DNA of 64,000 bases from contig CP136064.1 of NCBI GenBank assembly GCA_032622095.1, positions 214,782,205 through 214,846,204 of the forward strand. Direction: 5' to 3'. A program made the translations under genes and the position numbers. This stretch comes from Siphonodentalium dalli (lineage: Eukaryota; Mollusca; Scaphopoda; Gadilida; Siphonodentaliidae). The notes beneath the pieces are model-generated. The model had not been told where the DNA came from. It did not search any database and saw nothing but the letters and a program-made list of their open reading frames with translations. Position 1 is the first letter of the stretch; each line of letters begins with the position of its first letter. Positions 1 to 64,000 of the stretch are shown here, piece after piece.

Positions 1-304
1 CAGAATTTTAAAGATGTGTTCATGATACCCAACTCTATTTATATTGTCACCAATATTTAAAATAATATTTTGAGTTCAGTCTAGTCATTTTGGCAGAATT
101 ATTGCCATTTTTAGACATATGTTTTGTATTTTAGAGTTATTGACCCTTTCTTGACAACATGTGCAACATATTTAGTGAATAGGCACTTTGTATCACATTG
201 GTGTAATCAATTCCTCCTACATTTTGTATTATAGGGATCTGAAACCCATAAATCCTTCAAACCTGTCACTTTTGTTGTGGGACATTTTGGTCAGCGACCT
301 TTTT

Positions 305-660
305 AGCTCACCTGAGACAAAGTCTCCAGTGGAGCTATAGTCATCACTCCTCGTCCATCCGTCCGTCCATCTATCCGTCTGTCAGCAATTCTTTAAACAT
401 CTTCTCCAGAACCATAAGACCGAATGGGTTCCTATTTGGTGTGGATGTTCCCTTTGTGACTCACATTCAGATTTGTTAAAATGAGGTCACCAAGTCAAAT
501 AGTTGCGAAGCCAGGGCCATAACTCTTTCCCTCCATAGTAATTCTTAAAATGACTTCTCATGTACCATCAGGTCGAATGGGTTCATATTTGGTATGAAGG
601 GTCCTCATGTGACTGGGGTAAGGATTTGTACAAATGAGGTCACTGGGTCAAATGTGGGTG
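305..660 (+). repeat. Dispersed TTTAGCTCACCTGAG repeat, copy 1
   Basis: Begins TTTAGCTCACCTGAG and includes (CCGT)n-type runs and repeated phrases about 120 bp apart (AATGGGTTC..TTTGGT; GATTTGTTAAAATGAGGTCAC). It is the first part of a larger block that recurs at 57824. Confidence 0.7.
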
Positions 661-1560
661 GAGCCAGTGACATAACTAAAAAAAAAAAAAATACTATTTA
701 GGCCAACAAAAAAAAAGTTTTTGGATTCTCAGGCAATTATTTTGGAGAATCGATGAGGGAGCGAGTGTTTTATTTTTATTTTTTATTATTTGTTATGGGG
801 ATAATGCCCATAGTTAGCATGGGTTATTATGCCTTCTCAGGTTAAGAAAATGTAAGGAGAACATTGTTTTGATATAAACTAATGTATTCCACTATAAAAA
901 TTGGCCAATTATCACATTGTACTACCCGTACATCAAATCTGGAATAAAGAATTACATAAATATATGACATTGTACTCTCCATACATCATATAGGGATTTA
1001 CCAGAATGATATATATGTACAATGAATATTTAAATTTACTGTTGTTGATATATTTGATATATGTATGTACCTTTTTATAGTATATATCTATATACATATA
1101 TCTATATACTTTAATATTTATCCATCTAAACTATAGTAACTATACATGCTAGCCATAAAAACTTCAAATACTATTATATTAAACCAGCATACACATCGCC
1201 AATACGCACCATATTACTTTCCTGTTTGCATTCCCGAAATTGGAAATCTCAGAATTGTTTACGAAAAGTGGGTTATCTACCTTGCCGAAATATTTGAACA
1301 TGCGTTTTGTGTCCATAATTTCGTACGCAGAGGTGATCGTTTAGCAATGTCAAATTTATACCAACCAACCAACCATTTGACTTAATAAACTTGGGGTTTG
1401 GGCAGCTTGTGGTGACAATATACCTAGTAGTTATCGTTGTCTAGTGTCTGTTTTTGAATACCAACACATACACCATTGTATTTCTATCATATTCGATGTT
1501 TGAAACATAACTAATTTCCGTTTTCTAGTTTCCTATTTTCGTGTTATCATTTGACAGCAT
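661..1560. other. AT-rich filler inside duplicated block
   Basis: About 0.9 kb absent from the second copy of the duplicated block, so either inserted here or deleted there. It holds A-runs, TA-rich DNA around 1050-1115 and short frames without recognisable coding features. Confidence 0.4.
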
Positions 1561-1689
1561 CGGTCAAAATCGTAATAAAATGGGTCAACGCTGGCCTTTT
1601 TCCAGACGCGGCTATGCCCGAGAATCAAAACACTTTCTTTTTTTTGGCCTTATATATATTTTATTTTATTTTTTAAATAAAAAAAAATA

Positions 1690-2755
1690 TTTTAAAATCT
1701 TATTTTTTAAAACTAACCCCATTATAACATCCACCAGGGTACATGGACTCATCCCACTAATTTTAGTTGAAATTGGTCCAGGGGTCTGGGAGAAAATAAT
1801 AAACAGACAGATTGTACCCTTGTCAATTGAGGGGTCAAAGTAGGTATATGTACCCCTTTAACGAATGTTGTTCTTCCACATTCCTAATGCCACAATATTT
1901 TTTGAGAAGTCATCTCTCACTAACAATATAAAGCTTGCCTGCCTGCCATTCTCTCTAATGTCTCCTGTGTATGAAATGAGATCTTATCTTATCTGACAAT
2001 GTTTGGTAAACAAATAACAGATAATATTTATTTGTGTCATTCATTTCAATTTAAATTAGATTAATTCCCATGTGATGTTCTATGCAGTTGTACAGGCAAG
2101 TGTTATATTACGTTTTTATAGGCTATCGACTTCTTTTCATCTGTGATAATGATGTGTCTTATTTATTATGCTGGTGATTTAAAGGAACAATTATCAGAGG
2201 TGCCATGTTGATAACCCTTCCCGTAATTTTGTAACTTATTTTAATGAAAATGAACTCTCTTCAACTTCTACAATATACCATTTGAGTTTACTAGATCAAT
2301 GGATCTCATAGAATGGGATTTGCATTTGGTTCAAATATGGGCAGAGATTTAACACTCACGCACCCACCCTGTCTATACTATGAATTCATGTTTGGTACTT
2401 GTATATAGATTCCATATTACATTTAATAATTTTGATATATACTGTTATTATCAGTAAGGTTTTGATAAATTTCCAACAGTTGGAGATCTTGAGGTACCAG
2501 TTGTAAGTTAGTTTGGTCCAGTTGGGTGGTCATTGGCAATGATCTATTGGGGAGGGGGATTGATGTGCAGTTTGAAATTTCAAGGTGGACACTCCCATAT
2601 CCCCTCCCACCATTCAACAAAGACCCTCAACCTGTGTCTCTGTTTAGAACTACATTTTTTTAAAGTGATTTGACAAGTACTAACTATTGTAGTCTTCAGA
2701 GTCCCAGTCTTCTCCGTCTTTACAGTCTAGTGAGCGAAACACAGTCATTAACTGT
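1690..2755 (+). repeat. Duplicated block, copy 1 (second part)
   Basis: Matches 58430-59737 in order and orientation through many stretches, such as TCATGTTTGGTACTTGTATA at 2387 and CAGAGTCCCAGTCTTCT at 2698. No coding capacity. With 305-660 it forms one copy of a roughly 2.4-kb unit. Confidence 0.7.
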
Positions 2756-2769
2756 CTTGCTATTGTAAG

Positions 2770-3830
2770 TGCTATATTACATATAATAGTTAAATATTTC
2801 TTATGCAGAATTGAATTAATTCAATTTACGGAAAACAGCATCTCGCTATCCCAATATCTTAGATGGTTTACGTACGAGCAGACCTGGACTAGCGACTGTC
2901 CAGAAGACATATTGTTAGCATAATATGAAATTATTTTTAACACTTTACGCACTGCTTTCTCTTCATTTTAATCATCAAAAATTATGTTGTACCATAAATG
3001 TTTCAGAGCGATGACGGCTCTTAAATTTTCTTTCCATGGTCGTCTACAAAATTTATACACGACCGCTTGTTAACAAATTTAGCCAACACAATCTGAAATC
3101 ATCAATAAATATAATAAACAAAACACATACTTTCAGTGCTATATCGACGAATTTCTTCAGAAATCTTCCGAATAGGTATGTTTTGAGATGGCTCTTAACA
3201 AATTATGTGTACATAATTTTGGAGTTCGAACTTGCTATGTCTGTTTAACCAATATATTGAATTATCAATGAACTTTTACTTTCTGCACATGTTTTTTTCT
3301 TTTGTTTACTGGTGCCATGTGGATTGTCACCAAAACAATGCCATATATATTCAACCCTGTTAATTGGCAGGTAATCAACTACTTGTTTGGAGGGAAATTT
3401 TGTTTTATGGCCGTCATCCAATGATCATGGTTTAGTCACAAATTTTTTTGCCTGCTTTTGCAGTAATGCTAGTCCAAAACCACATAATACTGTATCTAAA
3501 ATAGATCAATCAGTATTTGCATAGATCTTATTAATATCATACCAGTGTAGCTCAGCTACTTCTAGTGTTATCATCATCATCAACAAAAGTCTTGAGATTT
3601 TGTCATAATGAAAATATATTTTTATTGGATGACTAAAATTAAGCGGTGTTGAGTGCCATCTCTGGTAGACAGGTGACGTTCTAAAGCAAAAATGAAAGTT
3701 AGATTTCAATATTTGTATGTCATTTCCATGGATAGAAATATCAGGTTTTCATATATTGTCTAACCATTGTTAGAGCTAACTGTATGTGGTGTCTTTAGAA
3801 ACACTAGTTGACATCTGTTCAATATTACAA
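2770..3830. other. Non-coding, nothing recognised
   Basis: AT-rich unique sequence. Open frames are short and lack coding character. No inverted repeat or tandem array seen. Confidence 0.5.
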
Positions 3831-3837
3831 TTATGTA

Positions 3838-4050
3838 CAGTAATGCCCTAATTAATCGACTCCATAACCACAGCAGAATTATGGGTAACTTTTCAGGATT
3901 TAGTCGGGAAATATGGCTTGTTGCGATTCATCGGAAAGCTCTCAGGGAGAGCTTTCCGATGAATGGCAACAAGCCATATTTCCGACTAAATCCTGAAAAG
4001 TTACCCATAATTCTGTGTGGTTATGGAGTCGATTAATTAGGGCATTACTG
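3838..4050. mobile_element. Mariner-like palindromic MITE (M family), full copy
   Basis: A nearly perfect 213-bp foldback, each arm starting CAGTAATGCYCTAATTAATC and meeting at a GAAAGCTCTCAGGGAGAGC centre. It is flanked on both sides by TA (3836-3837, 4051-4052), the Tc1/mariner target duplication. No coding capacity. Confidence 0.85.
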
Positions 4051-4196
4051 TAGATGATCGACAGCAGTCAGTATAACCAGAAATTTGTGAGATCTCTCTT
4101 GGGATTAAATCACCAGAATTACTTTGAAACTCAAATTGTTGGAAATGATCTTCAACAAAACTATTATATATTTATAGCCAAAGTGTTGATATGCGC

Positions 4197-4582
4197 AAGC
4201 CTGCAAATAGTGTGTCATTTGCAGAATGAGGTCCCCAGAGGGTGAATTTAGTGAAGCTATCCCACTCGGTGGGCTAGTATCATCAAATTCACCCTCTGGG
4301 AACCTCATTCTGTTTAGGCCTCAACTGCTATGGGAGACCTACGATGAGATTTAAGTTCTCCAGTTGAATTTGGTGCTGTTCTCCCATCAGTCCCCTCAAT
4401 ATACATTTTATCTTCTGTAAATTAGGGGAAATGAGCAGATATAATATATAATATAATATAAGCAGAATAAGGTCCCCAGAGGGTGAATTTGGTGATGCTA
4501 GCCCACTGTGCGGGGAAGCATTACTAAATTCACCCTCTGTGGACCCCATTCTGCAAATGACAGACACACTATTTGCAGGCTT
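4197..4582. mobile_element. Mutator-like non-autonomous element (U family), copy A
   Basis: Ends are AAGCCTGCAAATAGTGTGT and its inverse. The direct flanks TGATATGCG at 4187-4195 and 4583-4591 form a perfect 9-bp target duplication, the size range of Mutator-like transposons. Each end carries an internal hairpin built from GCAGAATGAGGTCCCCAGAG and its complement. Confidence 0.75.
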
Positions 4583-4667
4583 TGATATGCGACCGATCAC
4601 CATTCAAACCAAAAACATGGCCATATATACTTTATTCTGCTTAAAGTTTTCATGGAGGTTTCCACAC

Positions 4668-5109
4668 AAGCCTTGAAATAGTGTGTGTGTCATTTGAAGA
4701 ATGTGGTCCCCAGAGGGTGAATTTAGTGACATTGCCCCACACATCGGGCTAGCATCGCTAAGTTCATCCTCTGGGGACCTCATTCTGCTCAGGCCTCATC
4801 TTCTGGGAAGAATCTATATCTCAAATTAAGATTGTTTTTAGTTACTTTTTCCCTTCTGTTCATTTTCATATATATCCCCTAATTTGCAGAAGATAACATG
4901 CATAATTAAGGTGACTAATGGGTGAACATCACCAACTGGGCAACTGCAATCTGATCCTAGGTCTCTCATAGCAGTAGTTGAGGCCTCAGCAAAATGAGGT
5001 TCCCAGAGGGTGAATTTGGTGTCGCTAGCCCACCATGTGGGATAGCATCACTAAATTCACCCTCTGGGTACCTCATTCCACAAATAACCGACACACTATT
5101 TCGAGACTT
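4668..5109. mobile_element. Mutator-like element, copy B
   Basis: Ends AAGCCTTGAAATAGTGTGT and inverse. The flanking direct repeat GTTTCCACAC is perfect over 10 bp at 4658-4667 and 5110-5119. Two terminal hairpins surround a centre rich in TTTTTCCCTTCTGTTCA-type sequence shared with copies C and F. Confidence 0.8.
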
Positions 5110-5119
5110 GTTTCCACAC

Positions 5120-6170
5120 ATTCGTTAGTGGGAGGAGCTTACGGTTCCAAGGATCTGCACAACTAGTTTAATTATCTTTACAGTGCCTTACTACATGTAT
5201 ATTATAATACACTCGAGAACATACTTTCTTTTCAGCTTTAATTGCGAAAAATATGTCGAGTGTCACGCAAAATGAAAAAAAGTGTTATAATAATGGATGA
5301 TTTCCAACATCATTTCACAAATACAAATTTCAGTGCATTATGATTTGACAACAAAAAAGTTGTTTGAAACTAGCCAATTTAACAATTATACAATGAATGT
5401 ATGTGCGGATATAATAATTAGGTGGGTTATCACTCTGGTGAAAAAGAATTTTAAATGGAGCAGGCAACCGGCTTGGTAGAAAATAATTATTTGATTGTCC
5501 ATTTAACCAATTTCAGACACTCAAACCGAGTCTACCATAGATTGCTCTCGCCATTTAGCTTTAATTTGAGATTATTTTTTCATTTTTTAATGTGTATTTT
5601 TATCACATTTTATGTACTATTTGTTCAACTCAATTTAAGTTTTAAATATTTTATCATCTGGTGTGTAGTTTCTCTGAATGTTATTTTTATTTTTATTTCA
5701 TATTGACTTGTTAATACTACACAGAGGTTGAACATAGCCATCGAGCCATCTATGTCACCTTATTACTGTCAATCAACCTCATTAGCATATATGACTATGT
5801 TCTGCCAACTGTCATGATCATTCATGACTAAATATTCACATAGCCCGTGTGTGTTACACTAGATCCTGTTCGGCGATTGGTCAACTGCCAATTTAGTTAT
5901 GCGTTTCATATCCCAATAAAATACCATAACATGAACCGATTTCATATCTTGTTGACCTGTATGTCTAAATGTTGTTTTAGATTCATGTAACTGATTTTTT
6001 AGTGCATTGCCATAGAATAATTTATCGATAATTCACTGGTAGAATATTGGGCTAACTTACAGCGCTACATCATTTAATAGCTGGTTAAACTGCAAACATA
6101 TCAGAAGAAATATATTCAGCTGAGTTTGTAGAAATTAATAAGGAAAAAGCTATATAAATATAAGAAATGA
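5120..6170. other. Non-coding, nothing recognised
   Basis: AT-rich unique sequence. The frame at 5455-5706 is Phe/Ile-rich from T-runs and is not considered a gene. Confidence 0.5.
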
Positions 6171-6173
6171 ATG

Positions 6174-6307
6174 TAGTTTGAGTGTGTTTTATTGAGGGGT
6201 ATGTCGTTGTGGCCATTGGGGCACATTTAGTATGAATCGCTTTGCAGTTCACATAGCGTGCCCAACGGTCACAGTGCTACACCCTTCAATATAACACACT
6301 CAAACTA
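6174..6307. mobile_element. Short inverted-repeat element
   Basis: Arms start TAGTTTGAGTGTGTT and end with its complement, enclosing imperfect further pairing (GGGGTA/TACACCC). The terminal TA on each side would fit a TA target duplication. Confidence 0.55.
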
Positions 6308-6494
6308 TATACGTGTATGTTCTGCCAATGGTCACCTGTCTGGAAAAGCGTCTATCAATCATTATTAAGTTTATTCAGTAAAAGGGGCTATTTCTAGAAC
6401 AAATCTTGCGAAAATGTTGGCGTACCAAGAGAGAAAACTCTATCTTGTTAGCACCCTTAATCAAGGCAAATAAGAAATATCACCGCGATATTAA

Positions 6495-6660
6495 CCCTTT
6501 CATGACGGGAGCTGCAGAGAATAACAATGTAAGGTAAATATTGTTGTGCTAATGTATTCTCTTATATATGTGATGGTCCCTAAGGGAGACTCGCATATAT
6601 AAGAGAATGCATTGGCACAAGGTTTTTGCAAAATTTCAGGAAGCTCCAGTCATGAAAGGA
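6495..6660. mobile_element. piggyBac-like MITE (P family), copy 1
   Basis: Left end CCCTTTCATGACGGGAGCT preceded by TTAA (6491-6494). The right end AGCTCCAGTCATGAAAGG is present, but its TTAA has decayed. One internal hairpin of the family type (ATTCTCTTATATATG pairing across TAAGGGAGA) is retained. Confidence 0.7.
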
Positions 6661-7068
6661 TGCATCAGATATAAACCACTTTATTAGGCCTTTATAAACA
6701 AATTATTTACTCAATCATCAGTTTTATCTGTATTTTATTATGATTTTATTCACACAAAAATCTGTAGTCTTGAAATTGGGTTTTATGTAAATTATGTTGT
6801 TGTAATTGTGGCCCGCCAGAGATATGATATCTTTAACAGTTTGCATACTTATTTTGTGTTGGAATATATTGTGGATATTCATCTCAATAATTCCTTTATC
6901 AAATAATTAGCCACTAAACCCGGCCTCATATTTTTTTGTAAGACACACGTGTATTATCGGCACATGCAGTGACATAAGAGCTTAGCACAGTGATATTGAT
7001 GGCAATGCCGGAACTTTATAGTATTATGTTAATTAGAATGTAATTATGATATTCAAATTGTGTTGGGT

Positions 7069-7851
7069 TATTATACCCCCCGCAACGAAGTTAGGGGGGG
7101 GGATATACTAGAGTCAGCTTGTCCGTCCGTCCGTCTGTCCATGGACACAAATTTGTCCGGAGTTTTTCTCAGTCGTTTTTCGATCAATTTCCGTGAAACT
7201 TGGCACAGACATCAACCACCATGGGAACCTGTGCACCTGCGATTATGACGTCTGTCGGCCTTTTTTTGGTGGAGTTATCCCCCCTTTTTCGACTTAGAAA
7301 ATTTTCTCAACATGTATAATTTTGTCCGAGCTTTTATTCCTAGTTTTAGGTAAAAAAAATTTTTTAACTTGGCACAGATATTTAGTACCATGGGAACCTG
7401 TGCACCTGCGATTATGACGTCTGTCCGACATTTTTTGGTGGAGTTATCCCCCTTTTTCGACTTAGAATGTTTTTTGCAACATGCCTAATTTTGTCCGAGC
7501 TTTTATTCCTACATTTTATGGTCAATGTTTTTTAATCTTGGCACTGATATTTAGTACCATGGGAACCTGTGCACCTATGATTATGATGTCTGTCTGACTT
7601 TTTTTTGTGGAGTTATTCCCCTTTTTCGACTTAGAAATTTTTTGCAACATGCATAATTTTGTCCGAGCTTTTATACCTACATTTTTCGGTGAATAGGTTT
7701 AAGATTAGGGTTAGAGTTGTGCACCTGCAATGAGAACTGTTATTTTATTATTTTAACTAAATGTTTACTGACATGTGAAACATCTTAGTATTTTAAAAAC
7801 ACGGGGGGGGGGGGGTATCCTTATTCCCATTGGGACAGTCACACCTCTAGT
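7069..7851 (+). repeat. Tandem-unit mollusc-type repeat
   Basis: Begins TTATACCCCCCGC and ends in a G-run plus GTATCC, giving inverted ends. Inside, a unit of about 180 bp is repeated three to four times, each with GTCCGAGCTTTTATTCCTA, CCATGGGAACCTGTGCACCT and GGTGGAGTTATCCCC. An early (GTCC)n run is at 7118-7140. No coding function seen. Confidence 0.7.
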
Positions 7852-8640
7852 TTAGTGTTGACTGTGAGATAAACATGGGTGTTAATGGTGTTTGAACAAT
7901 TTTGTATTAATGCACTTGGTTAATGATTTTTTTTTTAAATTGCGACTCATTAGAGATCCTCTATTTATTAGCGATCACAAATGTTTATATTTATATTTAA
8001 ATCCATTGTCTTCATTCAACTCTCCATCATTAAATTCATAGCTTTAAGTCTTATCCCACATTTATTTTTATTCATTGTATTATTCACTTTGGTAGCATCA
8101 TGATCAGGAATCAGTTGATCTTAAAGATATGGGCGGCGTTGGCGGTGGGTATGCTGTTAAAATATTCACCTCCGTCAAAAACCGCCATAAACAGAAGGAA
8201 TAGTAAGATATAGACAGTATGTTATTGTCAATTTGTTCCCCTTTGTTATGTAATCAAAAGCAAAAACGTTACGTTTCCTGGCTTTTGTTTAGATCCGGAT
8301 ATGGTAAACATAAAGAGCATTATTTGTTACTGTTTTCCTGATATGGAAATAATAAAGAGCATTTATATCATCTTTGTGTGCTTAACCAATAGAATTGCAC
8401 TGTGTTATGTAAACAGAAGCACAACTTCTGTAACACGAGCAGGCTCTTGTTTACATACACCATCGTACGTCTTGACGACAATATACTGTTTACGCGCTGA
8501 TTATGTTTGGCATATGAGCGGAAATGTATATATTTTGGTGTTCCTTCTGTTGGTGGCGATTTGAACAAATATAAATATTTCTGCAACGAATGCCGCCCGT
8601 GCCTTTAAAGGGTCCCAAGGCACTCACAGAATCAGGTGAT
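7852..8640. other. Non-coding, nothing recognised
   Basis: AT-rich sequence. Overlapping frames at 8301-8586 on both strands lack coding character. No repeat structure found. Confidence 0.4.
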
Positions 8641-8645
8641 CTTAA

Positions 8646-8887
8646 CCCTTCCATAACTACAGCTTTCTGAAATTTTGCGAAAACCCTGTGCCAAACGCAT
8701 TCTCTTATATATACGAGTCTCCCATATGGAGCCTCGCATATATAAGAGAATGCATTGGTCTAACACTATTTACCTTGACATTGTAAGCCAGTGCATTCTC
8801 TTGTATGTGCTAGGCTCGCATTTATAAGAGAATGCATTGGCTCAGGATCTTTAATGCTGCACCAGCACAGCTCCCATCATTAAAGGG
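8646..8887. mobile_element. piggyBac-like MITE, copy 2
   Basis: Flanked by TTAA at 8642-8645 and 8888-8891. Ends CCCTTCCAT and inverse. Contains the two family hairpins ATTCTCTTATATATACGAG and its later counterpart. Confidence 0.75.
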
Positions 8888-8891
8888 TTAA

Positions 8892-9830
8892 AGGGACCCA
8901 AGGCACTCGCAGAATCATGTGATCTTAAATGGATCCCAGGCACTCGTGGTTAAATGTGCAACAATTATAAAAGTCTGTAATAATATCACCACCCAAAAAG
9001 AACGTGGATAAATATATAGAAATAATCTTATATTATTTATTGATAACTCTCCAATAACGAAATTTCACATGTTGAAACCATTTATTGTAAACAAAACTGT
9101 CACAGTAAATTGTCAACATGCATCGCTATTCGGGTAGTAAGTTCAGATAGTTTAGTCTAAATCTAATTTTCAGAATATATTTCAATGCTTTGACCTTTTC
9201 CAATATTTACCGTCAAGTTTTGATTAAACATTGGTACATGTATCTTATTAGACTAATTGGACATGGATTGGTAATGCCACTGTAATAGTTATAAATGTTT
9301 ACATAACAATGGTTTTGATATGTGAAATCTTGTTCTTGTAGAGTAATAATGAAGATAAGAACAAAGTCGGTATATGCGCTGTGTTTAATTGGTAATCTTA
9401 CCGCAATGTTGGAGGTTACCACGGTATTACTGGGGTGACACCATTTTAGAGGTGGCCAATTACTTTAAAATATAGCTGTAATTGGTGGTGATAGTTGTTT
9501 CACAGACTTTTATAAAATTTTATGTTATTTCGTATGAACCCACTCAAAAGCTTTTTTGAGAATTATACAGAAATTATAGACCCATGGCATAGCAATTTTA
9601 TGACGAAAAGCATATGAGATATGACCAATTATAGTACAAACACGGTTGACACCACTTTTGTCCCCAAATACTCAGTAAGTTTACATTCTTTTCAAAATCT
9701 CCAATCATATCAGTGATCGAACGAGCACTCCACAAATTATGAAAAATTCTTTGATTGAAAACGTTAATAAGAATTTTTATAGAGGAACCCCAAGTATATC
9801 AACACTGCAATGAGGTATGAATGTGTTTGT
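8892..9830. other. Non-coding, nothing recognised
   Basis: AT-rich unique sequence apart from short phrases near 8892-8950 (CCCAAGGCACTC) that repeat the text preceding the piggyBac-like copy at 8610. Confidence 0.4.
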
Positions 9831-9836
9831 AATGTA

Positions 9837-9954
9837 CAGTAATGCTCTAAATAATCGACTCCTTGACCACAGCAGAATTATGGGTAACTTTTCAGGATTT
9901 AGTCGGAAATATGGCTTGTTGCCATTCATCGGAAAGCATTACTGTAATTGGTCA
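9837..9954. mobile_element. Mariner-like MITE, internally deleted
   Basis: A complete left arm runs through GGCTTGTTGCCATTCATCGG and then jumps directly to the last bases GCATTACTG of the right end. TA flanks on both sides (9835-9836, 9955-9956). The foldback was lost while both termini and the target duplication remain. Confidence 0.75.
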
Positions 9955-10156
9955 TATGCTTGTCATCATAAAATTTCCATTGGCCTTTACATAAAGTTCC
10001 CCTCTTATGTATATTATATATATATTTGAAAATCCTCTATTTTCGTTTCAACTTTTTTCCTGACTCTGAGCATGTGCTATGTATCTGAGATTTATTTCTG
10101 TTGTTCAAATATATTTTATGGTTTATGAGGTATATTTCCACTTTGATGCTATTATG

Positions 10157-10293
10157 ATATTATAAACTCAAATTACTCAATAGTACTGTTATGCAGGCCA
10201 GCAAATACAGGGCAAAATTACATATTTATTATATTATAAACTCAATAGTACTATTATGCAGGCTAGCAGTATAAGGTTATATTACATATTTAC
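10157..10293 (+). repeat. Two-unit tandem repeat
   Basis: About 75-bp unit, each with ATTATAAACTCA, CAATAGTACTRTTATGCAGG and ACATATTTA. Confidence 0.6.
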
Positions 10294-10614
10294 AGCCTAT
10301 CATTTTCATTAATCATGTACATGCATGTATGTTTTTTTGAATGAATACAATGTATTCTACAAGTTTTGTTTTTAATCGAGAAGAAAAGGTGTTAAACTTT
10401 CACCAGTTGCGACAAAGCGATAGTGCTGTAAACTTGTTCCAAAGTCTGAAATAAAACCCAATACTACATTTTAGGAATAAGAGATATCAGGTTCACTTCG
10501 GGAAATGCCCTGTGGATCAGTCGATAAGTTCCATAGTGTATGGAAACATCTCCAATATTAACATGATAACATGATATGCATGTACCTAGTAGAGAGTTTA
10601 TGTTACTTGGCATC
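10294..10614. other. Non-coding, nothing recognised
   Basis: AT-rich unique sequence without coding signal. Confidence 0.4.
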
Positions 10615-11028
10615 AAGCCTTGAAATGGTGTGTCTGTCATTTGCAGAATGAGGTCCCCAGAGGGTGACAGTGACGCTAGTCACTCTACCTGCTCAGTGGG
10701 CTAGCTTCACTAAATTCACCTTCTGGACCTCATTCTGCTTCTGGGAAGAATCTTCAGCCTCAAATTAACATTGTTTTTAGTAACTTTTTCCCTTCTGTTC
10801 AGTTTCTATGTCCCCCAATTTGCAGAATATAAAATGCATAATCGAGGTGACTAATAGGTGAACATCACCAACTTCAATTTGATCATAGGTTTCCCATAGC
10901 AGTTGAGGCCTCAGCAGAATGTGGTCCCAAGAGGGTGAATTTAGTTATGCTATTCCGCGCAGCCGGCTAGCATCACCAAATTCATTCTACAAATAACAGA
11001 CACACTATTTCAAGGCTTGTCTGGCATC
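10615..11028. mobile_element. Mutator-like element, copy C
   Basis: Ends AAGCCTTGAAATGGTGTGTC and its inverse. Flanks share TGGCATC in the last seven positions of a 10-bp window. One of the two internal hairpins is damaged. Confidence 0.7.
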
Positions 11029-11452
11029 CAAACCATCAATTCTGTTCACATTTATTGCTGATGCAGACGTCTATAATCCAAATAAGGGTTATCTGTGCCA
11101 ACCAGAGGCAGACCTAGCTTATTCGTATTTAAATTCACACAGTTCTATTTTTCACACACCCATTTAAAACTGAGTTAAAATTAGTATGACTCAAAACAGT
11201 TTAGTGAACAAACCAGACATTTTGGAAAATAAAGGGTTGTTTATTAATCAAGCAAAATACGAAGTTTCAATTCTGAAGTTAGCAGCCTATCAACAGTCAT
11301 TGTGGTCACTTTACTTAATTTGATTTCAGTGATGCCCATACAGTAACTATTGTAATTCGTAATAATTATTGGACCAAGTGTGAACTACACCAATCTTCAT
11401 GATGAAGTTATCTTCTTTGCGTAATGTACATTTATAATGTGGCAGTCTTTAA

Positions 11453-11689
11453 CCCTTTCATGACGGGAGCTGAGCTGGTGCAGCATTAAAGAGCCTCTGT
11501 CAGTGCATTTGCTAATTTATGCTAGTTTCCCCTAGGGAGCGTCGCATATATAAGATAATGCACTGGCTTACAAGGTCAAAGTAAATATTGTTAGGCCAAT
11601 ACATTCTCTTATATATATGGGAGACACACATATATATATAAGAGAATACATGTACATTGGCACAGGGTTTTCACAAAAAATTGGAAGGG
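11453..11689. mobile_element. piggyBac-like MITE, copy 3
   Basis: TTAA at 11449-11452 and 11690-11693. The left end is CCCTTTCATGACGGGAGCT. The order of internal hairpins appears inverted relative to copy 4, since the GCAGCATTAAAG segment is at the left. Confidence 0.7.
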
Positions 11690-12131
11690 TTAAATCTACA
11701 GTATCTCCTTTCAAGAATGAATACCAAACTCTGCATGGGATCGAATACATGCATGATTTTAACATAAATAATTTTGTCTGTTTTGAATTCGCGCATCAGG
11801 GTAAGCAAATTTATAACTGAATGAAAACTAATACAGCACAAATTTAAATACGAGTAAGGTAACTAGAGGTCTTAACCTATTGATTGCTGTTTGGATTATC
11901 CCATTCAGTTCTAAAAGTGTACAATGGAGTAGACTGGTATTCTTTATTTTAATATAGTATGGTCTGATAATATGAGCAGACGGCATGTCAAAATACAGCC
12001 CATTCAGTGGTTTGTAGGGATCTTCAGTGACCGTAATACAAAGTTAGTTAGTTTTGCGAACTGCCCATGATATGAACAGCTCAACACAAAAAACACACAT
12101 GAATAGAAATATCAAGGTATTAGTACTTTCA

Positions 12132-12203
12132 TAATTGAATCAGAACCTATTATGAAACACCAGGGCTCGTATTCACCCACATGATTTATTTTATAAAACG
12201 GTA
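12132..12203 (+). repeat. Left flanking direct repeat of Mutator-like copy D
   Basis: Matches 12666-12744 over its length (ATCAGAACCTATTATGAAAC, CCAGGGCTC, TATTCACC, ACGGTA). Confidence 0.65.
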
Positions 12204-12209
12204 GTGGCC

Positions 12210-12669
12210 AAGCCTGAGTTTAGTGTGCCTGTCATTTACAGAATGAGGTCCAGAGAGTGTGAATTTATTGATGCTATCCCGCATATTGGGCTAACATCAC
12301 TAAATTCACCCTCTGGGAACCTCATTCTGCATGGCCTCATCTGCTATGGGAGACATAGACTCAGATTGAAGTTCCCAAATGGTGTATATTGTGATGTACA
12401 CCCATTGGGAACCTTGATTATGCAATGTGTCGTCTGCCAATTTGGGGATATAGAGAAACTAAACTAAAAAAGAAATAGAATCTATGTGAAGAGGTTTCCA
12501 TAGAAAATTGATAATAAAGAAACTTTGCCGAGACGATGAGATCTAAGCAGCATGAGGTTCCCAGAGGGTGAATTTAGTGATGCTAGCCCGCTATGGGGGA
12601 TAGCGTCACCAAATTCACCCTCTGTGTGGACCTCGTTCTGCAAATGACAGGCACACTATTCTCAGAATT
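12210..12669. mobile_element. Mutator-like element, copy D
   Basis: Diverged ends AAGCCTGAGTTTAGTGTGCC and inverse. Both terminal hairpins are present. It sits between two 70-80-bp direct repeats of host sequence rather than a 10-bp duplication. Confidence 0.6.
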
Positions 12670-12744
12670 AAATCAGAACCTAGTATGAAACTCCAGGGCT
12701 CATATTCACCAACAGGATTTATGTTATAGTTTTTTATTACGGTA
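12666..12744 (+). repeat. Right flanking direct repeat of copy D
   Basis: Second copy of the 72-79-bp host segment at 12132-12203. Confidence 0.65.
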
Positions 12745-12843
12745 CCCTTCACTGGCATTTACGACTCACAATAGTGTTGATATGATTGACCCAACCTATC
12801 ATATTTGCCATTTATTAATATATAGACACCACCTCGCGACTAA

Positions 12844-13682
12844 GGGTGGGTTTACATTGCTGTAGATCTGTATACAGATCTGTGTGAAGTCACGTGTCAC
12901 AGATTACTGTGATCACAATGTGATTACTGATAGTGAACGCTCGCTCATCAGTACTTTGGCAATTGACAATTCACTATGCGTCGTGTCAGTTTAGGCCAGA
13001 CAAAAAAATCATAATATCACCAGACCAAAGCAGTTTATTCTTACACCATGCAGTTGTTAATGGTTCGAAGACAGAATGAAAGTCGCATGAGAACAAATCA
13101 AATAGGAATACACAACAAACAGCAATGTACCCAAATAGATATATGGCTACTTAATCTATGACCCCTATCACGGAAATGTGCGGAATTTCCCATCTAATCA
13201 CAACTTTGTAAGCATATAATAACAAAATGACATAGATTATATGCTGCGCTAGTCAACGTCAGTGATAGCGGCCTTGTAATGCTATGCTTTTTCGGTCGCC
13301 CTGTTGTTCACAGAGTATACTAATGTATTACCAAACTCCAGGAAGAACAAATATTAATAAGATATATTGTATATAGTAAAAACTTTACTTTAAGTACTTT
13401 GTCACCACACACACCAGCACACAGGTTCTCGATTACACAGTGTGAAATACATGGGTTGAAATGACTAAAACGATTAAGCATATTCGCCAAGCCCGAGTAA
13501 CAATTAATCAAATCAGATTTGCCTGTCGCAATGCCTCGGTGTTGACCATGACTTATAACGGACACGATTTTTTCTCACACGAACGAATACCATTTTCTTT
13601 CTCTGTGCATTTCTATATCAACCCGTTTACACTAGTATGTGTGTAGAACTGTATACAGATCTACAGCAATGTAAACAAGCCC
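12844..13682. mobile_element. PIF/Harbinger-like non-autonomous element
   Basis: Ends GGGTGGGTTTACATTGCTGT and (inverse strand) GGGCTTGTTTACATTGCTGT, continuing as TIRs of about 40 bp through AGATCTGTATACAG. Flanked by TAA at 12841-12843 and 13683-13685, the 3-bp TWA duplication of PIF/Harbinger. No transposase frame is found inside its 839 bp. Confidence 0.75.
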
Positions 13683-13848
13683 TAAATCGCGAACACTCGC
13701 CCGATAAAATCAGAATGAATCTATCTGCGGAATTAGTGTTGAAGATATAATTGGGCTGGTGGATACTTCCCATCTCTTTATGTTCAAGAATGTGGACGTT
13801 AGTACACAAAAACAGTGCTCATAATTTAAATGAACCAAGTTGTGTATA

Positions 13849-13955
13849 CAGTAATGCTCTTAAGTAATCGACTTCTTAACCACAGCAGAATTATCTGTCA
13901 CTTTTCAGGATTTAGTCGGAAATATGGCTTGTTGCCATTCATCGGAAAGCTCTTG
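13849..13955. mobile_element. Mariner-like MITE, left arm only
   Basis: TA at 13847-13848, then the left arm through CATCGGAAAGCTCT. The right arm is missing. Confidence 0.65.
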
Positions 13956-13959
13956 TGAC

Positions 13960-15480
13960 CAATATGATTGCTGTCAAATCACCTTGATTGGATAATCCCA
14001 TACTGCCGTCATGTCTATCCGAACGATGACCACAGATAGCTTCGCATTGAATGTCGCCTGCTATAAACTTATAAACTACCTGGTCTATAAATAACCCAGT
14101 TGGTGAATATGAGCGCTGCTATCCTCATTCAACTACACCCCCCTCTTGGATTAACATGTTTCACTTGTGTACTAGTAAGTGGCTTCAAAACATGTCTAAG
14201 TAATATTCGCTAACAACTCCAATGTCCAATATTCTTTGAGAGTTGAGTATGCAGTTCTCATATTTCTGTAATAATTGGTTGGGTGGGAGCAAGATTAACC
14301 TGTGTCTCTTAACAGTTTTGACCCTGTCAAGCCGCCTTCCTTCACTGAGCCTGGGTGGATATTTGAAGCTATTATATGTACCGTACCTGGCTGATATCCA
14401 AGTCCTATTGATGAACTCATACTGATTTCTAAGGAAACTATGTCAATGTACTTTTTAACGAAAAGAAGTGGCTCCATATTCTAACCGGTATCATCTCTGA
14501 TGTCTGTTATATAGCCAACATTAAATTAAAAATGGATGATTTAAAACTAAATTAGTCAATATTCCCAAGATAATTTTCCACTTAACAGGCAAAAGAAAAT
14601 GGAAAGTATATCAAGTTGCAATCATCATTCGTATGACATAGGCATCGTGAAAATCAACAATAGTATCAATTGATCAGTAATTTGTTGAAAACAACAACAA
14701 AAGATCATAATTGAGAATGCTCTTCAATGTCTACCACTTTTGCAAAACGGAAGCTTGGGTGCTCATTATTGGAATTTTTACTTGACTGAACAAAATTCTA
14801 AATGTGTTAAAAACTTCCTCTTTTGAAAGTCAATATTTGGTCACCAGAACGTTATTGGGATTGTTGGCACGATCTAAGTATATACTGGTATAAAAAAATA
14901 TATACCAATTATAATTTTATAGACCGTTGCAATGATAAGTGTCAAATCGGATGCGTGTCTTTAAAGATGGATTATCTCTTCCTATATACGTTTTATATAG
15001 TTTCCGGGGTATAAAATAATAAATATGAGTCAAAGACACCAGTCCTGTCCATAAACACTTCTATCAATTAATATTGATTATTGATGTTATATCGACATTT
15101 TCTTATATAATGCGATAATCAATTAGTCCATTTTTTCATTACTATTTTTAGATCAGACTGTCATGAAACATTGATGTCAGTTAGAGATAGAGTTCTCCCG
15201 CTTGCTATGTTCTGAATGTTTCCCTGAGCCATAAAATGTCCCAAATTAATTGTATGTGTTGTATTATAATTTATACCAGACAATTCTGGACAATTCGGAT
15301 AAATAAAATCAATATTAATTGATAGCAGCATTTCCGAAGAGGGGTCTTCATTTCATATTAATAATTTTATTCCCAGGAAACTGTATAAAAGTTGTTATAG
15401 GAAGCTATAGACCATCTTTAACACTTTAAATGTTCAAAAACAAGTTCAAGTAACGGTCTAAGTTAAGATAATAACTTAAC
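13960..15480. other. Non-coding, nothing recognised
   Basis: AT-rich unique sequence. Frames at 14243-14477 on both strands overlap and show no coding signal. Confidence 0.4.
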
Positions 15481-15498
15481 AAACGGCCATCATTTGTA

Positions 15499-15937
15499 AG
15501 GCCCACTTAATTTTCGGACCCCCCAGATCACATATATAAAATATATACCATATTGTATACCAATTGAAAGAGAAAGCTTCAAAACATTGTATTATCAACT
15601 TATCCGGTGTAATAAACTGTGAACATGTTTGTTTTTGTTGAGTTACCGACGTGTTTTGGTGCTTAAGTTTCATCTGTTTTGTTGTGCAAAGTGTATTATT
15701 TTCACTGGAGGGGTATAACTCAATATCTCAAAGTTATTCCCCTTTCATTGAAAATACATTTTTAGTTTGAATTCTGTTACATTCTGGGAGCCATAACAGG
15801 GGGATCTTTCTATGGTTTCATCTGTGGTGACGAATTATAGTATTTTAATCATATTCTATGGAATAGATTGTTATTAAAACCGTATATCAAGGCACTATAA
15901 AAAAAATTAAACAGTGACTCGAAAATTAAGTGGGCCT
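15499..15937. mobile_element. K1 MITE (TTAA-flanked, Kolobok/T2-like), copy 1
   Basis: Ends AGGCCCACTTAATTTTCG and inverse, 439 bp. Right flank TTAA (15938-15941); left flank decayed to TGTA. Confidence 0.7.
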
Positions 15938-16115
15938 TTAAACGTATTATCTAACACTTCCCACAGTCCCACCAATGAATATGAATCCTCATGTACTTGT
16001 ATTGCTGTCTCTCGTCTGCTTATATTTCACGAACACTCACTATATAGGTGAATAGTATATATCATCTCAATGTATACAGTTTGTGTAATAATCCATTTAC
16101 TGAAGAGAGGGTTAA

Positions 16116-16373
16116 CCCTTTCATGACTGGAGCTTTCTGAAATTTTGCCAAAACCTTGTGCCAATGCATTCTCTTATATATGTGAGTCGCCCATAGGGCG
16201 CCTCACATATATAAGAGAATGAATTGGCCTAACAATATTTACCTTGATCTTGTAAGCCAGTGCATTCTCTTATAAATGTGAGGCTCCCTATATGGGGAAA
16301 CTCACATATATAAGAGAATGCACTGACACATGGTCGTTAATGCTGCACCAGCGCAGCTCCAGTCATGAAAGGG
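16116..16373. mobile_element. piggyBac-like MITE, copy 4, abutting the refilin-like stop codon
   Basis: Ends CCCTTTCATGACTGGAGCT and inverse, with intact TTAA at 16112-16115 and 16374-16377. Two internal hairpins, each ATTCTCTTATATATG-type arms around a CCCATAGGGCG or CCCTATATGGGG centre. Only one base (16378) separates the duplication from the TAG of the minus-strand gene. Confidence 0.8.
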
Positions 16374-16378
16374 TTAAA

Positions 16379-17116
16379 CTACAAATCTGTGTATCCATTC
16401 AATTCCTCCATGTACTCTTCTAACTCATCTATGAATCCGTTGCACAAATTTTCTTTTTCCCTCTCCCCACTAGTATTTACGTCTGCCAACATAGCAGTGG
16501 CTTGACTGGATACCGCACCATCTCGGTTAAAACGAGGCAATAAGACTTGTGAGAAGCTTTTCTCGCCAGCCTCTGTGGCTCCGTCGTCAGGTCCATTAAT
16601 TAAGGGCAGGTTATCATATTCTGAATATCCATTGACCTTCTCACCACCGGTCACTTCATACTCATCTTCAGAATCAGATGGAGTTGTGTCGTTGTCTCCA
16701 CGAACAGTTTTTGCGTCAAAGTCCAGTTTCGTCGTAAACCATTGCCTGCTCCCGTCTAAGTGATAGTCCAAAGTTGAAACGAATTTATTTTCGGTATGCT
16801 TCGGGTAAATTATTCGGCACTCTCCGTGGTGATTTGGTCGCACTCGTGTCTCGAAGAATGCCGAGCTTTTATACCTCGTTTGAGTGCTATCTTTGTCGCA
16901 GAACACGGATTCAGAATACATCACTGGTGTAAAATACGGAACAAGCTCCACACTTTCCTTGTATCGAGTCTGGGTTTTGTAGCACACGCAGCTCCGACAT
17001 GACGTTTTCTTTCTTTCTGGGAGGGGGCTGATTGCTACCGTCTCACTGACGTTCATAGGCACCATGATCCTCGCCCGAACTAAGTTCCTGCGAATCTTGC
17101 ACACTTTCTTAGCCAT
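16379..17116 (-). CDS. RFLN: Refilin-like (FAM101/RFLN family) protein, single coding exon
   Basis: An open frame of 245 codons ends in TAG. The start is taken as the ATG at 17116-17114 because its context (AAGAATGG) has A at -3 and G at +4. The frame stays open upstream to 17275 but with no other ATG, and a plausible acceptor (pyrimidine tract then ACAG) lies at 17254, so a spliced N-terminus is possible. The best evidence is residues about 80-135. There YKSSAFFETRVRP, then IIYPK (102-106), then a hydrophobic-STLDY motif (113-118), then an RQWFTTKLDFDA stretch align in order and spacing with the C-terminal half of vertebrate refilins as I remember them (YKAEVRFEPR, IVYPK, TTTLDY, RRFLSSVELEA). 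Refilins are about 210 residues and bind filamins to organise perinuclear actin. Here an acidic Ser-rich tail (from about residue 141) extends the protein. The hexapeptide TQTRYK occurs twice (48-53 and 78-83). A MITE lies immediately after the stop. Family call by motif memory only. Confidence 0.62.
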   Translation of the reverse strand: MAKKVCKIRRNLVRARIMVPMNVSETVAISPLPERKKTSCRSCVCYKTQTRYKESVELVPYFTPVMYSESVFCDKDSTQTRYKSSAFFETRVRPNHHGECRIIYPKHTENKFVSTLDYHLDGSRQWFTTKLDFDAKTVRGDNDTTPSDSEDEYEVTGGEKVNGYSEYDNLPLINGPDDGATEAGEKSFSQVLLPRFNRDGAVSSQATAMLADVNTSGEREKENLCNGFIDELEEYMEELNGYTDL

Positions 17117-17528
17117 TCTTGGTTTTATCCAGCAGTTCGCGTGACGACCTGCGTATATTCCAGTTAGCTGGAGGGTACGTCGAGTCAGCTCCTCTAACCC
17201 AAGGCTTTCTCTGTTTGATTGTAACCTGTTCACATTCCTCGCATGAAGATCACCTGTGTACGTTGAAGAAAGGCTCTAATTAAATCGATGAAAGTTTTAT
17301 AAGCACCACTGTCGCCGTTAAAGCTGACAGTCATATGCTCAATCGTAATTGATGTGGTACTAATTATGATCGTATATGGCCGCATTGATTAAATCCATTA
17401 ACCCATATTTAGGCGAATTATTTCGATTCGGTGAACACAAAATATAGGTATCAATCGCCGGTAAGTATATATATAGTCTGCCTGCATTCTTGTGATATAT
17501 AAAGCAACATTCTAGTGTGCTGTGTTCG

Positions 17529-17529
<1 letters not shown>

Positions 17530-17589
<60 letters not shown>
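17530..17589. repeat. (TA)n microsatellite
   Basis: About 60 bp of uninterrupted alternating TA, upstream of the refilin-like gene. Tyr/Ile-repeat frames on it are artefacts. Confidence 0.95.
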
Positions 17590-17593
<4 letters not shown>

Positions 17594-17839
17594 TATAGAA
17601 TATTCGCTAAACGATGTGGTCGAATATTTGTATATATATACGAACATTTATTTCTAAAACGTATCGAAAAGATATTGGTCGAACCCCAATTCATGATTCT
17701 AACATCGAAAGTAGTTTTGTAAATAAGCGAAAGCACTGAGTTGCTACCATATTTTTGAATATTCATGAATTCCATATATGAAACTCATAAATATTCAAAA
17801 GCTCCATATATTGAATGCTACTCCAGAACTTGGACCTGT

Positions 17840-17965
17840 AGCAATTAAAGCGCGGAACGGGGACTGGGTGGATCCAATATGGTAGCGACTCCGCGGTGAT
17901 CTCGCTTATTGTTGACGAAAGCCGCACAGTTTGCGTGTCTGCACACTGTCGATGTTCTCGGCTCT
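17840..17965 (-). promoter_or_regulatory. Candidate promoter patch of the refilin-like gene
   Basis: A GC-richer stretch with several CpGs (GCGCGG, CTCCGCGG) and a CCAAT-type element around 17873, about 750 bp upstream of the chosen start. Between it and the gene lie a (TA)n microsatellite and AT-rich DNA. If the N-terminal exon is spliced, the first exon would be expected in or near this patch. Inference from composition only. Confidence 0.25.
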
Positions 17966-18097
17966 AAAATCCTCAAAAATTGGATCTGTTTTACAGTCGA
18001 TGATACCTGTTGAAGCAATTAACACTCATATATACCGAGTCCCAGCTGGTTACAGATACAATTTCAGAGGAAGTGCATTGTGCTGTTCCAATATATA

Positions 18098-18242
18098 AGA
18101 AATGAACGGCGGTTTCAATGTGGTCATGGGATTTTGACCGCGAGAAAATATCAGCAAACTGCATGAACCCCGAAGGGGTTCATGCGGAGTTTGCTGATTT
18201 TTTAACGCGGTCAAAACCCATGACCACGTTGAATCTGCCGTT
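18098..18242. mobile_element. Foldback element
   Basis: Arms of about 70 bp (GAACGGCGGTTTCAATGTGG and the later inverse ending CTGCCGTTTATT) pair around CCCCGAAGGGG. No clear target duplication. Confidence 0.65.
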
Positions 18243-18792
18243 TATTATTTATATTTATATACTTAAATTCATTATGAATTAGGATTGTATGTCTTTCCCA
18301 CTATTTATTCATCTATTTAAACGAACGCATGGAGTTCAGTTCAGACAGTTCGAATCCTTGTTTTTTGGAAAACCAAACATTTTGAGAATCCATTCATGGA
18401 GAACGGAAAAAAACGCAATTTAACAGTAAAGTATACACATATGACAGTATGTCTTGTTTAGATAGTACCGGTAACTAATGTAGACGTGTTGATTTCAAGA
18501 ATGATTAATATCTGAAACTAACAATTAAGTTTCGGCTGCGGATAAGAAATGGACAACACGCCGTTCTACCATAATGATATATTTGTGAGGTTCGGGGGAA
18601 TATTTGTAGCGGCAAGGAAAATGATAAAACCCTATTGAGTATAGCGCGGTTTTTTTGAACATCAACGCCCAGTAACACAGAGCAACAACACTGATTATAG
18701 ACCGAAACAAATTTCTTGCCAAATCCGGACGTACTATATACTCAAGCAGTCGGTAATGTCCGACAATCCCCGGTGATTTCCGGGACCAATTT

Positions 18793-18853
18793 GTTCATAA
18801 ACCTATGAACGACACTGGAAGTGACGTCACGTTACGTTCATAGGTTTATGAAC
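18793..18853. promoter_or_regulatory. Palindrome with a central CRE
   Basis: A perfect 19-bp inverted arm (GTTCATAAACCTATGAACG) at both sides encloses GTGACGTCAC, itself a perfect palindrome containing the CREB/ATF site TGACGTCA (18822-18829). It may be a short MITE or a composite site upstream of the refilin-like gene. Confidence 0.45.
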
Positions 18854-18966
18854 GCATTGGATAAGGGGGCGTGTCTACCGTAACGCTATGGGGAAATCGG
18901 AAGAGATATCAGGTGTATGTAAATATATAAAAATGGCTTCCATTTTAAGTATGTACCCGGCCGTAT

Positions 18967-19040
18967 CATGCAGAAGTGGTTAAGTCGTGGATAAGGTCAT
19001 TGCAGTTGGCGCGGGTTCGAACCCCGACATGGGTGAAAAT
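18967..19040 (+). repeat. tRNA-derived SINE head
   Basis: Contains a degenerate A box (GCAGAAGTGGTTAAGTC) and a perfect B box GGTTCGAACCC in a pairable T-arm. The expected acceptor-stem partners do not pair and no CCA-adjacent stem is present, so it is SINE-like rather than a working tRNA gene. Confidence 0.5.
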
Positions 19041-19044
19041 CGGG

Positions 19045-20260
19045 ATCGATTTCCAAACTTTATGCGAGTCGAGGAACATCTCAATGTGACATTCCCGATC
19101 ATAACATGGCCAGTTCGATAAGAAATGAGAATATGTTCACGCTCACTGAATCACACATTTGAAGCAACCAACACTCATATTTACTGAGTCAGTGCCTCCA
19201 TAATCTGATATAGTATTACATCATGCTCCAGGGCATGTAGCCGTTGTATCAATATATACGGGTATGATATTTTAAAGCACATGCATATAGAAAAAAAATC
19301 CAATATTCGGATTTTCCAATGTGAAAATTTTGACTGAAAATAGGGAATGTATACAGTAAGTGAAATATTCAACTGTTTATCTAACCCCACACATATATTT
19401 TGGTTGAAAATATAATATCCGATCAATCTCAATCTATTTTCCGGTCAAAAAAGTCCAACTGCTGTTGTATTATACATGCGGACATAAAATTTCCAACTGA
19501 AAATGTTGTCCAGGAATGTATGGTTAAGAACTAATGCATGGTAAAGTGCATGTTATATTTCCTCGTTTTGTTCATTAATTGTGCTTATCTGCTGCTTTTC
19601 ACACCAGCACCTATCACTTATCTTGGAGCGGTTACGCTTAGCAGTTCACCTGGTCGATATGACTGATAAAATATTAATATTCGCGTCTTTTCTCGAGCCA
19701 TTGATTGGCTAGCGAAAAAGCACGTTTCTTTCGCGTAAAAACTCATTCTGATAAGCTTCCAGCGAGGGAAAATTAGTTAATTTTCGTCTTTGATTAAGCA
19801 TATGACCACCAGACATTTAACTCAACCCTCTGTTTTGAAAAAGAATTATTTAAAATGAGGCCACGTTCCATTCCTCTGATTTCGCGACCTGTTAACCCTC
19901 TGTGATCACTCTCAGATCGGACTCGGAATTAGTATATATATACTCTGGTGATCAGAAGTGTAGTGACAATCAACCAATGGGGCATGCATGGTATTTCCAT
20001 TTTAACACCCTTTCTTTACGAAATACTTATTGCTGACGAGTATAATTCCATTGGGGAAACGTTAAGGTATTAATTGTTTTTTATTTAACGTATTATCAGA
20101 ACATTTCCGACAATGAATACAAATCAATTTAGAGTAATTATATCTGATACGCCTTTCTGGCGAAGTTAGAAGTTTTTCAATCTTAACCTCCCTATTATGA
20201 AGCAATGAGCACCTCATATACTGACTATACTGAGTCCATGCAGTGCGTCGTACAGTCTGA
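19045..20260. other. Non-coding, nothing recognised
   Basis: AT-rich, includes SINE body sequence at the left edge perhaps. No gene or inverted repeat recognised. Confidence 0.35.
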
Positions 20261-20267
20261 CATTTAA

Positions 20268-20719
20268 AGGTACTCAATCCGATCAGAGGGTCCTATATTA
20301 CTATTTCTTTGGCTTTGGCGGTAAAAAATATTTGATTCGAGTCGAGGAACCCACCCATCAAAGCTCAGAGTGATTAGATATCGATTTTTGAAGTTTGTTA
20401 ATTATTGGAGATCTGTCCCACAAGTTAGAAGAACCACGTGCTAAAAACGGACAAATTGCGGGTGTAAGATGGATAACAATAATAACCACTTGATTTTAGA
20501 GTTATCCATCTTACACCCGCAATTTGTCCGTTTTGATCACGTGGTTCTGCCAACTTGTGGGCTACGTCTCCGAAAATTAATAGATTTCAAAAATCGATAT
20601 CTAATCACTCTGAGCATTGATGGCCCAATGATGGGTGGGTTCCTCGACTCGAATCAAATATTTTACCCCCAAAGCCAAAGAAATAGTAATATAGGACCCG
20701 CTGATCGGATTGAGTACCT
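20268..20719. mobile_element. K2 MITE (TTAA-flanked), nearly perfect palindrome
   Basis: 452 bp, ends AGGTACTCAATCCGATCAGA and inverse. TTAA at 20264-20267 and 20720-20723. Arms of about 215 bp meet near GATAACAATAATAACCACTT. Confidence 0.8.
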
Positions 20720-20881
20720 TTAAAATGATGTGTGGTACCAATCTCAATACAACTGTTGAGCAAAATTGTTGGCTTTATAGGTATGTGATCACCCGTCCCA
20801 CCACGTGTATTGTTTCGCGTGCTCACGGTTCGCTGCATGGGGTGCTATGGTCAAATGGGAATAGAGATTAAAGGTACTCAA

Positions 20882-21010
20882 TCCGACCAGACGCTCCCCA
20901 AATCATCAAGATACAACAACAACAACAACATTTCTTCAAAATACGCTTTAGTTATCAGAATCGATTAATTGCAACAAAATAATGCTAACCACTGTCAACT
21001 ATTGGTTTCA
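20882..21010 (+). mobile_element. K2 MITE, left-end fragment
   Basis: TTAA then AGGTACTCAATCCGACCAGA, a CAACAACAACAAC run and ATCAGAATCGATTAATTGC, as in the 25664 and 27477 copies; truncated after GTCAACTAT. Confidence 0.7.
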
Positions 21011-21649
21011 GCTAGTAATATAATAACACACAGTATGTGGTACATGTATAACGTCTTACCTTGCATGGATGTGATTTATTGAAATTCCAATCGAAGTTAA
21101 CGATTCACGACGATTCATGGTGTTGGCTTTATATATTGATCTACAAGGCTTGAGTAAAAGCTCAAAGTTATTAAGCTTGTCGTTGAGAAAAAAAAATCAA
21201 ATAATCTCGTCGCTAAAAGCCACTGCAATGAATGGGTATATGTCATATGCGAGACAATGCATGACGCATTCTTTATAGTAATAATGCATGGTTATATAAA
21301 TCTGTTCAAACATGTGTTTGACATTAAACTAGCTGAAGTGAAGAAGTGTCATGCATCTTATTCACCGAGCATAAAAGAGACTTTTGTACTTAACAATGGA
21401 TGGTTTCGAATTCAAAATCAATTAGATAATTGAGTCCCCATATCGTACACCATAAATAGAAATACGTTTTTCAGTCGGAAGTATATCTGAGTCAAATCTC
21501 TGCTGTATCCCCGTATAGTAATACTATTACACCATGCAGTTCAAACACTGGGAACTTTTGCTATATAAAGTTTTATTCTCTGATCAAATATAGATATTGA
21601 GAAGTACAAGGAGAAATATATATACACAAGAATGAGAATATAACAGCAT
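21011..21649. other. Non-coding, nothing recognised
   Basis: AT-rich unique sequence without coding signal. Confidence 0.35.
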
Positions 21650-21880
21650 ATGTATAATATATACAAGAAGTTCGTGAAGTTAAAGAAACTTTATAATATA
21701 ACGCACGCGATATATTTAATTGTTAAAGCTAGGGTACTTAGTCTTTATCCTAAATCCTGCCAGTTATGGGACCATCTCCTTTTATACTCAACACAACATA
21801 TGCAACAAATGAACGAATTTGAACCTTGGAATAGTGTAAACTATACGCTCATGCGCACTATGAATGATGCATGTTAACAA
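21650..21880 (+). pseudogene. Inverted fragment of the same LINE
   Basis: The plus strand from 21769 matches the reverse complement of 22560-22650: both encode MQQMNEFEP followed by diverged but alignable residues ending near a CxxH/NDAC segment. The two LINE pieces are head-to-head, flanking the 3' portion of the second. The preceding codons (MYNIYKKFVKLKKLYNITHA) keep the frame open and may be more of ORF2. Confidence 0.5.
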
Positions 21881-21905
21881 CATTGTAATTATAATGAATA
21901 TGAAT

Positions 21906-22149
21906 TTAAGATAAGATAAGATAAGATAAATTTATTGACAGATACGCCCACTCGAGGCCGATGTCAAAACAGTTACATAAATACAATGTGATTATAATTA
22001 TAGTACCGGTGACATAAAATATATTAATGTTCAATGTTTGGTGATTCACACCGTTTATGTAGAAAGCGTTGGACCATGTTGTAGATGATATTACATGTTT
22101 TGTGTTCATCATTTCTCATGATTAAGAATTTCTGTTAGTCAGTCATATT
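21906..22149 (-). mobile_element. LINE 3' UTR and simple-repeat tail
   Basis: Directly downstream (minus strand) of the LINE coding relic. It ends in four to five copies of a TTATC/TCTTA pentamer at 21909-21930. A short tandem-repeat tail of this kind is typical of several LINE clades that do not use poly(A). This marks the 3' end of the insertion at about 21906. Confidence 0.6.
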
Positions 22150-22650
22150 ATTAAAGGTCTTAATATTGTCGCTTATTTCCGCAAATAAACGTTTTCTTGA
22201 AGTGTTCTTCGGTTTCTATCTCCATTCCACACTTTTTGCAAATTCTCTCATCAGCGGGTACTTTATAGGTCGTTTGTGTCTGCCTTTTTAATTTCTAAAG
22301 TATGGTTGCTGATCCGAAGCTTTGTGAAAGATAATCTAACGAGGTTCAATTAAATATGGTTCTATCTGGTATTTTATTTTCGCCCTTTTATATATATGTT
22401 CGCAACTTGTTTTTACCTGATGGTTTTTCGTCGTTAAATATATCTCGTCTGAAACAACATACATGATCAATTTTTAAGTTATCACATATTTTTGTTTCTA
22501 ATTGATAACTTAAAAATGAATTTTCATTATAACTACCATGTTGCTTGCATCGTTCATAGAACACATGGGTGTATTTTGCACTCACCATTGGCTCAAATTC
22601 ATTCATTTGTTGCATATATACTGTTGAGTATAAAAGGAGATGGTCCCATG
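22150..22650 (-). pseudogene. LINE reverse-transcriptase C-terminus, degraded
   Basis: Reading the minus strand from 22650 downwards gives successive motifs typical of the C-terminal part of invertebrate LINE ORF2 proteins, in three frames. First PSGKNKLRTY near 22400, then KYQIEPYLIEPR, then RLSFTKLRISNHTLEIKKAD, then VPADERICKKCGMEIETEEH with HF following. The last is the RxCxxCxxxxExExHF knuckle-like motif. Frameshifts and an in-frame stop separate the blocks, so the copy is dead. The order LRTY, EPYL, LRISxH, RICxxC fits what I know of these elements. The 3' tail is described separately. Confidence 0.75.
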
Positions 22651-23184
22651 AATAAATGGCCGGATTTATAGGGTATACAGTCCCCCTTTAAGACATGTTC
22701 CTTAATAATGTATCTCGCAGTATATATAGGCGAATGTCCCAGTTAAAAATTGCACGATGTAGGCGACTTTTCGTGCCATATTTGCTATAAGCATTGAATT
22801 GATTATCCCGATGTGGTGTCTTTTGAATAGTGAGCCGGACTATTGACCGAGGCCCAATGCAAATGGCACAATTCTCGCCTCACGTCGGCATGCAGGCGGA
22901 TAAAAGTTCGAAGACCGGGGGGTAGTTCACAAAATTCTGGCCTCGCTCTAGAATCCTGACAATTCTGGCATCGCGCCAGACCAAACTCGTGACAACAACC
23001 GGCGGGTAATAGTTAGAAGACTATATATATATAGCCCGGGCGATAGGTCGCTCGTCGGGAAATCGTCAAAACTAGACTGCACGATACGTGATCGCACATT
23101 CTTCCAATCAAAAATAAAGTATGACCCTCTTTGAACACAACGTATATGTACTATAATGTGAAATACATTATTAAGGAACAGATA
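22651..23184. other. Non-coding, slightly GC-richer
   Basis: Contains near-repeats ATTCTGGCCTCGCTC and ATTCTGGCATCGCGCC around 22935-22980. No gene recognised. Confidence 0.35.
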
Positions 23185-23188
23185 TTAA

Positions 23189-23633
23189 AGGCCCACTTAA
23201 TTTTCGAGTCTTCGATTATTTTTTTTTATAGTGACTTGATATACGGTTTTAATAACAATCTATGCCATAAAATATGATTAAAATACTATAATTCATCACT
23301 ATTTGAAACATCTGTGTCTCAGAAGATGCACACAGAGAAATAAAAAAAACTGCTGAAGACTTCCCCCCTCTGACATCCAGAATGCAACAGAATTCAAACT
23401 TTTTCAATGAAAGGGGAAGAACTCTATCTTTAATGTATAGAGTTATTCCCCCTGCATTGAAAATAATACTGATTTTTACTTCAATCTTGATGACAAAAAC
23501 AACATGTCCACAGTTTATTACACCGGATAAGTTGATAATACAATGTTTTGGAGCTTCCTCTTTCAAATGGTATATATAATATGACATATATTTTATATAA
23601 AGTAATCTGGGGGTTCGAAAATTAAGTGGGCCT
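23189..23633. mobile_element. K1 MITE, copy 2
   Basis: 445 bp with AGGCCCACTTAATTTTCG ends and intact TTAA at 23185-23188 and 23634-23637. Confidence 0.85.
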
Positions 23634-23907
23634 TTAACTACAAAATATATTACCTGCATGCGTTAGGATTGCGGTGTTATAAAGATGACCGTCGGGACAC
23701 CAAAAAGTTCCCATGCAGGTTTTGAACTGGTGAATTATTATTTCTATGTCATTGGAAGTATAGCCATGCAAAGTACATGTTCATGGCATCATCTACACCA
23801 AAAGTGGTGAAGCGGGAGATGGGGGTCTATCTTTAATAAATTATCAGTGTTTATCTAAATGACCATGTTATGATCGGACACATGCAGGGGCGTACGTGTC
23901 GTTAAAA

Positions 23908-24052
23908 CGAGTAAAAATATAAATAAATAAAATATAAGTTATAAAATGGCGCGCCACTTTAAAAACGCGTCGCTCTTGCATGGTGCGTTTGTTAAAGTGA
24001 CGCACTCTTTTTTAATTTAAATTGTTTTATTTATATTTTATTAGTTGGAACT
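23908..24052. mobile_element. Short AT-rich inverted-repeat element, empty of inserts
   Basis: Starts TTAAAACGAGTAAAAATATA, with AATAAATAAAATATAA in the left half and TGTTTTATTTATATTTTA at the right. A TTTAAAAACGCG at about 23957 corresponds to the point where a second copy at 27428 is interrupted by a K2 MITE. Confidence 0.55.
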
Positions 24053-24203
24053 CTGAATGCATACATCTTTCAACATTATTGATAATTATATAATTATACG
24101 TTATTAATGTGCATTGCAACATGATTATAATGAATAGGCCTACAAAATAAAATAAAAACTTAATTTAAACTATTTAAATAGAAAAGACACCATGCAGCCT
24201 TAC

Positions 24204-24439
24204 CTTGAGAAACCTCTGCTGACATCACACACCATACCGAACCTGTCGCTGACATCACACACCATACCGAACCTGTCGTTTGTAACTTCGTGCCTGATGT
24301 CTCCTTTGTTTTGGAAGCTAAAATTAAAGTCAATATCCCGTGTAATATTTGGCAACTGCATGTTTAGTTGTTGTGTAGATAAACACGGGATTTGCATAAC
24401 TCTCTCATTCATCAGTGTGTCCTCTGTTGATCCCGTCAT
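24204..24439 (-). CDS. Candidate coding exon, unknown family
   Basis: Starting at ATG 24439, 78 codons stay open up to a textbook donor, CTCAAG followed by GTAAGG (GT at 24203-24202); the stop lies just inside the intron, as expected for a real exon. The peptide starts MTGSTEDTLMNER and contains QLNMQLPNITRDIDFNFSFQ. A 30-bp segment is duplicated in tandem at 24219-24278, giving DRFGMVCDVS twice. No family is recognised and no partner exon is found on the minus strand below 24200. It may be a first coding exon or a chance frame. Confidence 0.28.
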
Positions 24440-24617
24440 CGATCCAAATATTTGTTAAGTATTAGGCCTATGACGTTTCAACCCTGAGGTCAGTGGTCAA
24501 TACCATAAAACTTCTACATGTGTAATTTACAAGATGGTCAAATTTCGACAAAATATAGACTGGTGCATATATGATTCTAAAATGATGGAATTTTTAGTTA
24601 TATTAGTTGATCTTCAC

Positions 24618-25488
24618 TTAAAGCCCACTTAAAGGCCCACTTAATTTTCGAACCCCCAGATTACTTTATATAAAATATATGCCATTATTATATACCATTT
24701 GAAATATTGTTTTTGTTGAGTTGCCAACGCGTTTTGTCATCTAGATTGCAGTAAAAAGCAGTATTATTTTCAATGCAGGGGGAATAACTCTATATATTAC
24801 AGATAGAGTTCTTCCTCTTCCATTGAAAAAGTTTGAATTCTGTTGCATTCTGGGTTCCAAAAGGGGGGAAGTCGTTCTATGATTTCAGCAGTTTTCTATT
24901 TCTCTATGGGCATCTTCTGAGACACAGATATTTCAAATAGTGATGAATAATAGTATTTTAATCATATTTTATGGCATAGATTGTTATTAAAACCGTATAT
25001 CAAGTCACTATAAAAAAAATAATCGGCGACTCGAAAATTAAGTGGACCTTTAATTTCCGAATCACCAGATCACATTATATACAACATATTCCATATTATA
25101 TAGCATTTGAAAGAGGAAGCTCCAAAACATTGTATTATCAACTGATCCAGTCGAATAAACTGGGAACATGTTTTTGTCGAGGTACTGATGTGTGTTCTGT
25201 GCTTAATTTTGATCCGGACTGCACTGTAAAGTCTATTCTCAAATGGAAGGGGAATAACTCTATATTTTAGTTTGAATTCTGATGCATTCTGGGTTGACAA
25301 TGGGGGCTCTTGGAATAAATCTGAGAATCTCTATCACTTGGTGGACACTCCTAAACCACAGCTGTTCTGTATTCTGGTGGAATATATGAGCATATATATA
25401 GACTTTTGGTTTCTCTTCCAAATGGTATATAATATGGAATGTGTTATGTGTATAATGTTATATGGGCATTCGAAAATTAAGTGGGCCT
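24618..25488. mobile_element. K1 MITE, copy 4, interrupted by copy 3
   Basis: Left tip at 24622-24628 (AGCCCAC), body resumed at 25050-25488 with a normal right end and TTAA at 25489-25492. The break is exactly the TTAA that lies inside the family's own TIR. Confidence 0.75.
24633..25049. mobile_element. K1 MITE, copy 3, inserted inside another K1
   Basis: 417 bp, TTAA at 24629-24632 and 25050-25053. It is preceded by TTAAAGCCCAC (24618-24628) and followed by TTTCCGAATCACCAG: these are the tip and the remainder of copy 4. Confidence 0.8.
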
Positions 25489-25643
25489 TTAATATCAATA
25501 AAAATGACCTTGTGTTATGAACCATTGACTTGCATTTCTAAACTTGTAATTTACACGTATAGAAATTGTGTAGTAGTGACTCCTGGTAAACCGGGCAAAC
25601 ACCGCAACATTGACAACTTCGGGAAAAATAACGGCAATTTTTC

Positions 25644-26569
25644 TTAAAGGTCCATGCATTTAAAGGTACTCAATCTGATCAGACGGTCCCCATATCATCA
25701 AGTTACAACAACAACAACAACATTTCTTCAAAATACGCTTTTGTTATCAGAATCGATTAATTTCAACAAAATAATGCTAACCGCTGTCAACTATAAGGTA
25801 TAAAATTTCCCAAAACGTGTTATTTATCAACATCTTGTTCAACGAAATTTGGCAGTATTATCACTTGAGTGTCACGAAATTTGGCCGTATTACCACTTGA
25901 TTTTAGAGTTATCCATCTTCATCCGTAATTTTGTCCGAAACCGTCGATTTGACAACTCTTTTCTGGGCCACAAATAATAACACATTTCGAGAAATAACAA
26001 ATTTCAAAAATCGATATCTGAACACTCTGAGCTTTGATGGGTGGGTTCCTCGACTCGAATCGAATATTTTTTACCCCCGAAGTCAAAGAAATAGTAATTT
26101 GGGAGCGTTATATCGGATTATGCATCTTTAATTTTCGAGTCACGGATTATATTTTATATTGCCTGATATACGGTTTTAATAGAAAAATATGACATAAAAT
26201 ATGATTAAAATACTATAATTCATCACCATTTGGAACATCGGTGTCTCAGAATGTGTCCATATAGAGTAATAGAAAATAACTCAAATCATAGAAACTGTTC
26301 CCCCGTTTCGCTCCAGGAATGCAACAAATTTCAAACTAAGATATCGAGTTATTCCTCTTCCGTTGAAAGTAATAGACTTTGCAGAACGTCCAGAAGAAAC
26401 TTAAGCACATAACACACGTCGGTACCTCAACAATAACAACATGTTCCCAGTTTATTACACCGAATAAGTTGATAACACAATGTTTTGGAGCTTCCTCTCT
26501 CAAATGGTATATAATATGGCATATATTTAATAAGATGTTATCTGGGGGTTCAAAAATTAAGTGGGCCTT
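25644..26569. mobile_element. K1 MITE, copy 5, interrupted by a K2
   Basis: The body begins at TTAATTTTCGAG (26128) and ends 26569 with TTAA at 26570-26573. A diverged tip TTAAAGGTCCATGCAT lies at 25644, left of the intervening K2 element. Confidence 0.6.
25664..26127. mobile_element. K2 MITE, inserted in a K1
   Basis: 464 bp. Left AGGTACTCAATCTGATCAGA after TTAA (25660-25663); right end TATGCATCT before TTAA (26128-26131). Includes CAACAACAACAAC and the ACTCGAATCGAATATTTTTT block common to the family. Confidence 0.8.
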
Positions 26570-26589
26570 TAACAGAATCGCTTCACTCT

Positions 26590-26889
26590 ACAACAAGCAA
26601 CATAACAAATCAGCAGGACCAACCAGCATCAGATAGCTGCATCATAGTAAAAATATCAGGACCAACCAGCATCATAGCAAATTATAGCAGGACCATTCAG
26701 CATCATAGCAAATTAGCAGGACCAACCATCACCATAGCAAATTAGCAGGACCAACCAGTGTAGCACATTAATTAGCAGGACAAACCAGCATCATAGCAAA
26801 TTAGCTGGTACCATGCAACCATCGCCATAGCAAATTAGCAGGATCAACCAGAATCATAGCAAATTAACAGGACCAACCAGTATAGCACA
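26590..26889 (+). repeat. 30-bp minisatellite, part 1
   Basis: About ten degenerate units of the form GCAGGACCAACCAGCATCAT followed by AGCAAATTA. Continues after the K1 insertion at 27316-27350. Confidence 0.85.
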
Positions 26890-26893
26890 TTAA

Positions 26894-27314
26894 AGGGCCA
26901 CTTAATTTTCGAACCACCATATCACATTATATACAACATATTCCATATTATATACCATTTGAAAGAGGAAGCTCCAAACATTGTATTATCAACTGATCGG
27001 GTCGAGTTTTTGTCGAGGTACTGAGGTGTGTTCTGTGATTAATTTTGATCCAGCTGCACTATAAAGCCTATTATTCTCAATGGAAGGTGAATAACGCTAT
27101 CTCTTAGTTTGAATTCTGATGCATTCTGGGTTGACAAGGGGGAAGTCTTGAAATGAATATGTGAATCTCTATCACTTGGTGGACACTCCAAGGCCACAGA
27201 TGTTCCGTATATACTGGTGGAATATATATAATTTTGGTTTCTCTTCCAAATGGTATATAATATGGGATATGTTGTGTACAATGTAATCTGGTAATTCGAA
27301 AATTAAGTTGGCCT
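26894..27314. mobile_element. K1 MITE, copy 6, inserted in the minisatellite
   Basis: TTAA at 26890-26893 and TCAA (one substitution) at 27315-27318. The joined flanks read TAGCACATTAATTAGCAGGA, which exists uninterrupted at about 26761. Confidence 0.85.
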
Positions 27315-27427
27315 TCAATTAGCAGGACAAACCAGCATCATAGCAACTTAGCAACACCATTGATGCCTGTGCGTGCATGGTTCGTTTTCAATTCATCCGG
27401 ACACAAACAATCTGAATCACAGGTATT

Positions 27428-27913
27428 TAAAACGAGTTAAAAATATAAATAAAAAAAAGCTAAAATGCTAAATTAAAGGTACTCAATCCGATCAGAGGGT
27501 CCCCATATCATCAAGATACAACAACAACATTTCTTCAAAAGACGCTTTAGTTATCAGTATCGATTAATTGCAACAAAATAATGATAACCACTGTCAACTG
27601 TGGTATCAAATTTCCCAAAACGTTATCCATCTTCATCAGCAGTTTTGAACAAGAACATCCTTTTGACGGCGTGTTTCTGGGCCACAAACAATTGAAATAA
27701 CAGAGTTCAAAAATCGATATCGGATCACTCTGAGCTTTGATGGGGAGGTTCCTCGACTCGAATCAAATATTTTTTACCCCCGAAGCCAAAGAAATAGTAG
27801 TTTAAGGGTGTTTAATCGGATTGAGTACCTTTAAAAACGAGCGCGTGCGATGTGTTTGTTAAAGTGATGCGCTTGTTTTTAATTTCAATTTTTTACTCAT
27901 ATGTTTTACTCGT
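27428..27913. mobile_element. AT-rich inverted-repeat element interrupted by K2
   Basis: Left part AAACGAGTTAAAAATATAAA (27430) and right part GTTTTTAATTTC...TTTTACTCGTT (27865-27913) match the uninterrupted copy at 23908. Confidence 0.6.
27477..27830. mobile_element. K2 MITE
   Basis: 354 bp, ends AGGTACTCAATCCGATCAGA and inverse, perfect TTAA at 27473-27476 and 27831-27834. Confidence 0.85.
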
Positions 27914-27961
27914 TGCATGTGTATGCTGACCCGAACGACACGTATAGTAAGTAGTCATATG

Positions 27962-28069
27962 CAGTGGCCATGCGAATCAGGTGACGTTCAGTGGCCATGC
28001 GAATCAGGTGACGTTCAGTGGCTATGCGAATCAGGTGACGTTCAGTGGCCATGCGAATCAGGTGACGTT
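27962..28069 (+). repeat. 27-bp tandem repeat, four units, with E-box and TGACG sites
   Basis: Four almost identical units of the form AGTGGCCATGCGAATC plus AGGTGACGTTC. Each contains CAGGTG (an E-box) and TGACG (CRE half-site). A nine-residue periodic frame on the minus strand is a by-product. Confidence 0.9.
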
Positions 28070-28270
28070 CGTTGAACTTATACTTAGAGAACCTCACATG
28101 TGAATGAGGCCATGCATGCATATAAACATCACGATGTGTTACCAACAGATGCGTGAACGCGTGCTTCGCTATCAGGGTTCTGAGTAACGCACTATAACAT
28201 GATATATGCGAGAAATTTTAGTCCGAGCTGCAGCTGATGCACCGTGAGGGAAGGCATTGTTCCGGGATAA

Positions 28271-29018
28271 TACCACGATATGATCAGAAATCACAGCCAT
28301 ATGCTCCAATGATAGCGATTTCATACACTGTATTACGCACATAAAATAATCATAACTGACAAACGATAACAATATACTTCATGAATCCAAAATTATGCCT
28401 TTTGATCAGCTCTATATTATAATATGACGGAATTTCTTTTTATTTCTAATGAAAATACAAAAACATGTTCTTTTTTATGCATGTTTAGTCCACAGCATGA
28501 TTGACAGTAATTGTGTGTGTCCTCGCATGCAAATATATCACCTGACTTTCAACAATAAGAACGTACATTTATAAGTTATAACTGAACATGCCTTGTGTTT
28601 GCGAGACACAATTCTACTAGATCCAAGCGTAATATATATATATAATACCACGATATGATCAGAAATCACAGACATATGCTCCAATGATAGCGATTTCATA
28701 CACTGTATTACGCACATAAAATAATAATAACTGACAAACGATAACAATATACTTCATGAATCCAAAATTATGCCTTTTGATCAGCTCTATTATAATATGA
28801 CGGAATTTCTTTTTATTTCTAATGAAAATACAAAAACATGTTCTTTTTTATGCATGTTTAGTCCACAGCATGATTGACAGTAATTGTGTGTGTCCTCGCA
28901 TGCAAATATATCACCTGACTTTCAACAATAAGAACGTACATTTATAAGTTATAACTGAACATGCCTTGTGTTTGCGAGACACAATTCTACTAGATCCAAG
29001 CGTAATATATATATATAA
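28271..29018 (+). repeat. Recent 375-bp tandem duplication
   Basis: Units 28271-28645 and 28646-29018 are nearly identical, from TACCACGATATGATCAGAAA to a TATATATATATAA end. Only scattered substitutions and a short TAT indel are visible (for example CATAGCC/CATAGAC type changes). Confidence 0.9.
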
Positions 29019-29990
29019 CGATATTTGGTTTAAACTTACTTTATCCCAACAAAAGAACAAAAATACATATGATATATAGATATACATAAGACAGACATGC
29101 AAAGGAGTTATATTGGTTGGACATAAACAACCATAACTCAATAAGCTATATATGAGGTTTTCATGATCGTTCCGTCTACTCAGGAAGATGCTACATAATA
29201 TTCACAAGATTTCAGAATGCCTTATATCCTGGTACCAAGCCCGAATGGGTATATTGGTAATTATGTGACCAGTCGTATTGATCATTCCGTATATAATGCA
29301 CGCATGCAAATCTGGACGGCATATTCGACTTAATACAGCTGTTTAGACTAGTGTCTATATACAGTGTGTGGATTCTAAATGTATATACTATTACCTACCT
29401 CAGATAAAACTGAACGATGCTCATATGGGTATAAATATAGTGATCCCTCGACATCCGCAGTTCAGGAAATGATCCCGTTGTGAACAGTACTGGTGACCAC
29501 GTGCTACAAATAGGTCAGCAGAGCGACAAAGCGTCAGGCGATACATCTAGTTAAGATTCCGATCGATGGCGATAATATGCAATGTCGATTAGATGTGGAC
29601 AAAATGTTCAATATGTTGCGACGACAAGCACTGAATGAAATCGATTGTTGTGATCATGACCCAGGAAAATAAAAAGTGCTGCATTCATCTCCACATGCGT
29701 CAAATTAAATGGTGCGCGACCAGGAACGTGGCTAGAGTGTCCCCTTTGTGTCAACAATTCCAAAGTATAACTCATGCTTCCCAACTATTGAACATTTCCA
29801 ACCCCCCCCCCCCCCCACACACACACACACCCTCAGGCGTGAGCATATGCGTGCAGTTTCGTTTACATCATTGAGGGAAATAATTGTAGAAAGTAAAAAA
29901 AAAATTGTCTAGACAAACAAAGTGAGCTTTTAAACTCAATAACGATATTTATGAAGTTGAACTCAGAACGGATCCGATACCCAAAGGCTA
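29019..29990. other. Non-coding, one C-run/CA microsatellite
   Basis: AT-rich unique DNA. A C-run followed by (CA)n lies at about 29802-29831. No gene recognised. Confidence 0.4.
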
Positions 29991-30027
29991 ATACGTGCGC
30001 GGGCGGATAGAAAATCGGCATTTTCGG

Positions 30028-30314
30028 CAACACGTGGTCAAACGGACGAAGATGCGAATGAAGATGGATAACTCTAAAATCAAGTGGTTATTATTGACAC
30101 TTGAATTTAGAGTTATCCATCTTCATCCGCATCTTCGTCCGTTTGACCACGTGCTTCTGTTCCACAAACAAAAGAAATATATAGCAAACTTCAAAAATCG
30201 ATATCTTATCACCCTGAGCTTTGACGGGTGGGTTCATCGACTCGAATCAAATATGTTTTACCCCCGAAGCCAAAGAAATAGTAATTTAGGAGCGTCTGAT
30301 CGGATTGATTACCG
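30028..30314. mobile_element. K2 MITE, left end missing
   Basis: Palindromic core (GTGGTCAAACGGACGAAGAT and inverse near 30135) plus the family right half and GATCGGATTGATTACCG end before TTAA (30315-30318). Confidence 0.65.
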
Positions 30315-30711
30315 TTAATTTTAGAATCACCAGATAACATTATGCATATTCCATCATATTCCATATTATATACCATTTGAAAGAGGAAGCTCCAAACCAT
30401 TGTATTATCAACTGATCCGGTCGAATAAACTGGGAACATGTTGTTTTTGTCGAAGTACCGATGTGTGGTATGTGCTTAATTTCATCCGGACTGTACTGTA
30501 AAGTATATTATTCTCAATGGAAGGGGAATAACTCCATCTCTTAGTTTGAATTCTGATGCATGCATTCCGGGTTGACAACGGGGGAGTCTAGGACACAACC
30601 GTTCCGTATTCTGGTGGAATATATATATATTTGGCTTCTCTTCCAAATGGTATATAATGTGGAATATGTTGTGTATAACGTTATCTGGAAATTCTAAAAT
30701 TAAGTGGGTCT
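30315..30711. mobile_element. K1 MITE, copy 7, left tip missing
   Basis: Starts at the internal TTAATTTTAGAATC directly against the K2 right end. Right end GTGGGTCT with TTAA at 30712-30715. Confidence 0.7.
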
Positions 30712-31253
30712 TTAATGGGGTGTCAGGTTTGAATTTTCCAGAAGTTGGAAAGGTTGAGATACCACATGCAGTTGGAACCAATGAACATGGAAATTTAGTT
30801 TGGTCTGGATCGATCATTTAGCCCCCAACGGAGACCCATATAGCCACGTCCCTGGTCACCGTTGACGACACTGGGGGCTCGATTTATTGTAAGATTGCAA
30901 AGGAGCCCAAAATCGCAATAAATGGGATGCGTTTATAGATACTGGAACTTCATCAGGACACGCTCATCCCTGATATTTCATAGTTTCATACATATATATA
31001 TATGCGACAAACACAGGACGAGCAAAAATGACGTTGCGTGTGGACATTTTCTGCAAAATCCCCGGTAAACCAGTTCCAAGCTCATGTAGTATAGAGTTAT
31101 ACCTCTTACATTTGATTGGATTTCTTCCTCAACCGTGTAATTACAGAGGTCGGAAGGTAGATTTGGCTTTCATCTGGTATTATGGATACGAAATTTCAAT
31201 ATGTTATAATTATCAATAATTCTAAACTTACCAGCTATGATGAAGAGTTGGTT

Positions 31254-31306
31254 GTGGAATATGTTGTGTATAACGTTATCTGGAAATTCTAAAATTACGT
31301 GGGTCT
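31254..31306. mobile_element. K1 MITE, copy 8, right end only
   Basis: The last 50 bp of the element including GTGGGTCT and TTAA, carried along by the direct duplication at 30660-31990. Confidence 0.65.
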
Positions 31307-31628
31307 TTAAGGGGGTGTCAGGTTGGAATTTTCCAGAAGTTGGAAAGGTTGGGATACCACATGCAGTTGGAACCAATGAACATGGAAATTTAGTTCTGGA
31401 TCGATCATTAAGCCCCCAACAGAGACCCATATAGCCACGTCCCTGGTCACCGTTGACGACACTGGGAGCTCGATTTATTGTAAGATTGCAAAGGAGCCCA
31501 AATCGCAATAAATGGGATGCGTTTATAGATACAGGAGCTTGGAACTTCACCAGGACACGCTCACCCCTTATTATTATTATTATTTATTGCATACCTCTTA
31601 TATACCCTCTTTGTGAAAGGTTATATAT

Positions 31629-31738
31629 CACAGGTCCCCAGAACAAAAATTGACCCACCCCAATAGCACTTAATCCTATAGGATCCTATAGGATTAAGTA
31701 CTATTGGGGGTGGGTCAATTTTTGTTCTGGGACCTGTG
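31629..31738. mobile_element. hAT-type palindromic MITE, 110 bp
   Basis: Ends CACAGGTCCCCAGAACAAAA and near-perfect inverse, meeting at CCTATAGGATCCTATAGG. Flanked by the 8-bp direct repeat TTATATAT (31621-31628 and 31739-31746), the duplication size of hAT elements. Confidence 0.75.
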
Positions 31739-32128
31739 TTATATATAAGGAGCGATCAACACAGGACGAGCAAAAATAACTTTGTGTGTGGACATTTTCT
31801 GCAAAATCCCCGGTAAACCAGTTCCAAGCTCATGTAGTATAGAGTTATACCTCTTACATTTGATTGGATTTCTTCCTCAAACGTGTTATTACAGAGGTCG
31901 GAAGGTAGATTTTCCTTTCATCTGGTATTGTGGATACGAAATTTCAATATGTTATAACTATCAATAATTATAAACTTACCAGCTATAATGAACAATTATT
32001 CTGAATGACAATGGTGATTGGTCTGAAACTTATTATCTTCAGGCACCAGAATAATATGGAATGTCATATCACACCTGAAACCCCTTTCAGATTATATTAT
32101 GCACCTACAGTAATGCCGGTTAACTCAG

Positions 32129-32284
32129 TTAACCATAGACTGCACAAAACTAGAAACCTGGAACCTTACCGATATAGAAAAAGAACAAATTGAAAAACTG
32201 GCAAGAAATTTCTTATACTCAATTCGTGTGCACAGAGTAAACACCTTAAAAACAGAAGCAGACAAGCACATACTAGTAAAATGA
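32129..32284 (+). CDS. Possible terminal exon or gene relic, unknown
   Basis: A 51-codon segment follows a possible acceptor (TTAACTCAG, ending 32128) and ends in TGA. The peptide contains KLETWNLTDIEKEQIEKLAR and looks helical and charged rather than random. The same frame stays open for a further 38 codons after the TGA, but that part is Lys/Ile/Thr-biased. Family not recognised; it could be a piece of an old mobile element. Weak support. Confidence 0.22.
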   Translation, partial: LTIDCTKLETWNLTDIEKEQIEKLARNFLYSIRVHRVNTLKTEADKHILVK

Positions 32285-32605
32285 CAAACTAGCCGAGCTG
32301 TACAGGCAAAACAACTACCTGTAAATATTCTTGTCAATACGACAATTTTAACTATATCAATCTTAAAAACAAAACAAAAAATATACATGTACATATGAAA
32401 GCTCAACTTAAAAGTTCTTAAGTGTAACTTACACACACACAAATCTTTTAACTCACTAGTACCACAATTCTACCAACTATTTTATCATTATTGCAGTTTT
32501 ACCTGGTTTTATTTGACTTATTTTTACTTCCATTATTTTATATACCCAATATAATGGGGTGCTCCTCACTTAAAGGAGGGAAATCCACAACAAGCAAGCA
32601 AGCAA

Positions 32606-32766
32606 GCAATGCCCTAATTAATCGACTCCTTAACCACAGCAGAATTATGGGTAATTTTTCAGGATTTAGTCGGAAATATGGCTTGTTGCCATTCATTGGA
32701 CTAAATCCTGAAAAATTACCCATAATTCTGCTGTGGTTAAGGAGTTGATTAATTAGGGCATTACTG
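32606..32766. mobile_element. Mariner-like MITE, shortened foldback
   Basis: Left end eroded against an AAGC repeat (32591-32606); right end GGCATTACTG then TA. The loop is shortened to CATTGGACTAAATCC. Confidence 0.75.
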
Positions 32767-32775
32767 TATATTTAA

Positions 32776-33208
32776 AGGCCCACTTAATTTTCGAACCACC
32801 AGATCACATTATATACAACATATTCCATATTATATACCATTTGAAAGAGGAAGCTCCAAATCATTGTATTATCAACTGATCCGGTCGAATAAACTGGGAA
32901 CATTGTTTTTGTCGAGGTACTGAGGTGTGTTCTGTGATTAATTTTGATCCAGATTGTACTATAAAGTCTATTATTCTCAATGGAAGGGGAATAACACTAT
33001 CTCTTAGTTCGAATTCTGATGCATTCTGGGTTGACAAGGGGGGAAGTCTTGGAATGAATCTGAGAATCTCTATCACTCGGTGGACACTCCAAGGCCACAG
33101 CTGTTCCGTATTCTGGTGGAATATATATATTTTTGGTTCCTCTTCCAAATGGTATATAATATGGGATATGTTGTGTATAATGTAATCTGGTCATTCGAAA
33201 ATGGGCCT
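32776..33208. mobile_element. K1 MITE, copy 9
   Basis: 433 bp, TTAA at 32772-32775 and 33209-33212. It lies 7 bp from the right end of the mariner-like MITE before it. The right TIR lacks the TTAAGT segment. Confidence 0.8.
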
Positions 33209-33214
33209 TTAAAG

Positions 33215-33710
33215 AACATCGCTGATCAGAGAAACACACACCAAATCTGGTTTAGATCAATTAATCCAAACTTGAGTTATTGATCGGAAACAAACTTGTT
33301 AAGGATCGGGGACAATTTCTAAGTCGAGATAGGGCCGTAAAAAATAATTGGATGGAACCCATATTCGAACTTGGCTTGTACTATTGGCTAAAAAAAAACA
33401 CATACCAACTATGGATCAGGTCAAAGAATCCAAACTGGAGTTATCAGCGGTCAGAAACCAACAAATGTTAACTTAACAGGCGTACAGACTGATTACATAA
33501 TACTACAGTTTTTTCCGGTAGCGATCGAGTGGTCTCACCCACGAGCAAAAAAGGGTTAGAGTATTTAATTAATGTTCAAGGCATGTGAGGTAAGCCTGGC
33601 TCAGTCGAGCTGCAGGTTTAATTTGCCAATGAAGAATTTTGTTATGCTGCCACCACCCTATTTTTGGGCAGTAAATAGGGAAACCAGTTTATGACTACTC
33701 ATAAGTGCTG
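33215..33710. other. Non-coding, nothing recognised
   Basis: Unique sequence with weak internal repetition (AACCAAATCTGG / ACCAACTATGGATC phrases near 33240 and 33405). No gene. Confidence 0.35.
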
Positions 33711-33714
33711 TTAC

Positions 33715-33905
33715 TCATTAGTCAATGAGCAACATTTTTAAGAATGTCGCTCAACGAGTGAGTTATGTAGATTCAGAGTTTTGTTGCTCATTAGTCAATT
33801 ATCAGTTTTAAGAGTGTCGCTTTTGAAATGAGTGACGGTTATGTAGATTCAGAGTTTTGTTGCTCATTAGTCAATGAGTACTAGTAACAGTTTAAAGAAT
33901 GTCTC
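33715..33905 (+). repeat. 85-bp tandem repeat, about 2.5 units
   Basis: Units share GTTATGTAGATTCAGAGTTT and TGTTGCTCATTAGTCAAT. Confidence 0.8.
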
Positions 33906-34029
33906 TCAAGGGGGTGGGGCTACAATGAAGAATTTTAAGTTCACCAACACATGTGAAGTTTTTTCAACTAGAGATCGACTGTCCCAATAGGACTAATGAT
34001 ACCCCGGTGGCAATTGCAAAAAAAAAACA

Positions 34030-34162
34030 TTGCGCTTAAGCACATATTTGCGACTAAGCACAATTATTTGCGCTTAAGCACAAATATTTGTGCTTATTCA
34101 CAAATATTTTAGCTTAAGCGCAATTATTTTAGTTTAAGTGCAAATATTTGTGCTTAAGAGCG
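34030..34162 (+). repeat. 23-bp TTAAGC tandem repeat
   Basis: About six degenerate units of TGCGCTTAAGCACAAATATT, each containing the self-complementary core GCTTAAGC. Confidence 0.8.
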
Positions 34163-34164
34163 CT

Positions 34165-34827
34165 AACCAATTTACAATGAAAAAACTGGTAATTGTAGGG
34201 AATGCTATACAAAATCTACACAAGGCTGCAAAATGCTACACAAATTAAAAATTAAATCGACCCCTGGCAGCATCAACCCTGCATCCATTCCATGATCTAA
34301 CAATTATATTGCCAGTTAAATTAAATAGTACCCAGAAATGTCTAAATTTAATGAATATTTCCCATGGATATGTCATGTGATCAGTCCAGAGACTCCAGAT
34401 CGGATACAAAATATTTCAAAATATAGCTAAGTAAATAGTTGAAAATTCAAGCTGGGTATCAAAAACACATTGTCCCAAAACCATACCGTTAATCAAAACC
34501 AAAATATTGTGACAATTAAACCTTCAGCATCAGCAGCACTGTGTTCTGAGAAAAATTGAATCAAGGTACTTCATTTAATAGATCTATAGGTATAGAAGTA
34601 ATGTGATCAGTCAATATATAAAATAAACAAGTGAATTGTATACAGTATTTTCAGATCATGATTCATTTTATCATTGACAAATAAGTCCTCAGTCCTGGAA
34701 CATAGTCCTTTAAATTCTAAATTTTAACAATTATTTTCTGACAGGAAGGCATTTATCCAAATACTACCAATCACCAAATTCATCTCTTTCATAGTAGTTT
34801 TCTTATCTTTCTATGCACAATCCTGAC
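34165..34827. other. 3' flank of the MGCV gene
   Basis: AT-rich sequence. I did not find a canonical AATAAA on the minus strand in the first 450 bp after the stop. Confidence 0.35.
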
Positions 34828-35406
34828 TCAATCATTACTTTTCTTATTTTCCGGAAATGAGTCAAGTATCTTCTGTAAATCCTTGTCTTGGGTATCACAT
34901 GTTATCCGATGTTCTTGTGTAACAAAATTGTCATTCCATACATTCCCAGCAGGATCTAGAATGATCTTTCTTCTGGTCTTCGGTAATCTATAGACAAGAT
35001 TAATGTCTATTGGCTTCTTCCTGTTTGATTGCAAATGGGAATTAGCATTAGATTTGTCTTTAACTTGAGAGTGTCTCTTCTTGGTATGTCCCAGAACAGG
35101 GGTATCTTTTATATTTGAAGAAGTTAGCTCGGGACCCACTATTCCTTGATTAATACTCAAACTTTGAATCCTTTCACGCCTCATTCCCTGAACTAGAGTA
35201 GAATGTGTGTAATAGTTAAAAGGGAATTCAGGATCAACACATATTGTATTGGCATCATCGGAAGATCTTGTTTGAAACTTATTGGTGTTGCTGTAATCAC
35301 ATGACTGTGTGTGCCCGAGGACATTTACAGCAATAATATCACCTCCCAAAATCTTATTGGAATCAACTTCACTTTTTAGATTTTTAATGCACATGACGCA
35401 CCCCAT
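34828..35406 (-). CDS. Unknown protein with a Src-like MGCVxC lipidation N-terminus
   Basis: 192 codons ending in TGA. The start chosen is the first in-frame ATG (35406-35404), in context GAGATGGG with G at -3 and +4. Starting there gives MGCVMCIKNLK. Gly2 with Cys3 and Cys6 matches the dual myristoylation/palmitoylation signal of Fyn (MGCVQC) and Fgr (MGCVFC), which supports this start and predicts anchoring at the inner plasma membrane. There is no SH3, SH2 or kinase domain. The rest is polar: an FPFNYYTHSTLVQGMRRERI segment near residue 65, a basic Ser/Asn-rich linker at about 110-135, a PKTRRKIILDPAGNVWNDNF block at about 141-160, and an acidic/Lys C-terminus. I do not recognise the family. 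The frame stays open upstream to 35493 with a possible acceptor (CACACTAACAG, ending near 35441), so it could instead be a terminal exon. A GC-rich patch lies 0.35 kb upstream. Confidence 0.5.
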   Translation of the reverse strand: MGCVMCIKNLKSEVDSNKILGGDIIAVNVLGHTQSCDYSNTNKFQTRSSDDANTICVDPEFPFNYYTHSTLVQGMRRERIQSLSINQGIVGPELTSSNIKDTPVLGHTKKRHSQVKDKSNANSHLQSNRKKPIDINLVYRLPKTRRKIILDPAGNVWNDNFVTQEHRITCDTQDKDLQKILDSFPENKKSND

Positions 35407-35754
35407 CTCAACTTGGAAGTTGAATTGATTCACAATGACTGTTAGTGTGAAGACAACTTTGTTTGAAATCAGTGAATAACATTCAATGTCGCATCAGCCA
35501 TTACTCATCATCCATTGACTGTATTTCCATTCCAACAGTTACAATCGAGATGTCATTGTCAGAATCAGATGGTCATGGCTAAATGAATCTATAGTATGCC
35601 TAATTGAAACTGTCCCGCACCTATTGCCCAATTGATATAATTGGTACTGTATTACATCCTTCCATATAGCGTTGTTCTAGTAAACTTTTGCTAAATATAT
35701 ATTCACTTATTCAGTATTATTTTAACAAAATGGTTATCTGTTTTTATTTGACAG

Positions 35755-35935
35755 TAAACCACGTGATGTTTTCAAAAGGCGCGCGCACTGAACTCAAAAC
35801 GAGTTACCTATTACGCTTTCACAATTCAGCAGCACTTGACGTCATCATGCACGTTGCGGTGTAGCAGGTGCGATCTGAGTATACCCACACGGACGCACAG
35901 CACACGTGCGCATCTTGACGCTGCGACTTTTAATG
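35755..35935 (-). promoter_or_regulatory. Candidate promoter patch for the MGCV gene
   Basis: A locally GC-rich stretch, unusual against its AT-rich surroundings. It contains CACGTG E-box cores at about 35761 and 35904, a full CRE TGACGTCA at about 35839, and a GGCGCGCGC run at about 35780. It lies 350-530 bp upstream of the MGCV start. No TATA box is evident. Position and composition suggest a promoter. Some of its right edge may belong to a repeat that begins near 35940. Confidence 0.3.
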
Positions 35936-36093
35936 TCGAACCATGTACCTTTATTTTACATAATTAACGTACTTGGTCGAACCACCCAAAAAAGACGATT
36001 CACTAACATTTTGTCTCTCTCATAATTAGTGGTATTTTTATACGCACGTTTCTTCTGTTCGTCCGTTCGTTTTTTGTTTTCGTTTCCGGATGA

Positions 36094-36300
36094 TAACTTT
36101 AAAAAAAATATTTCATTCGAGTCGAGGAACCCATCAAATCTCAGAGTGATCAGATATCGATTTTTGAAGTTTGTTATTTCTCGAGATGTGCAATTATTTG
36201 TGGCCCAGAAAAACGTCGCCAAACCGACGGTCTCGGACAATATTGCGGTCGATGGATAACTCTAAAATGAAGTGGTAATACGGCCAAATTTCGTGATACT
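36094..36300. mobile_element. K2 MITE, fragment
   Basis: Inverted half of the family, with CGAGTCGAGGAACCC, ATCGATTTTTGAAGTTTGTT and the CAAATTTCGTGATACTC block. Its left edge joins a TTTCCGGATGATAAC-type sequence at about 36084. Confidence 0.65.
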
Positions 36301-36439
36301 CAAGTGATAATATGCTGTGGACAAATAACACCATGTGGATGGTTCGTTGTTGGCCTTTAAATTTTTTTTTTTCTTCGAGTTTTTGTTCGTGCGACAACAG
36401 TTTGTTCATTTAATGGAGAATCATCCAACACACATTCGC

Positions 36440-36580
36440 TGTCCCGAGATATATATAAGGTAGCCTATAAAGAGCCTTCGATTCGTTCTTTGCCCAGATA
36501 AGGTAACGATAGAGAGCGTTTGAGTCGTTCTTTGACCAGATAAGGTAAAAGATAAAGAGCGTTCGTGTCGTTTCCGTTCG
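36440..36580 (+). repeat. 55-bp repeat with GATA motifs
   Basis: About two and a half degenerate units sharing AAGAGCGTTCG, GTCGTTCTTTG and CAGATAAGGTAA. Several AGATAA cores match GATA-factor sites. Confidence 0.6.
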
Positions 36581-36905
36581 GTAATGCGGATATGACGACA
36601 TAACGTCAAAATGCGACATCTAGCAGAGTCCGGACCAACCCCAAACAAAAATGCATATGCCCCCATAGCCTATACCGATGGTGAATTTCAGTCGCAATCG
36701 GTGCAGAAATGTGGACGTCTACAATCGACATCCATAACAGAGAGATTACATTGATTAGTATAGCGCGAATATTAAAGAGCGTTCCTAATAGCTAGATCTT
36801 ATGTTGATTCTGACAGGCATATATGCATTAGTTTTATGCCTTGTGGGTCTCCGTGGTGCAGCGCATATAGACATGTATATGTTGTGGATATGGTGTTGAT
36901 TGTAA
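36581..36905. other. Non-coding, nothing recognised
   Basis: Unique sequence, slightly GC-richer near 36600. No gene recognised. Confidence 0.35.
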
Positions 36906-36909
36906 TTAA

Positions 36910-37280
36910 AGGTGTACAATCCGATTCGATGTTCTCCGTATCATCATAGTCCAACAACAGCAGGATTTCTTTAAAATACACTTTTGTTATCAGAATCGAT
37001 TAAATACAAAAATATAATGCTAACTATGGTAGGCTACTGTTAACTATAGTATTATAACATTTTTCAAAACGTGTTATATACCGGTACCAATATTTTATTT
37101 AATTTTCGAATATCTGCTAGGCCGCCAAGTATTCCAGGTGAAAAATAATATTTCAAAAATCGATATTTGATATCTCTGAGCTTTGATGGGTGGGTTCTTC
37201 GACTCGAATCAAATATGTTTTACCCCCGAAGCCAAAGAAATAGTAATTTAGGAGCGTTAATTAATTCGGATCATGTATCT
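36910..37280. mobile_element. K2 MITE
   Basis: 371 bp, left AGGTGTACAATCCGATTCGA, right CATGTATCT; TTAA at 36906-36909 and 37281-37284. Confidence 0.75.
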
Positions 37281-37500
37281 TTAATATACATGTAGGTCTA
37301 TCTTCGTTTGTTTTTATTATTATTTTAAACTTTTTAAATGACCGAATTATACATGCCGGCCTAGCTAGGACTACTATCGTACCACATTAGGCCTAATTTA
37401 TATTAAAGACTGGTTCCGACAGGTAGGCTATACAATATTTATGATATAGGCCCATCATATGTCTGTATGAGTCGATCCCTACATGTCGGTATATGGGTAC

Positions 37501-37637
37501 TTTCGGAATAAAGAACCTTCGGAATAATTGCCTTCTAAATAGGTTCGGAATAAAGAACCTTCGGAATAAAGAACCTTCGGAATAAAGAACCTTCGGAATA
37601 ATGACATTTCGGAATAATGAACATTCGGAATAAAGAC
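37501..37637 (+). repeat. 16-17-bp tandem repeat TTCGGAATAAAGAACC
   Basis: About seven degenerate units. Junctions read GAACCTTCGG, containing GAAnnTTC, the paired core of a heat-shock element. Confidence 0.8.
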
Positions 37638-37860
37638 ATGCCCCTGGACTCCTGGAGAATTACCATAACGCTATAAGTATTTCTGTAATATTTACAATAT
37701 AAAGCATGCATCGACCTACCGAATTTGGTACCAGTAGACGATAGCAGATCAGTACTCTCATAGTCACAGTCATTGTAGACGTCAGATTTGGTTACTAGAA
37801 AGTAACCGTTGAACCACAGTGACAACTTTATACCGACAGCGTGTTCTAATGCATTGATAA
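37638..37860. other. Non-coding, nothing recognised
   Basis: Short unique stretch before the long-TIR element. Confidence 0.35.
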
Positions 37861-39115
37861 ATTAGTGGAGTAGATTAAGTCAAATTTTCAAGGCTATTAT
37901 TGTTCAATTTGTGACTTAAGGTGACTTAAGCTTGAAAAAATGCACATATGTAAATATTCACATACTAATTTATATTAGATATGGAGCGTTTCGTGATTAT
38001 ATAATTTATTAAATGTCATAATTAATCTTGTGATTTAAAATTTGGAATATACATTAAGTATGATTCTACGAGATATAATCCCACATTTTTAGGGTAAAAT
38101 TGGAACTCCCGTCCAAGATGGCCGTCAAAATTGTAGCCATACGTGGAAAATTTGACTTTTTTCACTAATATCTTCTAGATCAGTTTCTGCTGTATGGAAC
38201 TGGTTCAGATTTGTGACTTTATGTTTTTATTATTCATATTAACTGATCATTAGAGCAATGAAATATACCATTCATGAGGTCCTAGCCCGTTAAAATCCCT
38301 CAAAAATTATATTTTACAGAACTCGGTATGAAATTAAAAAAAAATCACCATTAGGATTCTAGTCATATTTTAACAAGAAATGGACAAAATTGTGCAATCC
38401 AAGTGAGGCATACCATGACATGAATATTTCAACTCAATGGAACCAAAATTGTCACTTGGTCTGAAAATGGCTGCCAAAATGGCGACAGAAACCTGGGAAA
38501 TGGTAAATATTGGCCCAGCATGCCATTAATCGATGAATAAAATTGTCCATTCTGTCTTATATACATTAAATTCTAACATTTCTGATGCACATTGGTTTTA
38601 AAAAGTGTTACTAATGAAACCACTGACATAACCAGAATTATTGGATTTTTCTATCACAAACTTGACATCAAAATCGACAAAAATTTACTTTTCATGTTTG
38701 GACCAATTATTCAAGTAAATGGAAATATCGTTGGTATCAAAAATGTTTATTGTTCTGATCTGTCTTAAATGTGTCACACTAATTAGTTTTTAGACAAAAT
38801 TACTCAAAATGGCAATGATTGTTTTTAACATATATCCTGAACATGATTATTCAGTTCCCAATAGTTAGCAAATTGTAACTCACTTGGTTATTAATCATGT
38901 TACTTATCCACTGACTACTACATGTTTCATTCTCGTTGTCTCTGTACCTTCTGATGATGACAAATTAGTTTTAAATAATGTACTGTAGCATGGAATTTTG
39001 CCAAAACTTACTTTTGGGACTGGCCATATTTTTGAACGGAAATGGGAAGAACGTCTAAACGGAACTGAGTGAAACCATTTTATTAGCATGAAAATCAACT
39101 TAATATATGCTGTAT

Positions 39116-40640
39116 GTCAAAATGGCAGACAGGGAGTGAATGTGTGGTCATAGATGGGGTGAATATGTGTACAGTTAGTTATTGTATGGTCATGAATGGT
39201 GCGAAGGAGTGGCTATGATGATGGAGTGGTGTGTCCATGGTGAGACGTATAGGTATACATGGGGTGACTGTAGGGTAATGTGTGAGGTGAATAGCTATAC
39301 AAGGATTGTTTGTATGGTTATTGAAGTGGTGAATGTGTATAACGATAGTAGCTGTATGTTCATCTGTGTGTTGTTTATGTATATATATATATAGAGAGTG
39401 ACTATATGGTCATGTGTGGGCTATACATGCGTACTTGGGTGACTATTGCCATGTATGGGTGTATATGTACATGTATACATAAGTTGTCTGTATGATCATG
39501 TGTGATACTGTGGGTGTATGAATATATAGGGAGTGGTTGTATGCTTATGTGTAATGTATATAGTTGTAGATGGAACTATACTGTACGGGCATGATTGTTG
39601 AAGTGTATATGCATACATAGAGTATAGAGCTGGATGGCGTGTGGGTACATATGAAGTGCCCATGTGGTCATGGGTTGTATATGTGATGTATATGCATCGA
39701 TGCCGTGGCTGTATTGCCATTGGTGTATTGGTAGGTATACAGAGAGTAGCTGTATATGACCATGGATTGGGTGTTTGAGTATACATCGAGTGGCTGAATT
39801 GTCATGTGCGATGTATATATGCAAATATGGAGTGTACGAATGGTCGTGCAGGGTATTGGCATATCCATTAGTGAGGTGTATATGTATACCTGGATGGACT
39901 CAGTGGTCATGAGTGGGGTGTATATGTATAACTTGAGTGGGTATATGGTCATGGATGTGAAGAAACGGTATACAGTGAGTGACTGTATGACCAATGGTGA
40001 GGTATACTACATGTATATACATGTTTATCGTTCGTCTACTCGATGATAGACAGTACGAATAAGACATAGTTTGTCTTCCAACTTACTGTATATTATATAT
40101 AATTTAAAGTAATCATATATGTGTAAATATAAACTCTCCCGAGAGGAGGCAATAAAAGATAATAAGGAGTATAATCAAGCCTGGAGTGTGTGAATGGCCA
40201 TTTTGTTATATATAAAAGGATTGTATGGCCATTGGTGAAGTGTATATGTTTACCCAGAGTTACTCTGTGGTTATGGTTGTAGTGTATATTTATATCTTGG
40301 GTAGATATATGGCCACACATGTGGCAAATAGATATACATGGAGTGATTGTATGGCCAATGGTGAGGCGAATAGGTATGTATACAAGAAGTATGATCACGA
40401 ATGTGGTGAATATGTATAAAGTAAGTGACTATATGGCCATGGGTGAAATGCAGTAGTATACCTGGTGTACCTGAATGGTGACTCGTGTCTGTATAGTCCT
40501 GTGTGTGTTTTACGGATAAACCCCACGTATGGTTGTGGGTGAGGTGTATGTGTATACCTCGAGTGGCTACACGGTCATTTGTGTGGTGTTTATGTATATA
40601 TAACATGATTGTATGGTCATGATGAGTTGCACAGTTGAAC
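39116..40640 (+). repeat. 42-bp degenerate minisatellite, core of the long-TIR element
   Basis: More than 30 degenerate units approximating GTATATGTATACATGGAGTG followed by ACTGTATGGTCATGGGTGAG, interrupted at about 40041-40160. Because the unit is close to a multiple of three, open frames run on both strands (Tyr/Met/Val-rich or His/Thr/Tyr-rich). These are treated as artefacts. Confidence 0.85.
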
Positions 40641-40737
40641 TTTTGGTGGCTATCACTTTACTCAAGTATATATTAATCGATTGGGAGGTAATGTCAGAGA
40701 GTTCTTCATCTTGGTGGCCTTTTATATGCACAATGAA

Positions 40738-40790
40738 GGAAACGGTTTTCCTGACATTAGTCAGGAAACGGTTTTTCTTACATTAGTCAA
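40738..40790 (+). repeat. Short direct repeat
   Basis: Two units of GGAAACGGTTTT followed by CTGACATTAGTCA or CTTACATTAGTCA. Confidence 0.6.
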
Positions 40791-41101
40791 TCCGTCTTGA
40801 TGCCAATGGCCAATAACTTGATGTTATTAAGACGTTTTTCACGAATATCCTTGTTTGACTTTCTAAATGACCGTGAGTGCATTCCGCTGGCTATTTCTCT
40901 GTCATTCTAGTGTGCTAGCTGTGGGGACGCCTATCCCGATAGACGTGTTACCTGGTCTGACACCGACTTACCTATAATGGCTCCACGTGTTATTTGGGAC
41001 AGAGTAGGCACACATACTTGTGCCCCTCTCGGTTCAGTTTCAGAGTTCTGCCCATTTCCGTTCAAAATCATGGCCAGAATCCCATAAGAAGTTTTCCGCA
41101 A

Positions 41102-41170
41102 AATTACATACTGCATGATTCAAAATGAAATTGTCATGCATACTGCATGATTTAAAATGAAATTGTCGTG
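41102..41170 (+). repeat. Two-unit tandem duplication in the right arm
   Basis: ATACTGCATGATTCAAAATG followed by AAATTGTC occurs twice. Only one such unit pairs with the left arm. Confidence 0.6.
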
Positions 41171-42295
41171 CTGCATGAGGCACTGGTACAAACAGAATAG
41201 AACACATAGTTGTCAGTTGATTAGGTAACATGTTAAATACCCAAGTGAATCACAATGTGCTTACCTTTACAGAAGAGCAGAGAATAATGTCCGGGATACA
41301 TTTGAAAATATAAACTTTTCTACAAAATTTTGTAGACATTTTGCAAGCCAGCTTGAGTATATTTTTTTCTAAAAACACATCAGTGTGACGCATTTAAGAC
41401 GGATCAAACCAATAAACACCAAAGATAGTTCCATTTTACTTGAAAAAAATGGTGCAAACCTGAAAAGTGATTTTGTTGTTGTTGCCGATATTGAGAGAAA
41501 ATTCCAATAATTTTGGAAACAAAATAGTAACACTTATCTAAGATGCATCACAAATGTTAGTATTGAATGTATATATGACAGAACAGCCAATTTTAGTCAT
41601 CATCCACAACTTTTAAGCGATTGCATTGAACCCTGTGCCAATATTTACAATTTTCCATATTTTGGACTTTTGACAATTTTGGTTCCATTGAGTTGAAAAA
41701 TTCTTGAGTAATGGTATGCCTCACTTACTTTGCACAGTTCTGCTCATTTTTTGTTGAAATATGATGGTGATTTTTGATGAAATTTCATACCCCGTTCTGT
41801 AAAATCGAATTATTGAGGGATCGGAAGGGGTTGGGATCCAAATAATGGTACATTTCATTGCTCCAGTGATAGGTTAACATGAAAAATAGGCCTACAAAAT
41901 AAAGTCACATTTCCGAACCAGTTCCATACAGAAGAAACTGGTCTAGAAGATATTAGTGGAAAAAACGTCAAATTTTCCACTTACGGTTGCCATTTTGACG
42001 GTCATCTTTCGAGAACGGGAAGTTCCAATTTCGCCCTAAAAAATGTGCCATTATATCTCGCAGAGTCATGCGGTACCGGTAGGGCCATGGTAGGGCCTAC
42101 TTACTGTATGCCTAATTTTAAATCGCAATTCCATGGTAAGATTAATTGTGACATTTAATAAATTATACAATCACGAAACGCTCTTTAAATTCGGAAAACC
42201 CATTAAAAGAGGGGCTAAAGTGAAATTTCAGCGTGGCTCCATATTATATATCTAATATCAATTGGTACCGTATGTGAATATGTACGGTACATATT

Positions 42296-42434
42296 AGTCC
42301 AACAAATTAGACTATTCGGATTAAGATATATTTTAATATTTGGACATTTATGTTATCTTAATGAAGGATTAAGAGGTTGGTAAATGTCCAAATATTAAAA
42401 TTCCTCTTAATCCGAAAGTCTAATTTGTTGGACT
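42296..42434. mobile_element. 139-bp palindromic MITE nested in the right arm
   Basis: Arms start AGTCCAACAAATTAGACT and contain GGATTAAG and AATATTTGGACATTTA. The matching position in the left arm (about 37955-37965) has no insert. Confidence 0.75.
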
Positions 42435-42519
42435 ATCTACATATATGTGCAAATTTTCATGCTTTATTCACGAAGTGAACAATTCTTTTACTAATCTACT
42501 CCACTAAATTTTCCCTTAA

Positions 42520-43430
42520 TTTGGTGCATGTCGGTTACAATTGAATTTAAAATATGTGTATTATATGATTGAGATGGATCACAACATCAGTAGGTTACAC
42601 ATTTCACTTGTTTAATTACAAGAACTGACACAGTTTCTGCGCTCTGTCTCATTCACACGTAGGGTTACCCCAACTCTTGGAATTCATCGGTATTGTTTTC
42701 CATTCCATCTTCGGCACCAATAACGACCAATCAGAAACCGTTTTACATCGGGAAGCTGCTGTCATCGATTTACAAGTCGGAGCTTCATGAAAGTCTTTTG
42801 CGTGGGACAATTTTTATCAAAATATCACACCTATCCCTATGGAGATTCAGCCGGTACGTTGCTATTATCCGAAATTATATTTATTAGATATTGTTGTGTT
42901 ATGCTCATTATTAATTTTTCAAGAAAAATGCGCAAAAAGACAGAAAAATCACCAGAATTGACGGTTCTCTCGCCTCCGAGAACTGCGTGTTTTTCTCGCA
43001 ATAAATTCGGATTCTAATTAACATTTCATCCTTAAGCTGATGTGGATGAGACCATGCAATTATTTAACTTGAATTTAAGGCGACAAAGGTGCTATTTGAT
43101 CATTATATGTCAGTAAAACATCGATAATTTTCCCGTTGCCTGAATATGGAACGGCGAGGAAGATGGCGGATGTTCTGAGAATCACTTCCTGTTCTCATTT
43201 GCTGTGGCACATAACTTTTTTTTAGTGAAATCGTTCATAATCGTCGATACTTTTCGCGATCTTATGGTCCCCTAACATCATGAGATATGTGGGGTTTAAT
43301 GGTGTTCAAAACATCTGGAATGATAGTCATGAAAATAATATTCTGCAGGAAAGTCCCTTGGGGATGCCCCCACCTGAATCCTGAGTGATGGTGATAGTAC
43401 TGATAGTGTGATACTGTAGCTAAGTAATGG
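42520..43430. other. Non-coding, nothing recognised
   Basis: Unique sequence. Short frames at 42693-43017 show no recognisable domain. Confidence 0.35.
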
Positions 43431-43434
43431 GGTT

Positions 43435-43846
43435 GTTGTCGTATAAATGTTTTATATATACCGTAGATGCACACCGTGTGCATTTCTGTATACATAAATG
43501 CACACCAGTCTCGCATAGTGTCACGTGACAGTGGTCATTGTCAGCACTCTCTACATAAATGCACATGGGTTGATATTTTTTGCAAGTACATTTTCTTCCG
43601 TTCACCGATCAAACAACCATGAAGTTCTTTCAGTCCCTGTTTAATACTAAGAACAATATGCGACCGACGATAACTTTTATTGCAGTTTCGTCATTGTGAT
43701 GAAAGAATGCCTTTATTTATCCGAACTTCGGAAGAAAAATAGTTGTGAATTGAAGCAGACCGCTGCAGACGGCAATTATTTATTTACGGTAACATTTCAA
43801 TCTCGCGGTGTGCATTTATGTATAAAACGTTACAACGACCCCATTA
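43435..43846. mobile_element. 412-bp terminal-inverted-repeat element
   Basis: Ends TAATGGGGTTGTTGTCGTAT and (inverse) TAATGGGGTCGTTGTAACGT, with ATAAATGCACACC in both subterminal regions and repeated in between. The target duplication is not clear. Confidence 0.6.
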
Positions 43847-43996
43847 GCGATACTGTATATTACTGATAGTAAATGATCTAAATCTCATCTAGACTAGAGA
43901 ATACCATACAACCTACAGCCTACTGAGCAGAGTACAGGAGGATACTCAGGAGAGATGGTTGGAATGCATAACAAAACCCAATCATAGTAACAATTA

Positions 43997-45550
43997 GGGG
44001 GTGTTTATACATTACCCGGCGAAGATCGCATTCGCTTTAGCCGGCAGCGATAACAATAGAGTGTTTATACTTCGCCGGATAAGAATTACGGCTATCCGGA
44101 TACTCAGCTATACGGTTTTCAACTTTTGGATAAAATGATTTAGTGCAAGCACCTGATTATCGTATGGATTCTAATTCGCTCTGCGGTTAAGTTAGATGTT
44201 TATCTGGGGTCATGCCGTCATGGGTGATTTCCTTTCAACATTTAACTCGAACACAATTATTGTGCAATCGCTGATAGACCAGCCCGCTTTTCACCTGTGT
44301 ATATATTGGTCAATGTGCCAGTTTGATTGTCTCTAATCAGCTGTCAAGTCGGTGGTCACGCACCTTGGTTATAAGCTATTATTATAAATACTAACCGATG
44401 ATGGCACACGAGGGAATTAATTCATGTACATGTATACTGTCCATATATATATATATGGAAAAAATGGGATGGCACGTTTCTGTGGATTCAAACTTAATGG
44501 ACAATAGTTCAATAATCTAAATCCGAGTGCGCCGTGGACATATTTACACAGGGACGGGTCTAGAGGGCCTGATTTGGAGGTGTGGGACTGTTCATCTTTG
44601 GAATTTATCGACCGACCGTGGTTATGGCCAGGTGTGAGAATTTTTTTTAATCTGAACCCTGAAAATTGCTAAATCCTAGCATCCAGCCTTAAGATTTCCA
44701 ATTGTTGGACATTTTCCAAACTTGACGCACCTCTAATAAGGTTGGATCATTTCCAACTGATGGTCATTTCAGTCCAACAATTTGGTAAAAAAATAAGCAA
44801 ATGTTGCCTAAAGAAATCACCAATAACAAATTGTTGAAAATAAAACTACGAGAACAATTTCAACATATTGCTGATGTCAAATGTCCAACTATTGCCGTGT
44901 CAGGTGTGAAATTTCCAGCTTTTGAATATTTTGATTAAAGTTGTGATGAGACCCCCCATCGCCACGGCCCTATATACATGGACATGGTGAACGCCCGAGT
45001 AAAATGAAAAACATATTTTATTGTATAATGTGCAAACGGAAAATGTGTCACATTTGATTCGCGATGTTGAAACTTATATATATAATATAAAATCCAATCC
45101 GAATGATTAGACACCAATTTGTATATGTATGCGACGAAAAGATCTCAAAACTGACAATGGCCATGCTTTTGGTGCGACACTCACTTCACAGGCTGTATGT
45201 GAACCCAAACAAACCATTAACAATGTTTTTTAAATATCTATAAAATTACCAATAGCAATACCTGAAAGTTTGAGTTGGATATTAATAATTTCGGCATTTC
45301 CATTTCTAAAAAGTTTCATTTCACTATACTGCCCAGCCATATCTCTAACAGGAAGCGGCTAGATGTTTACAGGTGTACAGCAATATCATATTGCAGTTCA
45401 GTGAGAACTAAAACGAAAACTATTAACAAGTAAAGGAGACACATGAATATATGCGTATCTTCGCCGGCGATGTGTAAACACTCTGCCCAACCTTCGCCGG
45501 CTAACGGGTTCGCCGGGTAACGGCTTCACCGGCTATGTGTAAACGTCACC
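43997..45550. mobile_element. PIF/Harbinger-like non-autonomous element, 1.55 kb
   Basis: Ends GGGGGTGTTTATACATTAC and (inverse) GGTGACGTTTACACATAGC; subterminal GCCGGCGAAG motifs are repeated at both ends. Flanked by TTA at 43994-43996 and 45551-45553. No transposase reading frame. Confidence 0.65.
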
Positions 45551-45908
45551 TTAGTCAAAGTTATCTTCGACGTACATGTAAACCAGCTGGTGAAATTGGT
45601 AGAGTCTACTAGGGATAATAATGCTTGTTTACATCAAATTGTTGGAATCGTCCCTAGGTATTAGTAAGCTATAGGCCTTCTTACCTTTCGATATCAGGGA
45701 TATTAACAATTGTTGATTCGCTCAACCTATAATTAATAACGGTAATATAATATTTGTTTAGGAAATCAAGGCGATTTAACACCCAAAATTCCAATAAACC
45801 AAGAATATCAAAATTTGCGCTGTATAATAGATAGCAATAAATCATTGGCTTAATTGCAGCGATATACATTGTCTAGCACATTCACTACATACAGTATTAT
45901 AAAGCTCT

Positions 45909-47535
45909 AATATGCTCTAATTAATCGACCCTCCTTAATGAAGTTGACCACCGGTATTACCGCAGTACTCAACCACGTTCATGCGATCATCCGCGGTACC
46001 ACAGTCTACCACCTCACAATCCCAGTTATAGGGTTGGGCGGTATTGACGTTTTTAAAAACCGCGATTTTTCCAAAATAACACCGCGATATACGGTTTTAT
46101 TGAATATTATTGTACTATTGAAAATTACCACGTAAAATCAAATTTAAAATGAGAGATACTAGTATAACACTCCGGGTTTTCGTTATAAGGGATGTAAAGT
46201 TGTACACACTATCGCCAGGCAGTAAATTATACCCTATTCTCACAATAGCATGTTCCCATTCTATAAAGTTCCTGCATTCTGCAATACGAAACAACATTGA
46301 GTGAATTACAGGCGCAAGTTATCCTGATTACTCCATTGTTTACATATCAGCATGCGATGCACATTCCCGTTACGTCATAGCTAAGCACGTACTCATAGGT
46401 TGACAGAGGACCTATTAGAATTGGGCCAAGATGGTTCATTGTGGGCTGTGTGCAGTTTATCATACACAATGAATTACGGAACATTTTTAATTAACTTTTG
46501 AACACGGGAAAGATAATCATAATTAATCATTGAACAGTATTGCAGTTCGTGAGTTTATGTGTCCAAATTCTTGGCAAGGAACACCAACACGTCAACTCTA
46601 GAAGGATTGAGACATGTTCGTTCCCTGAGTCAAGTTTAAAGATATAATTGAACGACAAATACCGCCGAGTCGTGAGTCGGAAAGTTTGGACGAAGTATCG
46701 CTCGTGACGTTACACCGCTACCAGGTTGGATTCGGAAGAAAATACTCCATCGCTCTACTTCAAAATACAACCATTGCGTCATTGGTTACAATAAAAGACA
46801 ATGGAGACTTAAATTGTGAGCGACCGATAAAGGCTGCTTTCAATCAGCGGTCCTCTAAAGTATTCAACTCAGTATTGGATTGTAATTTTAAACCGTCTTT
46901 TGAGGTGATAAAATTGCGGTTGCGATATATTGAATTTTTATTTTACACACGGTTTCAATACGGTTTTTCTTTTCCAAACCGACTATAGTCAATATGAAAT
47001 ATCGCCCAGCCCTACCCAGTTAGACCGTATTCTTCATGCAATATTTATATGATTTCAATTTTTTTTTAAAGTCGGCTTTGTGACCACACCAGAGAATGTG
47101 TTTATTTCTGGCTTGGCATGAGCTGCATTGTTGATGCAATTGTAATGTCCGTTGGTGACAACTTTGTATGTTGGATAAACCACAAACAGTTTATTTATTG
47201 AAATACTATGTGTTACCTTGAAAATAAAGATACCTCTGATGGTGTAGATATGGTATTTGTGAATAAAAACTTGGCGATTGAAAATTCGCTGGTCGAACCC
47301 CGACTTGTTTCAAAATTTCAAGATTGAATTTGCCGTTATTGCAGTCGCAAACACATTAAAGCGGTGGTTATTTACTTGGTTATCGGAGTTTAAACTATTA
47401 CCGCGGTAAGACTACAAATTGATACCGCATGTCAACTGGTAGCATTCGTTGTGATACCACTGGAGATACCGGTATGACCGCAGCCATTACCGGCCTACAA
47501 CCACATTAAAGGGGTCAATTAATTAAAGCATAGCT
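45909..47535. mobile_element. Mariner-like element with related TIRs, carrying a nested hAT
   Basis: The left end reads TATGCTCTAATTAATCGACC and the right end, inverted, reads TATGCTTTAATTAATTGACC, close to the M-family MITE terminus. Host-element sequence includes several GGTATTACCGC-type motifs at both ends. Interrupted at 46029-47014. Confidence 0.55.
46029..47014. mobile_element. hAT non-autonomous element, 986 bp
   Basis: Ends TAGGGTTGGGCGGTATT and (inverse) TAGGGCTGGGCGATATT, flanked by a perfect 8-bp duplication CCCAGTTA (46021-46028 and 47015-47022). The 100-codon frame at 46686-46988 shows no hAT domain. Confidence 0.85.
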
Positions 47536-47643
47536 GTATATCAAAGGCCGATGTGTAAACCATAGGCGATTTTGATAGGCATAATTATCGGTGAACTCAT
47601 GTATCCAAAACAATCAACCGGATTAATCAAGCATTTGCGTGGT

Positions 47644-48437
47644 TACTCTCGGGATCCAAATAAGCGTATGGTAAATAAGCGTACCCGTACGCTTAACTAT
47701 TTTCAAGGAGAAATCCCCCCTGTACGCTGCTTATTTGGGACCCTACGTTTATTAAATTTCAGCTAAATGTGTAAAAAAAATAAGAATTTATGTGCTTAAA
47801 CCTAAGCTAAATGTGTATGTTTGAAACACTTGAACATTCAGTTATTAATTGTTTGTACTTTAAATATAGCCCGCGATGTTTACATCGACAGCTGGGTACG
47901 CGCACATTTTACGTGAGAATCTGACGTCATTTTGTCATGGGAACACCGATCAGTCTATTTATATTTCGTGTCAAACTGTATTCACATTGGCCTGAATTAG
48001 CGGCAAATAACTTACTAGCATTTAGTCAATAGTGTGTATTAGAGAAGTAACTGTAAAACGAAATGCGTACGTGTATAGGCAGTACATAGTATCAGTTTGC
48101 GCGAATAATATGTCACAACCACGAGTGTACTGTTGAGGCGAACTTCCCTATAGAGCAGTAATGAATGCGTCCATGCACTCAGTTCGGTTTCGGCAAGCAC
48201 GTGTTCGCGGGGGTTCACAATGGGGATTGCAATAAACTGAACTGCTGGTACATTTAATTAGCACTGTAATCAGTGTGAATATTTTCGGGGTATTGTCGGC
48301 ATTTATCGTTTTATTATGGCGATTTGCGAAAATTCTCCCCTGTACTTTTATTGCGCCCCCGTACTTTTATTTATTTTAAAGGAAATTTCACCTCTACTAT
48401 TATTCCGCCCCCTACTATTGTTTGGATCCCGAGAGTA
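47644..48437. mobile_element. 794-bp element with perfect 17-bp TIRs
   Basis: TACTCTCGGGATCCAAA at 47644-47660 and its exact inverse at 48421-48437. Subterminal CCCCTGTAC.. motifs recur on both sides. No target duplication is obvious and no coding capacity. Confidence 0.65.
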
Positions 48438-48439
48438 CC

Positions 48440-48900
48440 ATTTGTAATGTGTTAGGCATAAATAGGCATATCGTTTCATGATGACTTACATCATCCTTCG
48501 CACAGTCCTTCGCCTTCATGCCGGGGTCGTTCTGTATGCCTTACATATCGGCTTTCGTTTCAATGTAAACAAAGAGAGGAATTTTGAGGTTACTCCTAAT
48601 TCAACATGTAATTTTATTTAACTTGACAGTTAGATTATAATACATCATTATGACCATAAGATGTCACCCTTTCCGATATATATAGCATCATACATGTATT
48701 GATTTGTAGGGTAAAATCGATTAAAATTGACGATAAATCTCCCCACTGGATCTGGGCATAAAACCGAAATAGAAAGGTGTAGGGACGGTGCTTTGACATC
48801 ATCTTGGGAGCAAAAAGAATCTTAGATACATCGAAAAACGTTCTGGAAAACTTTGTACATCTACTTCTCTCGTAGTATTAAGTCCAGGGATGATGCTGTC
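48440..48900. other. Non-coding, nothing recognised
   Basis: Unique sequence without coding signal. Confidence 0.35.
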
Positions 48901-48992
48901 AAGCCTTGAAATAGTGTGTCTGTCATTTGCAGAATGAGGTGCGTGGTAATGTCACTAGGTTCACCCTCTAGGGACCTCATTCTACAAATGAC
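48901..48992. mobile_element. Mutator-like element, copy E, short remnant
   Basis: AAGCCTTGAAATAGTGTGTC, then one shortened hairpin (GCAGAATGAGGT to ACCTCATTCT); the remaining half is lost. Confidence 0.65.
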
Positions 48993-50590
48993 GGAGAGAA
49001 TATGTGTTTTTGAGTTAGGTCAAAGTTTCTGAATAGTGGGCAATCAAATTCAGAAATTGCTAAAACTTTTTGGGCAACACACTGCATTCTACTCTACAAT
49101 AATAATTCATTGGTTTTTATTGGAAAATCATTCACTCAGATGTAGACTCTCTTATATCGTAATCTGTTCACTTCCAAAGAAACACAGTCCAGCGACCACT
49201 TATGGATGACCAAAAAATTGAAGCCTTGACTCACAACGAGATTGTCCTAGTATGGATAAAGCTGATGTTCTGACAGCTCTCTTTGGTGAGAGGGCGCTAG
49301 CTGCTGGAACGCCGGCACCAGCTGCCAACTCGTCGGTAAGCCGTGTGTCATGAATGGATTCCTCATGACTGAGTTGTGTAGAGGTTTGCGTGTGTCATGC
49401 ATCATCAGTAATTGTAGATTTGCACTGAGAATTGCACTAGAGCCTAGAGGTAATACATAGTTCATGGTTGCTCTTCATTTTGGATCATGAGTTCATGAGA
49501 GACAGTTTCGGAAACACAAACTTGAGGGAAGATGCAACATGTAGCCCTTTGATAACTGGATACAATCTTATGGGTCGATAGTTGATTCTTCCCAATCATT
49601 CATTTGTAGGGATGTCCAATTTATAGCTTCAATATATGTCCTCAGGCTGTTTGTTAAGTTATTCTGAACATCCCTAGACATGAATGAATTGGAATCTGTA
49701 GGGTGTTTCTCTCTCTGTCTGTCACCTAGTTATAATATTAACCATTTCTTTGCTAAATGGATTCTCCCATTCAGTTATAAAAGTATCAGTCCTCAAAATT
49801 GGCCACAACAGAACTGTAAAAGGATTCTAATTCTTTGGTGGGAAAGTTCAGATAATAACTTATTATTTGAACATTTTACAAGGGAATTACTCATCAATGA
49901 GTATTTCGTATAGAAAGGGTTAATGCACCATGGAACACTCAGTTTGATGGGAATAGAGAATAATCTTGCTCAAAGTATTTATTCTCATAAATTTCATATC
50001 TCAATTGGCAGCACACTGTGAATCTTATATATGAATTCTTATTCTATGTATTGACTCTCGTTGGCAGAACAAGTGCTGTTTTTTATTGCAGAAAATTATC
50101 ACCCCTAATTAAAGAGTAAATATTTACAGTTTTGGGTAGGTCAGACGTAACGACATTTTGTTTTTTGAATAAAAAGAATAGTGATATAACTGATTTGATA
50201 GAAAATTTAAACATAGTTGAAGTTGAAAACTAGTCAGAGAAGCGTAGCCACCAATATTCACTAAATTGCATCTTTGCCAAAGTCCCATCTGACTTTTTTT
50301 TAGATAGTTTCTTATATCACTCTACATTCTAAAATGAAGAGAAGCTTTGGACTATAGAGCTACATGTTTTAGAGGAATTTAGTGCATAGATATATGATTA
50401 GGCCAACATAAAATGAAAAACTGTTTTAGTCTGATTCCCACAATCCCACCCACCCACGAAAACCTCCGTAGAGAGATATTTTTGTCATTTTCAGTCAGGC
50501 ATACATAAATAGAATACATAATATGTGTGGAAAACTGAACTTTCTGTGACATAAAATAATGATTATACCACTACATACATTTTTTTTATA
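48993..50590. other. Non-coding, nothing certain
   Basis: AT-rich. A minus-strand frame at 49247-49465 is unrecognised. Imperfect inverted phrases TTCATTTGTAGGGATGT and ACATCCCTAGACATGAATGAA lie at 49600 and 49668. Confidence 0.35.
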
Positions 50591-50595
50591 TAGAG

Positions 50596-50742
50596 GATCT
50601 ACAACGAGTCCCCAGTTTATAGCGGAATTTACAAAACGAGTCCAGTAAATTAGGTCTGGACCGAGCCTTTGGCGAGGTCCAGACCTAATTTACTGGACGA
50701 GTTTTGTAATTTCCGCTATAAACTGGGGACGAGTTGTAGATT
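50596..50742. mobile_element. Near-perfect palindrome
   Basis: Arms of about 65 bp (TCTACAACGAGTCCCCAGTT and inverse) around GGACCGAGCCTTTGGCGAGGTCC.. centre. It is followed immediately by the element at 50745. Confidence 0.7.
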
Positions 50743-50744
50743 CT

Positions 50745-51145
50745 ATTTATTACATGACCCAAAACACCGACAAAACATACTTAAATCGACAAATGTGATG
50801 CGAAATTAACGTCGGCTTCTATAAGGCATGCGATGACGTTTCACGTAACTATTCGTTTTTTTCCCGCGTAACGAAATAGTCCCAGATAAATACAGACTTT
50901 TTAGCGCATTTAATGGCGTATATTTAATGACATAACTTTTCAAACTCTTCATTCGTAATAGTTTGTTGGAAAAATATTGGAAGCCATAGTATTTTGAGAC
51001 GTAGCATACGGAATGTTAACAGGTCGACAAACCGGAAGTCAAAGGTCACCTGGGACTATTTCCTGTTATTAAACGAACGTTTAATATCACAATTTATAGA
51101 ATGGGTTTATTGAATGGAATAAGGGTAGGATCATGTAATAAATAT
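50745..51145. mobile_element. Possible TIR element next to the palindrome
   Basis: Left TTTATTACATGACCC and right inverse GGATCATGTAATAAA. Inside, CTATTCGTTTTT / GGGACTATTTCC phrases recur inverted. It may form one unit with the palindrome before it. Confidence 0.45.
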
Positions 51146-51533
51146 ATTTATTACATTATCTTGCTTTCATATTAATGCTCCTAACTAGTACATGTATATT
51201 GTTCATTTTTGCTTCAAAATTCCCACCAATTTTGGAAAAAATTTCAGTCCACTGATTTCTGATATTATTTACTGGTAGTATCCCAGTCGCTGTTTACCAT
51301 TGTCAGATTATTTATATTTGCCTGTGTACGTACCTGTACTCTCTTATGCCAAATAAAAGTGCATGGCAGCAGTAAAAATGAATACTAGTAATAGTGCTGG
51401 GGTATAAAATAAAAGTGCTGGGTGTTTCACTCACAACTGTATTTGTATTCCATCATGAGTATGCTTGGAAAGTGGGACATAAAAGGGACATTGTCATGTT
51501 GTATATCTTTAACATTTATAAATTATAATCAAG

Positions 51534-52388
51534 CAATGTTCGCGCTGTCGGTGGCCAATTGTTTTTTTGATATTGGCCAATAAAAATCTCATTTGGCCAG
51601 GTGATTTGGCCAAACATTTTTTTACCCCAAATTGAGACGGAAAGCTAATTCAAAAGTGCTGAATAGATTAACGAAGGTTTCATACTTCGAAAATATTGTG
51701 CCATGAAAACCAAAATTTAATTTGTAACTTGAGCATTGATTGAATTGTGACGGGTGTACAAAAGGGATGAGGTAAGCTCTAACACTTAACCAGCCATTTC
51801 AAATAATATTGGATTTAAAACACTAAGCATCAAAATGCTTAATCTGTACACTGGTTATGTAATTTGTTGTTGATTAGGCAGTCTGTAAGATAAAATATGT
51901 AAATGCATTGTCCCATAATTGGATGTACAAGCAAGCAGTACATGTACTTAACTCAATGGCATATAAGTTACGTAATTTGTCATAAACTGGCTCCCGTCTA
52001 CTAACAACAGCCTGGCTTCACATCATGAAAGGTTTGAATACAATAGATATTCAACAGTTATCACCTCATGATAATAAGCAGCATTGTTTTTTATCTCAGC
52101 GAAAATAGCGATGACAACTAACACAGCTAGATACTTTATTAGTTGGCGACCATAGTGTCAGCATTATGACTCAGCAACAAAGAGTTATTGCACTTGGTTA
52201 AGCGGATTTATGTGATTATAATTATATAGAATGTTTGTTTCATTTTTGCAAATTTCATTTTAATTAAAATTGTGAACGCCCAGAAAATGAAGATTTAATT
52301 TGGCCGAAGTTTTTTTTAATTTCGCCAATAAAATTTTCATTTGGCCAAACTTTTGGCCAAAAGATTTTTCGGTCCAGCGCTAACACTG
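51534..52388. mobile_element. hAT non-autonomous element, 855 bp
   Basis: Ends CAATGTTCGCGCTG and (inverse) CAGTGTTAGCGCTG with a perfect 8-bp duplication TAATCAAG (51526-51533, 52389-52396). TTTGGCCAA-rich direct repeats of about 60 bp lie near both ends. No transposase. Confidence 0.8.
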
Positions 52389-52396
52389 TAATCAAG

Positions 52397-52810
52397 CTAT
52401 ATACAAATTGACTTGTATTGTTTTCATATACAGAAGGGAAATTTTGATCATTTGAAAATTATAATCATCCCAAATTCACAATGCACCCAAATTGTTTTAG
52501 GAACGAAATACTGAAAGCAAGTCACACCTGTATTGCGCCACTGGAAGGGAGGTCAACCTTTGTAAAAGCATCACAACAGCAGTGACTGCGGGTGGGATGT
52601 TCCAATATGTTATATGGGGGGGAGGCATTGGTTAGAGTATAGTCCGCCTTATAATTGGATCACTATGAGGTCCCCTCACGTGCAGCAAATTGGTTCATCA
52701 TGTAGGAAAACGGAATCGTCGCTGTCTGCCCTGGATATGTAACATGGTAATAACAATTCTATGTGTTCTTGACAGATGTTTCTCTCACGTTCACCACATT
52801 GAGAACTGAT
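52397..52810. other. Non-coding, nothing recognised
   Basis: Unique sequence without coding signal. Confidence 0.35.
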
Positions 52811-52812
52811 TA

Positions 52813-53032
52813 CAGTAATACCCTAAGTAAATGACTCCTTAACCACAGCAGAATTATGGGTAATTTTTCAGGATTTAGTCGGAAATATGGGTTGTTGCCA
52901 TTCATCGGAAAGCTCTCATTGAGAGCATGATGAATGGCAACAAGCCATATTTCCAACTAAATCCTGAAAAATTACTCATTATTCTGCTGTGGTTAAGGAG
53001 TTGATTATTTAGGGCAATACTGTATCTGGTAT
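52813..53032. mobile_element. Mariner-like MITE, full palindrome
   Basis: 220 bp, TA at 52811-52812 and 53033-53034; arms as in the copy at 3838. Confidence 0.85.
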
Positions 53033-53145
53033 TTCATTAATATCGGGCAACTATTATGGACATCCTCTATTGATACATTAATATTCCAAATAACATGCAG
53101 ACCCAAATAAGTATTGTGCCGGGTGTATTCTTTTTGTAAAATTAA

Positions 53146-53375
53146 CCCTTCCATGACTGGTGCTTCCTGCAATTTCGCGAAAAACCCTGTGCCAATGCAT
53201 TCTCTTATATATGTAAGTCTCCCATAGGGAGCCTCGCATATGCTAGTCTCCCATAGGGAGCCTCGCATATATAAGAGAATACATTGGCCTAACAATATTT
53301 ACCTTGTATGCCAACGCATTCTCTAAAATATGCGAGGCTCCCTATGGGAGACTCACATATATGAGTATGCACTGG
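53146..53375. mobile_element. piggyBac-like MITE, copy 5
   Basis: TTAA at 53142-53145 then CCCTTCCATGACTGGTGCT; hairpins with a duplicated CCCATAGGGAGCCTCGCATAT motif. The right end is lost after GCACTGGTAC. Confidence 0.65.
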
Positions 53376-53509
53376 TACATTTATTTGGCACACAAGAGTA
53401 TGAATATATGCACACAGGCATTTTTATCAATAGGAATAATGAACTGAAATATCATTGATATTTTCGGTCTTTTGGTACATATTCACCATTGATGCCAGCA
53501 CATGTGAGC

Positions 53510-53955
53510 AGGCCTGGATATAGTGTGTGATGTTTGCAGAATGAAGTTTCCAGAGGTTACAATAGGTGATGCTATCCCGCACAGTGGGCTAGCATCACCA
53601 AATTCACCCTCTGGTGACCTCATTCAGCTTAGGCCTCATCTTCTGGGAAGTATCTATAGTTTTAAATTAACATGGTTTTAGTTACTTTTTCCCTTCTGTT
53701 CAGTTTCTATATCCCATAATTTGCAGAAGATATATTGCATACTTGACGTGACTAATGGGTGAACATCACCAACTTTAACTGTGGAATTTCAATCTGATCC
53801 TAGGAGTAGGTTACATATAGCAGTTGAGGCCTAAGCAGAATGAGGTCACCAGAGGGTGAATTTGGTGATGCTAGCCCACTGTGTGGGATAACGTCACTAA
53901 ATTCACCCTCTGGGGACCTCTTTCTGCAAATGTCAGACACACTATCTCCAGACTT
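53510..53955. mobile_element. Mutator-like element, copy F
   Basis: 446 bp with ends AGGCCTGGATATAGTGTGTG and inverse; flanks share ATGTGAG. Both hairpins and the family centre are present. Confidence 0.7.
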
Positions 53956-54471
53956 GGATGTGAGTATGATGTGACCATGAACATATAAGTTGCCATGTAT
54001 ATGAGCAATTTCCACCCATATTTTCTTTCTGTTGTCTTTTTCGCTGGGAAGACCTTTTCTGTACTTGCCTTGAATTCACTGGAGTAAGTCTTTTTATAGG
54101 CATATTATTTATGGTACCAGTATACCCTTCATGTACATGTATACATACATGTATGATGTATATATAATTTTGATGAAGATTTATCTTAGAAAATAATAAA
54201 ATTGTCAGTATTTATGTATGTAGTGCATGAAAATGTTTTAGTGTGTATGATAATGTTAGTAATTAGAATGTATAGATACACAGTCATAGGTTTTGCAGGG
54301 CATGAAATTTGGGGTGAATGGAAAAGTTAAGGTGACCTGTCAACAGGTCCCCTTAAATTTCCATGGTGATTCAATCACAGAATTGTCCAGAATTAAGTGC
54401 CTCCAGCCAGAGATCTGGGGCCCAACCAGGATCCCAGAAGCTGTACGATCACAGTGGCCATGAGTTATGAG

Positions 54472-54902
54472 GTTGATGAGTACCATGCATTCAAAATGGC
54501 AGAGGCGAGTGCAAACATAGAAAAACAAAATATATGAGGAACTGATACACAAGCATATGCTAAATTATTTTTAAAACAAGTTGATACCTTATTTGTTCGG
54601 AAATACTCAGTAGTTTTCTTTAACATTCTGACCAAAGTTGCCAGTTGGAGGTTCGTGGAATACACCAGTCCACTCATCAAGGAGAATCCTTCGACTGACA
54701 ACTTTGATCAGATTGTTAGAGCAAACAACTGAGTTTGGACAAAAATGAGGTATCAGCTTGTTTGAAAAATAGTATAGCATATGCTCGTTGCTGCAAAAAT
54801 ACTATGTATTATATCGTTATCCTAGTTTATTACCTTTTTCCACGTTTCCGGTCGCGTTTGCGATCGCCTCGGCCATTTTGAATGCATGATACTCATTGAC
54901 TT
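54472..54902. mobile_element. Long foldback, about 430 bp
   Basis: Outer arms GATGAGTACCATGCATTC and the inverse of GAATGCATGATACTCATTG pair, as do inner AAGCATATGCT and AAACAAGYTGATACC. The centre is near 54690. Arms are diverged, so the element is old. Confidence 0.65.
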
Positions 54903-54909
54903 GAAACTA

Positions 54910-56570
54910 TGTGATTCCCCATCACTGATGATGATTTCCTAGAACTTAGAATTTCTCTCAAAACGTTAGGTTTTTTTATCTGCAAATTGTTTCTCACTCT
55001 GACATGATGGACAGTTCATTGGAAGGTTGAGTCTGAAATATGTTAGTTCCGTTTGCCCCCATTAGTGCTTTGGTGAATGGAAAATGGGTTCCCCACATTT
55101 CGATTTGCGTGAATGAGAGGTGAGCGGAAAATCTGTTTGTCCGAAATTTCGTGCCCTGGGGTTGCAGAGTAGGCTCAGTTTAGATATATGTACATTGTAG
55201 TTCAAATTTTATCGTTTGTGGAAAGATAATTCTAAATAAATTCCATAATTTACATTTATTATCACATAGATGCTTTATGGTCTGTTGGTTGTTAAAGATG
55301 CCCATATGATGTGAACCCCTCCCTCCCCCGCCAAGTTACTGATTTCTTCAGCTCCAGGAGTAAAATTATTGTTTTTAGTTTTGATTTTTGTAATCTATTC
55401 ATTTTATACCCATCAAATTATTGTCAGGGAGCCAAAGTTCCACTTCACTTCATTTAGCCTAGAACTATATATACAGACATGCGCAGATTTCATGAGGTCA
55501 TGCAAGGTCACAGTTTGTTGTGGCTTCGTTGATGGAAATGATTTTCAATTAAAAGGCGAAATATTATTGCCAGAACCCAATTGACAGTGTTGTCTAGTTG
55601 GTACATGTATGTGGATATAATTTTAGCACATATTCCCAAATCAGTGAATCGGTTTTATTTATGTAAATACATGTAGATAAGTGATAACACCATTGTTATA
55701 TAACACTGATTAGATGAATATGTGTGCAGTTAGATGTTTGTGTATATTTGTAATGACATCTGTTGGGAAATTCCTGTTTCGAACCAGGATTCAACATACA
55801 TTTATATGGAATTTTCAATAGCTACATGCTGCATATTACCCAGTATCTTCCAAATGTGCATTTATAAAGTCACTCAGGATATCCCAAATATGCACAGTCA
55901 CCATGGATCGTTCATATATATCATGACATGTACATTGACAACAAAAATGGCAGCTTATTTGAAGTTTTCGGGCCTCACTGACACTTATGGCACAACCTGC
56001 TACAATCTAATTTTTCTGTCTGGACATCAATATGATCATGGCTTGAAAACGCTTTGAATAGAGGGGAAAAAATAGTAGCTGCTAGTCAAATCATGGAAAT
56101 TTCATGCCTGACTTAACATAAGTTGGAAATTTCACTAAAAAAATAGGTTGAAATTGTTCTCATAGTTTGATTTTCCAACCAATATTTTGTAGCAAATTTA
56201 TTGTATTTAGACTGACTTTGATATTTTAATACTTTCAGTCAGAAGTTTTGACTGTTTTGGCCAATAGTTGGAAAAATTCCAAACTTAGGGTGGGGTGTCA
56301 GGTTGGAAATGTAATTTCACGATCTTGGAAGTTTGATATGGTTCAAAGGAGAGAGTTGCAGTTGGAAATTTCAAGATGGACACCCCCCCCCCACTTGAAC
56401 AACAGAGACTCTCCATCTAGCCATGTCCCTGCATTGCCTTCTCATGTAAAGGAGATGATATAATTTATGCTTACCAGATGAAATTGACCAGATACGATTC
56501 ATGTATCTCAACATTCTGTATCTTGATTCACCTGTTCATCAGTTGTATCTCCCGTAATATCTTGTACAGT
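54910..56570. other. Non-coding, a few repeat pieces
   Basis: AT-rich. 56280-56420 resembles the GGGGTGTCAGGTTGGAAATT repeat also seen near 2560, 30716, 31310 and 59540. Frames at 55369 and 55734 are unsupported as genes. Confidence 0.35.
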
Positions 56571-56576
56571 AATGCT

Positions 56577-56738
56577 CTAAATAATCGACTCCTTAACCAA
56601 AGCAGAATTATGGGTAATTTTTCAGGATTTAGTCGGAAATATGGATTGTTGCCATTCATCGGAAATCTCAGTGAAAATCCTGAAAAGATACCCATAATTC
56701 TGCTGTGGTTAAGGAGTCGATTATTTAGGGCATTACTG
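56577..56738. mobile_element. Mariner-like MITE, shortened palindrome
   Basis: TA at 56575-56576 and 56739-56740; the right arm lost its inner part (joins at CAGTGAAAATCCTG). Confidence 0.8.
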
Positions 56739-56787
56739 TATATGAAACACAAAATGTATTTATTTCTTTGGATTGAAGATCATACAC

Positions 56788-57244
56788 ATGCCTCAAAATG
56801 TGGTGAGCACTGGACATTTGCAGAATGAGGCCCCCAGAGGGTGTATTTTGTGATTCTACCCCACACAATGGGCTAGCATCACTAAATTCACCCTCTGGGG
56901 ACCTCATTCTGCTAAGGCCTCATCTTCTCTGGAAAGTATCTTTATTTTCAAATAGACAAGTTTTACTTTCTTTAGAAACTTCTTTAGAAAGTTTCTTTTT
57001 CTTTTTTAGTTTAGTTCCTCTCTAGCCCCAGACAACACAATACATAATCGAGGTACCCAATGGGTGCACATCACCATCTGGGAACTTAAATTTCTGACTA
57101 GTTCTCCAATAGAAGATGAGACTATGCAGAATGAGGTCCACAGAGGATGAATTTGGTGATGATAGCCCATAGTAGGGTAGCATCACTACATTCACCTTCT
57201 GGGGATCTCATTCTGCAAATGTCCAGTACCATAGTTTGAGGCCT
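56788..57244. mobile_element. Mutator-like element, copy G
   Basis: Diverged ends (GCCTCAAAATGTGG and inverse ATAGTTTGAGGC). Both hairpins present. Flanks ATCATACACAT and GATCACACATG are similar. Confidence 0.65.
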
Positions 57245-57257
57245 GATCACACATGTA

Positions 57258-57470
57258 CAATAATGCTCTAATTAATCGACATCTTAACCACAGCAGAATT
57301 ATGGGTAACTTTTCAGGATTTAGTCGGAAATACATGTGGTGTGTATGGCTTGTTGCCATTCATCGGAAAGCTTTCCGATGAATGGCAACAAGCCATATTT
57401 CCGACTAAATCCTGAAAAGTTACCCATAATTCTGCTGTGGTTAAGAGGTCGATTAATTAGAGCATTGCTG
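57258..57470. mobile_element. Mariner-like MITE, full palindrome
   Basis: 213 bp, TA at 57256-57257 and 57471-57472. A 12-bp insertion (CATGTGGTGTGT) interrupts the left arm. Confidence 0.85.
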
Positions 57471-57823
57471 TATGTTGTTTTAATTTCAACCCATGATGTT
57501 ATTAGCTTTCTTGTGAAAACTTTTGAATTGTACTGGTTAGTGTGTAAAAATGTTTGGCCGGCTTGCGTTGTGAAATTCATGTTGTGCATGAGTATTGTGC
57601 AGTAAATGCGATTGAAATGTTATTTGATTTTATCGTTTTATGTAGCTTAATGTGGTGGAGTGACTTTAGTCAAGATGTGCTGTTGTTGCAGATCGACACC
57701 AGTATTAAACAGATATGTTTGTTCACATTTCCTATGGCATGCTTGGATCTGTGATGAGCATACTTTTCTTTTCTTTTCATAAAAGCCAAGCCTATCCTCC
57801 TAGTATTTGAGGACGAGCCCTTT

Positions 57824-59737
57824 TTAGCTCACCTGAGATGAAGTCTCTGGTGGAACTATAGTCATCACTCCTCGTCCGTCCGTCAACAATTCTTTAAGCA
57901 TCTTCTCGAGAACCAGGAGACTGAATAGGTCCATATTTGGTGTGGATGTTCTCTAGGTGACTCACATTCAGATTTGTTAAAATGAAGTCACCAAGTCAAA
58001 TAGTTACAGCCAGGGCCATAACTTTCCTTCCATTGTAATTCTTAAAATGACTTCTTCTCAAGAATTATCAGAGCTATTTATCTTATATATGGTATGGAGG
58101 GTCCTTGGATGACTGGAATTCAGATTTGTTCAAATGGAGTCTTGGTGTTAAGGAATAAGGAATCATCGGGTTGAATGGGTTCATGTGGGTTCATTGGTAT
58201 GAAGGGTCCTTGGGTGACAAGGGTCCTTGGGTGACTGGGGTTCAGATTTGTTCAAATGAGGTCACTGGGTCAAATGTGGGCAGAGTTAGATTGAACTACA
58301 AGCTCAATTTAACCAAAAAGTAAACAATGAAAATCCTTTTTTACTTTTTTTTTTTAAATAGTAAAGAAATTTATATTTTTTTTTATTTTAGATGTGAATT
58401 AAATTAATTTAAAAAAATTAATTTTAAAAAAACTATTGCCAATATAACATCCACTGGGAAACCCAGAATCACCACACCAATTTTGGTTGAAATAAGTCCA
58501 GGTTCTGGGAGAAAAATTAGGAACAGACATTGCCATTTGAAGGGTATATATTACGTTGTTATTTCACATTCCCAATGAAACTAAATTTGGTTGACAAGGT
58601 AGGACTTTTACTATAAAAAATAAGCTTAATATCAACAATATGCTAAATAAGTCAACACATTCCACTCTCTGGCATGTGCTATGCCAATGTAATTACAGAT
58701 AATGTTATCTTGATACTGTTTGATAAACAAATGGGGAGAATGGTTATCTTTGTCATTCATTTCAATTTAAATGAGCCATGTGTTTGTTCTTTGTAGTTGT
58801 ATACTGGACAGATGTTACAGTATTATTTATACAAGCTATTAACTCATTTTCATCTATGCTAATGATATATCACTTGAACATTGTCTTATTTATTATGCTG
58901 ATAATTTCAAGGAACAATTATGCCAGGTGGACACTCCACAGTCTTGTTAACTGACCTGAGACATTAAATTATCTCCAATGTCTCTTGTGTATGAAATGAT
59001 ATCTTATTTTATCTGACAGTGTTTGAGAAACAAATAACATCATCATTCACTGTTATTCATTTCAATTTAAATTAGAATAATTCATATGTGCCTTGTTTTC
59101 ATCTGTGATAATATTGTGTCTTATTTATTATCTTGAAGATTTCAACTAACAATTATCAGAGGTGCCATGTTGATAACCCTTCCCTAAATTTTGTAACTTA
59201 TTTTATGGAAAATGAACTGACTTCAACTTCTTTAATATACCCTCTGAAAATATTAGATCAATAGATCTCATAGATTGGGATTTACATTTGGTTAAAATAG
59301 GGGCAGGCATAGGAGATTTAACACTCCCGCATCTACTAGTACTCTATCTATGCTATGAATTCATGTTTGGTACTTGTATATAGATTCCTATATTACATGT
59401 AATAATATTGATATATACCAGTATTATCAGTAAGGTTTTGATAAATTTCCAATGGTTGGAGATCTTGAAGTAGCAGTTGTAATTTAGTTTTGTCCAGTTG
59501 GGAGGTAATGGGTAATGATCTATAAGGGGAGTGGAGTGGTGTGCAGTTAGAAATTTCAAAGTGGATACCCCCATATCCCCTCCCACTGTTCAACGAAGAC
59601 CCTCTACCTGTGTCCCTGTATAGAACTTCTTGTTTTAAAATGATTTGACAAGTACTGACTATTGTAGTCTTCAGAGTCCCAGTCTTCTCTGTCTTTACTG
59701 TCTGATGAGCGACCACACAGTCATTGACTGTCTTGTT
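57824..59737 (+). repeat. Duplicated block, copy 2
   Basis: Collinear with 305-2755: TTTAGCTCACCTGAG start, AATATAACATCCACTGGG (58439), TTCATGTTTGGTACTTGTAT (59360) and the CAGAGTCCCAGTCTTCT end (59673). It lacks the 0.9-kb stretch of copy 1 and has an internal duplication (58690-58930 against 58990-59180). Confidence 0.75.
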
Positions 59738-59739
59738 CT

Positions 59740-60155
59740 CCAGAGCACTGATGTGAACGAATGGATTGGGAATCCTTAGAATGTACCCTGTCTATACTCT
59801 ATATCTATCACCCCCTTACATTACTCTATATCTATCATCCCCTTACATTAACTGAACATTCCTCTTCAACAGCACAGAATCATGGCAGAAAAAAAGTCAA
59901 CCTCTGCCCTTGTCTATTTGAAAACAAATTCCCTGGTAGTATATAAAGTTAAGTCCATGCATTTTCGGTCCAATTTTGACATAAATAACTCAAAAAATAG
60001 TTTTGTGGTTGGCCATGGACTTCAAACACTCTAGGTGCCTTGAAAGTAACTGTCTGCAACCTGTACTGTATCTAACATCTGATTAGCTAGGTCATGCCAT
60101 GAATTGCTACTCCGCCAAGGCCAAAGTCCATAGATATCACATTACACCAGTTCAA
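59740..60155. other. Non-coding, nothing recognised
   Basis: Includes a short direct repeat ATTACTCTATATCTATCA near 59790-59840. No gene recognised. Confidence 0.35.
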
Positions 60156-60157
60156 AC

Positions 60158-60298
60158 AAGCCTGATTATAGTGTGTCTGTCATTTGCAGAATGAGGTCCT
60201 CAGATGGTGAATTTAGTGATGCTATCCCACACAGCGGGCTAGCATCACCAAATTCACCCTCCGGGGACCTCATTCTGCATGGCCTTATCTGCTTGGGA
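60158..60298. mobile_element. Mutator-like element, copy H, left end
   Basis: AAGCCTGATTATAGTGTGTC plus the first hairpin, ending after CTCATTCTGCATGGCC. Confidence 0.65.
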
Positions 60299-60423
60299 TA
60301 TATGTGAGTCTCTGGAATAAGAGAATATATATGCTTTATTCTCTGATCCAAGATATAATATATGGACATTGAGAAAACAAAATTGTAGTTTTTTTTTTAC
60401 AAAAGATAGACAGCAAAAAATAA

Positions 60424-60560
60424 AGGAAGACATTGGACTAACAATATTTACCTTGACCTTGTAAGCCAGTGCATTCTCTTATATATGTAAGGCTTCCAAT
60501 GGGAGACTTGCATGTATAAGAGTATGCCTGACACAGGATCTTTATTGCTGCACCAGCGCA
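60424..60560. mobile_element. piggyBac-like MITE, copy 6, fragment
   Basis: Internal hairpin and GCTGCACCAGCGCA segment identical in type to copies 2 and 4; both termini missing. Confidence 0.6.
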
Positions 60561-60814
60561 TTTACACGAAGGTCCTGCTCGAGATTACATGATTTTTGTG
60601 AATCGATTTCTCTTTGCATCACTTACAATCATACAATTTTCCCCAGGGTAATCAATTCATGTCTATCGTAATCTTGGTTCACAAAAGTCACCTAAATCAT
60701 GTAATCTATAGCTGAGACATTCACCTGCTGGAAAATACATGAGTAAAGAACATGTTACAGATATTGACTAAGTATATTATAAAGAACATATACAATGTTG
60801 TGTACAGTTTGTGT

Positions 60815-60898
60815 TTTTCTTGTACGAGTTGTGGTGAAAAGTCATATTGAGTCGAATCCAATATGACTTTTCACCACAACCTGGATGAATACAAGAAA
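60815..60898. mobile_element. Foldback with 36-bp arms
   Basis: GTTGTGGTGAAAAGTCATAT and its exact inverse around TGAGTCGAATCC; outer TTTTTCTTGTA also pairs. Confidence 0.65.
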
Positions 60899-60969
60899 AA
60901 AATGACATTTTTATTATCAATCTGTATGTTTATCCAAATTTTGGGAACAAAACTTTTGTGGTTATTTAT

Positions 60970-61690
60970 TTGTCCCCCGGAAGAAAAAAAAAATTCGGGG
61001 ACTATTAAAATAGCCGGTGTCTGTGCGTGCGTGCGTGCGTCCATCCGGAAATGGTTTCCGGATGATAACTTTAGTTTCGGTTATTAGATCAAAAGCAAAT
61101 TTCATAGGTGAGTTTATCAGACCATAATACAGGTCAAGTTCAAATATGGGTTTGCTCCGCCCATTTTTGTGAGAGTTATGGCCCTTTTTTTTTACTTAGA
61201 ATCTTGTAATTTTCTGGTTTCCGGATGATAACTTCAGTTTGTGTGATCATATCTGAACCAAATTTGGTATGTGAGTTTATCAGCCCTATGTACAGGTCAA
61301 GTTCGTATGGGTATGCTCTGCCCATTTTTGCGATAGTTGTGGCCCTTTTTCGACTTGTTTTACTTAGAAAATTTCTCACTTTTTCGGTTTCCGGATGATA
61401 TCTCAAGTTTGGATCCTTTAATTGCAAATACCGTTTTTATGTGGATCAGTCATATCAAGATACTGGTTGCATTCTAATTTGAGTTTGATCCGATGATTTT
61501 TCCTAGAGTTATCACTGGAGTTATGGACTTTTTTCAACTTAGAAAATTCAATTTTTCTTCTATTTCCCGATGATAACTCAAGTTTGGACTGTTCAATTGA
61601 AAAAAAATTTGTGAGTCATTGATATCAAAATACAGGTCAAGTTCGAATTTGAGTTTGATCCAATGATTTTCGACTTAGAAATTTCAATTT
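60970..61690 (+). repeat. Mollusc-type TTTCCGGATGATAAC tandem repeat
   Basis: Starts at TTTGTCCCCCGGAAG, with a (GTGC)n run at 61023, then about four units of 150 bp each with TTTCCGGATGATAACT, AGGTCAAGTTC and a GGCCCTTTTT..ACTTAGAA block. Confidence 0.7.
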
Positions 61691-61862
61691 TTCTTGTAAT
61701 TTTCTTCATTTTGTGCCAATTTGAGGTTATATTTTGACTTTAAGAGTTTTTTTAAGATTCCGTTATCTGTATGCATGTCAGTAATGAGACAATGCACAAG
61801 TGTCTCATCCATATAGTATACTTCTACAAAGACTCCGCTCCAAATGAAGCCACCAGTTCGGG

Positions 61863-61881
61863 GGACACTGTGGCCGAGCGG
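61863..61881 (+). repeat. tRNA-like A-box fragment
   Basis: CTGTGGCCGAGCGGCC matches the D-arm/A box of tRNA-Ser/Leu-type SINEs. It is cut by the mariner-like half element that follows. Confidence 0.35.
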
Positions 61882-61993
61882 CCTCAGGGAGAGCTTTCCG
61901 ATGAATGGCAACAAGCCATATTTCTGACTAAATCCTGAAAAGTTACCCATAATTCTGCTGTGGTTAAGGAGTCGATTACTTAGAGCATTACTG
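61882..61993. mobile_element. Mariner-like MITE, right arm only
   Basis: Runs from GGGAGAGCTTTCCGATG to GAGCATTACTG, then TA (61994-61995). The left arm is absent. Confidence 0.7.
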
Positions 61994-61999
61994 TAGGAT

Positions 62000-62979
62000 C
62001 AACTCAGATGGGCAGTATTCATTGATTGTGATGGAATGAGTCATTTCCTCATCAGTCCCACTGCATGTACAAACCAAATGGTTAGAAAAATAAATATGTT
62101 GCAATATTACTTGTATGGTGGCCCTGCGAATGTTCGAGATTCAATTTTATGTCGATATCGCTGGTCAACACTGAATCAGAAGAATATATTGTAACATGAC
62201 CTTGTAAGACCCTGCGATTGTTCAAGATTCGATTTGATTTCGATATCAACACTGCATCGGACCAGCCTAGAGGGCAACTTGGGAGATATCCCTAAATAGT
62301 GTCACTTCTCCCTAATTTTGTCCCAAGAAGAAGTGACTTATCTCACGTACCAGTAAGCATACATGTATGTCCCTACAGCATATTTAAACTGAATTTTCTG
62401 ATTTTGATGGTGAAACTTTCTCATTATAATCGTTTTATAAGCTGGTTACTACTTATTATACATGTACATGTAATTGTGTTACCCACTATCCAGATTCGTA
62501 TGAATGTGTCCTATTTCTGCAAATAACACAAGTGTGGTTGTTAACATCTCGCAATGAGTCTCCTTGGGCTAGTTTGAGCTATGTATGGTACAGTGTATGC
62601 TCCCGGTTCAATTTCGGATTACAAATCTGCAGAAAGTGCCGACTCGCAGGGCCCTATGACATTGCCTAAAGTTGTTTACAAGTCTTGATGCGTCAGTATT
62701 AAACCAATATTACCAAGGATATATTGACATATTTGGTGAACAATTTTATAATAAAATAAAAAATGTGCCCATCTTTTCAACATTTATGGGACAGTCAGGA
62801 TTATTATTTGTCCATATGTCTTATCGTACTGTAAACATTTTTATTAATTCTTCTTGATAATATTTATTTGACAATTCTTATTTACTTTGTTTTTATGGTA
62901 GCTGCATGTTAGGCCTGCACAATATACCAATATCTGTAAAAAGGCTTAACTTTATGTACTTTTAATATGTTTACTACAG
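62000..62979 (+). other. Probable CACNB intron or 5' flank
   Basis: AT-rich sequence up to the acceptor of the calcium-channel exon. No further exon recognised. Repeated GTCGATATCGCTGGTCAACA / TTCGATATCAACACTG phrases occur at 62153 and 62239. Confidence 0.4.
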
Positions 62980-63060
62980 GGGAAAGGTGCAAAAAGAAAA
63001 GGAAAATTTAAAAGGTCCGATGGTTCATTCTCTGATAGTTCCAACAGCTTCGTAAGACAG
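62980..63060 (+). CDS. CACNB: Voltage-gated calcium channel beta subunit (CACNB), internal exon near the N-terminus
   Basis: An 81-bp exon of 27 codons, phase 0 at both ends. It is bounded by an acceptor (TTTACTACAG, last base 62979) and a donor GTAAGG starting at 63061. The peptide begins GKGAKRKGKFKRSDGS and ends SNSFVRQ. Vertebrate CACNB2 carries KGRFKRSDGS...SNSFVRQ at the same place, immediately before the exon starting [10 protein letters not shown], so both the sequence and the exon border match. Beta subunits are cytosolic SH3-guanylate-kinase proteins that bind the alpha-1 channel subunit and control surface expression and gating; this exon lies before the SH3 core. The GSADSY exon is not found between 63061 and 64000, so the next intron is longer than 0.9 kb. 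No upstream exon was recognised. Confidence 0.85.
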
Positions 63061-64000
63061 GTAAGGAATACTTTACTGTCATTTTCAGTTGTAATCTAGA
63101 CCAGCTTACCATAGTGCCATTCTGTTTTTATTTCAAATTTCAAATTAATTTGGCTAACGATTCCGAATCTTGACCTACATTTTCTATGGTAGGCAGGATT
63201 GGAGTGGACTTTTTATCAGGGTGTCACCTGAGGGTGAGTGACAAATTTTAGAGTTTTAATATGTCACTTTATGATTTAAATCATACTGACACCTTGTCAT
63301 TGCAGAAATCATTTATAATGCAGATAAAAACAATTATTTATTTAAAAGACTGAGCTGCATTGCATTACATATGTTTACATCAGACAGATCCAAAACAAAA
63401 TCTTTCTTCAGAGGGTAAAAAAATAATTTGGTAGGTGCGTTTTGATGCTGATAGGTCTGTAATACATTATGCAGATTTTCAGAATGTTTGTTGCTACGGT
63501 ACCGGTATATTCTTTATCACTCGTCAAAATTCCCAATAAATGCATCACCCAACTTTTTTGGCCTTGACTAGATCGCAATTAGAAAAATCTCTGTATTCAT
63601 TTCAATATTAATATTGCTGATGTGAATCGACATGGAAACTTGGACAAAAACACCTAAAATCTATTAAATGTTTTCATAACATTGTTGATTTATGTTATGC
63701 ATAGGATAATGCATGACAAATGTTAATATTTTTGTACCCTGCATGGTGCGATACATTAACAGACCCTGCTATACTCTAGCATCATCAAAAGCGTACATCT
63801 GTACCCTTGAGCAGTGATCAATCAATAATATTGGTGGATATTAATATAGTACAGTTTGTACTAGGCCAGATCTATCGGTATGTGTTGGCATGTGCATAAG
63901 TGTGTTCTTTATGAGGATGGATATTCCAATATCTGATTAAGGTGCCCTCACAGGGCTGGTTTTATAGAAATTTTTGAGTTCTAAAATGCTCTAAATTTTT
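63061..64000 (+). other. CACNB intron (partial)
   Basis: Follows the GTAAGG donor of the calcium-channel exon and runs off the window. I read all of it for the expected next exon ([20 protein letters not shown] type) and did not find it. The sequence is AT-rich and unique within the window, with no inverted repeat or long open frame. Confidence 0.6.

Follow-up and report, generated by a model that had tools for sequence, protein, structure and literature searches.

A K1 element lies inside the terminal repeat of another K1

The window analyzed here is the whole stretch of 64,000 nucleotides, which belongs to a genome of 2.23 Gb in nine contigs, a size that marks it as eukaryotic. Between positions 24618 and 25492, it holds two copies of a repeat termed K1, one of which (copy 3, 24633–25049) is inserted at a TTAA that lies 8 bp in from the left end of the other (copy 4). 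The parts of the locus are listed below, with no strand assigned.

24618–24621: TTAA, left target-site duplication of the host K1 (copy 4)
24622–24628: AGCCCAC, remnant of the left 8-bp terminus of the host K1, one base missing
24629–24632: TTAA, left duplication of the inserted K1, which is also the inner TTAA of the host
24633–25049: inserted K1 (copy 3), 417 bp, AGGCCCACTTAATTTTCG...CTCGAAAATTAAGTGGACCT
25050–25053: TTAA, right duplication of the inserted K1
25054–25488: body and right end of the host K1 (copy 4), from TTTCCGAATCACC to ...AAGTGGGCCT
25489–25492: TTAA, right duplication of the host K1 (copy 4)

The left 18-bp end of copy 3 is exact, and the right one carries a single mismatch. 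With the insert removed, the left end of copy 4 reads AGCCCAC-TTAA-TTTCCGAATCACC, to be compared with AGGCCCAC-TTAA-TTTTCGAATGCC at its right end. The sequence-only reading had placed a TTAA 8 bp from the end of K1 and had copy 3 occupying exactly that site in copy 4, and it was correct on both points: the first 8 bp of the 18-bp terminal repeat are followed by a TTAA, TTAA stands on both sides of the insert, and the outer TTAAs of the host are kept. These data confirmed that the nested K1-in-K1 structure is real.

K1 and K2 are abundant, short, and non-coding

The 18-bp ends of K1 read AGGCCCACTTAATTTTCG and those of a second family, K2, read AGGTACTCAATCCGATC, giving termini of the form AGGCCC...GGGCCT and AGGTAC...GTACCT, respectively. 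K1 measures 417–445 bp in five window copies and 403–506 bp in 12 genome copies. The latter are the two-ended copies among 55 loci (L006–L060); at the other loci, a second end was lacking, had diverged, or fell beyond the stretch, and the flanks of loci L061–L068 were left out of the reading. TTAA was found on both sides in 10 of the 12 two-ended genome copies and, in the window, in three of five K1 copies and both K2 copies checked. Exact K1 ends number 9,695 genome-wide, and we estimate ~13,900 K1 ends and ~53,100 K2 ends in total, with roughly 13,500 recognizable K1 termini that carry the inner TTAA. No long open frame was found in seven window copies of K1 and K2, the longest open stretch in each being 47–127 amino acids. 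Both families are short, non-coding, high in copy number, and bounded by terminal inverted repeats, as MITEs are. At C1:10357300–10357640, a 34-bp unit containing a K2 terminus is tandemly repeated, apparently as a satellite seeded by a K2 end.

The Kolobok superfamily is characterized, in the available excerpts of PMC9587614 and PMC6004289, by a TTAA target-site duplication and 5'-RR...YY-3' termini, and K1 and K2 share the TTAA duplication and have AG...CT termini. They differ in being short and non-coding. Within the excerpts of PMC6004289, the T2-MITE of Xenopus is a non-autonomous, high-copy element with a TTAA target and an AGG terminus, all of which recalls K1 and K2; its AGGRR motif, however, is matched by neither K1 (AGGCC) nor K2 (AGGTA). 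The solo LTDRs of KolobokP, as presented in the excerpts of PMC9587614, are ~450 or 660 bp long with inverted repeats of 11–18 bp, and solo copies are common. K1, at 403–506 bp (12 copies) with 18-bp ends, resembles them in size and repeat length, but it duplicates TTAA, whereas the same excerpts give solo-LTDR duplications of 3–4 or 4–5 bp and include in the definition of KolobokP LTDR-INT-LTDR copies encoding a transposase and a His-Me nuclease. The piggyBac elements, which also duplicate TTAA, were set aside: K1 and K2 begin with AG, the Kolobok 5'-RR type, a distinction taken from the excerpts of PMC9587614.

Two further K1 termini in the window adjoin K2

Two other K1 copies, at 26128 and 30315, had been described as starting at the inner TTAA against a K2 element. 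Their features are as follows, with a strand given where one is assigned.

25644–25663: TTAA (25644–25647), AGGTCCATGCAT (25648–25659), TTAA (25660–25663)
25664–26127, plus strand: K2, 464 bp, nested at the inner TTAA of the 26128 K1
26128–26572: K1 host of this K2, from the inner TTAA to the right end (26568) and the outer TTAA (26569–26572)
30315–30715: K1, from the inner TTAA to the right end (30711) and the outer TTAA, with a K2 right end before it

The description fits the 26128 case fully, which is a complete K2 nested at the inner TTAA of another K1 (25644–26572). The TTAA at 25644–25647 is the outer duplication of this second host, and the inserted K2 is flanked by its own duplications at 25660–25663 on the left and 26128–26131 on the right. 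The intervening AGGTCCATGCAT, 12 bp where 8 are usual, is probably a diverged remnant of the left end of the second host. At 30315, the description has the support of a single verifiable junction, in which a K2 right end is followed by the TTAA at 30315–30318 and then by K1 inner sequence. The K2 upstream is rearranged, and the sequence just upstream contained neither a K2 left end, with up to five mismatches allowed, nor a host remnant. With the K1-in-K1 locus, three cases fall inside ~6 kb of one window, a locally dense arrangement.

Insertion at the inner TTAA recurs throughout the genome

Genome-wide, we found 22 exact-junction insertions at the inner TTAA of K1, comprising five K1 and 17 K2 elements. 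The K1 junction GTGGGCCTTTAATTTTCG gave five exact matches, all of which continue as K1 inner sequence. A remnant of the host was present on the far side in three of them (L003, L004, and L005), absent in L002, and ambiguous in L001. The K2 junction GAGTACCTTTAATTTTCG gave 21 exact matches, all of which were read: the host was K1 in 17 and something other than K1 in four (L076, L078, L126, and L133). A host remnant lay beyond the K2 in 9 of the 12 cases read with long flanks. Two pairs among the 17 (L077/L130 and L080/L132) are 99–100% identical over 78 bases and probably represent duplicated copies, one event per pair, leaving ~20 of the 22 junctions independent. These counts rely on exact patterns, which overlook junctions that have diverged, among them all three in the window; when the K1 inner junction was relaxed to TTTTNRA, 12 matches were obtained, nine of them K1 by their printed letters.

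The left end of L005 (C7:121425900–121428400) is stacked, reading TTAA-AGGCTG-TTAA-AGACCCAC-TTAA-AGGCCCAC, and may stem from two or more nested insertions into a single terminus.

No excess at the inner TTAA over the other K1 TTAAs compared

As the sole internal comparator, we used one other TTAA within K1, TTAATAACAA, hereafter site a; further internal TTAAs lie in GATTAAAATACT and GTGCTTAATTTTGATC. Site a gave 45 exact K2 junctions, 14 of them in K1, and 10 exact K1 junctions, four of them in K1. Expressed per 18-mer site, this amounts to 18 insertions per 5,327 at site a and 22 per 9,695 at the inner TTAA, a rate ratio (inner to site a) of 0.67 (95% CI 0.34–1.33, one-sided p = 0.92). The statistics treat the two duplicated K2 pairs as separate events, and collapsing them would push the ratio lower still. 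The upstream 8 bases of the site-a denominator were present in 23 of 29 occurrences of TTAATAACAA (L006–L060), and the corresponding figure for the inner site was 61 of 66, in loci chosen for that site; the two denominators are therefore similarly strict, not equal.

The outer TTAA, like the inner one, occurs once per K1 end. Eight K1–K1 events with an exact AGGCCC were found there (six palindrome pairs and two single matches), together with one that is likely diverged and two with AGGTCC, compared with five K1 insertions at the inner site. Junctions between K1 and K2 at the outer TTAA numbered 51, with K2-into-K1 and K1-into-K2 mixed and six of the 51 read with flanks, compared with 17 K2 insertions at the inner site. 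They were counted separately because the first outer search lost matches with A as the 18th letter after the junction TTAA. Because either partner can reveal an outer junction, the outer count is somewhat favored. The outer TTAAs of K1 are also repeatedly adjoined by a third family, whose ends resemble AGGCACGGGCGGCGTTCG (e.g. at C7:13343891), and several TTAAAGG-ended families therefore share outer TTAAs in this genome.

We also compared the counts with a model in which every TTAA is used uniformly, extrapolating the 519 TTAAs per 64 kb of this one window to the genome and taking the end numbers estimated above (~13,900 K1 and ~53,100 K2). The model predicts 18.0 insertions at the 9,695 exact sites and 25.1 at the ~13,536 K1-derived sites of the 10-mer TTAATTTTCG, and 22 were observed. 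By family, 17 K2 insertions stand against 14.2–19.9 expected and five K1 insertions against 3.7–5.2. Within K1, site a received 18 insertions against 9.8 expected, an excess that fits tolerance of the element interior and not targeting of the terminus. Segmental copies inflate the counts on both sides of each of these comparisons; 72 of the 100 listed K1 flanks are distinct.

Within sampling error, then, the inner TTAA is used at a rate no higher than that of site a, the outer TTAA, or an average genomic TTAA, and preferential targeting of the K1 terminus is not supported. The sequence-only reading had suggested that self-targeting of the terminus is recurrent. Recurrence stands, in the form of the five K1 and 17 K2 insertions, but a preference is not supported: the inner TTAA is hit no more often than site a, and the outer TTAA is used as often or more.

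The core of the inner site is used less outside K1

One comparison points the other way. The 10-mer TTAATTTTCG occurs 28,899 times in the genome, with the exact outer 8 bp present on 9,695. Its ~15,363 non-K1 sites hold four K2 and no K1 insertions, against 17 K2 and five K1 insertions at the ~13,536 K1-derived sites, so that usage is ~6-fold higher in K1 (odds ratio 6.3, p = 1e-4), both site numbers being rough estimates. Of the occurrences listed, 34 were already exact K1 ends by hand count; the K1-derived share was estimated from the first 40 others, of which eight were judged to be K1. These 40 come from the beginning of a single contig, and many are copies of a few other repeats, which makes the control outside K1 weak. 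In a related tally, TTT after TTAA was likewise scarce, occurring in 2 of 72 distinct listed K1 flanks and 1 of 82 K2 flanks, against a window background of 40 of 950 sides, numbers too small for a test. It drew on every one of the 100 K1 flanks listed and on 93 of the 100 K2 flanks, after exclusion of the seven that fall in the tandem array at C1:10357300–10357640.

The inner site of K1 may therefore be a better target than its core sequence would suggest. We consider it unlikely that the wider context of the K1 terminus, or a bound transposase, offsets a poor core TTAA-TTTTCG and mildly draws two TTAA families; should the slight enrichment over the core sequence alone hold, terminus-directed insertion by TTAA elements could be put to the test. 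Better tolerance of insertions into repeats could also account for the TTAATTTTCG difference, in line with the safe-haven idea cited in the available excerpts of PMC3695323.

Insertion at ordinary TTAA sites is the probable explanation of the nesting

Both junctions of the nested elements, both sets of TTAA duplications, and the recurrence of such insertions are direct observations. They are very probably explained by TTAA-duplicating, Kolobok-like MITEs whose targets are ordinary TTAA sites, including the one that happens to lie within the inverted repeat of K1. K1 and K2 are high-copy, non-coding MITEs with Kolobok-like 5'-AGG ends that insert at TTAA across the genome and would be mobilized by a Kolobok-type transposase. 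The TTAA that follows the first 8 bp of the 18-bp repeat places K1 termini in the ordinary target pool, and the insertions of copy 3 and of the 464-bp K2 at 25664 are two hits on it. Each insertion at the inner TTAA would split the outer 8 bp of the host from the rest of its repeat, probably disabling that end.

Self-targeting, in which a terminus-bound transposase or a favored motif steers new elements to the TTAA that the terminal repeat contains, would accommodate the 22 exact junctions (~20 of them independent), the three cases in the window, and the ~6-fold greater use than at the same 10-mer elsewhere. In bacteria, IS4321 and IS5075 insert site-specifically inside the terminal inverted repeat of Tn21-family transposons, and K1 and K2 likewise insert inside the terminal inverted repeat of another transposon; for K1 and K2, however, no specificity was found. 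The site shows no excess over site a within the confidence interval of the 0.67 ratio, the outer TTAA is used equally or more, the total equals the uniform-TTAA expectation, and K2, despite its different terminus, is found there as often relative to expectation as K1, all of which makes self-targeting decidedly improbable. An alternative is that the true end of K1 is the inner TTAA-TTTTCG, with AGGCCCAC added outside, and that two elements abut rather than nest. The K1 copies at 26128 and 30315, which start at the inner TTAA, and L002, which lacks a remnant past the insert, could be read in this way. Yet the exact outer 8 bp are found on 9,695 of the 28,899 TTAATTTTCG occurrences, with a near match on five of the eight further K1-derived ones read; TTAA flanks lie outside AGGCCCAC in 10 of 12 K1 copies; and, beyond the insert, remnants of the outer 8 bp appear in nine of the 12 K2 cases with long flanks and in three of five K1 cases. 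On these three grounds we rule out this placement of the end, to which we give next to no credence.

Slippage or unequal crossover could instead have built arrays of terminal units with no transposition, a process for which the 34-bp tandem array of the K2 end and the stacked left end of L005 offer some precedent. It is ruled out at 24618–25492, where the two parts of the host are separated by a whole second element of 417 bp that has both of its ends and a TTAA duplication on each side, and K2 inserts in K1 hosts are not explained by slippage within K1; we regard it as highly improbable overall. Insertion at ordinary TTAA sites thus remains the preferred account. It means that a very abundant element enters its own target pool, and with ~10,000 exact TTAA-bearing ends, nesting is expected by numbers. 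A few striking junctions should accordingly not be equated with targeting.

Among the literature matches listed, none concerned a MITE that receives insertions at a TTAA inside its own terminal repeat; their coverage is partial and does not imply absence. MITE-in-MITE nesting itself is known: rice, maize, and carrot DcSto Stowaway MITEs nest in the same or other MITE families, according to the available excerpts of PMC3695323, which cite Jiang and Wessler 2001. The arrangement resembles that of K1 and K2 in that a MITE lies in a MITE of the same or another family, but the plant elements belong to other superfamilies with other target sites, and those excerpts mention no target in a terminal repeat.

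Local duplications in the window

Two duplications were also seen in the window. The K1 right end and flank at 30692–30711 are repeated ~600 bp downstream, at 31287–31306, as a local duplication. Positions 28267–28640 and 28642–29013 form a near-adjacent direct duplication with 98.9% identity over 374 aligned bases.
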